Source: Bacteriovoracaceae bacterium (GTDB lineage Bacteria > Bdellovibrionota > Bacteriovoracia > Bacteriovoracales > Bacteriovoracaceae). Taken from it: a stretch of 38,548 bases of DNA. A program made the position numbers and the translations under genes. This document shows, piece by piece, positions 1-38,548 of the stretch; the first letter of the stretch is position 1, and every line of letters starts with the position of its first letter. The stretch lies in assembly GCA_016784965.1 (NCBI GenBank), contig JADHTQ010000043.1, positions 1 to 38,548 of the forward strand, in the 5' to 3' direction. The notes under the pieces were generated by a model, which saw only the letters and a list, made by a program, of their open reading frames with translations, did no database searches and had not been told where the DNA came from.

Positions 1-75
1 ACTAAGAAAGCGGCAATGCTCAAAAATCATCTCGATATCTACATCGCCTTTCACAATACCGTTTTAGTAAAATAG
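1..75 (+). CDS. 3' end of an unidentified gene (partial)
   Basis: Frame 1 is open from the window edge to a TAG at 73-75, giving 24 residues ending HLDIYIAFHNTVLVK. The gene is cut by the window, so nothing can be said about its full length. The HLDIYIAFHN stretch has the feel of the tail of a DDE transposase, where a similar aromatic-His-Asn motif is common, but it is too short to assign. A plus-strand terminator at 203-226 is consistent with a plus-strand transcription unit ending here. This may also be chance open frame. Confidence 0.25.
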   Translation, partial: TKKAAMLKNHLDIYIAFHNTVLVK

Positions 76-202
76 TGAGGAGACGGTTGCCAAAAAGCAA
101 ACAATTAGAAGATTAAAATCACAACAGCTCAGGGAGGAATCTCCAGTAGGGCCCAATACAATAAGCGAATCTTAAAAAACAGTGATGCCAGAGCACTTTG
201 AT

Positions 203-226
203 CCCCACGCTAGTGGGGCAGTTTTT
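203..226 (+). terminator. Rho-independent terminator
   Basis: A perfect 6-bp stem (CCCCAC 203-208, GTGGGG 213-218) with a GCTA loop is followed on the plus strand by a T tract at 222-226. No T run follows on the minus strand, so it should stop plus-strand transcription coming from the left edge. It also overlaps the stop codon of the minus-strand gene that ends at 225. Confidence 0.75.
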
Positions 227-1271
227 ATCTGTTTTGGGATCTTTGGTAAATAAAGGAGTTATCAATATAGCCTGTATCTGGATCGAGCATATCTTTATCT
301 GATCCTTCACTAATGTTTCTATGTGCATCTTCGAATTGCTCTAAACACTGAGCATACTCCGAATAACTTGCACATGTTGAACTTATTTGACCTGTGACAT
401 TTCGCTTTTTGCTGCTCAATTTTGCAATTTCTTTGGCCCGTTTTTTCATAAAAGATTCACAATCATTATCAGTTGCAGAGTTATAAATTTCTCTAACAAG
501 GGCCATTATGGGATCGTATTTTGGATTTATCTTCTCTTTCTTTTTAATTTTTCTAAGCAGATCAAAGGTTTTAAGATATTCATCGCGACTATCTTTAGAG
601 GCCTGGCATGATGTGGCCATACTTGAGAGTTCTGCGCTAATGTCCTTTAAAGCACTCACTGCTGCATCCGCATCACCAATTAAGTATCCAAATCCCCAAG
701 TTGCACCTAGTACAAGAAGTATGACTAAACCAATCACCACCAGCTCAGCATGAGCATCTTCTATGCCTAAAACTTTATTGAAAATCCTTTGGGCACTATT
801 TCTTGCTGATAATTTGTAATTTTCAAGCAGACCGAACACCTCTTGTAGACTTGTCGCTTTTGCTAATGAAATCAGTTTATCATTGACATAAACTTGTCTT
901 TTATAATGATCAAAGACATTAAATTTGATTTCAACTCCCTGATAATTTGCAGAAAAATTTGTCCTATCAAAAGTCATAGCAGGAAGCTGTATTGCTTTTG
1001 ACAGATTTTTTTTGAGGAACTCTTTACTGGTTTGATTTTCTACCTGAGTTATCAAGTTTTGTAAAAAACCTCTTTTTCTTCTGGTCCTGTTATACTTCAT
1101 AACCGAGCCTTTCAGTCTCTTTTGTAGAGAGTAGGCCAAAGATATAGAGAGCTGTTTTGATATAGTTTTGTTAGAAGAGGTTTTGCTATTTTTTTCACCT
1201 ATTTTATTTGCAAAAATTGATTGATTAAATAGCAAAAATGACAAAGTTATAATGAGTAGTTTCTTTTTCAT
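225..1271 (-). CDS. secreted/membrane-anchored protein of unknown function
   Basis: 348 residues. The N-terminus is a clear signal peptide (MKKKLL, hydrophobic run, cleavage near IFA-NK). Residues 30-75 are very basic (KRLKGSVMKY, RTRRKRG). A strong hydrophobic segment at about residues 175-200 (VVIGLVILLVLGATWGFGYLIG) is probably a membrane helix. The C-terminal third is charged and helical with four Cys (SCQAS, NDCES, STCAS, QCLEQ) that could form two disulfides. No family is recognised. It lies 66 bp after the large secreted protein on the same strand. The gap holds a weak terminator-like hairpin and a TATAAT hexamer, so it may have its own promoter. Confidence 0.75.
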   Translation of the reverse strand: MKKKLLIITLSFLLFNQSIFANKIGEKNSKTSSNKTISKQLSISLAYSLQKRLKGSVMKYNRTRRKRGFLQNLITQVENQTSKEFLKKNLSKAIQLPAMTFDRTNFSANYQGVEIKFNVFDHYKRQVYVNDKLISLAKATSLQEVFGLLENYKLSARNSAQRIFNKVLGIEDAHAELVVIGLVILLVLGATWGFGYLIGDADAAVSALKDISAELSSMATSCQASKDSRDEYLKTFDLLRKIKKKEKINPKYDPIMALVREIYNSATDNDCESFMKKRAKEIAKLSSKKRNVTGQISSTCASYSEYAQCLEQFEDAHRNISEGSDKDMLDPDTGYIDNSFIYQRSQNR

Positions 1272-1289
1272 ACTTATATTCTAATACAT

Positions 1290-1316
1290 ATTATATATCC
1301 ACAAAACTGGGTACAA
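1290..1316 (-). promoter_or_regulatory. possible promoter for the 225-1271 gene
   Basis: On the minus strand TTGTAC (plus 1311-1316) precedes a perfect TATAAT (plus 1290-1295) with a 15-bp spacer, which is short for a sigma-70 promoter. The -10 match is strong and the -35 match is moderate. The -35 overlaps the hairpin at 1303-1327. Confidence 0.35.
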
Positions 1317-1327
1317 ATTATGCCCAG
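1303..1327 (-). terminator. weak terminator-like hairpin between two secreted-protein genes
   Basis: CTGGG (1307-1311) pairs with CCCAG (1323-1327) across an 11-nt loop. On the minus strand it is followed by only four T. It could partly terminate transcription of the 1049-residue gene upstream; the short stem and T run make this weak. Confidence 0.35.
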
Positions 1328-1337
1328 CAAGTACCAG

Positions 1338-4300
1338 TTAATTTGACTGCACAATCCTAACACCTGCATTTTGGATCACTCCTGGGTTTTGTATACCTGA
1401 GCTTACAGCACTATCAATAGCTTCTTGATACAAAGAGCCAACCATAGATATGTTAAAATCTCCTGTTGTGGGTACCTCCCCTCCAACAATCAGTGAAATA
1501 TCAGTAACTCCATTTGCGTGGGGTCTTACTTCTCCTGCAATAGTTAATTTATTACATTTATTAAAAAAGCCACGCTCTTCGCAGAGTCTAGTAAATTTTT
1601 TGATAACAGCTTCCATGTCAACAATATGATTATTAATCTTTTCTGTGCTTAGTTGAATCTTGGGTCGATCAACATAAACACCTGGCACATCAACCATTCT
1701 GTAAGATTGTACATGTTCACTTCTTGATATATGCCCAACAAGAGAATCAAATAAAGAGCTCCTTCTTGCTAACGTAACTGCTTTTTTTAGCCTTGCTACA
1801 ATATCATCTCCTGAATCGATAGCAGATTGAGTATTTTTTAAAATCTTAAGTCTTCGCAAAAAACTTGTAAAACTTTTTGATCTCTTGTCCATCTGCTTTG
1901 CTGTCTTTTCAATTGCAATTCTTGCTTGATTAATATTAAATTCAACTGATTCAGAAGAATCTAAGTGATGTAGCAATTGACGATGGCCTTCTGCTCCCAT
2001 GCTTATAGCGTCACCACTGATAACCCCATGTTTTCCACGAAAATTAATATTCACTTTCTCCTTTAAGACTAACTCTGCTGAAAACTTGTTAGTTTCTCGG
2101 TAATAATCAACAAGTATTTTTGCCTGACCATCAGTTAAATCAATTTTGAAACGATCGCGAAAACGTTTAATAATTGTTGGAATATGTGTTTCTTGTCTTA
2201 AAATAACAATGGCATCTAAAGATAAAAAATGACGCAAACGACCTGGGTGATATTCAAACATCTTAGATTTCAAATTAAAACTGTTAGAGATTAATTTTTC
2301 ATAATTTTGAATTCTTTTTAAAATCTTCGCTCCCGCCACCTTTGCCTTACTAAAAGATATAATTAGATCATCACCTGGTACATCTTGGGCCACCCTTGCT
2401 GCAAAATTAGCACAATCAGCACAAGGACCTGTACCAATTCTCATCCATTCACGAGGAAGCTTCATCCCTCTTTTTTCAAGGGCCTGAATTAATCCTGGTA
2501 TACTTTCTAATTCATCTCCAAACTCGTTTAGAGATTCTTGCATAATCTTCAATAAACGTTTATGAAACGCCTCAGGCATAAAGGTAAAAACATGTCTATT
2601 GGTTTTATAGTCTAGGTACGTTGACTCAAGAAAAAAAGAAAGCTGACGATCCTTTGATAACTTATTCATCATAATGCTTTTAAATCGATTTCCAAGCGAA
2701 GCTCCAAAGTTCTTACTAATATAGTCATTAATGTTCTTTAGATAACTAAGTGACGATGCAACATGAAACCCTCTATATTGACTAAGTCCATTTTTACCAT
2801 ACGCAATACTTTTAAATTGAAGATTGCCCACTTTACATGAAGAACAAGATTTGTGCATTTTCATATGAAAGAAATTATTAATATAAGGAGCAAGATCGGT
2901 ATCATCTGGTCCTATGGGAGTTAGTTTTTGCGATTTAGACAATCCTTTTGCTAAATACTTGCCACTTCCGACAATATCAAAAACGCCACTTCCCACAGAA
3001 AGACCTAGCATCAACTGATCAAATCTTTTTGCCAATTGCGTTTTGTTTAATCTTTGCAGCAAAATCTCTTGATCTTTTTTTGCTCCCATCAAAGAAGTAT
3101 TATGGGCCACTAAAGAGGATAATCGAAGATTATCATCGGACACTTGATAGTTTTGATAACTTACATAAAAATCTGTGCCTGTTGCAGTAATCGATGAAAG
3201 ACAAATGGGCAATGTGCCAGAGTATGCACATCCCACCGCAAGCCCAACAGTTGTACCTGCAAGCGCTAATTGAGTTTTTAAAGAATACTTTTGCGCTCCC
3301 AATTTACCTAATTGACACTTGCTGCATATAAATTGCTCTAAACTTCTTTTAATTTGCATGTTTGAAATTGAAGCAACAACATCACTTGTGGAACTTGGGG
3401 CAATCTTAAATACATCACAAGATGAAAGTTTACAAAGCTCTCCAATTGCATCAAATGACTCTTGTACCATCTTTTTTGAAAATTCTTTTACTCTATCTTC
3501 AAACTCCGAGAGTTTTCTAAATTTTAAAGTATACTTTTTTTGATCTTTTTTTAAAGTATCATAATTATTAAGTATTTGCTGATAAATTGTTTGGTAGTAG
3601 TTTGATGCACTTTTTCTATATACTCTGTGCGAATCGGACGAAATTGAGTGTTCAAAATTATTTTCTGGTAACTGTAAAAGCTTATCAATATTTGGTGCTG
3701 TTTGAAATCGTGCAATCATGATCAAATCGTGGGGAATATTTAAGGCCGATAATAGATATTCTTCACTTAAGTTTGCCAAATGAAGACCTTGCCTGCCATC
3801 TTTAGAGACATAACTTAAAATGGGATAGATTTGGGCCATAAGCTGCATGCGTGCATTTAAATCAGAAATAATTAAACGATCACGGGCCAGTATATTTTTT
3901 TTCTTTTTCAGTTGATTTATGAGAGATTTAATACGGTTAAATTCCAATAAGGCAATGAATGTCTTTTTATAAAAATTTTCTACCTCACTTTTTTTGGGAC
4001 TCACCGGAGGTGTCAAAGGCCTGGAGTGCCTAAGAATTTTATCAACGATTTCACTATAAGAAGAATCTGAACATGTACTTTTTATTTTTGAAATATCAGC
4101 TGTAGGATGCACTCCAAGGTGAAGTGCTAAAATTTGTGATTGTCGAAGCTTGGCACTTAATCGTGCAAAATATTTAAGTTTCATTTGCTCAACTATACTT
4201 TCTTTTGCTGTTATAAATGCTTTTGAAGTACTTGTAAGCTGGACCTCTACCTGCTCAACTTGTGCTTGAATATCATTAACCGCTTCTGAAGTAGTTACAC

Positions 4301-4487
4301 CTAGCGGCTTGGGACAGGGAGTTTGTTGTATTAAGGAATTATCAGTTTTTTTTATGTTATATTGACGACAGGTCTTACTGTCATACTGTAGGGAAGAAGA
4401 AGCTTGTCTTGTTTTAGCAAAACTATGACTAACAAAGAAAGCAAATAGTAAAAAAGTCCAAATGAAGTTAATAGAAAACGCTCCCAT
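1338..4487 (-). CDS. large secreted protein of unknown function
   Basis: 1049 residues with an N-terminal signal peptide (MGAFSINFIWTFLLFAFFVS, cleavage near SFA-KT). An N-terminal helical region (about 70-125) has coiled-coil character. Three Cys-x2-Cys pairs occur along the chain (CSKC, CSSC, CADC), suggesting structural disulfides or metal sites. A hydrophobic, Gly-rich stretch near residues 405-440 (LAGTTVGLAVGC) could be membrane-active. The C-terminal 250 residues look like a separate alpha/beta domain. No known family is recognised. The gene leads a likely two-gene unit with the secreted protein at 225-1271 and is divergent from the DUF1207 gene. No good ribosome-binding site precedes the ATG. 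Confidence 0.75.
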   Translation of the reverse strand: MGAFSINFIWTFLLFAFFVSHSFAKTRQASSSLQYDSKTCRQYNIKKTDNSLIQQTPCPKPLGVTTSEAVNDIQAQVEQVEVQLTSTSKAFITAKESIVEQMKLKYFARLSAKLRQSQILALHLGVHPTADISKIKSTCSDSSYSEIVDKILRHSRPLTPPVSPKKSEVENFYKKTFIALLEFNRIKSLINQLKKKKNILARDRLIISDLNARMQLMAQIYPILSYVSKDGRQGLHLANLSEEYLLSALNIPHDLIMIARFQTAPNIDKLLQLPENNFEHSISSDSHRVYRKSASNYYQTIYQQILNNYDTLKKDQKKYTLKFRKLSEFEDRVKEFSKKMVQESFDAIGELCKLSSCDVFKIAPSSTSDVVASISNMQIKRSLEQFICSKCQLGKLGAQKYSLKTQLALAGTTVGLAVGCAYSGTLPICLSSITATGTDFYVSYQNYQVSDDNLRLSSLVAHNTSLMGAKKDQEILLQRLNKTQLAKRFDQLMLGLSVGSGVFDIVGSGKYLAKGLSKSQKLTPIGPDDTDLAPYINNFFHMKMHKSCSSCKVGNLQFKSIAYGKNGLSQYRGFHVASSLSYLKNINDYISKNFGASLGNRFKSIMMNKLSKDRQLSFFLESTYLDYKTNRHVFTFMPEAFHKRLLKIMQESLNEFGDELESIPGLIQALEKRGMKLPREWMRIGTGPCADCANFAARVAQDVPGDDLIISFSKAKVAGAKILKRIQNYEKLISNSFNLKSKMFEYHPGRLRHFLSLDAIVILRQETHIPTIIKRFRDRFKIDLTDGQAKILVDYYRETNKFSAELVLKEKVNINFRGKHGVISGDAISMGAEGHRQLLHHLDSSESVEFNINQARIAIEKTAKQMDKRSKSFTSFLRRLKILKNTQSAIDSGDDIVARLKKAVTLARRSSLFDSLVGHISRSEHVQSYRMVDVPGVYVDRPKIQLSTEKINNHIVDMEAVIKKFTRLCEERGFFNKCNKLTIAGEVRPHANGVTDISLIVGGEVPTTGDFNISMVGSLYQEAIDSAVSSGIQNPGVIQNAGVRIVQSN

Positions 4488-4648
4488 ACGATCTTATCGA
4501 GTAATTCAGTGAATTTCTTAAGCCAGTTATTCCCAAATCAAAAAAGAAGACAAACGTAGTCGGGTTTTAAGTTTTAATTTGCACGAAAATTATATTTAAC
4601 CAACCAATTTCAATGAATATATTTAATGCTTAAGGTAAAATAACTTAT

Positions 4649-5521
4649 ATGCTCGAAATATTGGCCCTAACACCACTTTTACTGTTATCTTTGATCCTTA
4701 CAGGTCTGGGAGATATCATTTATAAGCAAGATGAAAAATTAGAGGCCACCTTTAGCCCCGACACCAATTTATTTGCCCCCTATTTAGCGGCCAATAATGT
4801 TTTAAGAACTAAACTGTCATTTCGCAGAATGCCTTATACCGATATTCCACAGGCAAGTCACACTCGTTATGGAATCGCCATCGGCAACAATTTCAAACTT
4901 CTTCGATATGCCACCAAAGGCCCTAACCCCTCTGGCATGCAATACAATTTTGGTGCTGGCATGATTGAGCAATCAGATTACGATAATGCTTTAGATATAA
5001 TTGGGTGGGATGGACTGATTCGATCAGAGCTTAGCTTTACCATCACAGATAGCCTAGCGCTGCGCCTGGGAGTGTTCCACATTTCTGGACACATCTCAGA
5101 TGAATATTTAGAAAAAGTGGATCGCAAGAGATGGTCGTATGCTAGAAATGAAGTAAACATAGCTATTTCATACAACCTATTTCATAACTATAGAACATAT
5201 TTTGAGGCAGGATATGACTATTCTTCCAATTCAGCAGCAGAAGATGATCCCATCCGTTTTCAAACAGGAATTGAATTTCGTAGTAACCAAACTTTTATTA
5301 TCAACAAGATTGGTGTATTTAGCGCTGTAGATATTCAATCTTTTCAAGAAGACAATTGGAAGTTTAACCAGACCTATCAAATTGGTGCCATGGTCAACAC
5401 TAATGGCTTTGCCAGAATGTATCGACTTTATCTTGAATATTATACCGGCAGGTCTCAGTTAACAGAGTTTTTCAACCATCGAGAGAAGCACTTTTGCATG
5501 GCCTTTGCAGTTGATATGTAA
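4649..5521 (+). CDS. DUF1207-type outer-membrane beta-barrel protein
   Basis: 290 residues. An N-terminal hydrophobic stretch (LALTPLLLLSLILTG) acts as signal, followed by alternating beta-strand sequence rich in aromatic residues. The segment SGMQYNFGAG...DNALDIIGWDGLI, then LRLGVFHISGHISDEYL, strongly recalls the DUF1207 family, where a Y/FHxSxHxxDE motif is conserved. Members are predicted outer-membrane proteins without a proven substrate. An in-frame TAA lies just upstream, so the ATG at 4649 is the earliest usable start; the ribosome site is weak (AAGG about 13 nt away). It is followed by the ChaN-like gene 58 bp downstream on the same strand. Confidence 0.75.
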   Translation: MLEILALTPLLLLSLILTGLGDIIYKQDEKLEATFSPDTNLFAPYLAANNVLRTKLSFRRMPYTDIPQASHTRYGIAIGNNFKLLRYATKGPNPSGMQYNFGAGMIEQSDYDNALDIIGWDGLIRSELSFTITDSLALRLGVFHISGHISDEYLEKVDRKRWSYARNEVNIAISYNLFHNYRTYFEAGYDYSSNSAAEDDPIRFQTGIEFRSNQTFIINKIGVFSAVDIQSFQEDNWKFNQTYQIGAMVNTNGFARMYRLYLEYYTGRSQLTEFFNHREKHFCMAFAVDM

Positions 5522-5579
5522 AACATGTTTAAAATAATACCTGTTGAGTACCACTTCAATTCAATGTAAAATATCGGTA

Positions 5580-7217
5580 ATGGCCAAAAAACCGGACAAA
5601 TCAGAAATTATTTCACTGCAAAAGAGTATTTACTCGTACATGCGCAGTAAGGCCCATAGTTATGAGGGCCAGATGTCCAAAGAGTTGAAAAAATATCAAC
5701 GGGATCAAAAAAAATTTATATCTAGACCTTTTAAATGTTCAAACCTCTCCGAGTTATTAAAATCAATTGAGCATGCCAACATTGTCTATCTTGGGGACTT
5801 CCATACATTTGACCAAAACAGCAAAAACCTCGAAAGATTACTGCGGGCCATAACTGGCAAGCAATCTAACTTTGCCCTGGGGGTAGAGCTAGTTTCTAAA
5901 TTACACCAACATATCATCGATCAATACCTAAACCGCCATATTACTGAAATGGAGTTTTTAGAGGATGTAAATTATCAGGAATCTTGGCGATTTCCCTGGC
6001 AAAATTACAGCAATTTTTTTAAATTGGCACGTCAGGATGATTTCAAAATCTTAGGATTAAACTCTCAAGGAACTCTTGCTCAAAGAGATCAAACCGCAGC
6101 TGAAATTATTACTGATTATTTAAAGGCACACCCTGAAACCACTATTTTAGTTTTATTCGGAGAACATCATATCGTGCCCGACAAACTCCCAAAGTGTGTT
6201 GAAAAAATTATGGGGCCAGATGTTTTACAAACGATCATCCATCAAAACTTGGATGAGATTTACTGGAAGATGCAAGAAAGCAGCTGCAGTAATAGACAAA
6301 TCATCAAATTCACAAGTAGTGAGTTTTCACTACAAACATCTCCGCCTTGGACCAAATATGAAAGTATGATCTATTGGTATGAAAACATGCTTGATGATCC
6401 TGAATTTGATATTCATGAATACTCTAGAGAGACGGGAAATAAAACCTTTTGTAATAATGTTAATGAAAATTTCTTTTATATCTGCAAAGAAATTATTAGA
6501 TCTTTGGGAATAGAAATTGAGCAAAAAAAGCTGGAAGATTTTAACCTATATGACAATACAAAACTAAAATTTGTACTGGGTAAAATCGAAGCAATTGAAC
6601 ATAGTCCTTTGAGTAATTTTTATAAAAAACTAGTGCAAACGGGAAAAACCTTTAAAATCCCCTTCAAACACTCTATGTATTGCTCAAACTATTCAATCAA
6701 CAGGTTGTCCTTTCTTGCAGGGAATCACATTTACTCAATTATTAGAAAAAAGGTAAATCCTGATTTTGAAAAAATACTCACCCAAAATAAGCAAACCGAT
6801 AAATTCTTGTTTTTTCTCTATCAGTGCTTAATGTCATATTTTTCTTCAAAAATTATTAATCCTTATAGAAAATGTGACCTCTATCAAGACTTGCACAGAA
6901 GATACCAATCACAATTTACAAAAAAGAAAAAGAAAAAAAACCTCAAACTAGCATTAGATATAATTGATAGAAACCTGCCTCTAGCTGACCTGCTAAAAGG
7001 CCATGATATAAGGGCCCTACATTCAGCTGCCAAGTCAATTGCCAATTTTATGGCCGATACTCTTTATGATGACTTCTATCAGACACAAAGGCCTTTGTTT
7101 GAAAAATTAATTAACAATGTTTTGTATGGTGAGCATGATTTAGATGATATTAATGAACTGCTTAGTATTTTGTTGCCCCCCAACGATTATAAAAACCAAA
7201 AAAAGCGTTTCTTTTAA
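5580..7217 (+). CDS. ChaN/TIKI-superfamily protein, putative haem-binding or hydrolase fold
   Basis: 545 residues from the ATG at 5580; an upstream TTG (5544) would add 12 but has no ribosome site. Residues about 58-240 carry the signature of the ChaN / haem-binding uptake / erythromycin-esterase-like (TIKI) superfamily: VYLGDFHTF, ALGVELV with a Glu, and VLFGEHHIVP. Unlike ChaN, which is a lipoprotein, there is no signal peptide or lipobox, so it should be cytoplasmic. The C-terminal 300 residues are unrecognised, helical and basic, with a run of six Lys encoded by a slippage-prone A-rich stretch near 6920-6940. It ends 1 nt from the stop codon of the convergent membrane sensor gene. Confidence 0.7.
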   Translation: MAKKPDKSEIISLQKSIYSYMRSKAHSYEGQMSKELKKYQRDQKKFISRPFKCSNLSELLKSIEHANIVYLGDFHTFDQNSKNLERLLRAITGKQSNFALGVELVSKLHQHIIDQYLNRHITEMEFLEDVNYQESWRFPWQNYSNFFKLARQDDFKILGLNSQGTLAQRDQTAAEIITDYLKAHPETTILVLFGEHHIVPDKLPKCVEKIMGPDVLQTIIHQNLDEIYWKMQESSCSNRQIIKFTSSEFSLQTSPPWTKYESMIYWYENMLDDPEFDIHEYSRETGNKTFCNNVNENFFYICKEIIRSLGIEIEQKKLEDFNLYDNTKLKFVLGKIEAIEHSPLSNFYKKLVQTGKTFKIPFKHSMYCSNYSINRLSFLAGNHIYSIIRKKVNPDFEKILTQNKQTDKFLFFLYQCLMSYFSSKIINPYRKCDLYQDLHRRYQSQFTKKKKKKNLKLALDIIDRNLPLADLLKGHDIRALHSAAKSIANFMADTLYDDFYQTQRPLFEKLINNVLYGEHDLDDINELLSILLPPNDYKNQKKRFF

Positions 7218-7218
7218 A

Positions 7219-8634
7219 TTAAACCGCCTCTTGAGCAAACTCTCTTAATAGATCCTTTTTTCGACCTTTTTTGAGTGAAATAAGTTTTCCCAAAGTAGTT
7301 TGCTTTGGCTTTGGCCGATTAAAGATTAGTGTGACCTTACTACCAATGATCTGCTTTTTGTCATCAGTAGTATTTTCAAAAGAGATGTTGCCGCCGAACT
7401 CTTTCATCAAACCTTTGGCAACCATGATATCTAAGTCTTCCATCTCTTCTTCTTGGCCCAGACCCATTTCACTTCTTAGAAATTCTGTGGAAAGACCTAT
7501 ACCGCTATCTATAATGTTAACAATAAGCAGTCCCCCCAACTCGCGAGTCGAAATGTTAATATGCCTTTTTCTATCAAGTCTGGTACATCGCTCGATGGAT
7601 TTGCTGAGTACATTATAAAATACCTGTTGAATGCCTTCTTTGGTGGAGAGAGCTAATTGGTTTTCACTGATATTAAATTCAACTGCAACCCCTCCGGTAA
7701 AAATCTTTGAGGCCAACATATCTACAATAACACTGACGTGCTCTGCGACTTTTACTTCCTCTAAAGCAAGGAATGCAGTAGGCTCTATAATATCTTCAAC
7801 AACAGGTTCCGGTACTATTTCTAAGCCGTCTGAATCCTGCTCCTGGTAGGTCTCCAGCATGAATGCATTTAACTTCCCACCCAGAAGATCACTGTTGTAC
7901 CTGTTAAAGAGGCCTTGGCAATTGGGCAGATCATTGTGCTTTAATGCAGACCCAATTATCTCTTCTACTTTTGTTGGTGAGAACAAATCATTGGATTGCA
8001 TAACCACGAAGGCATCTTTTTCAAAGGTTGCATTAACCAAATTTTTCTGTCTTTGTTCCAAGTAGGACCAGCCCACAAGAAAGATCAAAAGCACGATTGA
8101 AGCGTAGATAGACGTTTTAAGTAAAAGGGCAGTCTTGTCGAAACCTTGTTTTGTCTGCTCGATTGATTCTAAAACATTGTCTTTTAAACTTTCAATTATA
8201 GAAAATCTGGCCGTTAGGTTTGATAATAAATCCGCCGAAACATTGTTGGCCCCACTAACTCTGCCAATTTTTTCATGAAACCAATGTACGTTTGCAGTAG
8301 CATTATTTAACTTTTTTAAAGTGACTTTGAGTTTTTGGGTTAGTAGGTTTTCCATCATCACAATTGTGTCACTAAGACACTCTTCGGTGGTGTTCATAAA
8401 GCCAGTCGTCAGATAATCCGACAAACCGCTACCTATCAATCCTGCTGTATAGGTCTGGTTTAGCCTGATAAAACAAGTATTCACACCCTCAGAGAGACTT
8501 GTAAAATTTTTAACACCTGTTGATAATCCTAAAACTAGGTACAACGATACAGTCATTACAGAAAAGACAAGCACATTTGCATAATTTCTTTTTTTAACTA
8601 GCATCTCAAGTATTTTTTTCCTCTGCACTTTCAT
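7219..8634 (-). CDS. two-TM sensor-like protein with degenerate histidine-kinase ATPase domain
   Basis: 471 residues. A membrane helix lies at about 20-38 and another at about 172-190, enclosing a periplasmic helical domain of some 130 residues. The C-terminal part (about 305-445) is a GHKL-type ATPase: N-box region QVFYNVLSKSIERC, G1 box DSGIGL, and a terminal KGLMKEFGGNISFEN stretch. No HisKA helix with a phospho-accepting His is visible. The second N-box Asn, normally NxLxNA, reads Lys (NVLSKS), and no clean GLGL G2 box is seen. It may be a pseudokinase or an unusual kinase. No response regulator is adjacent, but the ECF-like sigma/anti-sigma pair lies just upstream. A good sigma-70-like promoter precedes it. 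Confidence 0.7.
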   Translation of the reverse strand: MKVQRKKILEMLVKKRNYANVLVFSVMTVSLYLVLGLSTGVKNFTSLSEGVNTCFIRLNQTYTAGLIGSGLSDYLTTGFMNTTEECLSDTIVMMENLLTQKLKVTLKKLNNATANVHWFHEKIGRVSGANNVSADLLSNLTARFSIIESLKDNVLESIEQTKQGFDKTALLLKTSIYASIVLLIFLVGWSYLEQRQKNLVNATFEKDAFVVMQSNDLFSPTKVEEIIGSALKHNDLPNCQGLFNRYNSDLLGGKLNAFMLETYQEQDSDGLEIVPEPVVEDIIEPTAFLALEEVKVAEHVSVIVDMLASKIFTGGVAVEFNISENQLALSTKEGIQQVFYNVLSKSIERCTRLDRKRHINISTRELGGLLIVNIIDSGIGLSTEFLRSEMGLGQEEEMEDLDIMVAKGLMKEFGGNISFENTTDDKKQIIGSKVTLIFNRPKPKQTTLGKLISLKKGRKKDLLREFAQEAV

Positions 8635-8677
8635 AAACCTTGCCCTTTTTTTTGGTTTGCAAAGACTCTATAGTAAA

Positions 8678-8705
8678 ATTTTACAAGCTCCTGGATTAGA
8701 GTCAA
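8678..8705 (-). promoter_or_regulatory. promoter of the sensor-like gene, bracketed by an inverted repeat
   Basis: On the minus strand TTGACT (plus 8700-8705), 16 bp, then TAAAAT (plus 8678-8683): a good sigma-70-type promoter about 45 bp before the ATG at 8634. The arms GACTCTA (8664-8670) and TAGAGTC (8697-8703) form a 7-bp inverted repeat around it, which may be an operator. Confidence 0.6.
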
Positions 8706-8826
8706 GAAAGAGGTTAATTATGCCGGTAGTGTAGTGCCCAATTTGCTCGATATTTAGGGACTTAGAGCACTTTTAACAAAAAACAAAGCAACTTGCTCAA
8801 CTTTTAATTAAAACAGTTAAAAATTG

Positions 8827-9177
8827 TTACTTAAAAAATATATTTTTGAAAGAAGACTTGAGTCGATTCAACCAGTTACGGGACTTAAGATATATTTTGG
8901 ATCTATCTGTTAGGGAGCTTTCATCAAATATTTCATGAATTTCATGTTTTAGTGTTTCAAATATTTCATCGCTTAATGGGTTGTGTAAAATATGTTCATC
9001 AATAGTTCTTAGAAAATCACGAGAATTTTTTAGGGCCTTGCGGCAGTGATGACAAGTTGAGATATGGTCTAACAGTTTATCATAACGTTTATCTGCCTCA
9101 TCGCGATCGAGTAAATATAGTACTTTTCTAGAGTGGATGCAAGAATCTGCATCTGTCTTATTTTCAGTTATAAGCAA
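8827..9177 (-). CDS. putative zinc-finger anti-sigma factor
   Basis: 116 residues. The pattern Cys13-His, then LLDHISTCHHCRKAL with His-x3-Cys-x2-Cys, matches the zinc-binding module of ZAS/zf-HC2 anti-sigma factors. No membrane helix is present, so it would be a soluble anti-sigma. It starts at a TTG inside the end of the sigma gene (14-nt overlap). A strong ribosome site GGGAGAG lies 4 nt before this TTG, which settles the start. Translational coupling with the preceding sigma-like gene supports the partner assignment; binding itself is inferred. Confidence 0.7.
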   Translation of the reverse strand: MLITENKTDADSCIHSRKVLYLLDRDEADKRYDKLLDHISTCHHCRKALKNSRDFLRTIDEHILHNPLSDEIFETLKHEIHEIFDESSLTDRSKIYLKSRNWLNRLKSSFKNIFFK

Positions 9178-9640
9178 AAGTCTCTCCCAATCGGTTGATC
9201 AATTCATGCCTGGCCTGACCCAAAATATTAATAACTTCATGGCGCTTTATTTCTAATACCTGTGATGCCTGAGTTAAGTTAAAACTGGTTTTATGCACTA
9301 AAAACAAAGTACCCTTTTGCTCCAGTGAAAGACTTTTATATGGCATAAACTTCGAATTTATCTCATCTAAGTGTTTTAATTGGTGCAGTCGTCTTTTGGA
9401 TAAACTATAGATTGTCTTAAATAGAAATTTCTTTACGCGCAATAGCTGGTCATATACCTCAGCAGTACTACCTTTTTCACTATTTAAGATTTCTACAAGC
9501 AGGTCTTTTTTGTCTATTAATAAAACATGCATACTATCAATAACGATCTGTTTAGCATGCAATTCATCGGCAACTAGTGCAAAGGAAAAACTAAATAGTT
9601 CACTGTAATACTTCTCTAGATGTTTCTCAAATTCTTTCAT
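9164..9640 (-). CDS. ECF-like RNA polymerase sigma factor
   Basis: 158 residues from the ATG at 9640; a GTG at 9646 would give 160, but AGGTGA sits well placed only for the ATG. The N-terminal half (YYSELFSFSFALVADELHAKQIVIDS) fits sigma region 2. The C-terminal part, LSLEQKGTLFLVHKTSFNLTQASQVLEIKRHEVINILGQARHEL in outline, has the helix-turn-helix pattern of region 4. Region 2.4 is poorly conserved, so it is a divergent member. It overlaps the zinc-finger anti-sigma-like gene. A perfect 18-bp palindrome lies 13 nt upstream and may mediate autoregulation. Confidence 0.7.
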   Translation of the reverse strand: MKEFEKHLEKYYSELFSFSFALVADELHAKQIVIDSMHVLLIDKKDLLVEILNSEKGSTAEVYDQLLRVKKFLFKTIYSLSKRRLHQLKHLDEINSKFMPYKSLSLEQKGTLFLVHKTSFNLTQASQVLEIKRHEVINILGQARHELINRLGETFAYN

Positions 9641-9652
9641 CCTCACCTAAAT

Positions 9653-9670
9653 AATTCTATCAATAGAATT
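9653..9670. promoter_or_regulatory. perfect palindrome upstream of the sigma gene
   Basis: AATTCTAT (9653-9660) and ATAGAATT (9663-9670) are exact inverted arms around a CA spacer. It lies between the divergent sigma gene and lipoprotein gene, close to the sigma start codon, so it could be an operator or a 5' UTR hairpin. Confidence 0.5.
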
Positions 9671-9825
9671 TGTTCTCAGCAACCAGATATCAACCGTTGT
9701 CTCCAAGAACCCAAAAACAGACAGTTAGCTAGCTACATCAGAACTTTTTTCCACATAAGTTACTCAAGTTATTGCTGTAATTTGTCGATATATTGGTATA
9801 GAGGTGTAATCGTCAAGGATAAAAC

Positions 9826-10506
9826 ATGAAAAAAACTTCTGCTAGTGCACTAATTATTCTGCTTATCATTCAACTGGGATGTAGTCCCGGGACCAACGTA
9901 AACCCGACAAGTAGATCTAGCTCTCCAGCTACACCAACGCCGACTCCTACGCCAACTCCTACGCCCGACCCAACTCCTACGCCAACTCCTACGCCAACTC
10001 CTACTGGAGATTATTACAAATTTCCAACCATCATAGGACATGGTCAAAGTGGCGTTAAATGGGCGTCAAATACAGTTGCTAATTTATCTTCAGAGCAGGC
10101 ATTGTTTGTCACAGATGCCAGATTAAAAATCAGACTATTGGCCAAACCTTCACCGGGAAAAGTTTCAGCAGATAGCTATGGTCAAGAGTGCAAGTACTCC
10201 CAACTACCTTATACAAAACTTCAGGCCACTGTTGGAGTAAAGGCCCAACAGGCCGGTGCTTATTTAGAGAGCTATACCTTTTCAGATATTGCAGTTGACA
10301 CAGCTTCTGCTTCACATGCATTTGCGGTTCCCCCCAATTCCGATGACCTGCCTTTTGTAGTAGAGATTCGAGATGTAAAGTGGGATTACTCTTGTATTGC
10401 CACGGGAAGAGATCCACAGTATTGTCCCTGGGATTATGTTTGGCCTTTAGACTGCTTTGAGCTTGAGTTACAGATGGCCACTGATGCTACGGACGATTTA
10501 CCGTAA
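9826..10506 (+). CDS. lipoprotein with Pro-Thr repeat linker
   Basis: 226 residues. A type II signal peptide ends in a lipobox (IIQLGC, Cys19). A Ser/Pro/Thr linker follows, with a run of (Pro-Thr) repeats at about residues 35-61 interrupted by one Asp-Pro, then a beta-rich C-terminal domain of about 165 residues with four Cys (ECKY, SCIA, YCPW, DCFE). The last 15 residues are acidic. The domain is not recognised. The linker probably spaces the folded domain away from the membrane. AAGGA sits 6 nt before the ATG. The gene is divergent from the sigma factor and could be one of its targets, but that is only positional. Confidence 0.75.
   Translation: MKKTSASALIILLIIQLGCSPGTNVNPTSRSSSPATPTPTPTPTPTPDPTPTPTPTPTPTGDYYKFPTIIGHGQSGVKWASNTVANLSSEQALFVTDARLKIRLLAKPSPGKVSADSYGQECKYSQLPYTKLQATVGVKAQQAGAYLESYTFSDIAVDTASASHAFAVPPNSDDLPFVVEIRDVKWDYSCIATGRDPQYCPWDYVWPLDCFELELQMATDATDDLP
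9929..10006 (+). repeat. coding tandem repeat (Pro-Thr)
   Basis: A 12-bp unit, roughly ACTCCTACGCCA, is repeated several times with small variants and one CCCGAC interruption. It encodes the PT linker of the lipoprotein. Units are multiples of 3, so length changes by slippage would keep the frame. Confidence 0.8.
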
Positions 10507-10530
10507 CGTTGCGCTGCGGCTACTAAGGCC

Positions 10531-11487
10531 TTAAGAAATTTCTAATGCTAGGTTTTTGTTAAAGGCCTGAGAGACTTCTACTAAAAGTCCTGGGCAAGTA
10601 ATGTTAACTTCAGATACATTATCACCAATTAAATCAAACGCAATCCAATCAACCCCAAACTTACTCAAGTCCAAACAGATATTGCGACATAACTGCTTTT
10701 GGGCCTTACTAAGTACTGTTGGTCGGTAGGTGGCACCCATCACGATATTGGCCAGATACTCTCCTTTTGCAGGCACTTTTATAATGGAACCCAACTCTAC
10801 TTGCTTATAGTAAAGGGCCCGCACCTCACCATCAACTACAGATTTAATAAAGGGCTGTGCTACCACTGGTCCCTGATATTCTTTTACTTTAGATGAAAAG
10901 GCATTTAGTAGATCCAATTTATTAGTGCTTGATTTGTCTAGTTCAACTTTTACAATTCCTATGCCCTGATATAAATCTAGAGGTTTTAAAATCAAAGCAT
11001 CAAACCCCTGTGCTATCATTTCCAAAGCAAAACTTTTAAATTGTTGTGGGTTTGTACCGACAAAACTGGGCACAGATTGTTTTTGTTCATAGGCATACAA
11101 TTTTTCATTGTGTAACATTATGCCCTCTGGTGAATTCACAACCAGAACACCTACCTTAGTTAGCGTTTTTAACATCCATAGATACCGCAAATACCTTGAG
11201 TCAAATGGAGGGTCAAGCCTCATGTGAATTTTATCGCCTGCTAAAAGCATAATGCATCTAGGATTTAACAGAGTAAAGCTATCTAAATAATGGCCACCAC
11301 TGATAAATGATCCCTCAAACTCATAAACATTTAATTGCTGATTACCCTTAGTACTCACAAAAAAATCATCTGCGAACAGTAGATAAACCTCCTCCCCTTT
11401 TTGCTTTAAAGTAAGTGCCAACATTAAAGTAGAATCTTTTTTGATGGTTAATTTTTTTAGCGGATCAATAAATAGAATATGTCTCAT
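10531..11487 (-). CDS. gshB: glutathione synthetase
   Basis: 318 residues, the usual length for GshB (about 315). It ligates gamma-glutamylcysteine and glycine using ATP, in the cytoplasm. Family signatures in order: MRLDPPFDSRYLRYLW, VVNSPEGIMLHNEKL, ILKPLDLYQGIGI (ATP-grasp loop), QPFIKSVVDGEVRALYY, ANIVMGATYRPT and FDLIGDNVSEVNITCPG (metal-binding Glu/Asn). It is divergent in places: LYQGIG replaces the common GxGGxG. It overlaps the preceding aminopeptidase gene by 4 nt (ATGA), so it is the last gene of a three-gene operon. No gshA is in the window. Confidence 0.85.
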   Translation of the reverse strand: MRHILFIDPLKKLTIKKDSTLMLALTLKQKGEEVYLLFADDFFVSTKGNQQLNVYEFEGSFISGGHYLDSFTLLNPRCIMLLAGDKIHMRLDPPFDSRYLRYLWMLKTLTKVGVLVVNSPEGIMLHNEKLYAYEQKQSVPSFVGTNPQQFKSFALEMIAQGFDALILKPLDLYQGIGIVKVELDKSSTNKLDLLNAFSSKVKEYQGPVVAQPFIKSVVDGEVRALYYKQVELGSIIKVPAKGEYLANIVMGATYRPTVLSKAQKQLCRNICLDLSKFGVDWIAFDLIGDNVSEVNITCPGLLVEVSQAFNKNLALEIS

Positions 11488-12578
11488 TTTACTAACCTTG
11501 ATTCCTTTTGCACAGTAAGAGGGGAAAATAAAAATGTTGAAAAGTCTTCTTCAAGACCTTTATCTAAATAACTTTGATACTGATCATTTATATATTTATA
11601 AAACCCTTTTAGATCCAGTCCAACCTGTAGGTGCAGTTTTTTGATTTGGGCGCTTTTATTTTGATAAGTTAAAAAGGCGGCCAAAGAAGCATTGTTCCAC
11701 TTGCGATCTAAGGGAAAACAACTTTTCTTTTTAATCTCTAAAGAAGTGCATAACGCTTCTAGCGTAGGAAAAAAGCGATCGTTTAGAAATGTTTGTAAAA
11801 TGGTTTTAGCTTTTGGTTTTGTCAAAATTTTGTCTTTTTTAAGTAAATTATTTAATTCCTGAATTAACTCCACCATCGCCAACCTAATTTTGCCGTGATT
11901 TCTAACCTCATTCTCCTTTTTAATGCGCTCAAGCTTACTCAAATGAAAATAATCCATCGTCATTTTACTTGCAAAATAATTAGCTAAATTCTCATTAAGT
12001 GCCACATTGTTTTTTATAAAAAAGATGGTATGAAATAGCTCATGAAACACTAGCTCACAGAGATTATAGTCATCATAGGTAAAAAACGATGAAAGGATGG
12101 GGTCACTAAAGTTGCCCAAGGTAGAGTATGCATATACAGGTCTAATCCAAGTTATATAGTCATTTTTTTGCATATTTTGCGCATATTCTTTGGCAGAATC
12201 TAAATGAAAAAATCCCAGGTAGGGAAATTTTCCTATAAACCAAAATGACTCTTGATGGGCCCGCACTTCGTAATATTTTGAAGCAACCACAAGGTATGTT
12301 ACTGCTTCACCTTCTAAAAAGGTCGTTTTTGAGTAAATATCACTATTACCTTTGTCCCAATACTTATTAAAATACTTTTTATAGGTCATTATCTTTTTAA
12401 TTTTGCCCTTATGCTCGACGGGAATATTTGGGTCTTGTAGCACTTTTTGGTTGGACCTTGCGCGAGTTAAAAGAGAGATTTGCCCAATTCCTTGCATTGC
12501 CATGTATTGCAATTTTGCACATGATGAAAAAAGGAGCAAGCCAGCAAGTATATAAAAAATTATTGTAGTTATACGCAT
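11484..12578 (-). CDS. putative lipoprotein zinc aminopeptidase
   Basis: 364 residues. The signal peptide ends in a lipobox (LFSSC, Cys20). The sequence fits the predicted aminopeptidase family PF10023: YAYSTLGNFSDPILSSF, then the zincin motif HELFH (179-183) and NENLAN, whose Glu (about 196) would be the third zinc ligand. The family is predicted to be a metallopeptidase from this motif; the substrate is unknown. It lies 13 nt after the beta-barrel gene and overlaps gshB by 4 nt. A peptidase coupled to a glutathione enzyme could suggest glutathione or peptide turnover, but that is inference. Confidence 0.8.
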   Translation of the reverse strand: MRITTIIFYILAGLLLFSSCAKLQYMAMQGIGQISLLTRARSNQKVLQDPNIPVEHKGKIKKIMTYKKYFNKYWDKGNSDIYSKTTFLEGEAVTYLVVASKYYEVRAHQESFWFIGKFPYLGFFHLDSAKEYAQNMQKNDYITWIRPVYAYSTLGNFSDPILSSFFTYDDYNLCELVFHELFHTIFFIKNNVALNENLANYFASKMTMDYFHLSKLERIKKENEVRNHGKIRLAMVELIQELNNLLKKDKILTKPKAKTILQTFLNDRFFPTLEALCTSLEIKKKSCFPLDRKWNNASLAAFLTYQNKSAQIKKLHLQVGLDLKGFYKYINDQYQSYLDKGLEEDFSTFLFSPLTVQKESRLVK

Positions 12579-12591
12579 AATATGAAGTTTA

Positions 12592-13212
12592 TTAGAACAT
12601 CAACGAGAATCCAACTAAATATTTCACGTTATCGCGGGCCTTATTGAATTCAAATGCAGGAAAGACTGTCTTCACCGAACCATTAATCGAAAGGCCACGG
12701 GTTAGCTTTATTTGAATAGTAAAACTGGCAAAAGTTGAGTCGGCACTTTGTTTTACTGTATCATCAGTAATTGCAGCTGTTGCCCCAGATCCTTCGTCTC
12801 TGTAAGTGATATCTCGGTCATACTCTTCTAGTTGTTTAGCATAACCGATGCTTATTAAGGGTCTAATTGTTGCTTTGGATCCGGCCAAAGATTGTCTTAT
12901 GCCAATTCCGAAAACGTTGGTTTGAACAACACTCAAAGTTTGAATTACAGAGATATCATAATCTGGAAAATAACTCTCATCATTGAGAGTTATTGTTTCT
13001 TCTGAATGACTTGCAGACAACTCAATTGCAGTATAAGTAATAAAGTAAAACGCCCAGCTAACATTATAACTCTTGGAGATCATTGTGTTTTGCCTGGAAT
13101 CTCCAAAAATTTGTCTATCATAGCCATACTCTAGAGATACTTCCATCACAGCATGGGCACTTGTAGATAAAAACAATAAAATAAAAAAAATTAGGCGGTA
13201 GTATTTGCACAT
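12592..13212 (-). CDS. outer-membrane beta-barrel protein
   Basis: 206 residues. The signal peptide runs to about SAHA-VM. The rest is alternating beta-strand sequence with Gly/Tyr/Phe girdles and ends in a Phe (VGFSLMF), typical of outer-membrane barrels that need BAM. Its size suggests eight strands. No specific family is recognised. It is first in the operon with the aminopeptidase and gshB. AGGGGG lies about 9 nt before the ATG, and an almost perfect 24-bp dyad sits immediately upstream of that ribosome site. Confidence 0.75.
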   Translation of the reverse strand: MCKYYRLIFFILLFLSTSAHAVMEVSLEYGYDRQIFGDSRQNTMISKSYNVSWAFYFITYTAIELSASHSEETITLNDESYFPDYDISVIQTLSVVQTNVFGIGIRQSLAGSKATIRPLISIGYAKQLEEYDRDITYRDEGSGATAAITDDTVKQSADSTFASFTIQIKLTRGLSINGSVKTVFPAFEFNKARDNVKYLVGFSLMF

Positions 13213-13227
13213 AAGTAATAACCCCCT

Positions 13228-13251
13228 AAGCTACCACTATAGTGGAAGCTT
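13228..13251. promoter_or_regulatory. 24-bp dyad in the leader of the barrel operon
   Basis: The centre CCACTATAGTGG (13234-13245) is a perfect palindrome. It extends by AAGCT (13228-13232) and AGCTT (13247-13251) with one A-A mismatch on each side. On the minus strand it is followed by the AGGGGG ribosome site, not a T tract, so it is unlikely to be a terminator. It may be an operator or an RNA hairpin that affects translation. Confidence 0.55.
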
Positions 13252-13319
13252 ATTATCAAAGGATATTATCTAATAAAATGTTGTGCGATGCTAGTGGGTA
13301 AAAAATTGTTCTTTTTTGC

Positions 13320-14717
13320 TCAAGAAACGACAGTTGTGCCATGATCTAGTACAATTGTGCCTTGACAAGAAAGTGCTGTTGCTTGGGTAATTTTTAGCTC
13401 AACCCAATGCCACTGATAATCTGTCTCTTGAGTTTCAGGTAAAAAATGAACAATTCTGTTACAATTGGTTCTCCCCATCCATTTTTTTTCACCATTTTTT
13501 ACGTTGAACTTTTCAACCAATACTCTTTTTTGTTGCCCCACCAGTTGCTTACGGTTTTTTTCTTGAATTTTTAACTGATGTAGCTGCAAACTTCTAAGTC
13601 TTTTGGACCGCAACTCATCTGATAATCCATCTTCCATTTTGGAGGCCTGGGTATTTGCTCTAGGTGAAAATTTATATGAATAGATAAAGTCAAATTGTAC
13701 CTTATCTAAAAGTTCAATAGTTTGTTGATATTCCTGCTCAGACTCGTCTGGAAAACCAACTATAATGTCTGTGGATAACACTATTTCTGGATTGGCATTT
13801 TTAAGCTTTGCCACCAAATTTAAATAGTGGTCAGCAGTATACTTGCGATTCATTCTTTTTAAAACGGTATTGGATCCAGATTGCACTGGAAGGTGCAGAT
13901 GATTTGACAACTTGGAAGCAGATCCATGATGGGCAATAAGATCATCTGAAAGATCGTATGGATGGCTTGTGGTATATCTTATTAATTCTAAACCCTCAAT
14001 TTGATCAAGTTGCTTAAGTAGATCACAAAAAGACTCATCATGCTCTTTTCCAAATGAATTTACATTTTGGCCTAATAAAGTGACCTCTTGAATTCCTTTA
14101 TTTTTAACTAATCCCTTAACATCTTCAACGACCTCTTTCAAACGCCTAGATTTTTCTCTACCTCGTGTGTAGGGAACAATACAATATGAACAAAAATTGT
14201 TGCATCCTTTAATGATGTTCACAAAGGCCTGAGGTGAACCGTGGGTAATCTTAGTCTCTATCGAATAATTATCTTGGGTATCCCAAGAATTTATAAATAC
14301 CTTATCCTCACCAGAGTAGATTCTATAGAGGATGTCACTAATTTGGTCTATTGCATCTGTTCCAAAAGCAAAATTTAGATGTGCATACTTTTTAAGTAAC
14401 TCTTCTCCCTCAATTTGAGACACACATCCTCCGACTCCAACAACAACATTTTTATCCTTCACACCTTTTTTTAAATGCTTTACTTCCCCTAATTGAGAGT
14501 AAAATTTCAAATTTGCCAAATCACGAACTGCACAAGTGTTAAAAAGTATCAGATTTGCCTCTTCCTTATTACTTGTCTGAGTAAAATTTAGCTTTTGCAG
14601 GTGTGAAAACAATCTTTGGGTATCGTGATAGTTCATTTGACACCCAAAAGTTTTGACCCACACCTTTCTTGGCGGAAAACTTAAATTACCAACTTTTTTT
14701 ACCCCATCTGAGGACAT
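13320..14717 (-). CDS. miaB: tRNA-2-methylthio-N6-isopentenyladenosine37 synthase MiaB
   Basis: 465 residues. Radical-SAM methylthiotransferase that adds the 2-methylthio group to i6A37 in tRNA. The N-terminal UPF0004 domain has Cys26 (TFGCQMN), Cys62 (NTCAVR) and Cys98 (GGCVSQ), which hold the auxiliary [4Fe-4S] cluster. The radical-SAM motif is at 172-179 (CNNFCSYC) followed by IVPYTRGRE, and a TRAM domain ends the protein. TFGCQMN with NTCAVR distinguishes MiaB from RimO and MtaB. The gene stands alone on the minus strand between the Lys-rich gene terminator and the barrel operon. Confidence 0.95.
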   Translation of the reverse strand: MSSDGVKKVGNLSFPPRKVWVKTFGCQMNYHDTQRLFSHLQKLNFTQTSNKEEANLILFNTCAVRDLANLKFYSQLGEVKHLKKGVKDKNVVVGVGGCVSQIEGEELLKKYAHLNFAFGTDAIDQISDILYRIYSGEDKVFINSWDTQDNYSIETKITHGSPQAFVNIIKGCNNFCSYCIVPYTRGREKSRRLKEVVEDVKGLVKNKGIQEVTLLGQNVNSFGKEHDESFCDLLKQLDQIEGLELIRYTTSHPYDLSDDLIAHHGSASKLSNHLHLPVQSGSNTVLKRMNRKYTADHYLNLVAKLKNANPEIVLSTDIIVGFPDESEQEYQQTIELLDKVQFDFIYSYKFSPRANTQASKMEDGLSDELRSKRLRSLQLHQLKIQEKNRKQLVGQQKRVLVEKFNVKNGEKKWMGRTNCNRIVHFLPETQETDYQWHWVELKITQATALSCQGTIVLDHGTTVVS

Positions 14718-14768
14718 AGATCACTCCAAAGCTCTCAATTTTTAAAAATTTAGATGAATTTATAGCAC

Positions 14769-14805
14769 AAAAAAAGAAGCGACTCTATAAAAAGAGTCGC
14801 TTCTT
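14769..14805 (-). terminator. strong Rho-independent terminator
   Basis: A perfect 13-bp stem (14774-14786 with 14793-14805) encloses a 6-nt loop. On the minus strand it ends in a run of seven T (plus 14769-14775). It terminates the Lys-rich repeat gene that stops at 14839 and insulates miaB. Confidence 0.9.
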
Positions 14806-14838
14806 AAAAGATTTTCAAAATTACATTAACAAAAAAGG

Positions 14839-15081
14839 CTATTTTTTCTTAGCAACCTTCTTTTTGGCCACTTTTTTCTTAGCTACCTTTTTCTTTGTAA
14901 CTTTTTTCTTTGTAACTTTTTTCTTAGTTACCTTCTTTTTAGCTACTTTTTTCTTTGTAACCTTCTTTTTAGTAACTTTTTTCTTAGTAACCTTCTTTTT
15001 AGTAACTTTTTTCTTTGTAACTTTCTTTTTAGTCACTTTTTTCTTGGTTACTTTTTTCTTTGCCACTTTTTTCTTGGCCAT
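14839..15081 (-). CDS. Lys-rich histone-H1-like repeat protein
   Basis: 80 residues made of sixteen pentapeptides: MAKKK followed by fifteen VTKKK or VAKKK units. Sixty percent of the residues are Lys. It resembles the Lys/Ala-rich tails of bacterial histone-H1-like and HU-tail proteins, which bind DNA by charge and compact the nucleoid, but it has no folded domain at all. AGGAGGG lies 5 nt before the ATG, a near-ideal ribosome site, and the gene has a strong terminator, so it is a real expressed unit. It lies 111 bp after clpA on the same strand. Confidence 0.8.
   Translation of the reverse strand: MAKKKVAKKKVTKKKVTKKKVTKKKVTKKKVTKKKVTKKKVTKKKVAKKKVTKKKVTKKKVTKKKVAKKKVAKKKVAKKK
14842..15081 (-). 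repeat. 15-bp coding tandem repeat (16 units)
   Basis: Sixteen tandem 15-bp units encode the pentapeptide V-T/A-K-K-K. Units differ mainly at Lys codons (AAA/AAG) and at the Thr/Ala codon. The array makes up the whole coding region. Copy number could change by slippage without loss of frame. Confidence 0.9.
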
Positions 15082-15192
15082 TGAAACCCTCCTATTAATA
15101 AAAAAACCTATAAGTTTAAAATAGCATAAAAATTTTTTTACGCAAACAAAAAAATCAACAACTACAAAACTACCTACTAATTTTTTTTAAAT

Positions 15193-17532
15193 TTAATTAA
15201 GAACATTAAATGTAAGTGCATTTTCTTTGAGAGTAACCCTTACTTTTCCACCACCAACTAATTTTCCAAACAAAATCTCAGAAGACAAAGGCCGTTTCAA
15301 TTCCTTCGAAATCATCCTCTCTATCGGCCTTGCGCCCAGTTTCGGATCAAATCCTTTTTCTGCTAACCATTTTTTGGCTTCATCATCTACAATCATTTCA
15401 ACTTTTTTCTCAGATAATTTAATTTCTAATTCATACAGAAATTTTTCTACAATTTTAATAATAAAATCAATTTCTAGTTTGTTAAAATGAATTATGGCGT
15501 CCAATCTATTTCGAAATTCTGGCCCAAAGAAGTTTTTTAAGGCCTTATCTCTTTTATTTGAAGTATCCACTTGACCACTGGAAAGCCCAATAGCACCAGC
15601 TTCCATGGCCGAAGCACCTGCATTTGTGGTCATAACTAAAATAACATTTTTAAAATCTGTAACTCTTCCATGTGCATCTGTTAGAGATCCATAATCCATA
15701 ATTTGTAGTAAAATGTTAAAAATATCACTATGGGCCTTTTCAATTTCATCAAGCAGTAAGACACAATAGGGATGTTTTTTCACAGCATCTGTTAAAAGAC
15801 CACCCTTATCGTGTCCCACATAACCTGGAGGTGCTCCAATTAGTTTTGCTACGGCATGTTTTTCCATATACTCAGACATATCGAAGCGATGAAAGTGAAT
15901 ACCTAAATTCAAGGATAATTGTTTGGCCAACTCTGTTTTTCCCACACCCGTAGGCCCTGCAAATAAAAAGTTTGCAATTGGCCTTTCATCATTTCCAAGA
16001 CCCGATCTAGCGGTTATTACCGCATCCACTACCTTAGAAATCGCACGATCTTGTCCAAAAATTAATAGTTTTAGATTATCTTTAAGAGTTGATAACATTT
16101 CTTTTTCATTGATCGAAACTGAATCTGATGGAACTTTGCCCATTAGAGAGACAATTTTTTGTACATCCTTTTGAGTGATATTGATTCTTTTTTGTGATTT
16201 GGGTAAAAGTTGCATAGATGCCCCAATTTCATCTATGACATCTATGGCCTTGTCGGGTAGTTTGCGATCAGTGATATATTTGTTTGATAAATCAATCGCC
16301 AACTTGATGATAGGCTTTGAGTATTTAACTTTATGATACTCTTCAAATCTACTCTTAACTCCTGCTAATATTTTATAAGTGTCTGAAATACTTGGTTCAT
16401 CTATGTCAATTTTTTGAAACCTGCGCGCAAAGGCATGATCTTTTTCGATAAACTTGCGATACTCTTCATAAGTAGTACTACCTATAAATTTTATATATCC
16501 ACGCTCCAGAGATGGTTTTAATAAATTGGCAGCATCTAAACTTCCACCACCTGTGGAACCAGCACCCATTATGCTATGAATTTCATCAATAAAAAGAATT
16601 ACTTTTTCACCCCGTTCAATTTGTCTTTCAAGCTCCCCCAAAAGTGCTTTAACTCTTTTTTCAAAATCACCTCGATATCGTGTTCCGGCCATCAAAGATC
16701 CCAAATCCAAACTGTAAATGATAGTTTTGGAAATAACTTCTGGAACTTTCTTTTTTTCAATCAACCAAGCAAGGCCTTCTGCAATTGCAGTCTTTCCCAC
16801 TCCCGCATCACCAACTAAAATGGGGTTGTTCTTTCTACGCCGACAAAGAATTTGGATAATCCTATTAATTTCAGTTTCTCTGCCAATTATGGGATCAATA
16901 TGTTCTTTTTGGACCAATGTACATAAATTGATGGCAAAATCATCAAGAGGAGAACTTTTTGCTTCTTTATTTGTCTCATCACCAATGTCACCTTCTTCGT
17001 AAAGTTCTTCTTCTTCATAGTTAGAAGCAGCATCACTGCCATGAGCGATGTAGGAAACGATATCAAATCTAGTTACCCCCTCTTTTTCTAACAAATAGAC
17101 AGCAAAACTCTCCTCCTCTCCATACATGGAAACAAGCAAATGAATCCCACGCATGTTAGCTTTTTGTGATGATTGAATGTGAATGGCCGCTTTTTGCAGC
17201 ACCCGTTGAAAAGATATACTAAGTTCTGGCCAGTAGTAGACTCCCTTGTCTAATATGGCCCTTTTTATATCTTCATTTTGCATCTGGCTTTGACGATTTG
17301 AGTCCATTTGCTCAGGAGTCAAAACACTAAAACTATCTGCTGTCGCTAAAAATTCATCTAACTGCTTTTTAATTTTTTCAGTATCAGCACCACACTCATT
17401 TAAGACAGCCCCCACCTCTTCATCTGCCAACAAGGCCCACAAAAGAGTCTCTAATGTTAGAAATTCATGCCGTAGTTCACATACTTTTTTAATCGTGTCA
17501 GTAATAATTCCATCGACCAATTCATTCATCAT
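15193..17532 (-). CDS. clpA: ATP-dependent Clp protease ATP-binding subunit ClpA
   Basis: 779 residues (E. coli ClpA is 758). AAA+ unfoldase that feeds substrates to ClpP. It has an N-domain (1-150), an acidic linker near 172-187, D1 with Walker A GDAGVGKT (241-248) and Walker B ILFIDE, and D2 with Walker A GPTGVGKT (526-533) and VLLLDEIEKAH. The ClpP-docking IGL tripeptide is at about 648-650. It follows clpS by 5 nt in the usual clpS-clpA order, so ClpS can deliver N-degron substrates. The ATG at 17532 has a second ATG three nt later. Confidence 0.95.
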   Translation of the reverse strand: MMNELVDGIITDTIKKVCELRHEFLTLETLLWALLADEEVGAVLNECGADTEKIKKQLDEFLATADSFSVLTPEQMDSNRQSQMQNEDIKRAILDKGVYYWPELSISFQRVLQKAAIHIQSSQKANMRGIHLLVSMYGEEESFAVYLLEKEGVTRFDIVSYIAHGSDAASNYEEEELYEEGDIGDETNKEAKSSPLDDFAINLCTLVQKEHIDPIIGRETEINRIIQILCRRRKNNPILVGDAGVGKTAIAEGLAWLIEKKKVPEVISKTIIYSLDLGSLMAGTRYRGDFEKRVKALLGELERQIERGEKVILFIDEIHSIMGAGSTGGGSLDAANLLKPSLERGYIKFIGSTTYEEYRKFIEKDHAFARRFQKIDIDEPSISDTYKILAGVKSRFEEYHKVKYSKPIIKLAIDLSNKYITDRKLPDKAIDVIDEIGASMQLLPKSQKRINITQKDVQKIVSLMGKVPSDSVSINEKEMLSTLKDNLKLLIFGQDRAISKVVDAVITARSGLGNDERPIANFLFAGPTGVGKTELAKQLSLNLGIHFHRFDMSEYMEKHAVAKLIGAPPGYVGHDKGGLLTDAVKKHPYCVLLLDEIEKAHSDIFNILLQIMDYGSLTDAHGRVTDFKNVILVMTTNAGASAMEAGAIGLSSGQVDTSNKRDKALKNFFGPEFRNRLDAIIHFNKLEIDFIIKIVEKFLYELEIKLSEKKVEMIVDDEAKKWLAEKGFDPKLGARPIERMISKELKRPLSSEILFGKLVGGGKVRVTLKENALTFNVLN

Positions 17533-17537
17533 TTTAT

Positions 17538-17870
17538 TTATTCCCGTTCATAAGTACATTTTAGGGGATACCCTTCACTTTTTGCCAAGGCCTTCGCTTG
17601 GGCCACTTTAGTTTCTGCGATCTCTTTGGTATATATCCCACATATTCCTACCCCACTATTGTGGACATGCAACATGATATCCTGTGCTTCATCTAGTGAT
17701 TTGCCAAATAATTTTTGTAAAATAAAAATGACAAACTCCATTGTAGTGTAGTCGTCATTATGTAACAGCACTTTAAATTTGCTCGGTGTCTTGAGTTTGA
17801 TCTTTTTTTTGGTGATAACTTCACCATCTTCATGACTATTTCCCATTTGTCCCATTACTATCTTTGACAT
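17538..17870 (-). CDS. clpS: ClpS adaptor protein
   Basis: 110 residues. Adaptor that recognises N-terminal destabilising residues and binds the ClpA N-domain. Family residues are present: VLLHNDDYTTMEFVI (Asn-Asp-Asp pocket), the helix LQKLFGKSLDEAQDIMLHVHNSG, GICGIYTKEIAETKVAQ and the C-terminal LKCTYERE. The N-terminal 28 residues are a variable extension. GAGGGG precedes the ATG by 7 nt. It is divergent from the TerB-like gene across only 58 bp. Confidence 0.95.
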   Translation of the reverse strand: MSKIVMGQMGNSHEDGEVITKKKIKLKTPSKFKVLLHNDDYTTMEFVIFILQKLFGKSLDEAQDIMLHVHNSGVGICGIYTKEIAETKVAQAKALAKSEGYPLKCTYERE

Positions 17871-17928
17871 GTGATTTCCCCTCGCTATAATTAGTCATTA
17901 ATAATTACTTTAACCCAAAAGGTCAAAT

Positions 17929-18471
17929 ATGTCTTTTCTACATTTCTGGAATAAATCTCAAACTAAAAATGATAAAAACTGCAAGCTTTCAGGTCTCGAC
18001 TCAGAAAAACTAAGTAGGCTCCACCAAAAAATTAGCAAGATCTTGCCCAATCAATCAGATGCAGAGCTTGTAAAAGTTGCCTGCCTTGCAGGTCTTTTGG
18101 CCAGAATGGCCTATGTGGATTTAAAAATCCATGATAGTGAAAAAAAGGCATTAGTCACGGCCCTTGAAAACTGGACTTCACTATCAAAAGAGAAAATTAA
18201 TACCATCGCAGAGCTTGCCATCGAAGAAGTTTTAGACCTTGTTGGTATGGAAAATTACAAATATTGCCATCCACTCAATGAAGTCTTAAATAATGATGAA
18301 AAATATGCCGTTTTGGTCTCATTGTTTACAATGGCAGCAAGTGACGGAAGTGTTGATAACATTGAATCAGAAGAGATTAGAGTGATCACAGAAGGCCTAA
18401 GGCTAGAGCATAAGCATTACATATCGGCAAGGGCGACAGTCCTAAGCAAACTAAAGGCACTAAATTTATGA
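17929..18471 (+). CDS. TerB-like protein
   Basis: 180 residues, all-helical. The pattern of two repeated acidic helical units ([20 protein letters not shown] and [21 protein letters not shown]) is that of the TerB/DjlA N-terminal superfamily, where D-G-x-(V/I)-x-x-x-E motifs bind metal. The first 40 residues are a basic, Ser-rich extension. The exact role of such stand-alone TerB proteins is unknown; it should not be read as tellurite resistance. It overlaps nfo by 4 nt (ATGA), so the two are translated together. Confidence 0.8.
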
Positions 18472-19310
18472 AATACATCGGAGCACACGTAAGTACATCA
18501 GGTGGAGTTGAAAACGCACCGGAAAATGCCAGCAATATAGATGCAAAGGCATTTGCCCTATTTACAAAAAACCAACGCCGATGGGAAGCTCGCTCATTGA
18601 CTCAGACGTCAATCGATAAGTTTAAAGAGCAACTAAAAAGGTTAGACTTTAATCCATTGCACATTCTTCCCCACGATAGCTACCTAATCAATTTAGGTCA
18701 TCCAGATCCACAAAAGCGGGAAAAATCATACGTTGCTTTTGTAGATGAACTACTGCGATGTGCACTTTTGGGCCTTAAATATCTAAACATCCATCCCGGC
18801 AGCCACTTGAGAGAAATTAGTGAACAAGAGTGCATGGAAAACATTGCAATGTGTATCAACAAGGCAATTAAAGAAGTTAGTTCAGTGTCAGTGGTACTGG
18901 AAAATACTGCCGGTCAAGGAAGTAATTTAGGTTATCGCTTTGAGCAGTTAGCGACAATTATTGATCTCATAGAAGATAAGTCACGCATCGGTGTTTGTCT
19001 TGATACCTGTCATACATTTGTGTCGGGATACGATATTAGAACACCTGATACCTATCAAAAAACCATGGATGAATTTGAGAAAATTGTTGGTTTTAAATAT
19101 CTAAAAGGGATGCACATAAATGATTCTAAGGCCGAGTTTGCCAGCAAAAAAGACCGACATCATAGTATTGGAAAAGGTTTTATAGGCCTTGAAACATTTA
19201 AGCTCGTTATGAATGATCCCAGATTAGATGACATCCCCATGATTTTAGAAACAATAGACAGTAAGATCTGGAAAGAAGAAATTGCCCTATTATATGGCCT
19301 GATTAAGTAG
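18468..19310 (+). CDS. nfo: endonuclease IV
   Basis: 280 residues, the full family length. AP endonuclease of base excision repair with a trinuclear zinc site. All core motifs are present: [59 protein letters not shown] (Glu), [35 protein letters not shown] and MILETID. It is coupled to the TerB-like gene by a 4-nt overlap and ends 2 nt before the stop of the convergent phosphatase gene. Confidence 0.95.
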
Positions 19311-19312
19311 TG

Positions 19313-20083
19313 CTATAACCTTAAATTATCAATCCAATCAAGATATTTTTGTTTATCAGATTTGCGCCATTTGTAATTATAGACAGCCCCCTCCCAGTCT
19401 CCATATAATGGATTGGGGAGTAGGATAAAATAGGTTCCAAACAGATCTTTATTTCTGTCGGTGAATAATCTGCGATCTTTTACACTCTTTTTCTCATATA
19501 ATTCAGAAAAATCATTCATATTATCACCCATTAATAACACAATTCTATGGTTAGAAGCTACCTTGGCCCTTCGACTTTTTTTACTGGATGACTTGACTCT
19601 CATCAATAGGTTCTCTTTTTTAATGGGAAATCCTAATTGCTTTAAATTGTCATAAGTCGCTTCCAATTTATTAATTTTGCGGTTAGTTACATAAAAAACA
19701 TCAACTCCCACACTGTCAGCATAGCGCAAAAATTTTACTGCCCCAGGCAACGCTTCTGCTCTTCTTTTATCAACCCAAACTTGCCAAGTTTTAGAATTAT
19801 AGGACTCATTATTTATTATGTTTTGTGCCTGATAGGGAGAATTGTCGATAATTGTTTCATCAACATCTACAATGATCGCTCTTTTTTGCTTATGTTTACT
19901 CTGCTTTAAATCGCGATCAAGAACTAAGCGGGCCATATTAAATGCCTGATAGCTAAGCGCTTTATTCTCGGCAGAGGTCTGGACCCACAGGGTTGCTCCA
20001 ATCATATGATGTTGTTTGGTTGGCATTTTTGCGCATCCAATTAACAGCATTAATCCCATAATCACTACACTTTTAAACTTCAT
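19313..20083 (-). CDS. e(P4)-type class C acid phosphatase lipoprotein
   Basis: 256 residues. The signal peptide ends in a lipobox (LLIGC, Cys17). The HAD-superfamily class B/C acid phosphatase signature is complete: DVDET (73-77), VFYVTNRK and LLMGDNMNDF. In Haemophilus the e(P4) lipoprotein dephosphorylates NMN and nucleotides at the outer membrane so nucleosides can be taken up; a similar scavenging role is likely. WVQTSAENKALSYQAFNMARL is also typical of the family. It is convergent with nfo. Confidence 0.9.
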   Translation of the reverse strand: MKFKSVVIMGLMLLIGCAKMPTKQHHMIGATLWVQTSAENKALSYQAFNMARLVLDRDLKQSKHKQKRAIIVDVDETIIDNSPYQAQNIINNESYNSKTWQVWVDKRRAEALPGAVKFLRYADSVGVDVFYVTNRKINKLEATYDNLKQLGFPIKKENLLMRVKSSSKKSRRAKVASNHRIVLLMGDNMNDFSELYEKKSVKDRRLFTDRNKDLFGTYFILLPNPLYGDWEGAVYNYKWRKSDKQKYLDWIDNLRL

Positions 20084-20231
20084 TTTTTACTCCTCAGTGT
20101 TGCATTCAAATAGATCACTACCACAAAATTTAAATAAGTTGCACCAAATATTGCGATTTTTTAATAATTTGACCATAATTGCACAATGATCTCAGTATAA
20201 TTATTGTGGTATAAAAAGATAGGAGAACATC

Positions 20232-20282
20232 ATGAAAAGATCTAGATGTCAATTACGTGAGAGATCACCCCCCACCCTTTAA
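20232..20282 (+). other. 16-codon ORF with a strong ribosome site
   Basis: ATG at 20232 reads 16 codons (MKRSRCQLRERSPPTL) to TAA, antisense to the end of the CrtC-like gene. AGGAG lies 7 nt before the ATG, a much better ribosome site than many real genes here. A TATAAT hexamer is at 20196-20201, but the nearest -35 (TTGACC 20169-20174) is 21 bp away. It could be a leader peptide, a tiny gene, or the stump of a plus-strand gene lost by deletion. Confidence 0.3.
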
Positions 20283-21647
20283 TAATTGTTTAGATGTAAT
20301 ATTTCCAGATATTACTTGGTCCACAGAATAAGCTGTGATTTTAATATAAAACTTTTTTAATCTATTTAACTCATCAGAAAAAACTACATCCGCTAATTTA
20401 AAGCCAAATTTATTACTTTTTAATCCCTTTTTTATCACATATCTCTTATTTGATTCTAAGATCAACTCAATATCATAAGTTAGAGGATTGCCTGCGTCTG
20501 GGTTTAGGATTTTCCAGGCAAAATTGATCTGCTGTGAGCTTTCATAAATATCTTTTAAATTAGAGATCTCAATTTTTGGAATCTCGAATCTGTGTATCAA
20601 CTCTCCAAACGCTTGGCCTTTTACTGGATTATTATTCATTGTGCCACTAACAGAAATAGATCCTTCCCAAAATGAACCATTAAAGGGCAGCTCTACCATT
20701 TGATCTTTCATGTTGGGAGTGAGAATTAAGTGTAAATTCCACTCGGGCACCTCTAGCTCCCAGCCCATTGAGATAAATTTATTCGACTGTGGTGCTTTAT
20801 AAAAGTTAGTCCGGGTAAACTGGCGATCTAGGGTTGAATAGGAGTTACCATTTTTATCCATCATCTCCACGGTTCCATATGCCAGATCCACGGGGAGATT
20901 ATATTGTTTATCATAGATATTACTAATCATAATATCGGGACCGTCATCGAGTTGTACACAAAACCACTCATAGGTTTCCTCCTTTCTCCCCCGATCAAAT
21001 GGTGAGACCTTAAAAGGTCCCCACTGGTGATCAATCCACGCCATTCCAGTAAACGACTCACTTTTACCCTTGTAAGTCAGAGTGCCCGAAGCCTTAAGCC
21101 GAGTCAAAGAGTAGTACCAACTATGGCCACTGCTACCTACTGCTACATATCCACTTCCTTGAACAAATAATGGAGGCCTTAGGGCCTCTAAAGATGCAAC
21201 AAGCTTGGTAGATTTATGATTTGTTTTTAACTCATATTCAAAAGGTATAAGTTTACCTTGCGCATTTTTTTTATTTCTAAAGTAGTCTTTACCATATTTT
21301 GTTCTGTGCACTAAATCTAGTCGTTCCTTTTTACTGCTTAAAATTCCCAGTGCAGTTGCACTGATGTGAGTTTTGTCACTCAAGTTAGTCACAGTAAAAA
21401 ATCGCAAATTGTTATTAAAATGGGTAACTAAAATGGCATATCTATTTTTTGAAACCTCACCTGTAACATGCATTACGGCGTACCACCATTCTAGATTAGA
21501 AATTCCGCTATGTTTTCCCTCATCTTTTGGAAAAATAATATCACTGCCGGCCTCTTTGTACGGATAATGTTTCCATTGCGGAATATCCAAAGTTGCACTA
21601 ACAGGTGATAACTTAATCAGAAGACTTATTAAGATTAAAACTTTCAT
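20265..21647 (-). CDS. secreted CrtC/AttH-type lipocalin-fold protein with C-terminal beta domain
   Basis: 460 residues with a signal peptide (LILISLLIKLSPVSA). Residues about 20-350 carry the marks of the CrtC (PF07143)/AttH two-lipocalin fold: DIIFPKDEGKHS, LEWWYAVMHVTG, FTGMAWIDHQWGPF, YEWFCVQLDDGPDIM and GQAFGELIHR. CrtC proper is a carotenoid hydratase; many secreted homologues have no proven activity, so the carotenoid role should not be assumed. The last 110 residues (IPKIEISNLKDIYESSQQINFAW onward) look like an added Ig-like domain. It overlaps the serine protease gene by 4 nt. Confidence 0.8.
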   Translation of the reverse strand: MKVLILISLLIKLSPVSATLDIPQWKHYPYKEAGSDIIFPKDEGKHSGISNLEWWYAVMHVTGEVSKNRYAILVTHFNNNLRFFTVTNLSDKTHISATALGILSSKKERLDLVHRTKYGKDYFRNKKNAQGKLIPFEYELKTNHKSTKLVASLEALRPPLFVQGSGYVAVGSSGHSWYYSLTRLKASGTLTYKGKSESFTGMAWIDHQWGPFKVSPFDRGRKEETYEWFCVQLDDGPDIMISNIYDKQYNLPVDLAYGTVEMMDKNGNSYSTLDRQFTRTNFYKAPQSNKFISMGWELEVPEWNLHLILTPNMKDQMVELPFNGSFWEGSISVSGTMNNNPVKGQAFGELIHRFEIPKIEISNLKDIYESSQQINFAWKILNPDAGNPLTYDIELILESNKRYVIKKGLKSNKFGFKLADVVFSDELNRLKKFYIKITAYSVDQVISGNITSKQLLKGGG

Positions 21648-22519
21648 AGGCTTAACTCCCCCCGCAAATTTGATAAACTTTTGATGGCCGTAATGCGTGT
21701 TACTGTCTCGCCATCACAAGAGTGTCTGCCACATACCTTGGAACGCTTGCAGCCCCTGTCCGAATCAAAGACAAAATCATCCTCACCCTTAACTAAAATA
21801 CCTTCAACAATTCCAGTCTCCTCATCGATAACAGGTGATCCAGAGTTCCCGTGATATGCATCTAGTGTCGTTACAAATGAATACTGCTTGTAATTACTTC
21901 TGACTCTACCTCCATCAGCCACCTTTAAAGGAAGTCCAAAAGGATGCCCAATCACTACTAGGTTTGCATCACTTGATACAACACCCTCAGATCTAAATGC
22001 AAGTGGCTTGCGACCTTCGACCTTCCTATCAAGCCTGAGCAAAATATAGTCATTTTCATCGCGCTGACTCACTGTTCGCTCAATAACTTCAACACACCTA
22101 TAAACGTTTTCATCTAAAATATGGTTATCGATGTTTTGTGCATCTTTCATTTTATAACCAAATACCCATTTATAGATTCGACAATCATCGACTGCTAAAA
22201 TGCAATGTCCGGCCGTTACCAATAGATCCTCTCCAACTAAAAATCCAGTACAACTCACCGGTGTCGGCTGAGTGACAAATCTTTCATCTGAGCAATAACC
22301 GTACTTTTGCAGAGGCTTCCCCTTCATGAGATAGCCATTTTCTTTGGGTCTGATCCGCAAGTTATGTACCAGCGCTGCAGTTGAGTTTGACCAATCTTTA
22401 AAGTCAGCTCGATCCAGTTGATAAATGTCTTGTCTATTATCTACCCCATAGATTACTTTATTAAAACTTAAGGCCTGATGGGCCCATAGAGAGATCACTA
22501 CAAACAACAAAATCTTCAT
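21644..22519 (-). CDS. secreted V8/trypsin-like serine protease
   Basis: 291 residues with a signal peptide (LFVVISLWAHQALS). The chymotrypsin-fold triad is visible: VTAGHC (His), NDYILLRLD (Asp) and HGNSGSPV (Ser, with the GNSGSPV of glutamyl endopeptidase / V8-type enzymes). There are paired Cys near the catalytic His and near the C-terminus (GCKRSKVCGRHSC). About 40 residues before the core may be a propeptide. It is the first gene of a two-gene unit with the CrtC-like protein, so the two secreted products are likely made together. Confidence 0.9.
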   Translation of the reverse strand: MKILLFVVISLWAHQALSFNKVIYGVDNRQDIYQLDRADFKDWSNSTAALVHNLRIRPKENGYLMKGKPLQKYGYCSDERFVTQPTPVSCTGFLVGEDLLVTAGHCILAVDDCRIYKWVFGYKMKDAQNIDNHILDENVYRCVEVIERTVSQRDENDYILLRLDRKVEGRKPLAFRSEGVVSSDANLVVIGHPFGLPLKVADGGRVRSNYKQYSFVTTLDAYHGNSGSPVIDEETGIVEGILVKGEDDFVFDSDRGCKRSKVCGRHSCDGETVTRITAIKSLSNLRGELSL

Positions 22520-22615
22520 ATTAAACTTTCCATTTTTTGATATGAGAAAATAACAATTGGCATGCTAATTATTTTAAATAGTCACTGATCTGTCAACTTA
22601 CAAAAGCTAACCGAC

Positions 22616-22644
22616 TTGAGCTTTACTATTGCTAAGGTTATAAT
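22616..22644 (+). promoter_or_regulatory. sigma-70-type promoter of the ion channel gene
   Basis: TTGAGC (22616-22621), an exact 17-bp spacer and TATAAT (22639-22644) precede the ATG at 22677 by 32 nt. It is one of the clearest promoters in the window. Confidence 0.75.
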
Positions 22645-22676
22645 TTTACTTATATATCTAACTTGAGGAAATAATT

Positions 22677-23915
22677 ATGCTAGCTATTATTAAAGAGGCC
22701 AACTTGGAAGTAAGTGATGTCATCTGGCAAACTATCATCTTTTTATGTATTGCGTTTTTGGCCGTCAATGTCCCACTTGTTTATTGCTTGCACATAAAAA
22801 GTGGGACCATTTCCATCACTATAGATGTTTTGATTTCTACTTTATTTGCTGTTGACTTCTATCGAAACTTTAAGACCAAAACAAGTCCCAAAATGGAACC
22901 TCTGTTAGTGTTAGATGTTGTTGCCTGTATACCCTTTGATTGTCTAACCTACTTTTTGGGATTTCCACCAATTTTACGTATCTTACGCCTGGTTAAAATG
23001 GCCCGCATCAATACCCTAATTGATATGTTTTCAACATTTGGCAAGGTGTCGGTAATTCCCCACATTATAAAGGTACCATTTTTAACGATATGTATAATTA
23101 TTGCCATAAACTTTATTGCCAGTGGATGGATGCTAATATACCCGCCAAATGGCATAGATCTGCTAACTTTTTACAATAAATCAATTTATTGGACAATAAC
23201 GACTCTTACTACTATTGGGTATGGTGATATTACACCCTCTACCAATATTGGAAGAATTTATACCATGGCAATAATGATTTTAGGTGTTGGTGTTTATGGC
23301 ATTGTCATAGGAAATGTAAACCGCATGCTAGTTAACGCTGATCGACACCTAGAGCAGTCGAGAAAAAAAATTAGCGACCTCAATCTATTTATGAAGCATT
23401 ACGAAATACCCAAAGATTTAAAAGAAGCAACATATGAGTATTATAAACATCACTTTCAAGACCACCTAAGTGATAATGACTCTCAAATCATTTCCGACTT
23501 ACCCTTTGCTCTAAAATCAGAACTACAGATTTATATGAGTTTAAAATTACTAAACGACGTTCCTGCTTTTAAGTATTGTTCTTTGACCTGTAGAAAAGAG
23601 ATCGCTAAGTCACTCGAAGAGGTTTACTACCTTCCCGGTGAAAAGATTATCACTACTGGTGAAACTGGCGATGAAATGTATATTATTGCTCATGGACAAG
23701 TAAATGTTTTAATCGACTGCAATTCAATTGTAGTGTTAACCAGTGGGAAGTTTTTTGGTGAAATTGCTCTAATTGAAAAGACCACTAGAAATGCCGACGT
23801 GGTCGCATCGGCCTCCTGCGATCTGCTCAAGTTATCAAAGGATAATTTTAACCGCATTACCCAAGATTATCCAGAATTGCTTGAAAGTGTCAGCCGCTTC
23901 CTCAAAAAGTCATAA
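22677..23915 (+). CDS. cyclic-nucleotide-gated potassium channel
   Basis: 412 residues. Six hydrophobic segments: about 17-37, 48-62, 77-95, an Arg/Lys-bearing S4-like helix (RILRLVKMARI), 133-153 and 194-214. The pore loop TTLTTIGYGD (175-184) is a K+-selective filter. Residues about 290-400 form a cyclic-nucleotide-binding domain: PGEKIITTGETGDEMYIIAHG, then FGEIALIEKTTRNADV, where Glu and Arg would bind the ribose and phosphate. The layout equals bacterial MlotiK1-type or KvAP-CNBD channels. GAGGAA is 7 nt before the ATG. It suggests gating by cAMP or cGMP; the ligand is not visible from sequence. Confidence 0.92.
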   Translation: MLAIIKEANLEVSDVIWQTIIFLCIAFLAVNVPLVYCLHIKSGTISITIDVLISTLFAVDFYRNFKTKTSPKMEPLLVLDVVACIPFDCLTYFLGFPPILRILRLVKMARINTLIDMFSTFGKVSVIPHIIKVPFLTICIIIAINFIASGWMLIYPPNGIDLLTFYNKSIYWTITTLTTIGYGDITPSTNIGRIYTMAIMILGVGVYGIVIGNVNRMLVNADRHLEQSRKKISDLNLFMKHYEIPKDLKEATYEYYKHHFQDHLSDNDSQIISDLPFALKSELQIYMSLKLLNDVPAFKYCSLTCRKEIAKSLEEVYYLPGEKIITTGETGDEMYIIAHGQVNVLIDCNSIVVLTSGKFFGEIALIEKTTRNADVVASASCDLLKLSKDNFNRITQDYPELLESVSRFLKKS

Positions 23916-23923
23916 ATTGCAAC

Positions 23924-24829
23924 CTAGAACATTGAAAAAAGTATTGTGTGAATGATCGTTTTTTCTTCATTAGTTAATTTGTTAGAGACTTTAACGGCAT
24001 CTAAAATACCTGCCAAAAATGGATAGTACAATTTACTGCCAATGACTCCTAAGGCTTGAAGTACCCGCTCTGTCAAGCTATATACGACTGATTCGAATGG
24101 ATCAGATCGCCCCCACTTGTCACTATCAATCCAGGCCAAGTTCGGAGAATCCAAAGAAAATATAACGTCTGGATCATTTAGAGTTATTTTTTCCTCAAAT
24201 GCTCTTACTACAATCTTGCCAAATTTCATGGCAATTTTATCTATATATTGATAGGTAAATTCTAAAACCTCCCCTTTTTGGAATTTTCTAAATAAGTTTT
24301 TAAGGGTAATTGTTTTTTCTTTTGCAAAAAGATGTGACTGTTGAATATAAAATCTACCATCTAACAATTGCCCAAACCCATGAACCGAAGCCCCGCCAAT
24401 TAACTCGGCATAGTAGGCGTTTAATAACAACTCATGAGGATTAGAGGTATCTTTTGGAAATACTTTAATCAAATAGGCAACTCCATGATCAACGAAAGTG
24501 TATATCCCCTCATTTTCCGCCCCATCTATAATACGTTCGACAAAAAGCAATTTATTGTCATTAATAAACAATATTTGGCGATTATAGTTAAGTAGCTCAA
24601 TAGGTGCGCTATTAAGCCTGAAAAACTTGCTTTGCAGGGAAACACTAGGGTCTTGTGATGAAAGCAGCTCCTCTAAATGTTCGATTTTGCTTCTAAGTGT
24701 AAACCTCGCATTGAAGACGCCAAAAGCAGTGAGATCTTCGATGCAAAGTAAATCGTTATCGGCCAAAATTAATTTAGGAAATAGCAATACTAAGATGTAT
24801 AAATAAGTTACCACATTTTTTGCAATCAT
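23924..24829 (-). CDS. secreted protein of unknown function with kinase-fold hints
   Basis: 301 residues with a signal peptide (VVTYLYILVLLFPKLILA). No family is recognised with confidence. Several segments echo the protein-kinase fold in order: VAYLIKVF (possible beta3 Lys), PHELLLNAYYAELIGG (possible helix-C Glu), RFYIQQSHL (beta5), TLNDPDVIFSLDSPNLAWIDSDKWG (possible catalytic loop with metal Asp and DFG-like Asp). If true it would be a periplasmic or secreted kinase-like protein. Convergent with the channel gene (8 nt apart) and 32 nt downstream of the ferredoxin-like gene, with which it may be co-transcribed. Confidence 0.6.
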   Translation of the reverse strand: MIAKNVVTYLYILVLLFPKLILADNDLLCIEDLTAFGVFNARFTLRSKIEHLEELLSSQDPSVSLQSKFFRLNSAPIELLNYNRQILFINDNKLLFVERIIDGAENEGIYTFVDHGVAYLIKVFPKDTSNPHELLLNAYYAELIGGASVHGFGQLLDGRFYIQQSHLFAKEKTITLKNLFRKFQKGEVLEFTYQYIDKIAMKFGKIVVRAFEEKITLNDPDVIFSLDSPNLAWIDSDKWGRSDPFESVVYSLTERVLQALGVIGSKLYYPFLAGILDAVKVSNKLTNEEKTIIHTILFSMF

Positions 24830-24861
24830 GAGAGTCTCTATAATTGCAAATTGTTAACCAA

Positions 24862-26148
24862 TTATGTCGAAGCCCTCTTTTTTAAAAAAAGATTTTGTAA
24901 ATATCTAGACTTAAATTGTTTACTGGCCATCACTTGCTTGGCAGGGGGAAGTTTTAAGATTACGCCTAAGATCGTGGCCATCATTCTATGGTTCCAAAGG
25001 GCCTGTTTGTCAAAAATGAGATTTTGTAACTTTCCTCGCTCAATTGCCATTAAGACATATCTATGGGCAGAATTAATTGGTGTAATTATTTTCTTTTTAC
25101 TACGCTGTAGTGAAAGGGCAATTTGCTTGCAATTTCTAACACAAACTCCACAACCAATACATAGCGACTCATCTAGCTTGGCCACTACTTTATTTACTTG
25201 CCGATAGTCATTAGAAGACACTACACTCATTGCCTCAACTGGACACACGCGAATGCACTTGCCACATCCAGAGCAGCTAGATTTATCGATCTTGGGAATA
25301 AAGCCACTGTCTTGTATGGGCACTAATGCTGAAAACTTGCGTACCGCTGTCAAGGCCTCACAACAACAACTACAACAATTGCACATAAACCCCACACCAT
25401 TTTGTACATTTTCACCAAATTGTACCAGGTTGTGTTCATAGGCTTGATGCAGTAACTCCATCCCCTCGCTTTTGTCGATTTGTCTTGCAATTTTGTTTCT
25501 AATTAATGACTTTGCAGTCGTTCCAAAGGTAAAGCAAAGCTCTTGGGGAGTCTCACAGGCCAAGTTTAGATGATCTCTTGAGTGTCGACAATAACAAAGT
25601 CCAACACCCATTTCGCTGCTACTTTGGATAACTTCAGAGGCCTTTTCAAAATCAAGTACATGCAAGGTGTTCTCACCCTCTAGGGATTTTTCATTGACAA
25701 AAAATCTCCCCATTTGAGTCTCACCACTGCCTAATAAATTTAAGATAAAGTCATCTTCTTTGACAATATATTGGTAAAATAGCTCAGAAAGCAGTTTCTG
25801 ATCTATGTCTTTTCGCACTCGCATCAGGGCAAACTCAAAAAAGCCGGCCATGGGTGGAGGAAGAACATATAAATAATCATCACCTTTTTGTATATCTAAA
25901 AGCAGACCGCGAGATGCTAAGCTCTCCAGCATCAACTTACACTCACTTTCACTCAACTTAGATAATTTAGCGGCATCTTTAACTCTAAAAGGTTTAATGG
26001 GCATTAGGGCAACAAAACTGGCCTCATCTTTAGTAAATAATATTTGCAAAATAGAAAACAACAGCTTGGTTGGTGGTGCCCCTTGGGGAAACTTGTTGAT
26101 TCTATCTACTAAATTTGTATAAGCACTCTTAGTGGTTAGGTGTCCCAT
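24862..26148 (-). CDS. 2x[4Fe-4S] ferredoxin-type protein with winged-helix-like N-terminus
   Basis: 428 residues. The N-terminal part (about 20-120) looks like a helical/winged-helix region (VKDAAKLSKLSESECKLMLESLASRGLL). The middle has MGVGLCYCRH and a FMCNCCSCCC cluster, and the C-terminal part has two classical cluster motifs, CSGCGKCIRVCP and CIGCGVCVRNC. It is a cytoplasmic redox protein of a family seen in many Proteobacteria with no settled function. The 20-nt overlap with the secreted FMN-binding-like gene upstream suggests an electron-transfer partnership. Confidence 0.8.
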   Translation of the reverse strand: MGHLTTKSAYTNLVDRINKFPQGAPPTKLLFSILQILFTKDEASFVALMPIKPFRVKDAAKLSKLSESECKLMLESLASRGLLLDIQKGDDYLYVLPPPMAGFFEFALMRVRKDIDQKLLSELFYQYIVKEDDFILNLLGSGETQMGRFFVNEKSLEGENTLHVLDFEKASEVIQSSSEMGVGLCYCRHSRDHLNLACETPQELCFTFGTTAKSLIRNKIARQIDKSEGMELLHQAYEHNLVQFGENVQNGVGFMCNCCSCCCEALTAVRKFSALVPIQDSGFIPKIDKSSCSGCGKCIRVCPVEAMSVVSSNDYRQVNKVVAKLDESLCIGCGVCVRNCKQIALSLQRSKKKIITPINSAHRYVLMAIERGKLQNLIFDKQALWNHRMMATILGVILKLPPAKQVMASKQFKSRYLQNLFLKKRAST

Positions 26149-26725
26149 TTAAAAAGTCCGATTTAATTTTTTTTTGAGTTTGCTGCAAGTATTGAAAAGT
26201 CCGAAAACTTGTTAGTCCCGCCTGAGGTACAACATCTTTAATAAACTCTTTTTTAGTGGCCATTGTTATGGCATCAACTACCTCAATTGGTTGCTTGATC
26301 TTTAAAAAGGATTGAGGTGGAACTTGTAATAAAAAGTTTAGTTTTGCCAAATCTTGTTCTGTAAACTTCTCATGGCCTAATTTCGTCAAAGTTCCTGTGG
26401 ATAGAAGCTTTATAAATTTTGCATTGCTATCAAAAAACAGGGTGAAAATAAGAGGAAGACAAAGGCTATTACAGCCTGTAGTTGTATTTAAGTTTCTAAT
26501 AAATCCCAAATGTTTTTTATTTTTATCATAAACTTTAAGTAGTAAGTTATTATTTTTAGCATCAGTTAAAAAAGGATCTGCAATTTTTAGTGTCTTGGCT
26601 GAGTGAATATTTTTAAATACAAGCTTGTAAAAAACGCGATCTTTTTTATTAATAGTTTGGGTTTGGGCCTGACATATCGCAGAAGCAACACAAATTAACA
26701 CAACCAAAAAGACTTTCTTCAACAT
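26129..26725 (-). CDS. secreted FMN-binding-like redox protein
   Basis: 198 residues with a signal peptide (MLKKVFLVVLICVASAICQA). The segment CLPLIFTLFFDSNAKFIKL, then HEKFTEQDLAKL and VVDAITMATK, resembles FMN_bind-type domains in which a Thr in (D)AxxGAT is flavinylated; here the motif reads VDAITMATK, so a Met replaces Gly. Paired Cys (GCNSLC) are present. Function is unproven. It shares a 20-nt overlap with the ferredoxin-type gene, which supports a redox role. Confidence 0.55.
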   Translation of the reverse strand: MLKKVFLVVLICVASAICQAQTQTINKKDRVFYKLVFKNIHSAKTLKIADPFLTDAKNNNLLLKVYDKNKKHLGFIRNLNTTTGCNSLCLPLIFTLFFDSNAKFIKLLSTGTLTKLGHEKFTEQDLAKLNFLLQVPPQSFLKIKQPIEVVDAITMATKKEFIKDVVPQAGLTSFRTFQYLQQTQKKIKSDFLNGTPNH

Positions 26726-26781
26726 TTTTAGAGCACCTTTTATGCCTGGATCTAATCAATTGGTGTGCCTTTAATTAAAAG

Positions 26782-27015
26782 TTACAGGTGTTTTAAGATT
26801 TTATCAATCTCCGATTCAGCAGCAAGCCAATCCTCCAATTGATTACCCTCTGCAAAGCCACGCTGTTGTGCCATTTCATACGCAACGGTTGCAATCATGT
26901 TTTGTTTTTGTTCAAAAGTAATTGCTCCTATTGCTTGCTTAGGTTTGCTTGCAGCAGGTGTTCTTTTCTTACTCGTAACTCTTTTACTGTTTGTAGAACC
27001 AGAAGTTGTTATCAT
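26782..27015 (-). CDS. DUF2934 small protein
   Basis: 77 residues from the ATG at 27015, which has AAGGAG about 9 nt before it; an upstream in-frame start at 27057 would add 14 residues but lacks a ribosome site. The N-terminal half is basic and Ser/Thr/Lys-rich (STNSKRVTSKKRTPAASKPK). The C-terminal half, VAYEMAQQRGFAEGNQLEDWLAAESEIDKIL, matches DUF2934 (A-Y-x-x-x-x-x-R-G-x-x-E-G-x-x-x-x-D/H-W-L-x-A-E-x-E). Its function is unknown. It lies about 75 bp after the C25 peptidase start on the opposite side, i.e. downstream of that gene on the minus strand. Confidence 0.75.
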   Translation of the reverse strand: MITTSGSTNSKRVTSKKRTPAASKPKQAIGAITFEQKQNMIATVAYEMAQQRGFAEGNQLEDWLAAESEIDKILKHL

Positions 27016-27089
27016 AACATTAATCTCCTTTAATTTTATGACGACCTGAATCAGCATATGTTTATATCAAGAAAATGAGTTTACATCAT

Positions 27090-30000
27090 TTACTCTAAAA
27101 ATCCAAGTAAATTCAGATGCACTGTATCTAAGATCCCAACATCCTCAAATACTGCATCGTGCATAACTAACTTCCAAGTACCATTACCACTTTTATGGAT
27201 TAATTTTTTTAGCTTTTCTGACGATGTATAAGTCTGCTCAATATTATCGTCGGACCCACCAGTTCTTTGCTCTAAAAAGACCTCGGTTCCATCTGGGTGC
27301 ACTAAACTAACCGTTAAATCACTGCGGTAGGCGTGGGTAATTTTAATGCTTAAAGTTAACTCTTCTATATAGTCAACTCCGCTAACTTCAAATGGATACT
27401 CCACTGTGTCTTGATCCAAAAGGGTAAGACCAATTTCATCTTTTTGGATCAGCACTTCACCAATTTCTCCCACCCGAAATTGACCATTTGTGGCAACAGT
27501 TTGATCGTCAATTGGTCCAACATGCTTGCCAGAAAGTACAAGATTAGCAGCTTGGGTATTGGTACAGTCATCCATCACAGTGAGGTTAACTGGGTTTGTT
27601 AAACGGACGCTGGCACCTGGGCCTAATTTATCTATCTGTGCTTGCCACGGTCCGACCACTTGGATACAACTGCCGGCCCTAATACTCAAGGCCGCACTAC
27701 TCATTGGATGGTCGCCTATATTTTTTACTGTTAGAAAGACATCCCCTGCTTGTCCGGGTCTAATTCCACCAACCTTACTTGTTGGATCTCCATAATCAAT
27801 CTTACTTACTATCAGCTCAGCAGTTTTAACCTTCAAGAAAAACTGCTCACTACCACTTACTCCGCTTGCAAGCTGCCACTTTAGCTTAAAGCTAATAAGC
27901 TCACCACTTGCTGCCTCTAAAACTTTAAGCTTAAGCCCGCTGCCATCAAAGTGCACAACTTCTTCGCCACCAACACTTAGTAGCTCTCCACTATTTTCCT
28001 CAATGCGAGCTGGCCCTTTTAAATCAATAATTTTAAATTGCGCATCCGTTGCCAGAGCTCTGCCAACATTTTTTACATCAAAATTTATTTGTAGCTGCTC
28101 AAAAACAAAAGGAGTTAGATCACTATCTCCATTAACCAGTAAGTCCGACAATATTAAAAAAGGTGCATCGGGCACTATGATTAACAGCTCTATGGTGTTC
28201 ATCAAAATGTTTTTGCCGTAAAAAGTAACCAAATACTTATCGCCTGGTTGCTTGGGGTTAACAACTAGTTCAACCATACCGTTTTCATCGGTGTAAGTGG
28301 AGGCGACAAACTCTTCATCATTAACCGAAGAGATCCCTACTCGGATGTCTTTTAGGGCGTTGTCGTCTTGGTCAGTAACTCTGTATTGGACGGTATTTAA
28401 TCCAAATACAAGCGTTTTAGGACCTTGGATCATGGCCATTTTTGGAACAATGGTTCTAAGTTCGATGGATGGATCGCCAAAGGTTACATATGTCTCCCAG
28501 TAATACTTACTGCGATTTTCTCCCCCGTAGGCCTTCCACATTTCACTTAGAGCATTTTGAGTAATTTGATTAAAAGATAGGTTGCCACTGGTAAAGATAC
28601 CGTCATACATTGCTTTTTCTAAAATATCGTCTTCGTCCCAATATGTATTATCCATGGAACCCCAGTACATAATCGCACCTGTTTTAGACTTCAACCAAGT
28701 TTCAGCAAAGGCCTCTTCCATGGTAAATTGCCCAGTAATGCAAGCATTGGATACAACAAAAGGAAGGGCATCGCCGTGGACTATACTGCGCACATCCTCT
28801 TGGGTAACAGTCGGCCCTGCCCATAAATCAGTAGAGCCATGCCCGGAATAGTTAATTACAAAACGGCCCAACCCCATTGTCTCCACAACTTTTTCATCTG
28901 TTACCTTGTGAGTAATAGCATAAAGCTGGTCACCACCTAGTTGATTTGGATCGGGAAATACTCCCATATAGCCACGACTGGTTGTATAGTTTTCAATTAC
29001 ATAATTATGGGTGCCCTCTGCCACTATGTAGCGATCATCAGTTGCCAAAAAAGAAATATTATTGAGCCAGGAAGTATCCTCAAAGTCGCCCTTTTGATAT
29101 TTAATAAATTTAGCAACTACCCCTTTTAGCTCCTCATTACTTTTGACAGTTATTCGCCCTACACCAATGTCTGGTCCGTTGATGTCACTTAGGTATTCTT
29201 CAGTATCAATGGCGCGGTAGTAGTGGTCGGTTACACCTAGAGTGAGGTTTGGAGCATCAAAGCCTGGAACATCTTCCACATCACCAATAATTAAAGCATG
29301 CTTTAAATCATACTCCGCATCTGCATAGATTTCTTTTAACTTTGCCCTGATATCAGTGGCATCACTAATCTGCTCTCCAATTTCAATTTTAAAGACTTTA
29401 TATCCCAGCTGCTTTTTGAAAGTAATATATTCTTCCAAGGCAGCACTACCTTGAAATTGGGCACCAATAACGAATGCAAAGGCCTGCTGTGCTTTTGTTT
29501 GAAGCTGGACACTTTCTTCTTGAGTTCTCTTTGTTACTTCCACTCGAATGTTTTTTACAAGCTCATATCTTTTGGACTTGGGAAAATACTGCAATGGATA
29601 GATAGTGACGAGTTGTCTTATTTTGCCACCCATTGAAGCCTGCTGCTTTACAGTATAAAAATTGAGTGCGTCATTTGGAACGTAGATATTTTGTTTGTAA
29701 ACGTCAGTTACTTTTATAAAGCTATCTTTGTGCCCTCTAATTTTAACCCGCGACTCCTGTGAAGGCATTAAATCCAAAGAGAGATAGTTTCGACTTTTAG
29801 TCTGTAGGCCAAACCTTTTTAGTTGTTCAACTTGCACATCACCCTCGGAGTCAGCATCAACGTAAAACCGCAAAACGGGAATCTCAGGATGCCCCAACTT
29901 ATAATGAATACCCTCAAATCCTTTGACTCCAAAAAACTTGAGTTTTAAATAATCTGCGTCAGCGAGCTTTACTCGACTTGCCCCTACGCCATCAACTTCA

Positions 30001-30101
30001 ATGTCATAGATTACTTTATCTGCTAACTCGGTAACCGATACTTTGGCCTGCAGATTGGAAAAACTAACCAGTACACATAGTGAAACTAAAATTTTTATCA
30101 T
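27090..30101 (-). CDS. secreted gingipain-like (C25) cysteine peptidase with P domain
   Basis: 1003 residues. Signal peptide to about LQA-K20, then a propeptide of about 185 residues. The catalytic domain (about 205-570) has the C25 signature: VINYSGHGS (His421) and VVSNACITG (Cys454), with the preceding HALIIGDVEDVPG strand. It is followed by two beta-sandwich regions (Ig-like) and a C-terminal P_proprotein (PF01483) domain from about 895 (LSIKITHAYRSDLTVSLVHPDGTEV to GTWKLVMHD). AGGAGG just before the ATG is a strong ribosome site. It is probably exported and used to digest external protein. Confidence 0.9.
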   Translation of the reverse strand: MIKILVSLCVLVSFSNLQAKVSVTELADKVIYDIEVDGVGASRVKLADADYLKLKFFGVKGFEGIHYKLGHPEIPVLRFYVDADSEGDVQVEQLKRFGLQTKSRNYLSLDLMPSQESRVKIRGHKDSFIKVTDVYKQNIYVPNDALNFYTVKQQASMGGKIRQLVTIYPLQYFPKSKRYELVKNIRVEVTKRTQEESVQLQTKAQQAFAFVIGAQFQGSAALEEYITFKKQLGYKVFKIEIGEQISDATDIRAKLKEIYADAEYDLKHALIIGDVEDVPGFDAPNLTLGVTDHYYRAIDTEEYLSDINGPDIGVGRITVKSNEELKGVVAKFIKYQKGDFEDTSWLNNISFLATDDRYIVAEGTHNYVIENYTTSRGYMGVFPDPNQLGGDQLYAITHKVTDEKVVETMGLGRFVINYSGHGSTDLWAGPTVTQEDVRSIVHGDALPFVVSNACITGQFTMEEAFAETWLKSKTGAIMYWGSMDNTYWDEDDILEKAMYDGIFTSGNLSFNQITQNALSEMWKAYGGENRSKYYWETYVTFGDPSIELRTIVPKMAMIQGPKTLVFGLNTVQYRVTDQDDNALKDIRVGISSVNDEEFVASTYTDENGMVELVVNPKQPGDKYLVTFYGKNILMNTIELLIIVPDAPFLILSDLLVNGDSDLTPFVFEQLQINFDVKNVGRALATDAQFKIIDLKGPARIEENSGELLSVGGEEVVHFDGSGLKLKVLEAASGELISFKLKWQLASGVSGSEQFFLKVKTAELIVSKIDYGDPTSKVGGIRPGQAGDVFLTVKNIGDHPMSSAALSIRAGSCIQVVGPWQAQIDKLGPGASVRLTNPVNLTVMDDCTNTQAANLVLSGKHVGPIDDQTVATNGQFRVGEIGEVLIQKDEIGLTLLDQDTVEYPFEVSGVDYIEELTLSIKITHAYRSDLTVSLVHPDGTEVFLEQRTGGSDDNIEQTYTSSEKLKKLIHKSGNGTWKLVMHDAVFEDVGILDTVHLNLLGFLE

Positions 30102-30200
30102 ATTGCCCTCCTCCTTAAAATCATATAACTTAAATTTTGCATAAAATGGTACTTAGCACACCTTAGTAGGTCAACAGCAAACTTACTTTGCATTGCTTAA

Positions 30201-30216
30201 ATTTCATTTATGAAAT
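30201..30216. promoter_or_regulatory. perfect inverted repeat in the C25-mnmD divergent region
   Basis: ATTTCA (30201-30206) and TGAAAT (30211-30216) are exact arms around TTTA, 34 nt before the mnmD start. It may be an operator; no strong promoter is seen nearby. Confidence 0.35.
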
Positions 30217-30249
30217 CAACCTTAAGTTTAAATAAAGGTAGACAGCATA

Positions 30250-30987
30250 ATGCCAGACGAGCAAAACAACTTATTCATGGGTGATCTTGGTCAATACCGA
30301 AAAATTTTAACTGGTGATGGCAGCAACACATTGTGGTCAGAATATTTCGACGAAACAAACCATTCAACTGCTGGTGCCAAAGAGGAAACAGAATTTTTAT
30401 ACCTGCAAGGTTGTAAAATTGCTGAGATTATTCAGCTCAATAAACGCTTAAATCTTTTAGATGTAGGCTTTGGTATGGGGCTTTCTTTCACCTCAACCTT
30501 ACAATTACTTACAAATGTATCTGCCTCCACTGCGTCTTGTATTAATTTTAATTATTGCTCTATTGAGTTAGATCAAAAACTGGTCCAATGGGTATTAAAC
30601 AACCATAATTTTTCCATTTTCAAGTCGGCAACATTAATAAGCAAAGATGGCCTTAGGTTTTTTGAAGCAACATCAAAGAACTTTAATATGAAAATCTTCA
30701 TTGGCGATGGGACAAAAACCCTGAGGCAGGCAAAACTTCAAGGTCTTCTGCCAAAGTTTGATGCCATCTACCAAGATCCCTTCTCTCCCAAAAAAAATCC
30801 CGCCTTGTGGACTTGCTCCTGGTTTGAGTTTTTAAAATCAATCAGCAATCAAAACGTACATCTTTCTACATACAGTGTCGCATCCAGCGTCCACAAAGCG
30901 CTTGAGCAAGGCGGTTGGACTGTATTTAAGAAAAAGGGTTTTGGTAAAAAAAGATTTTCAACTTACGCCTGTTTGCAAGGCCTCTAA
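30250..30987 (+). CDS. mnmD: MnmD-type tRNA 5-methylaminomethyl-2-thiouridine34 methyltransferase
   Basis: 245 residues. SAM-dependent methyltransferase that would complete the wobble modification mnm5s2U34. It shows the MnmC/MnmD N-domain motifs: [12 protein letters not shown] (SAM loop), [37 protein letters not shown] and [11 protein letters not shown]. It stands alone, without the MnmC oxidase domain, which fits the split MnmD form. The ribosome site is weak. Its last 30 nt overlap the end of recQ on the opposite strand. Confidence 0.88.
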
Positions 30988-32817
30988 AAAGATTTTTCCA
31001 TATTTTTTAAGCTTACTATCCCCCACTCCATAGAGCTCTCTTAGCTCTTCTAAATTGGAGGGCCTAAGCTCAATCATTTCCATCAAAGTCCTATCGTGAA
31101 AAATGGCATAGGGTGGAATTCTTCTTCTCTTTGATAACTTAAGACGAAGGGCCCGTAAGGCATCAAAGAGAGCTGGATCGTTGGTATAAGATTTTTGAGT
31201 TGGGGCCCGTTTTGTTTTTGTCCCTTTAGCTTTTTTGGCCTTAGCCTTTTTCTTGCTGGGGCGCTCTACTTTGGGATCGATTCTAAAGTCAATTTTTTGC
31301 TCACCTTTTAGAATTTGCGCACTTTTTGCTGTCAATTGTAAACTGCCAAATAACTCCATATTTATGCGCAAAAAACCTGCTGCAATTAATTGCCTAAAAA
31401 TGGAGTGCCATTTCTGTGAAGTAAAGTCTGACCCGATACCAAAAACCGATAGGTTTTGATGAGCAAAATTAAAAACCTTGGTAGTATCATTACCCACGAG
31501 TACATCAACAAGATGGGCAACTCCAAACTTTTGCCCCGTTTTATAAACACAAGACAATGCTTTTTGCGCAGCAACTGTACCATCCCAAGATTCCACTGGA
31601 GTCAAACAGGTATCACAGTTATTACACTTAATGGTTTGTTTTTCTCCAAAATAATTAAGTAGTACATCTCGGCGACAGCGTACGGTCTCACAAAGCCCGA
31701 GGATGGAATCTAATTTTCGCACCTCGATTTTTTGATGTTCTTCATCGGCATCATTTGATTCGATCATTTTTTTTAAAATGATGAGATCACCAAGGCCATA
31801 GGCCATCCAAGCATTTGCCGGCAGGCCATCTCGTCCTGCCCTCCCCGTCTCTTGGTAATATGCCTCAATTCCCTTGGGTAGATCCAGGTGGGCCACAAAG
31901 CGCACATTGGGCTTATCTATCCCCATCCCAAAAGCAATGGTTGCCACCATCACAATGCCTTCTTCCGCTATAAAAGTTTCTTGATTTCGCTGCCTGGTCT
32001 GATTATCAAGTCCCGCATGATATGGGAGTGCTTTGATCCCAAGCTCCTGCAACCAGCTAGCGGTCTTGTCCACTTTTTTTCTAGACATACAATAAACAAT
32101 GCCAGCATCTCCTCGATGCTCATTATTGTAAAAATCAATGAATTGCTTTTTGGCATTTTTTTTTAAGGTAATGTGATACCTAATATTGGGGCGATCAAAA
32201 CCTGAGACAAAACTTTTAGCATTTTGCAGAGCTAGTTTATCAATAATATCATTTTTTGTTACAGCATCTGCAGTGGCTGTTAAGGCCATCATGGGGATGT
32301 TTGGAAAATTTTGTCGAAGAATATTAAGCTTCACATACTCCGGCCTAAAATCATGTCCCCACTGGGAAACACAATGGGCCTCATCTATAGCAAATAAACA
32401 GATCTGGGCCTTTGTAAGTAGCTCTAAAAAAAATGGGGTTAAAATTCTCTCCGGTGTCACATATAAAATATCCAACTCGCCAGAAAGTAGTTGTGCTTGA
32501 ATATTTTTAATCTGATCAAAATCCAAAGAAGAATTTATATAGGCCGCGGCCACTCCATACTGCAAAAGAGAATCCACTTGATCTTTCATTAGGGCCATCA
32601 GAGGCGATACAACAATGCCACACCCAGGTCTTACAATTGAGGCGAGTTGATAGCAAAGAGATTTGCCTCCACCGGTAGGCATCAAAACTAAAGAGTCCTG
32701 CCCATTTAAAGTATGCTCGATAATACTTTCTTGGTGCCCGCGAAAAGATTTATAACCAAAAATTGAGCTTAGAATTTCATAAGGTGAAGCTGTGGCTACT
32801 TTTGGCACTTGGGACAA
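30958..32817 (-). CDS. recQ: ATP-dependent DNA helicase RecQ
   Basis: 619 residues from a TTG at 32817, which has AGGGGG 8 nt before it; the longer open frame from a GTG at 32880 overlaps fpg more and adds no helicase sequence. It has Walker [17 protein letters not shown] ([18 protein letters not shown]) and motif [12 protein letters not shown]. The RQC zinc Cys are CETVRC...CNNCDTC, and an HRDC domain sits at the end ([22 protein letters not shown]). A Lys-rich linker lies before HRDC. It follows fpg with a 22-nt overlap, so recombination repair and oxidised-base repair genes are coupled. It overlaps mnmD by 30 nt tail to tail. Confidence 0.93.
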
Positions 32818-33656
32818 AAATAAGTCCCCCTGCCCTGTAAAATTATTTTGACCACTTCCTGTTTCTTGCACAACCCACACACTTTTTGATGAAAAATAAC
32901 GAGGTTTTCTACCCCATTACCTGCACTTCCACTAACATCACTATAACCACCCCCAAACGTTACCCCTTTATTTTTAATGCTGCAATTCAAAATTGCTAAA
33001 GTTACCTTGGGAATTTGATTTATTTCTTTTTTGACAAGTGTCGAAACAACTCTTGTTGGCAAGACACCACTTAGTGCACAAATTTCGTTTGCAATGTAGT
33101 TTCCTATACCTGCAAAGTATCTCTGCTCCAAAAGTAGCGGCTTGATCATCTTATTGGGGTGCTTTGCAAAAACTTCCTCTAAATAAATCGCTGTAAACTT
33201 TTTAGTAGAAATATCAACCCCCAATCGATCCAGTCTTTGTTGTAGTTTAGGCGAATTTAAAAAATACATCCGCCCAAATCTTCTGGGGTCCACATAGGCC
33301 AAGTATACAGTGGTGGCATTTTTGTTGTGACACAAAAATTGCAAATGAGTATGCTTTTGCTCAACAGGCGTGTTACTGATACGCCAACCACCAGACATCC
33401 CCAAGTGCGACAGAATGTGGCGGTCGCCATCTAAAATGAAATTTAGGTATTTGCCTGTTCGTTTAATTTTTTGAATTGTTATTTTCTTCGGTAGTCTTGC
33501 TTTTGTTTTTGAGGGAGATTTAGACTGTTTATATGAAAACTCTTTTTCTTTCAGAATTGTTTTAAAATGACACGACTCGGTGACCCCCATGATCTCAAGT
33601 GGGAGGTGTTTTGATAGTTGTCGTTTGATTGTTTCAACTTCGGGTAGTTCTGGCAT
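32796..33656 (-). CDS. mutM: formamidopyrimidine-DNA glycosylase
   Basis: 286 residues (Fpg is about 270). Removes 8-oxoguanine and FaPy lesions. It starts [14 protein letters not shown], with catalytic Pro2 and Glu3. The beta-hairpin Lys lies in [27 protein letters not shown] is the conserved helix-two-turn-helix, and the C-terminal zinc finger has CGLC and CPKC pairs. Lys-rich insertion residues ([13 protein letters not shown]) in the N-domain add length. AGGA is 7 nt before the ATG. The recQ start lies inside its end. Its upstream side borders the integrase terminator, so the island begins just beyond. Confidence 0.95.
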
Positions 33657-33687
33657 TTGCTTCCTAACTTATTGTTAACATTAGTTT

Positions 33688-33712
33688 AAAAAAAGGCATG
33701 AACAGCAATGCC
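33688..33712 (-). terminator. Rho-independent terminator of the integrase gene
   Basis: ATGCC (33708-33712) and GGCAT (33695-33699) form a 5-bp stem with an 8-nt loop, followed on the minus strand by seven T (plus 33688-33694). It lies just after the recombinase stop at 33729 and before the fpg promoter region. Confidence 0.65.
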
Positions 33713-33728
33713 CGCCCATGCCCACTTT

Positions 33729-34958
33729 TTATGAATTTTTAACACGTTTTAGATCAATTAGGGAGAATACATTGTCAAAACTTTGTACTTCTTCACCTTT
33801 AATTGATCTTACATGTTGCATAATCTTTTCAGATACTTCTTTTTGATCGTCCTCATTGCATTTTGAATAATGATCAGCGAGTTTAATATCCTTGTGTCCT
33901 GTCATAGCTATAACGGCGTCCAGGCCACCGCCAACTTTACGAGCAAGCTTCGCCATACCATGCCTGAGAATATGGGTTCCGGAGTAAGGAATTCCACTTT
34001 TCCTCTGTGCGCCTCGGTAATTAATTTGAATCGTGCCGTAATTGAGAGGACTGCCTTCCACATGAAACACAAAATCATTTCCTTCAATCTGAAATGCCTT
34101 TTGTCGCATAAGAATGTCTCGAATTTCATCGGTGATATAACACACTCGGGTTTCCTTATTTTTCGGAAAAGGTTTGAGTTCAACAAAAGTTTTATTGGTC
34201 ATGCACCAAATACAAGTTTGCTTGATCAGCATTCTTCTATTTTTCAAATCAACATTTTCCCATTGAAGTCCTGCGATTTCTCCGACTCGGCCAGCAGTAT
34301 AAAACTGCATTTAAGCGAGATCGCGATACAAGGGTTTTAAGTGATCAAAAAACAAAAGAGCATCGTTCAAATCTATCTGCATTTTTTTGTCTGGTAGTGC
34401 TTTAATAAAACCAAGTTTCTTGTGTTTCCTTTTGATTGGATTGGTTAAATGCAGGGCCTCTTGTTCAAACTCTTCGCTTTCCTTATACCAATTAAAAATT
34501 GTCACAAAGAGATTGAGTTCATTGTTCAAATTACAACGTCTAGCATGTCCCCGCCTTGAACCATCATAAAACTCAGAGGTATAGTAATCGACTAACTTGT
34601 TAACCCATTTTGTTACTTTCGATGGTGTAATTTGATCCATCGGAAGATGCTCAATTGATTTCCAAGGTGTATACCTTCTGTGCCAAATGGCCTTGGTGGT
34701 TGTTGCCAAAGTTCTAAAGTGAACTGTTTGCATTGTTTCCCAAACTTCTTTCAAAGTGGAATAGTTAGATTGATCTTTTTCTATTTTGGTACCGTTGAAT
34801 TTCTTGCGCCAAACTTTAGCATCATAAAGGCTTGAAAAAGTCTCTTGGAACTCTTTCCCCTTGATCTTTTTGCGTGCCATGTATCTGCCAGTAGGTTTAT
34901 GTTTATAAACTCCTGGTGTACCTGTTAGCTTGCGATAATCTGCTTTGCTCATTTTCAT
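33729..34958 (-). pseudogene. tyrosine recombinase (phage integrase), split by an in-frame stop
   Basis: The reading frame stays the same across a TAA at 34311-34313, giving 215 + 193 residues. The N-terminal part holds the arm/core-binding region; the C-terminal part has catalytic Arg (AGRVGEIAGLQW), Lys, HILRHGMA (His-x2-Arg), TGHKDIKLADHYSKC (Gly-His and Tyr). The break is LA-stop-MQFYTAGR, where a Leu (TTA) or Gln (CAA) codon would give a normal integrase. A TAAATG overlap could allow re-start, so residual activity as two pieces is conceivable. AAGGAG precedes the ATG at 34952 better than the first ATG at 34958. It overlaps the excisionase-like gene by 4 nt and shows the element may be fixed in place. 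Confidence 0.85.
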
Positions 34959-35179
34959 TCTCCTTTAAGCCAAGATAAAATCTCGCAAGGAATGAAAAAA
35001 AGCCTTTTGCCACGTTTTCTGTAGGGAATGATTCCATTACTAACTAAGTTATAAATGGTTCCCTTTTTGTATGCAGTAAATTTGCATACCTCATCTATCG
35101 TCCATATTAAATTTTCAAAGAGCAATTTAGTATTACACATCTCGTGATTTATACACTGAACGTTGTTAACTGCCACCAT
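34955..35179 (-). CDS. excisionase-like helix-turn-helix protein
   Basis: 74 residues. The C-terminal 50, LIWTIDEVCKFTAYKKGTIYNLVSNGIIPYRKRGKRLFFIPCEILSWL in outline, match the HTH_17/MerR-like excisionase family (TxxEVxxxxxxxxxTIYxLxxxGxIPxxxxG). Such proteins direct the recombinase toward excision or act as small regulators. AGGAG lies 8 nt before the ATG. It overlaps the broken integrase by ATGA. The GGAGAATTTGA leader is duplicated upstream (12-bp repeat at 35181-35192 and 35204-35215). Confidence 0.75.
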   Translation of the reverse strand: MVAVNNVQCINHEMCNTKLLFENLIWTIDEVCKFTAYKKGTIYNLVSNGIIPYRKRGKRLFFIPCEILSWLKGE

Positions 35180-35180
35180 A

Positions 35181-35215
35181 TCAAATTCTCCTAAGTTGCC
35201 AAGTCAAATTCTCCT
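35181..35215. repeat. 12-bp direct repeat containing the ribosome site
   Basis: TCAAATTCTCCT occurs at 35181-35192 and again at 35204-35215. On the minus strand each copy reads AGGAGAATTTGA, so the ribosome site of the excisionase-like gene is present twice, 23 bp apart. Confidence 0.7.
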
Positions 35216-35299
35216 TATGTGGTTGAATTGATTTTATATTTGTATCACCTCTCAGCAGTTGTTGAGGATCTATATGATATTATGTTGCTGCTGCTATTT

Positions 35300-35380
35300 T
35301 TAATATGGTGTAACCTCCTTTTCTTGCGAGCAGTTATTTTTTATCTTGTTTTCTTGTTTTGAAATTGTTTTTTGTCTCAT
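35300..35380 (-). CDS. possible 26-residue small protein upstream of the excisionase gene
   Basis: ATG at 35380 reads 26 residues (MRQKTISKQENK onward, ending VTPY) to TAA at 35300. GGAGG sits 7 nt before the ATG, an excellent ribosome site in a region with no other gene. A second AGGAGG lies inside its end but is not followed by a usual start codon. The product is basic and unrecognised. It could be a leader peptide for the xis-int unit or a chance frame. Confidence 0.35.
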   Translation of the reverse strand: MRQKTISKQENKIKNNCSQEKEVTPY

Positions 35381-35513
35381 TATTTTCCCTCCGGGGTGTT
35401 CTATCTGTTTTTATTATTTCTTATTTTGTAATTTTCTTTATTTATTTTTATTTTCTTGTATATGTTAAGTTTATTTTTAGGGTTATTTAGGGGCTGTTTT
35501 GTCGTGCAAGTAT

Positions 35514-35533
35514 GGACAGGGATATCCCAGTCC
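35514..35533. promoter_or_regulatory. 20-bp near-perfect dyad
   Basis: GGAC (35514-35517) and GTCC (35530-35533) flank the palindrome GGGATATCCC (35519-35528), with one A-A mismatch on each side. Such a symmetric site usually binds a dimeric protein. Confidence 0.5.
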
Positions 35534-35535
35534 CC

Positions 35536-35573
35536 AAAAAAGCCTCTTCTTGCGAAGAGCAAATGCTTTTTTT
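35536..35573. terminator. terminator-like hairpin in the island
   Basis: CTCTTC (35544-35549) and GAAGAG (35554-35559) pair perfectly around TTGC; outside it lie an A run (35536-35541) and a T run (35566-35573), so it could work in either direction. It follows the 20-bp dyad directly and could end a small RNA rather than a protein gene. Confidence 0.45.
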
Positions 35574-35850
35574 CTTGTTGAGGGCAGGCCCCCAAACCCC
35601 CGAGAGAGTTAGTTTCTTAGAACATTCGATATTAACTCCTTTGGCCAGAATGTTGATTATTGTAAATGTCATCGCATGTTGCATGCCAATGTTATCTTTT
35701 ATGTAATTGATTGAAATTTGTAATAATTAAGTTTAGAAAAGAGACCCGTTTTTATAAATGACCATGGTCTCGGTCACTAATAATATTGAATTAAATATTT
35801 ACACCAACTTGTACTGACCGGATTGACGTTCAGTAAAATATAAGAAGTTA

Positions 35851-36708
35851 TTATTTTATCTCTAGAGATGCAAGCAGGTCAGAGGACCATTTATTTTGCT
35901 GAATAATAAACTTATTCGCATATCGGTCTTTATATTTTTTGTGAATGGTGAAGTATTTTGAGTGACCAAATATAAACTGCCATTTCATGGTTCTTGAAAA
36001 CAGACAAGCAGCAACGACATCAATTTCATCTAACTTGTAGAATCTTTGCTTTTTAGTATCACCATCATCGTCAGTAGAGTTTCTTGTCCTTTGAAAATCA
36101 ATAGAAAGAGGATGTTCATCAAATTGTTGAATAAATGTATCAATATTGATTTTAGAAACATCGCTCTCCTTGATCAATGAAGTGCTAAATTCATATCTTG
36201 GAATACCTGATTCCCGTAATTCTTGTGGGAAAAACTTCAGAAGTTCTGTACTTGTTTTTGCTTTTTCTATTAGAATGACCTCAAGTAAATCATTCAGTGA
36301 GTTAATCCCTTTATCTGTTTCAATGATGATCCCTTTTTGTGCCATTGACTTAAAGGTTTTTAAAAGCCAATTTTCCTGTAAATAATTGTTCCTTACAAGA
36401 AATTGAATATACGAGGGGAGTATTTTTTTTGTTGAAGAATTAATTACTTGAATATTTTTACATTCGAGAGATATTGTCTTTCCATCATTCAAAGTAACAT
36501 AAAAATCTTTATCAAAGTCGCCGCTGGCCCCTGTGAAGCTCTTAATCTTGCCGTCATTTCGATATTGGATAAGAAGATGTTCTAAATGTTTTTCAGCGAC
36601 AGCTCCTTTGACTGCCATATAGGCCCTTGGATTTTTGGTGAATACTTCTGCAAGGTCCTGCTCAGAAAGCCCAGTTAGTTTTTCAAGAGTTATACTATTC
36701 TTTGCCAT
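35851..36708 (-). CDS. restriction endonuclease of a type II system
   Basis: 285 residues from the ATG at 36708, with GGA 6 nt before it; a longer frame from 36747 overlaps the regulator more. A PD-(D/E)xK-type core is visible near residues 70-95: GDFDKDFYVTLNDGKTISLECKN, where Asp and Glu-x-Lys would bind metal. The rest is helical and unrecognised. It overlaps the Xre-type regulator by 14 nt and is divergent from the m5C methyltransferase, the classic arrangement of a restriction gene. The specificity cannot be read from the sequence. Confidence 0.75.
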   Translation of the reverse strand: MAKNSITLEKLTGLSEQDLAEVFTKNPRAYMAVKGAVAEKHLEHLLIQYRNDGKIKSFTGASGDFDKDFYVTLNDGKTISLECKNIQVINSSTKKILPSYIQFLVRNNYLQENWLLKTFKSMAQKGIIIETDKGINSLNDLLEVILIEKAKTSTELLKFFPQELRESGIPRYEFSTSLIKESDVSKINIDTFIQQFDEHPLSIDFQRTRNSTDDDGDTKKQRFYKLDEIDVVAACLFSRTMKWQFIFGHSKYFTIHKKYKDRYANKFIIQQNKWSSDLLASLEIK

Positions 36709-36931
36709 TTTTATCCATTTTCCATTCAAAATACTTGGTGGGGTCAATATTTAAAGCGGTAGCAATTTCAGAAATCATTTTAAGTGTTGCGTTATATTCA
36801 GGGCGAGTAGCAATCGACTTTAACGTGTCTGATGAAATACTGGTCATCTGGGCCAGTTCTTCATAGGTTAAATGAAGTCCTGTCTTTGCCTCGTAGGCCT
36901 GCATTACATTTTTTAAATCAAACTTAAGCAT
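36695..36931 (-). CDS. Xre-type regulator, likely controller (C) protein of the restriction system
   Basis: 78 residues. A helix-turn-helix of the Cro/C1 type spans about 20-65 (LTYEELAQMTSISSDTLKSIATRPEYNATLKMISEIATAL). The length and position (just before and overlapping the nuclease gene, divergent from the methyltransferase) fit the C proteins of PvuII-like systems. These delay nuclease expression until the host DNA is methylated. GAGG precedes the ATG by about 5 nt. The dyad at 36941-36957 is a candidate binding site. Confidence 0.75.
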   Translation of the reverse strand: MLKFDLKNVMQAYEAKTGLHLTYEELAQMTSISSDTLKSIATRPEYNATLKMISEIATALNIDPTKYFEWKMDKNGKE

Positions 36932-36940
36932 TTAGTCCTC

Positions 36941-36957
36941 GTGTATTGACAGTACAC
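36941..36957. promoter_or_regulatory. candidate operator/promoter between regulator and methyltransferase
   Basis: GTGTA (36941-36945) and TACAC (36953-36957) are inverted arms around TTGACAG. The same segment contains TTGACA (36946-36951), a perfect -35 for rightward transcription, with a weaker TACACA (36968-36973) 16 bp later. Binding here by the C-like protein could control both directions. No typical PvuII C-box is visible. Confidence 0.45.
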
Positions 36958-37035
36958 TATTTTCGTTACACAATTTCATTAGTTTTTAGTAACTTACCTA
37001 ATGGTAAAATATTTTTAAAGAAATGGGTATAATTA

Positions 37036-38220
37036 ATGATTAGAAAAAATCTCAAGAAAGTAATTAGTCTTTACACAGGTGCTGGAGGACTTGATTATGG
37101 AGTGGAAGCTGCAGGTTTTGATACCGCAGTGGCAGTTGAAATGGATAAATGGTGTTGTAAAACATTAAGATATAACCGTGATTGGCCTGTTATTGAAGAT
37201 AAGATTGAGAATGTAGATAGTGAAACCATATTAAAAACAGCAAATCTAAAAAAGGGTGAAGCTGGGCTATTAATTGGAGGCCCTCCATGTCAGCCATTTT
37301 CAAAAGCAGGGTATTGGAGAGATGGGGATGCTAAAAGGCTAAATGATCCTCGATCAAATACACTTAACCAATATATGCGAGTCTTAGAAGACACTCTTCC
37401 CCATGCTTTTATTTTAGAAAATGTTTTTGGACTTGCCTATAAAGGGAAAGATGAGGGCCTTAGATATCTTGAAAATACAGTTCAAAAAATAAATGAACGG
37501 AATAATACTAATTATACTTTTAAATGGAAGGTTATAAATACGGCACACTTTGGAGTTTCTCAAATTAGAGAACGTGTTTTTATAATTGGATCTAGAGATG
37601 GTTACGAGTTTGATTTTCCAGAAGCTCGATTCTTCCCTAAAAATGAAGATAATCCAATGTTAGAAATAGAAGGTAAAACTTTTAGAACTGCTTGGGATGC
37701 TATCGGTGATCTTGTTCCAGAAGAAGAAACTCACCATGAATCTGAAGTGGGTGGTAAATGGGGCGCATTGCTTCCTTCAATACCTCCAGGAGAAAATTAT
37801 CTCTATCATACAGAAAGAGGTAGTGGGGAACCTCTGTTTAAGTGGCGTTCAAGATATTGGAGCTTTTTATTAAAGCTTCATCCAGATAAACCAAGTTGGA
37901 CAATCCAAGCACAACCAGGAACAGCTATCGGCCCTTTTCATTGGAATAACAGAAGACTAACAATGAGAGAGATGGCCAGAATTCAGACCTTCCCAGATGA
38001 TGTTGAAGTTCTAGGTGGAAATTCTAATGTTCAAAAGCAGATTGGAAATGCAGTTCCTTCTGCTATTGGTGAACTTCTTGGTAAAGAAATTAGAAAACAA
38101 TTTTTTGATGAAAGAGTGAGTTCAAAGAAGTTGAAACTCGTTCCTAATTATAATGAGGATAAGTTTCAAGTTAATTTTATGAAGAGGATTCCTAAAGAAT
38201 ACAGGGAGTTAATTCAGTAA
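37036..38220 (+). CDS. DNA (cytosine-5-)-methyltransferase
   Basis: 394 residues. m5C methyltransferase protecting the host from the adjacent nuclease. Conserved motifs: I LYTGAGGLDYGVEAAGF, IV GGPPCQPFS with catalytic Cys, VI ILENVFG, VIII QIRERVFIIG, IX NRRLTMREMARIQTFPDD and X QKQIGNAVPSAIGELLGKEI. The target-recognition part lies around 230-310 (KWGALLPSIPPGENYLYHTE, WTIQAQPGTAIGPFHWN). Its stop overlaps the ATG of the next, truncated reading frame by one base (TAATG). The ribosome site is weak. Confidence 0.92.
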   Translation: MIRKNLKKVISLYTGAGGLDYGVEAAGFDTAVAVEMDKWCCKTLRYNRDWPVIEDKIENVDSETILKTANLKKGEAGLLIGGPPCQPFSKAGYWRDGDAKRLNDPRSNTLNQYMRVLEDTLPHAFILENVFGLAYKGKDEGLRYLENTVQKINERNNTNYTFKWKVINTAHFGVSQIRERVFIIGSRDGYEFDFPEARFFPKNEDNPMLEIEGKTFRTAWDAIGDLVPEEETHHESEVGGKWGALLPSIPPGENYLYHTERGSGEPLFKWRSRYWSFLLKLHPDKPSWTIQAQPGTAIGPFHWNNRRLTMREMARIQTFPDDVEVLGGNSNVQKQIGNAVPSAIGELLGKEIRKQFFDERVSSKKLKLVPNYNEDKFQVNFMKRIPKEYRELIQ

Positions 38221-38291
38221 TGAAAGTTTCAAGTATAGATAAGGATATAAAATCAATTCTTGAAAGTGGTTATTATGTACCCTTGCGGTGA
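38220..38291 (+). pseudogene. truncated DUF262-like reading frame
   Basis: ATG at 38220 overlaps the methyltransferase stop (TAATG), so it was a coupled third gene of the system. It reads 23 residues ending IKSILESGYYVPLR. The start of DUF262 proteins is typically IKxILxSxYYxIPxFQRPYSW, so this looks like the first 20 residues of one. The frame ends in TGA inside the 18-bp repeat at 38277-38294, i.e. the gene was cut at this junction. GmrSD-type DUF262 proteins act on modified DNA. The identity rests on few residues. Confidence 0.45.
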
Positions 38292-38294
38292 ATC
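38277..38294 (+). repeat. 18-bp repeat copy 1
   Basis: GTACCCTTGCGGTGAATC, one base different from the other two copies (C for T at position 4), followed by TGC as is copy 3. It lies exactly where the DUF262-like frame ends. Confidence 0.85.
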
Positions 38295-38297
38295 TGC

Positions 38298-38432
38298 TTA
38301 ATTTATCATATCTTCTGGTTTAAAGTTCCATGGGAGATATTTTTCGCTATTTTGCTTTACATCTTCTTTGTTTTTTTGCAACCACACTAAAGTATCCTTG
38401 CGGTGAATCGTATCCTTGCGGTGAATCTGCAT
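38298..38432 (-). CDS. 44-residue ORF containing two repeat copies; possible transposase tail
   Basis: ATG at 38432 begins MQIHRKDTIHRKDT; each 18-bp repeat encodes IHRKDT in frame. The rest (LVWLQKNKEDVKQNSE then KYLPWNFKPEDMIN) ends with TAA at 38298. The LPWNF ending recalls the C-terminus of IS66-type transposases (LLPWxW), so this may be a transposase fragment rather than a real gene. No ribosome site is seen. The stop lies just before copy 1 of the repeat. Confidence 0.3.
   Translation of the reverse strand: MQIHRKDTIHRKDTLVWLQKNKEDVKQNSEKYLPWNFKPEDMIN
38392..38427 (+). repeat. 18-bp repeat copies 2 and 3 in tandem
   Basis: GTATCCTTGCGGTGAATC occurs at 38392-38409 and at 38410-38427 with no spacer. 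Together with copy 1 they frame a 97-bp segment (38295-38391). Three copies with one spacer do not make a CRISPR array. Confidence 0.9.
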
Positions 38433-38480
38433 AAAATTTACTTAATTCTGTGATTTAATGCCTCTTAAGTGAGGTGAACT

Positions 38481-38548
38481 ATGGATTTGAAAAAACTCTC
38501 TCAAGATATAGCAATTTGGCGACAAAACAAAAACTTTAGAAGTGAAAG
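38481..38548 (+). CDS. 5' end of a probable mobile-element accessory gene (partial)
   Basis: ATG at 38481, with GAGGTG 6 nt before it, reads MDLKKLSQDIAIWRQNKNFR and runs off the window edge. The pattern WRxNKxFRSE resembles small proteins that precede IS66-type transposase genes. The assignment rests on about 22 residues, but a clear ribosome site and start codon make the gene itself likely. Confidence 0.5.
   Translation, partial: MDLKKLSQDIAIWRQNKNFRSE

Follow-up and report, generated by a model that had tools for sequence, protein, structure and literature searches.

Comparison of the contigs of this genome with one another and with those of related bacteria shows that the 18-bp repeat next to the methyltransferase gene of this Bacteriovoracaceae bacterium is, so far as such comparison can tell, the outer part of a terminal inverted repeat of about 25 bp that belongs to a multicopy insertion sequence (IS) of the IS66 family. 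Among the options raised in the original prediction, that of a novel repeat family is rejected, because every copy of the repeat in the genome is an IS66-family terminal inverted repeat and all of them are ends of one IS; that of an insertion endpoint is supported, the repeat marking the IS insertion that cuts the small open reading frame (ORF) behind the methyltransferase. The arrangement almost certainly reflects an IS66-family inverted repeat, with one copy of the element in the ORF, a second copy seemingly nested in the first and a contig break in the unassembled interior. The features involved lie at the end of the window (the whole 38,548-nucleotide stretch analysed), which is also the end of the contig (C111, 38548 bases):

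37036 to 38220, plus strand: intact C-5 cytosine DNA methyltransferase of 394 aa (PF00145, E=2.6e-57; TIGR00675 dcm, 165 bits, over the cut-off).
38220 to 38276, plus strand: 5' stub of 19 codons, MKVSSIDKDIKSILESGYY, from an ORF that overlaps the methyltransferase stop and is cut by the IS; no homologue found.
38269 to 38276, plus strand: GTTATTAT, the 8 bp that the first insertion would have duplicated at its target, by analogy with the 8-bp duplication of the related element L040 (see below).
38277 to 38301, plus strand: right terminal inverted repeat (IRR) of element copy 1, this copy lying on the minus strand; identical to the IRR at the ends of contigs C42, C48 and C78.
38277 to 38391, minus strand: right end of IS66-family copy 1, a fragment of 115 bp that is 100% identical along its length to three other copies.
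38298 to 38390, minus strand: last 30 codons and stop of a TnpC-type transposase, LVWLQKNKEDVKQNSEKYLPWNFKPEDMIN; the C-terminus, extended from C42, matches related genomes.
38392 to 38409, plus strand: extra 18-bp copy of the left-end inverted repeat (IRL), truncated before TGC, as seen from repeat comparison.
38410 to 38548, plus strand: IRL, leader and opening codons of the first ORF of IS66-family copy 2, which together make up its left end; 138-139 bp identical to C84 and C94.

Within the window, there are three exact copies of GTAYCCTTGCGGTGAATC, starting at 38277, 38392 and 38410, against a chance expectation of 0.02 (by shuffling, with up to 3 mismatches). The first of these (38277-38294) begins with GTACCC; the second and the third (38392-38409 and 38410-38427), which the original prediction had correctly placed in tandem, are identical, abut directly and both begin with GTATCC. 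The real repeat is about 25 bp long, not 18 bp, as the first and third copies both extend as TGC(T/A)TAA; 18 bp is the length of the incomplete middle copy only, which is cut to that size by the third copy. There are eight occurrences of the core CCTTGCGGTGAATC in the genome (4.6 Mb, 126 contigs), of which the window contains three and C42, C48, C78, C84 and C94 one each; all 38 relatives searched lack it. Looking for the repeat elsewhere in the genome, as had been proposed, thus leads to five further places, all of them IS ends. An inverted pair, 38168-38185 and 38426-38443, reaches from the end of the methyltransferase into the IS and is taken as a chance occurrence.

All five copies outside the window, together with the third copy inside it, sit 119-121 bases from a contig end. 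Two classes can be told apart by the DNA on the inner side of the repeat, with no differences between contigs within a class; the outward flanks are all different. The right-end class (GTACCC...TGCTTAA; inward sequence GTACCCTTGCGGTGAATCTGCTTAA...) includes C42, C48 and C78 as well as window positions 38277-38391 (115 bp identical) and reads into the transposase C-terminus; the left-end class (GTATCC...TGCATAAA; inward sequence GTATCCTTGCGGTGAATCTGCATAAA...) includes C84 and C94 along with window positions 38410-38548. The terminal inverted repeat shared by both classes comprises 25 bp with 2 mismatches and is found across six contigs, that is, in multiple genomic contexts. Judged by these identities, a single multicopy mobile element contributes its right end to one class and its left end to the other, and assembly halted at both; the earlier suggestion of mobile-element ends at the repeat is borne out by the presence of an IS66-family right end and left end there. 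The five other contigs stop 137-139 bases into the element, and the contig of the window ends 139 bp inside it because the element interior is repeated and was left unassembled. No 8-bp duplications pair between the junctions in this genome, in which no two junctions of one copy were both assembled. At the C84 end (L004), a 14-bp unit, TGATCGGTTTGAAG, is present three times in tandem directly against the IS left end.

The assignment to the IS66 family comes from the protein that is encoded at the right end. Read on the other strand, this DNA encodes AGVNIFDYLVWLQKNKEDVKQNSEKYLPWNFKPEDMIN followed by a stop, the last 38 residues (extended from C42) of the transposase, which by themselves have no Pfam match and which match seven other genomes of the same bacterial family with up to 72% identity. 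The best complete match is a 531-aa open ORF in contig G043:C7 (L040) that hits PF03050 DDE_Tnp_IS66 with E=9.1e-44, exceeds the cut-off of NF033517 (IS66 transposase) and adjoins a PF05717 TnpB_IS66 protein. No match to PF03050 or the IS66 transposase domain was found in the assembly of the present genome, from which the element interior is absent, and the first ORF of the window element is assembled for no more than its initial 22 codons. The L040 element (L040:1458-3902) is 2445 bp long, carries GTATCCTTGCGGTAAC(T/C)CTGC at both ends in inverted orientation and is flanked on both sides by a perfect 8-bp direct repeat, GATTAACT. It resembles the window element in its inverted repeat (GTATCCTTGCGGTAACYCTGC compared with GTAYCCTTGCGGTGAATCTGC) and in its transposase C-terminus, which is homologous (48% identity over 33 residues), but differs in being a single intact copy, not nested and with a perfect target duplication, and is a related but distinct element. 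In an alignment of nine ends, to which the present genome and relatives contribute (the latter with five genomes of the family), 18 of the first 25 columns are invariant and the pattern GTA..CTTGCGGT.A..CTGC is kept. In Paracoccus, the inverted repeats of IS66-family insertion sequences, among them ISPpa5a (2829 bp) and ISPpa7 (2731 bp), measure 22 to 35 bp and the duplications 8 bp (PMC3281130). The window element similarly has inverted repeats longer than 20 bp, and its relative L040 also shares with the family the 8-bp target duplication, the TnpB_IS66 and DDE_Tnp_IS66 proteins and the 2.4 kb size; there is no difference of principle from the family for an element known here from its ends alone. 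The window copy would have transposed by a DDE-type mechanism. This is a known kind of element, and the locus combines ordinary IS biology with an assembly boundary.

The following chain of events could have produced the locus. Copy 1, on the minus strand, would have landed just past codon 19 of the small ORF that follows the methyltransferase, which would place its IRR at 38277; copy 2, the same element on the plus strand, would then have inserted into copy 1, 115 bp from the right end of the latter. Copy 1 indeed breaks off after 115 bp, at a point where intact copies go on with TAATCGAAG, and is replaced by an oppositely oriented left end; the first ORF of copy 2 starts at 38481 (MDLKKLSQDIAIWRQNKNFRSE..., in the TnpA position), and the contig ends inside copy 2. 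If copy 2 is nested in this manner, what remains of copy 1 on its far side (minus strand) would begin with ACACTAAATAATCG. Among the copies seen in the assembly, no left-end flank matches GTTATTAT as its partner. We infer both the order of events and the nesting, the latter from one junction.

The extra 18-bp IRL tip at 38392-38409 would have come either from a tandem duplication or from another copy that inserted 18 bp inside the IRL. A third nested copy at that distance from the IRL tip would account for a partial IRL of this kind on its left, and the identity and direct abutment of the second and third repeat copies fit this origin; nevertheless, it requires three insertions at one spot, the assembly lacks the partner that it predicts on the right (an IRR and then GGTGAATCTGCATAAA), and a tandem duplication by slippage is simpler, so that we consider the third insertion possible but somewhat doubtful. 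We give very little credence to the further idea that tandem IRL-IRL arrangements are a recurrent product of transposition of the IS66 element, with insertion aimed at its own ends; no tandem inverted repeats were found in other genomes of the same order.

Could the junction itself, with its 115-bp IRR fragment, 18-bp IRL and second IRL, be an assembly chimera of two unrelated IS ends? The genome is a draft in 126 contigs from which the IS interior is missing, and the junction lies 157 bases from the contig end, but the points at which the other five contigs end are those expected for a fixed overlap of about 140 (an inferred length), and the distance from the unique flank (38276) to the third repeat copy (38410) is 133 bases. 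This being less than that overlap, single assembly words should span the junction, and a chimera is unlikely. Even harder to sustain, indeed hardly conceivable, is the view that the repeat is an independent functional sequence (a recombination, regulator-binding or attachment site) and not an IS end. The repeat is short, well conserved and tandem, adjoins a methyltransferase gene and shares the stretch with an integrase gene; yet, each of its copies in the genome borders the outer edge of the same two repeated sequences, its counterparts in relatives flank IS66 genes in inverted orientation, next to an 8-bp duplication, and an exact-pattern search of a large genome collection returned 10 matches in other genomes, all with unrelated flanks and in about the number expected by chance. 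The same pattern had no match in viral contigs.

With the nested IS66-family insertions as the preferred reading, the interrupted ORF can be considered. Its ATG at 38220 overlaps the TAA of the methyltransferase (TAATG), in agreement with the coupling originally described. The frame had been thought to stop exactly where the repeat begins; it actually runs four codons into the repeat (GTA CCC TTG CGG), to a TGA at 38289-38291, and translates as MKVSSIDKDIKSILESGYY-VPLR. The claim that the ORF is cut at the repeat holds, in that the 115-bp IS right end interrupts it and the repeat supplies the stop codon. The DUF262 label of the stub, which is based on N-terminal resemblance, is unconfirmed, no convincing relative having emerged from Pfam, tblastn or genome searches. 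Specifically, neither Pfam nor tblastn against plasmids and phages gave a match for the 19-residue stub, and nothing convincingly related turned up in 369 genomes of the phylum, in 395 genomes of another group, in PDB or, using two degenerate patterns, in viral contigs; of the GmrSD_N N-termini from the phylum with which it was compared, over 19 residues only, none fits clearly better than shuffles. No GmrSD_N match in the assembly represents the remainder of the cut ORF; the single such match is an intact protein in C66, beside a Dnd cluster. The latter (L051, G000:C66, 5407-11942) is a DNA phosphorothioation cluster in which DndC, DndD and DndE exceed the NCBIfam cut-offs; a cysteine desulfurase was recognized in it by inspection, and the GmrSD_N protein adjoins it along with helicase/ATPase-like genes.

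The gene that follows the methyltransferase in relatives, where a full-length DUF262 gene had been anticipated, gives a divided answer: a GmrSD_N/DUF262 gene does follow a methyltransferase 77% identical to that of the window in genome G048, but in G249 a methyltransferase with 89% identity is followed by a different ORF, SIR2-like by inspection. Given that the partner genes after the methyltransferase vary in this way, it is plausible that the cut ORF was a restriction-type partner of the methyltransferase. The G249 methyltransferase (L053, G249:C427) comes from a genome that shares the phylum but is placed in another family, and 89% identity across families suggests recent horizontal transfer. 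Divergent from the methyltransferase in the window (35851-36931, minus strand) are a protein of about 298 aa and a 78-aa HTH-like ORF. The ~298-aa protein has no Pfam or NCBIfam match and, by inspection, contains a nuclease-like stretch, GDFDKDFYVTLNDGKTISLECKN; on the same basis, the two could possibly be the restriction enzyme and the controller of a type II system. Farther upstream, the tyrosine integrase (33729-34958, minus strand) is a single frame broken by one in-frame TAG, between DLA and MQFYT, and a small helix-turn-helix-like ORF (34955-35179) lies directly upstream of it.

The IS reading accounts for both the contig break and the truncated gene beside the methyltransferase, and it adds little beyond annotation. 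It also serves as a warning that short tandem repeats at contig ends often are transposon ends. As for the organism, the genome carries a multicopy IS66-family element that was probably active recently, its end fragments being 100% identical.
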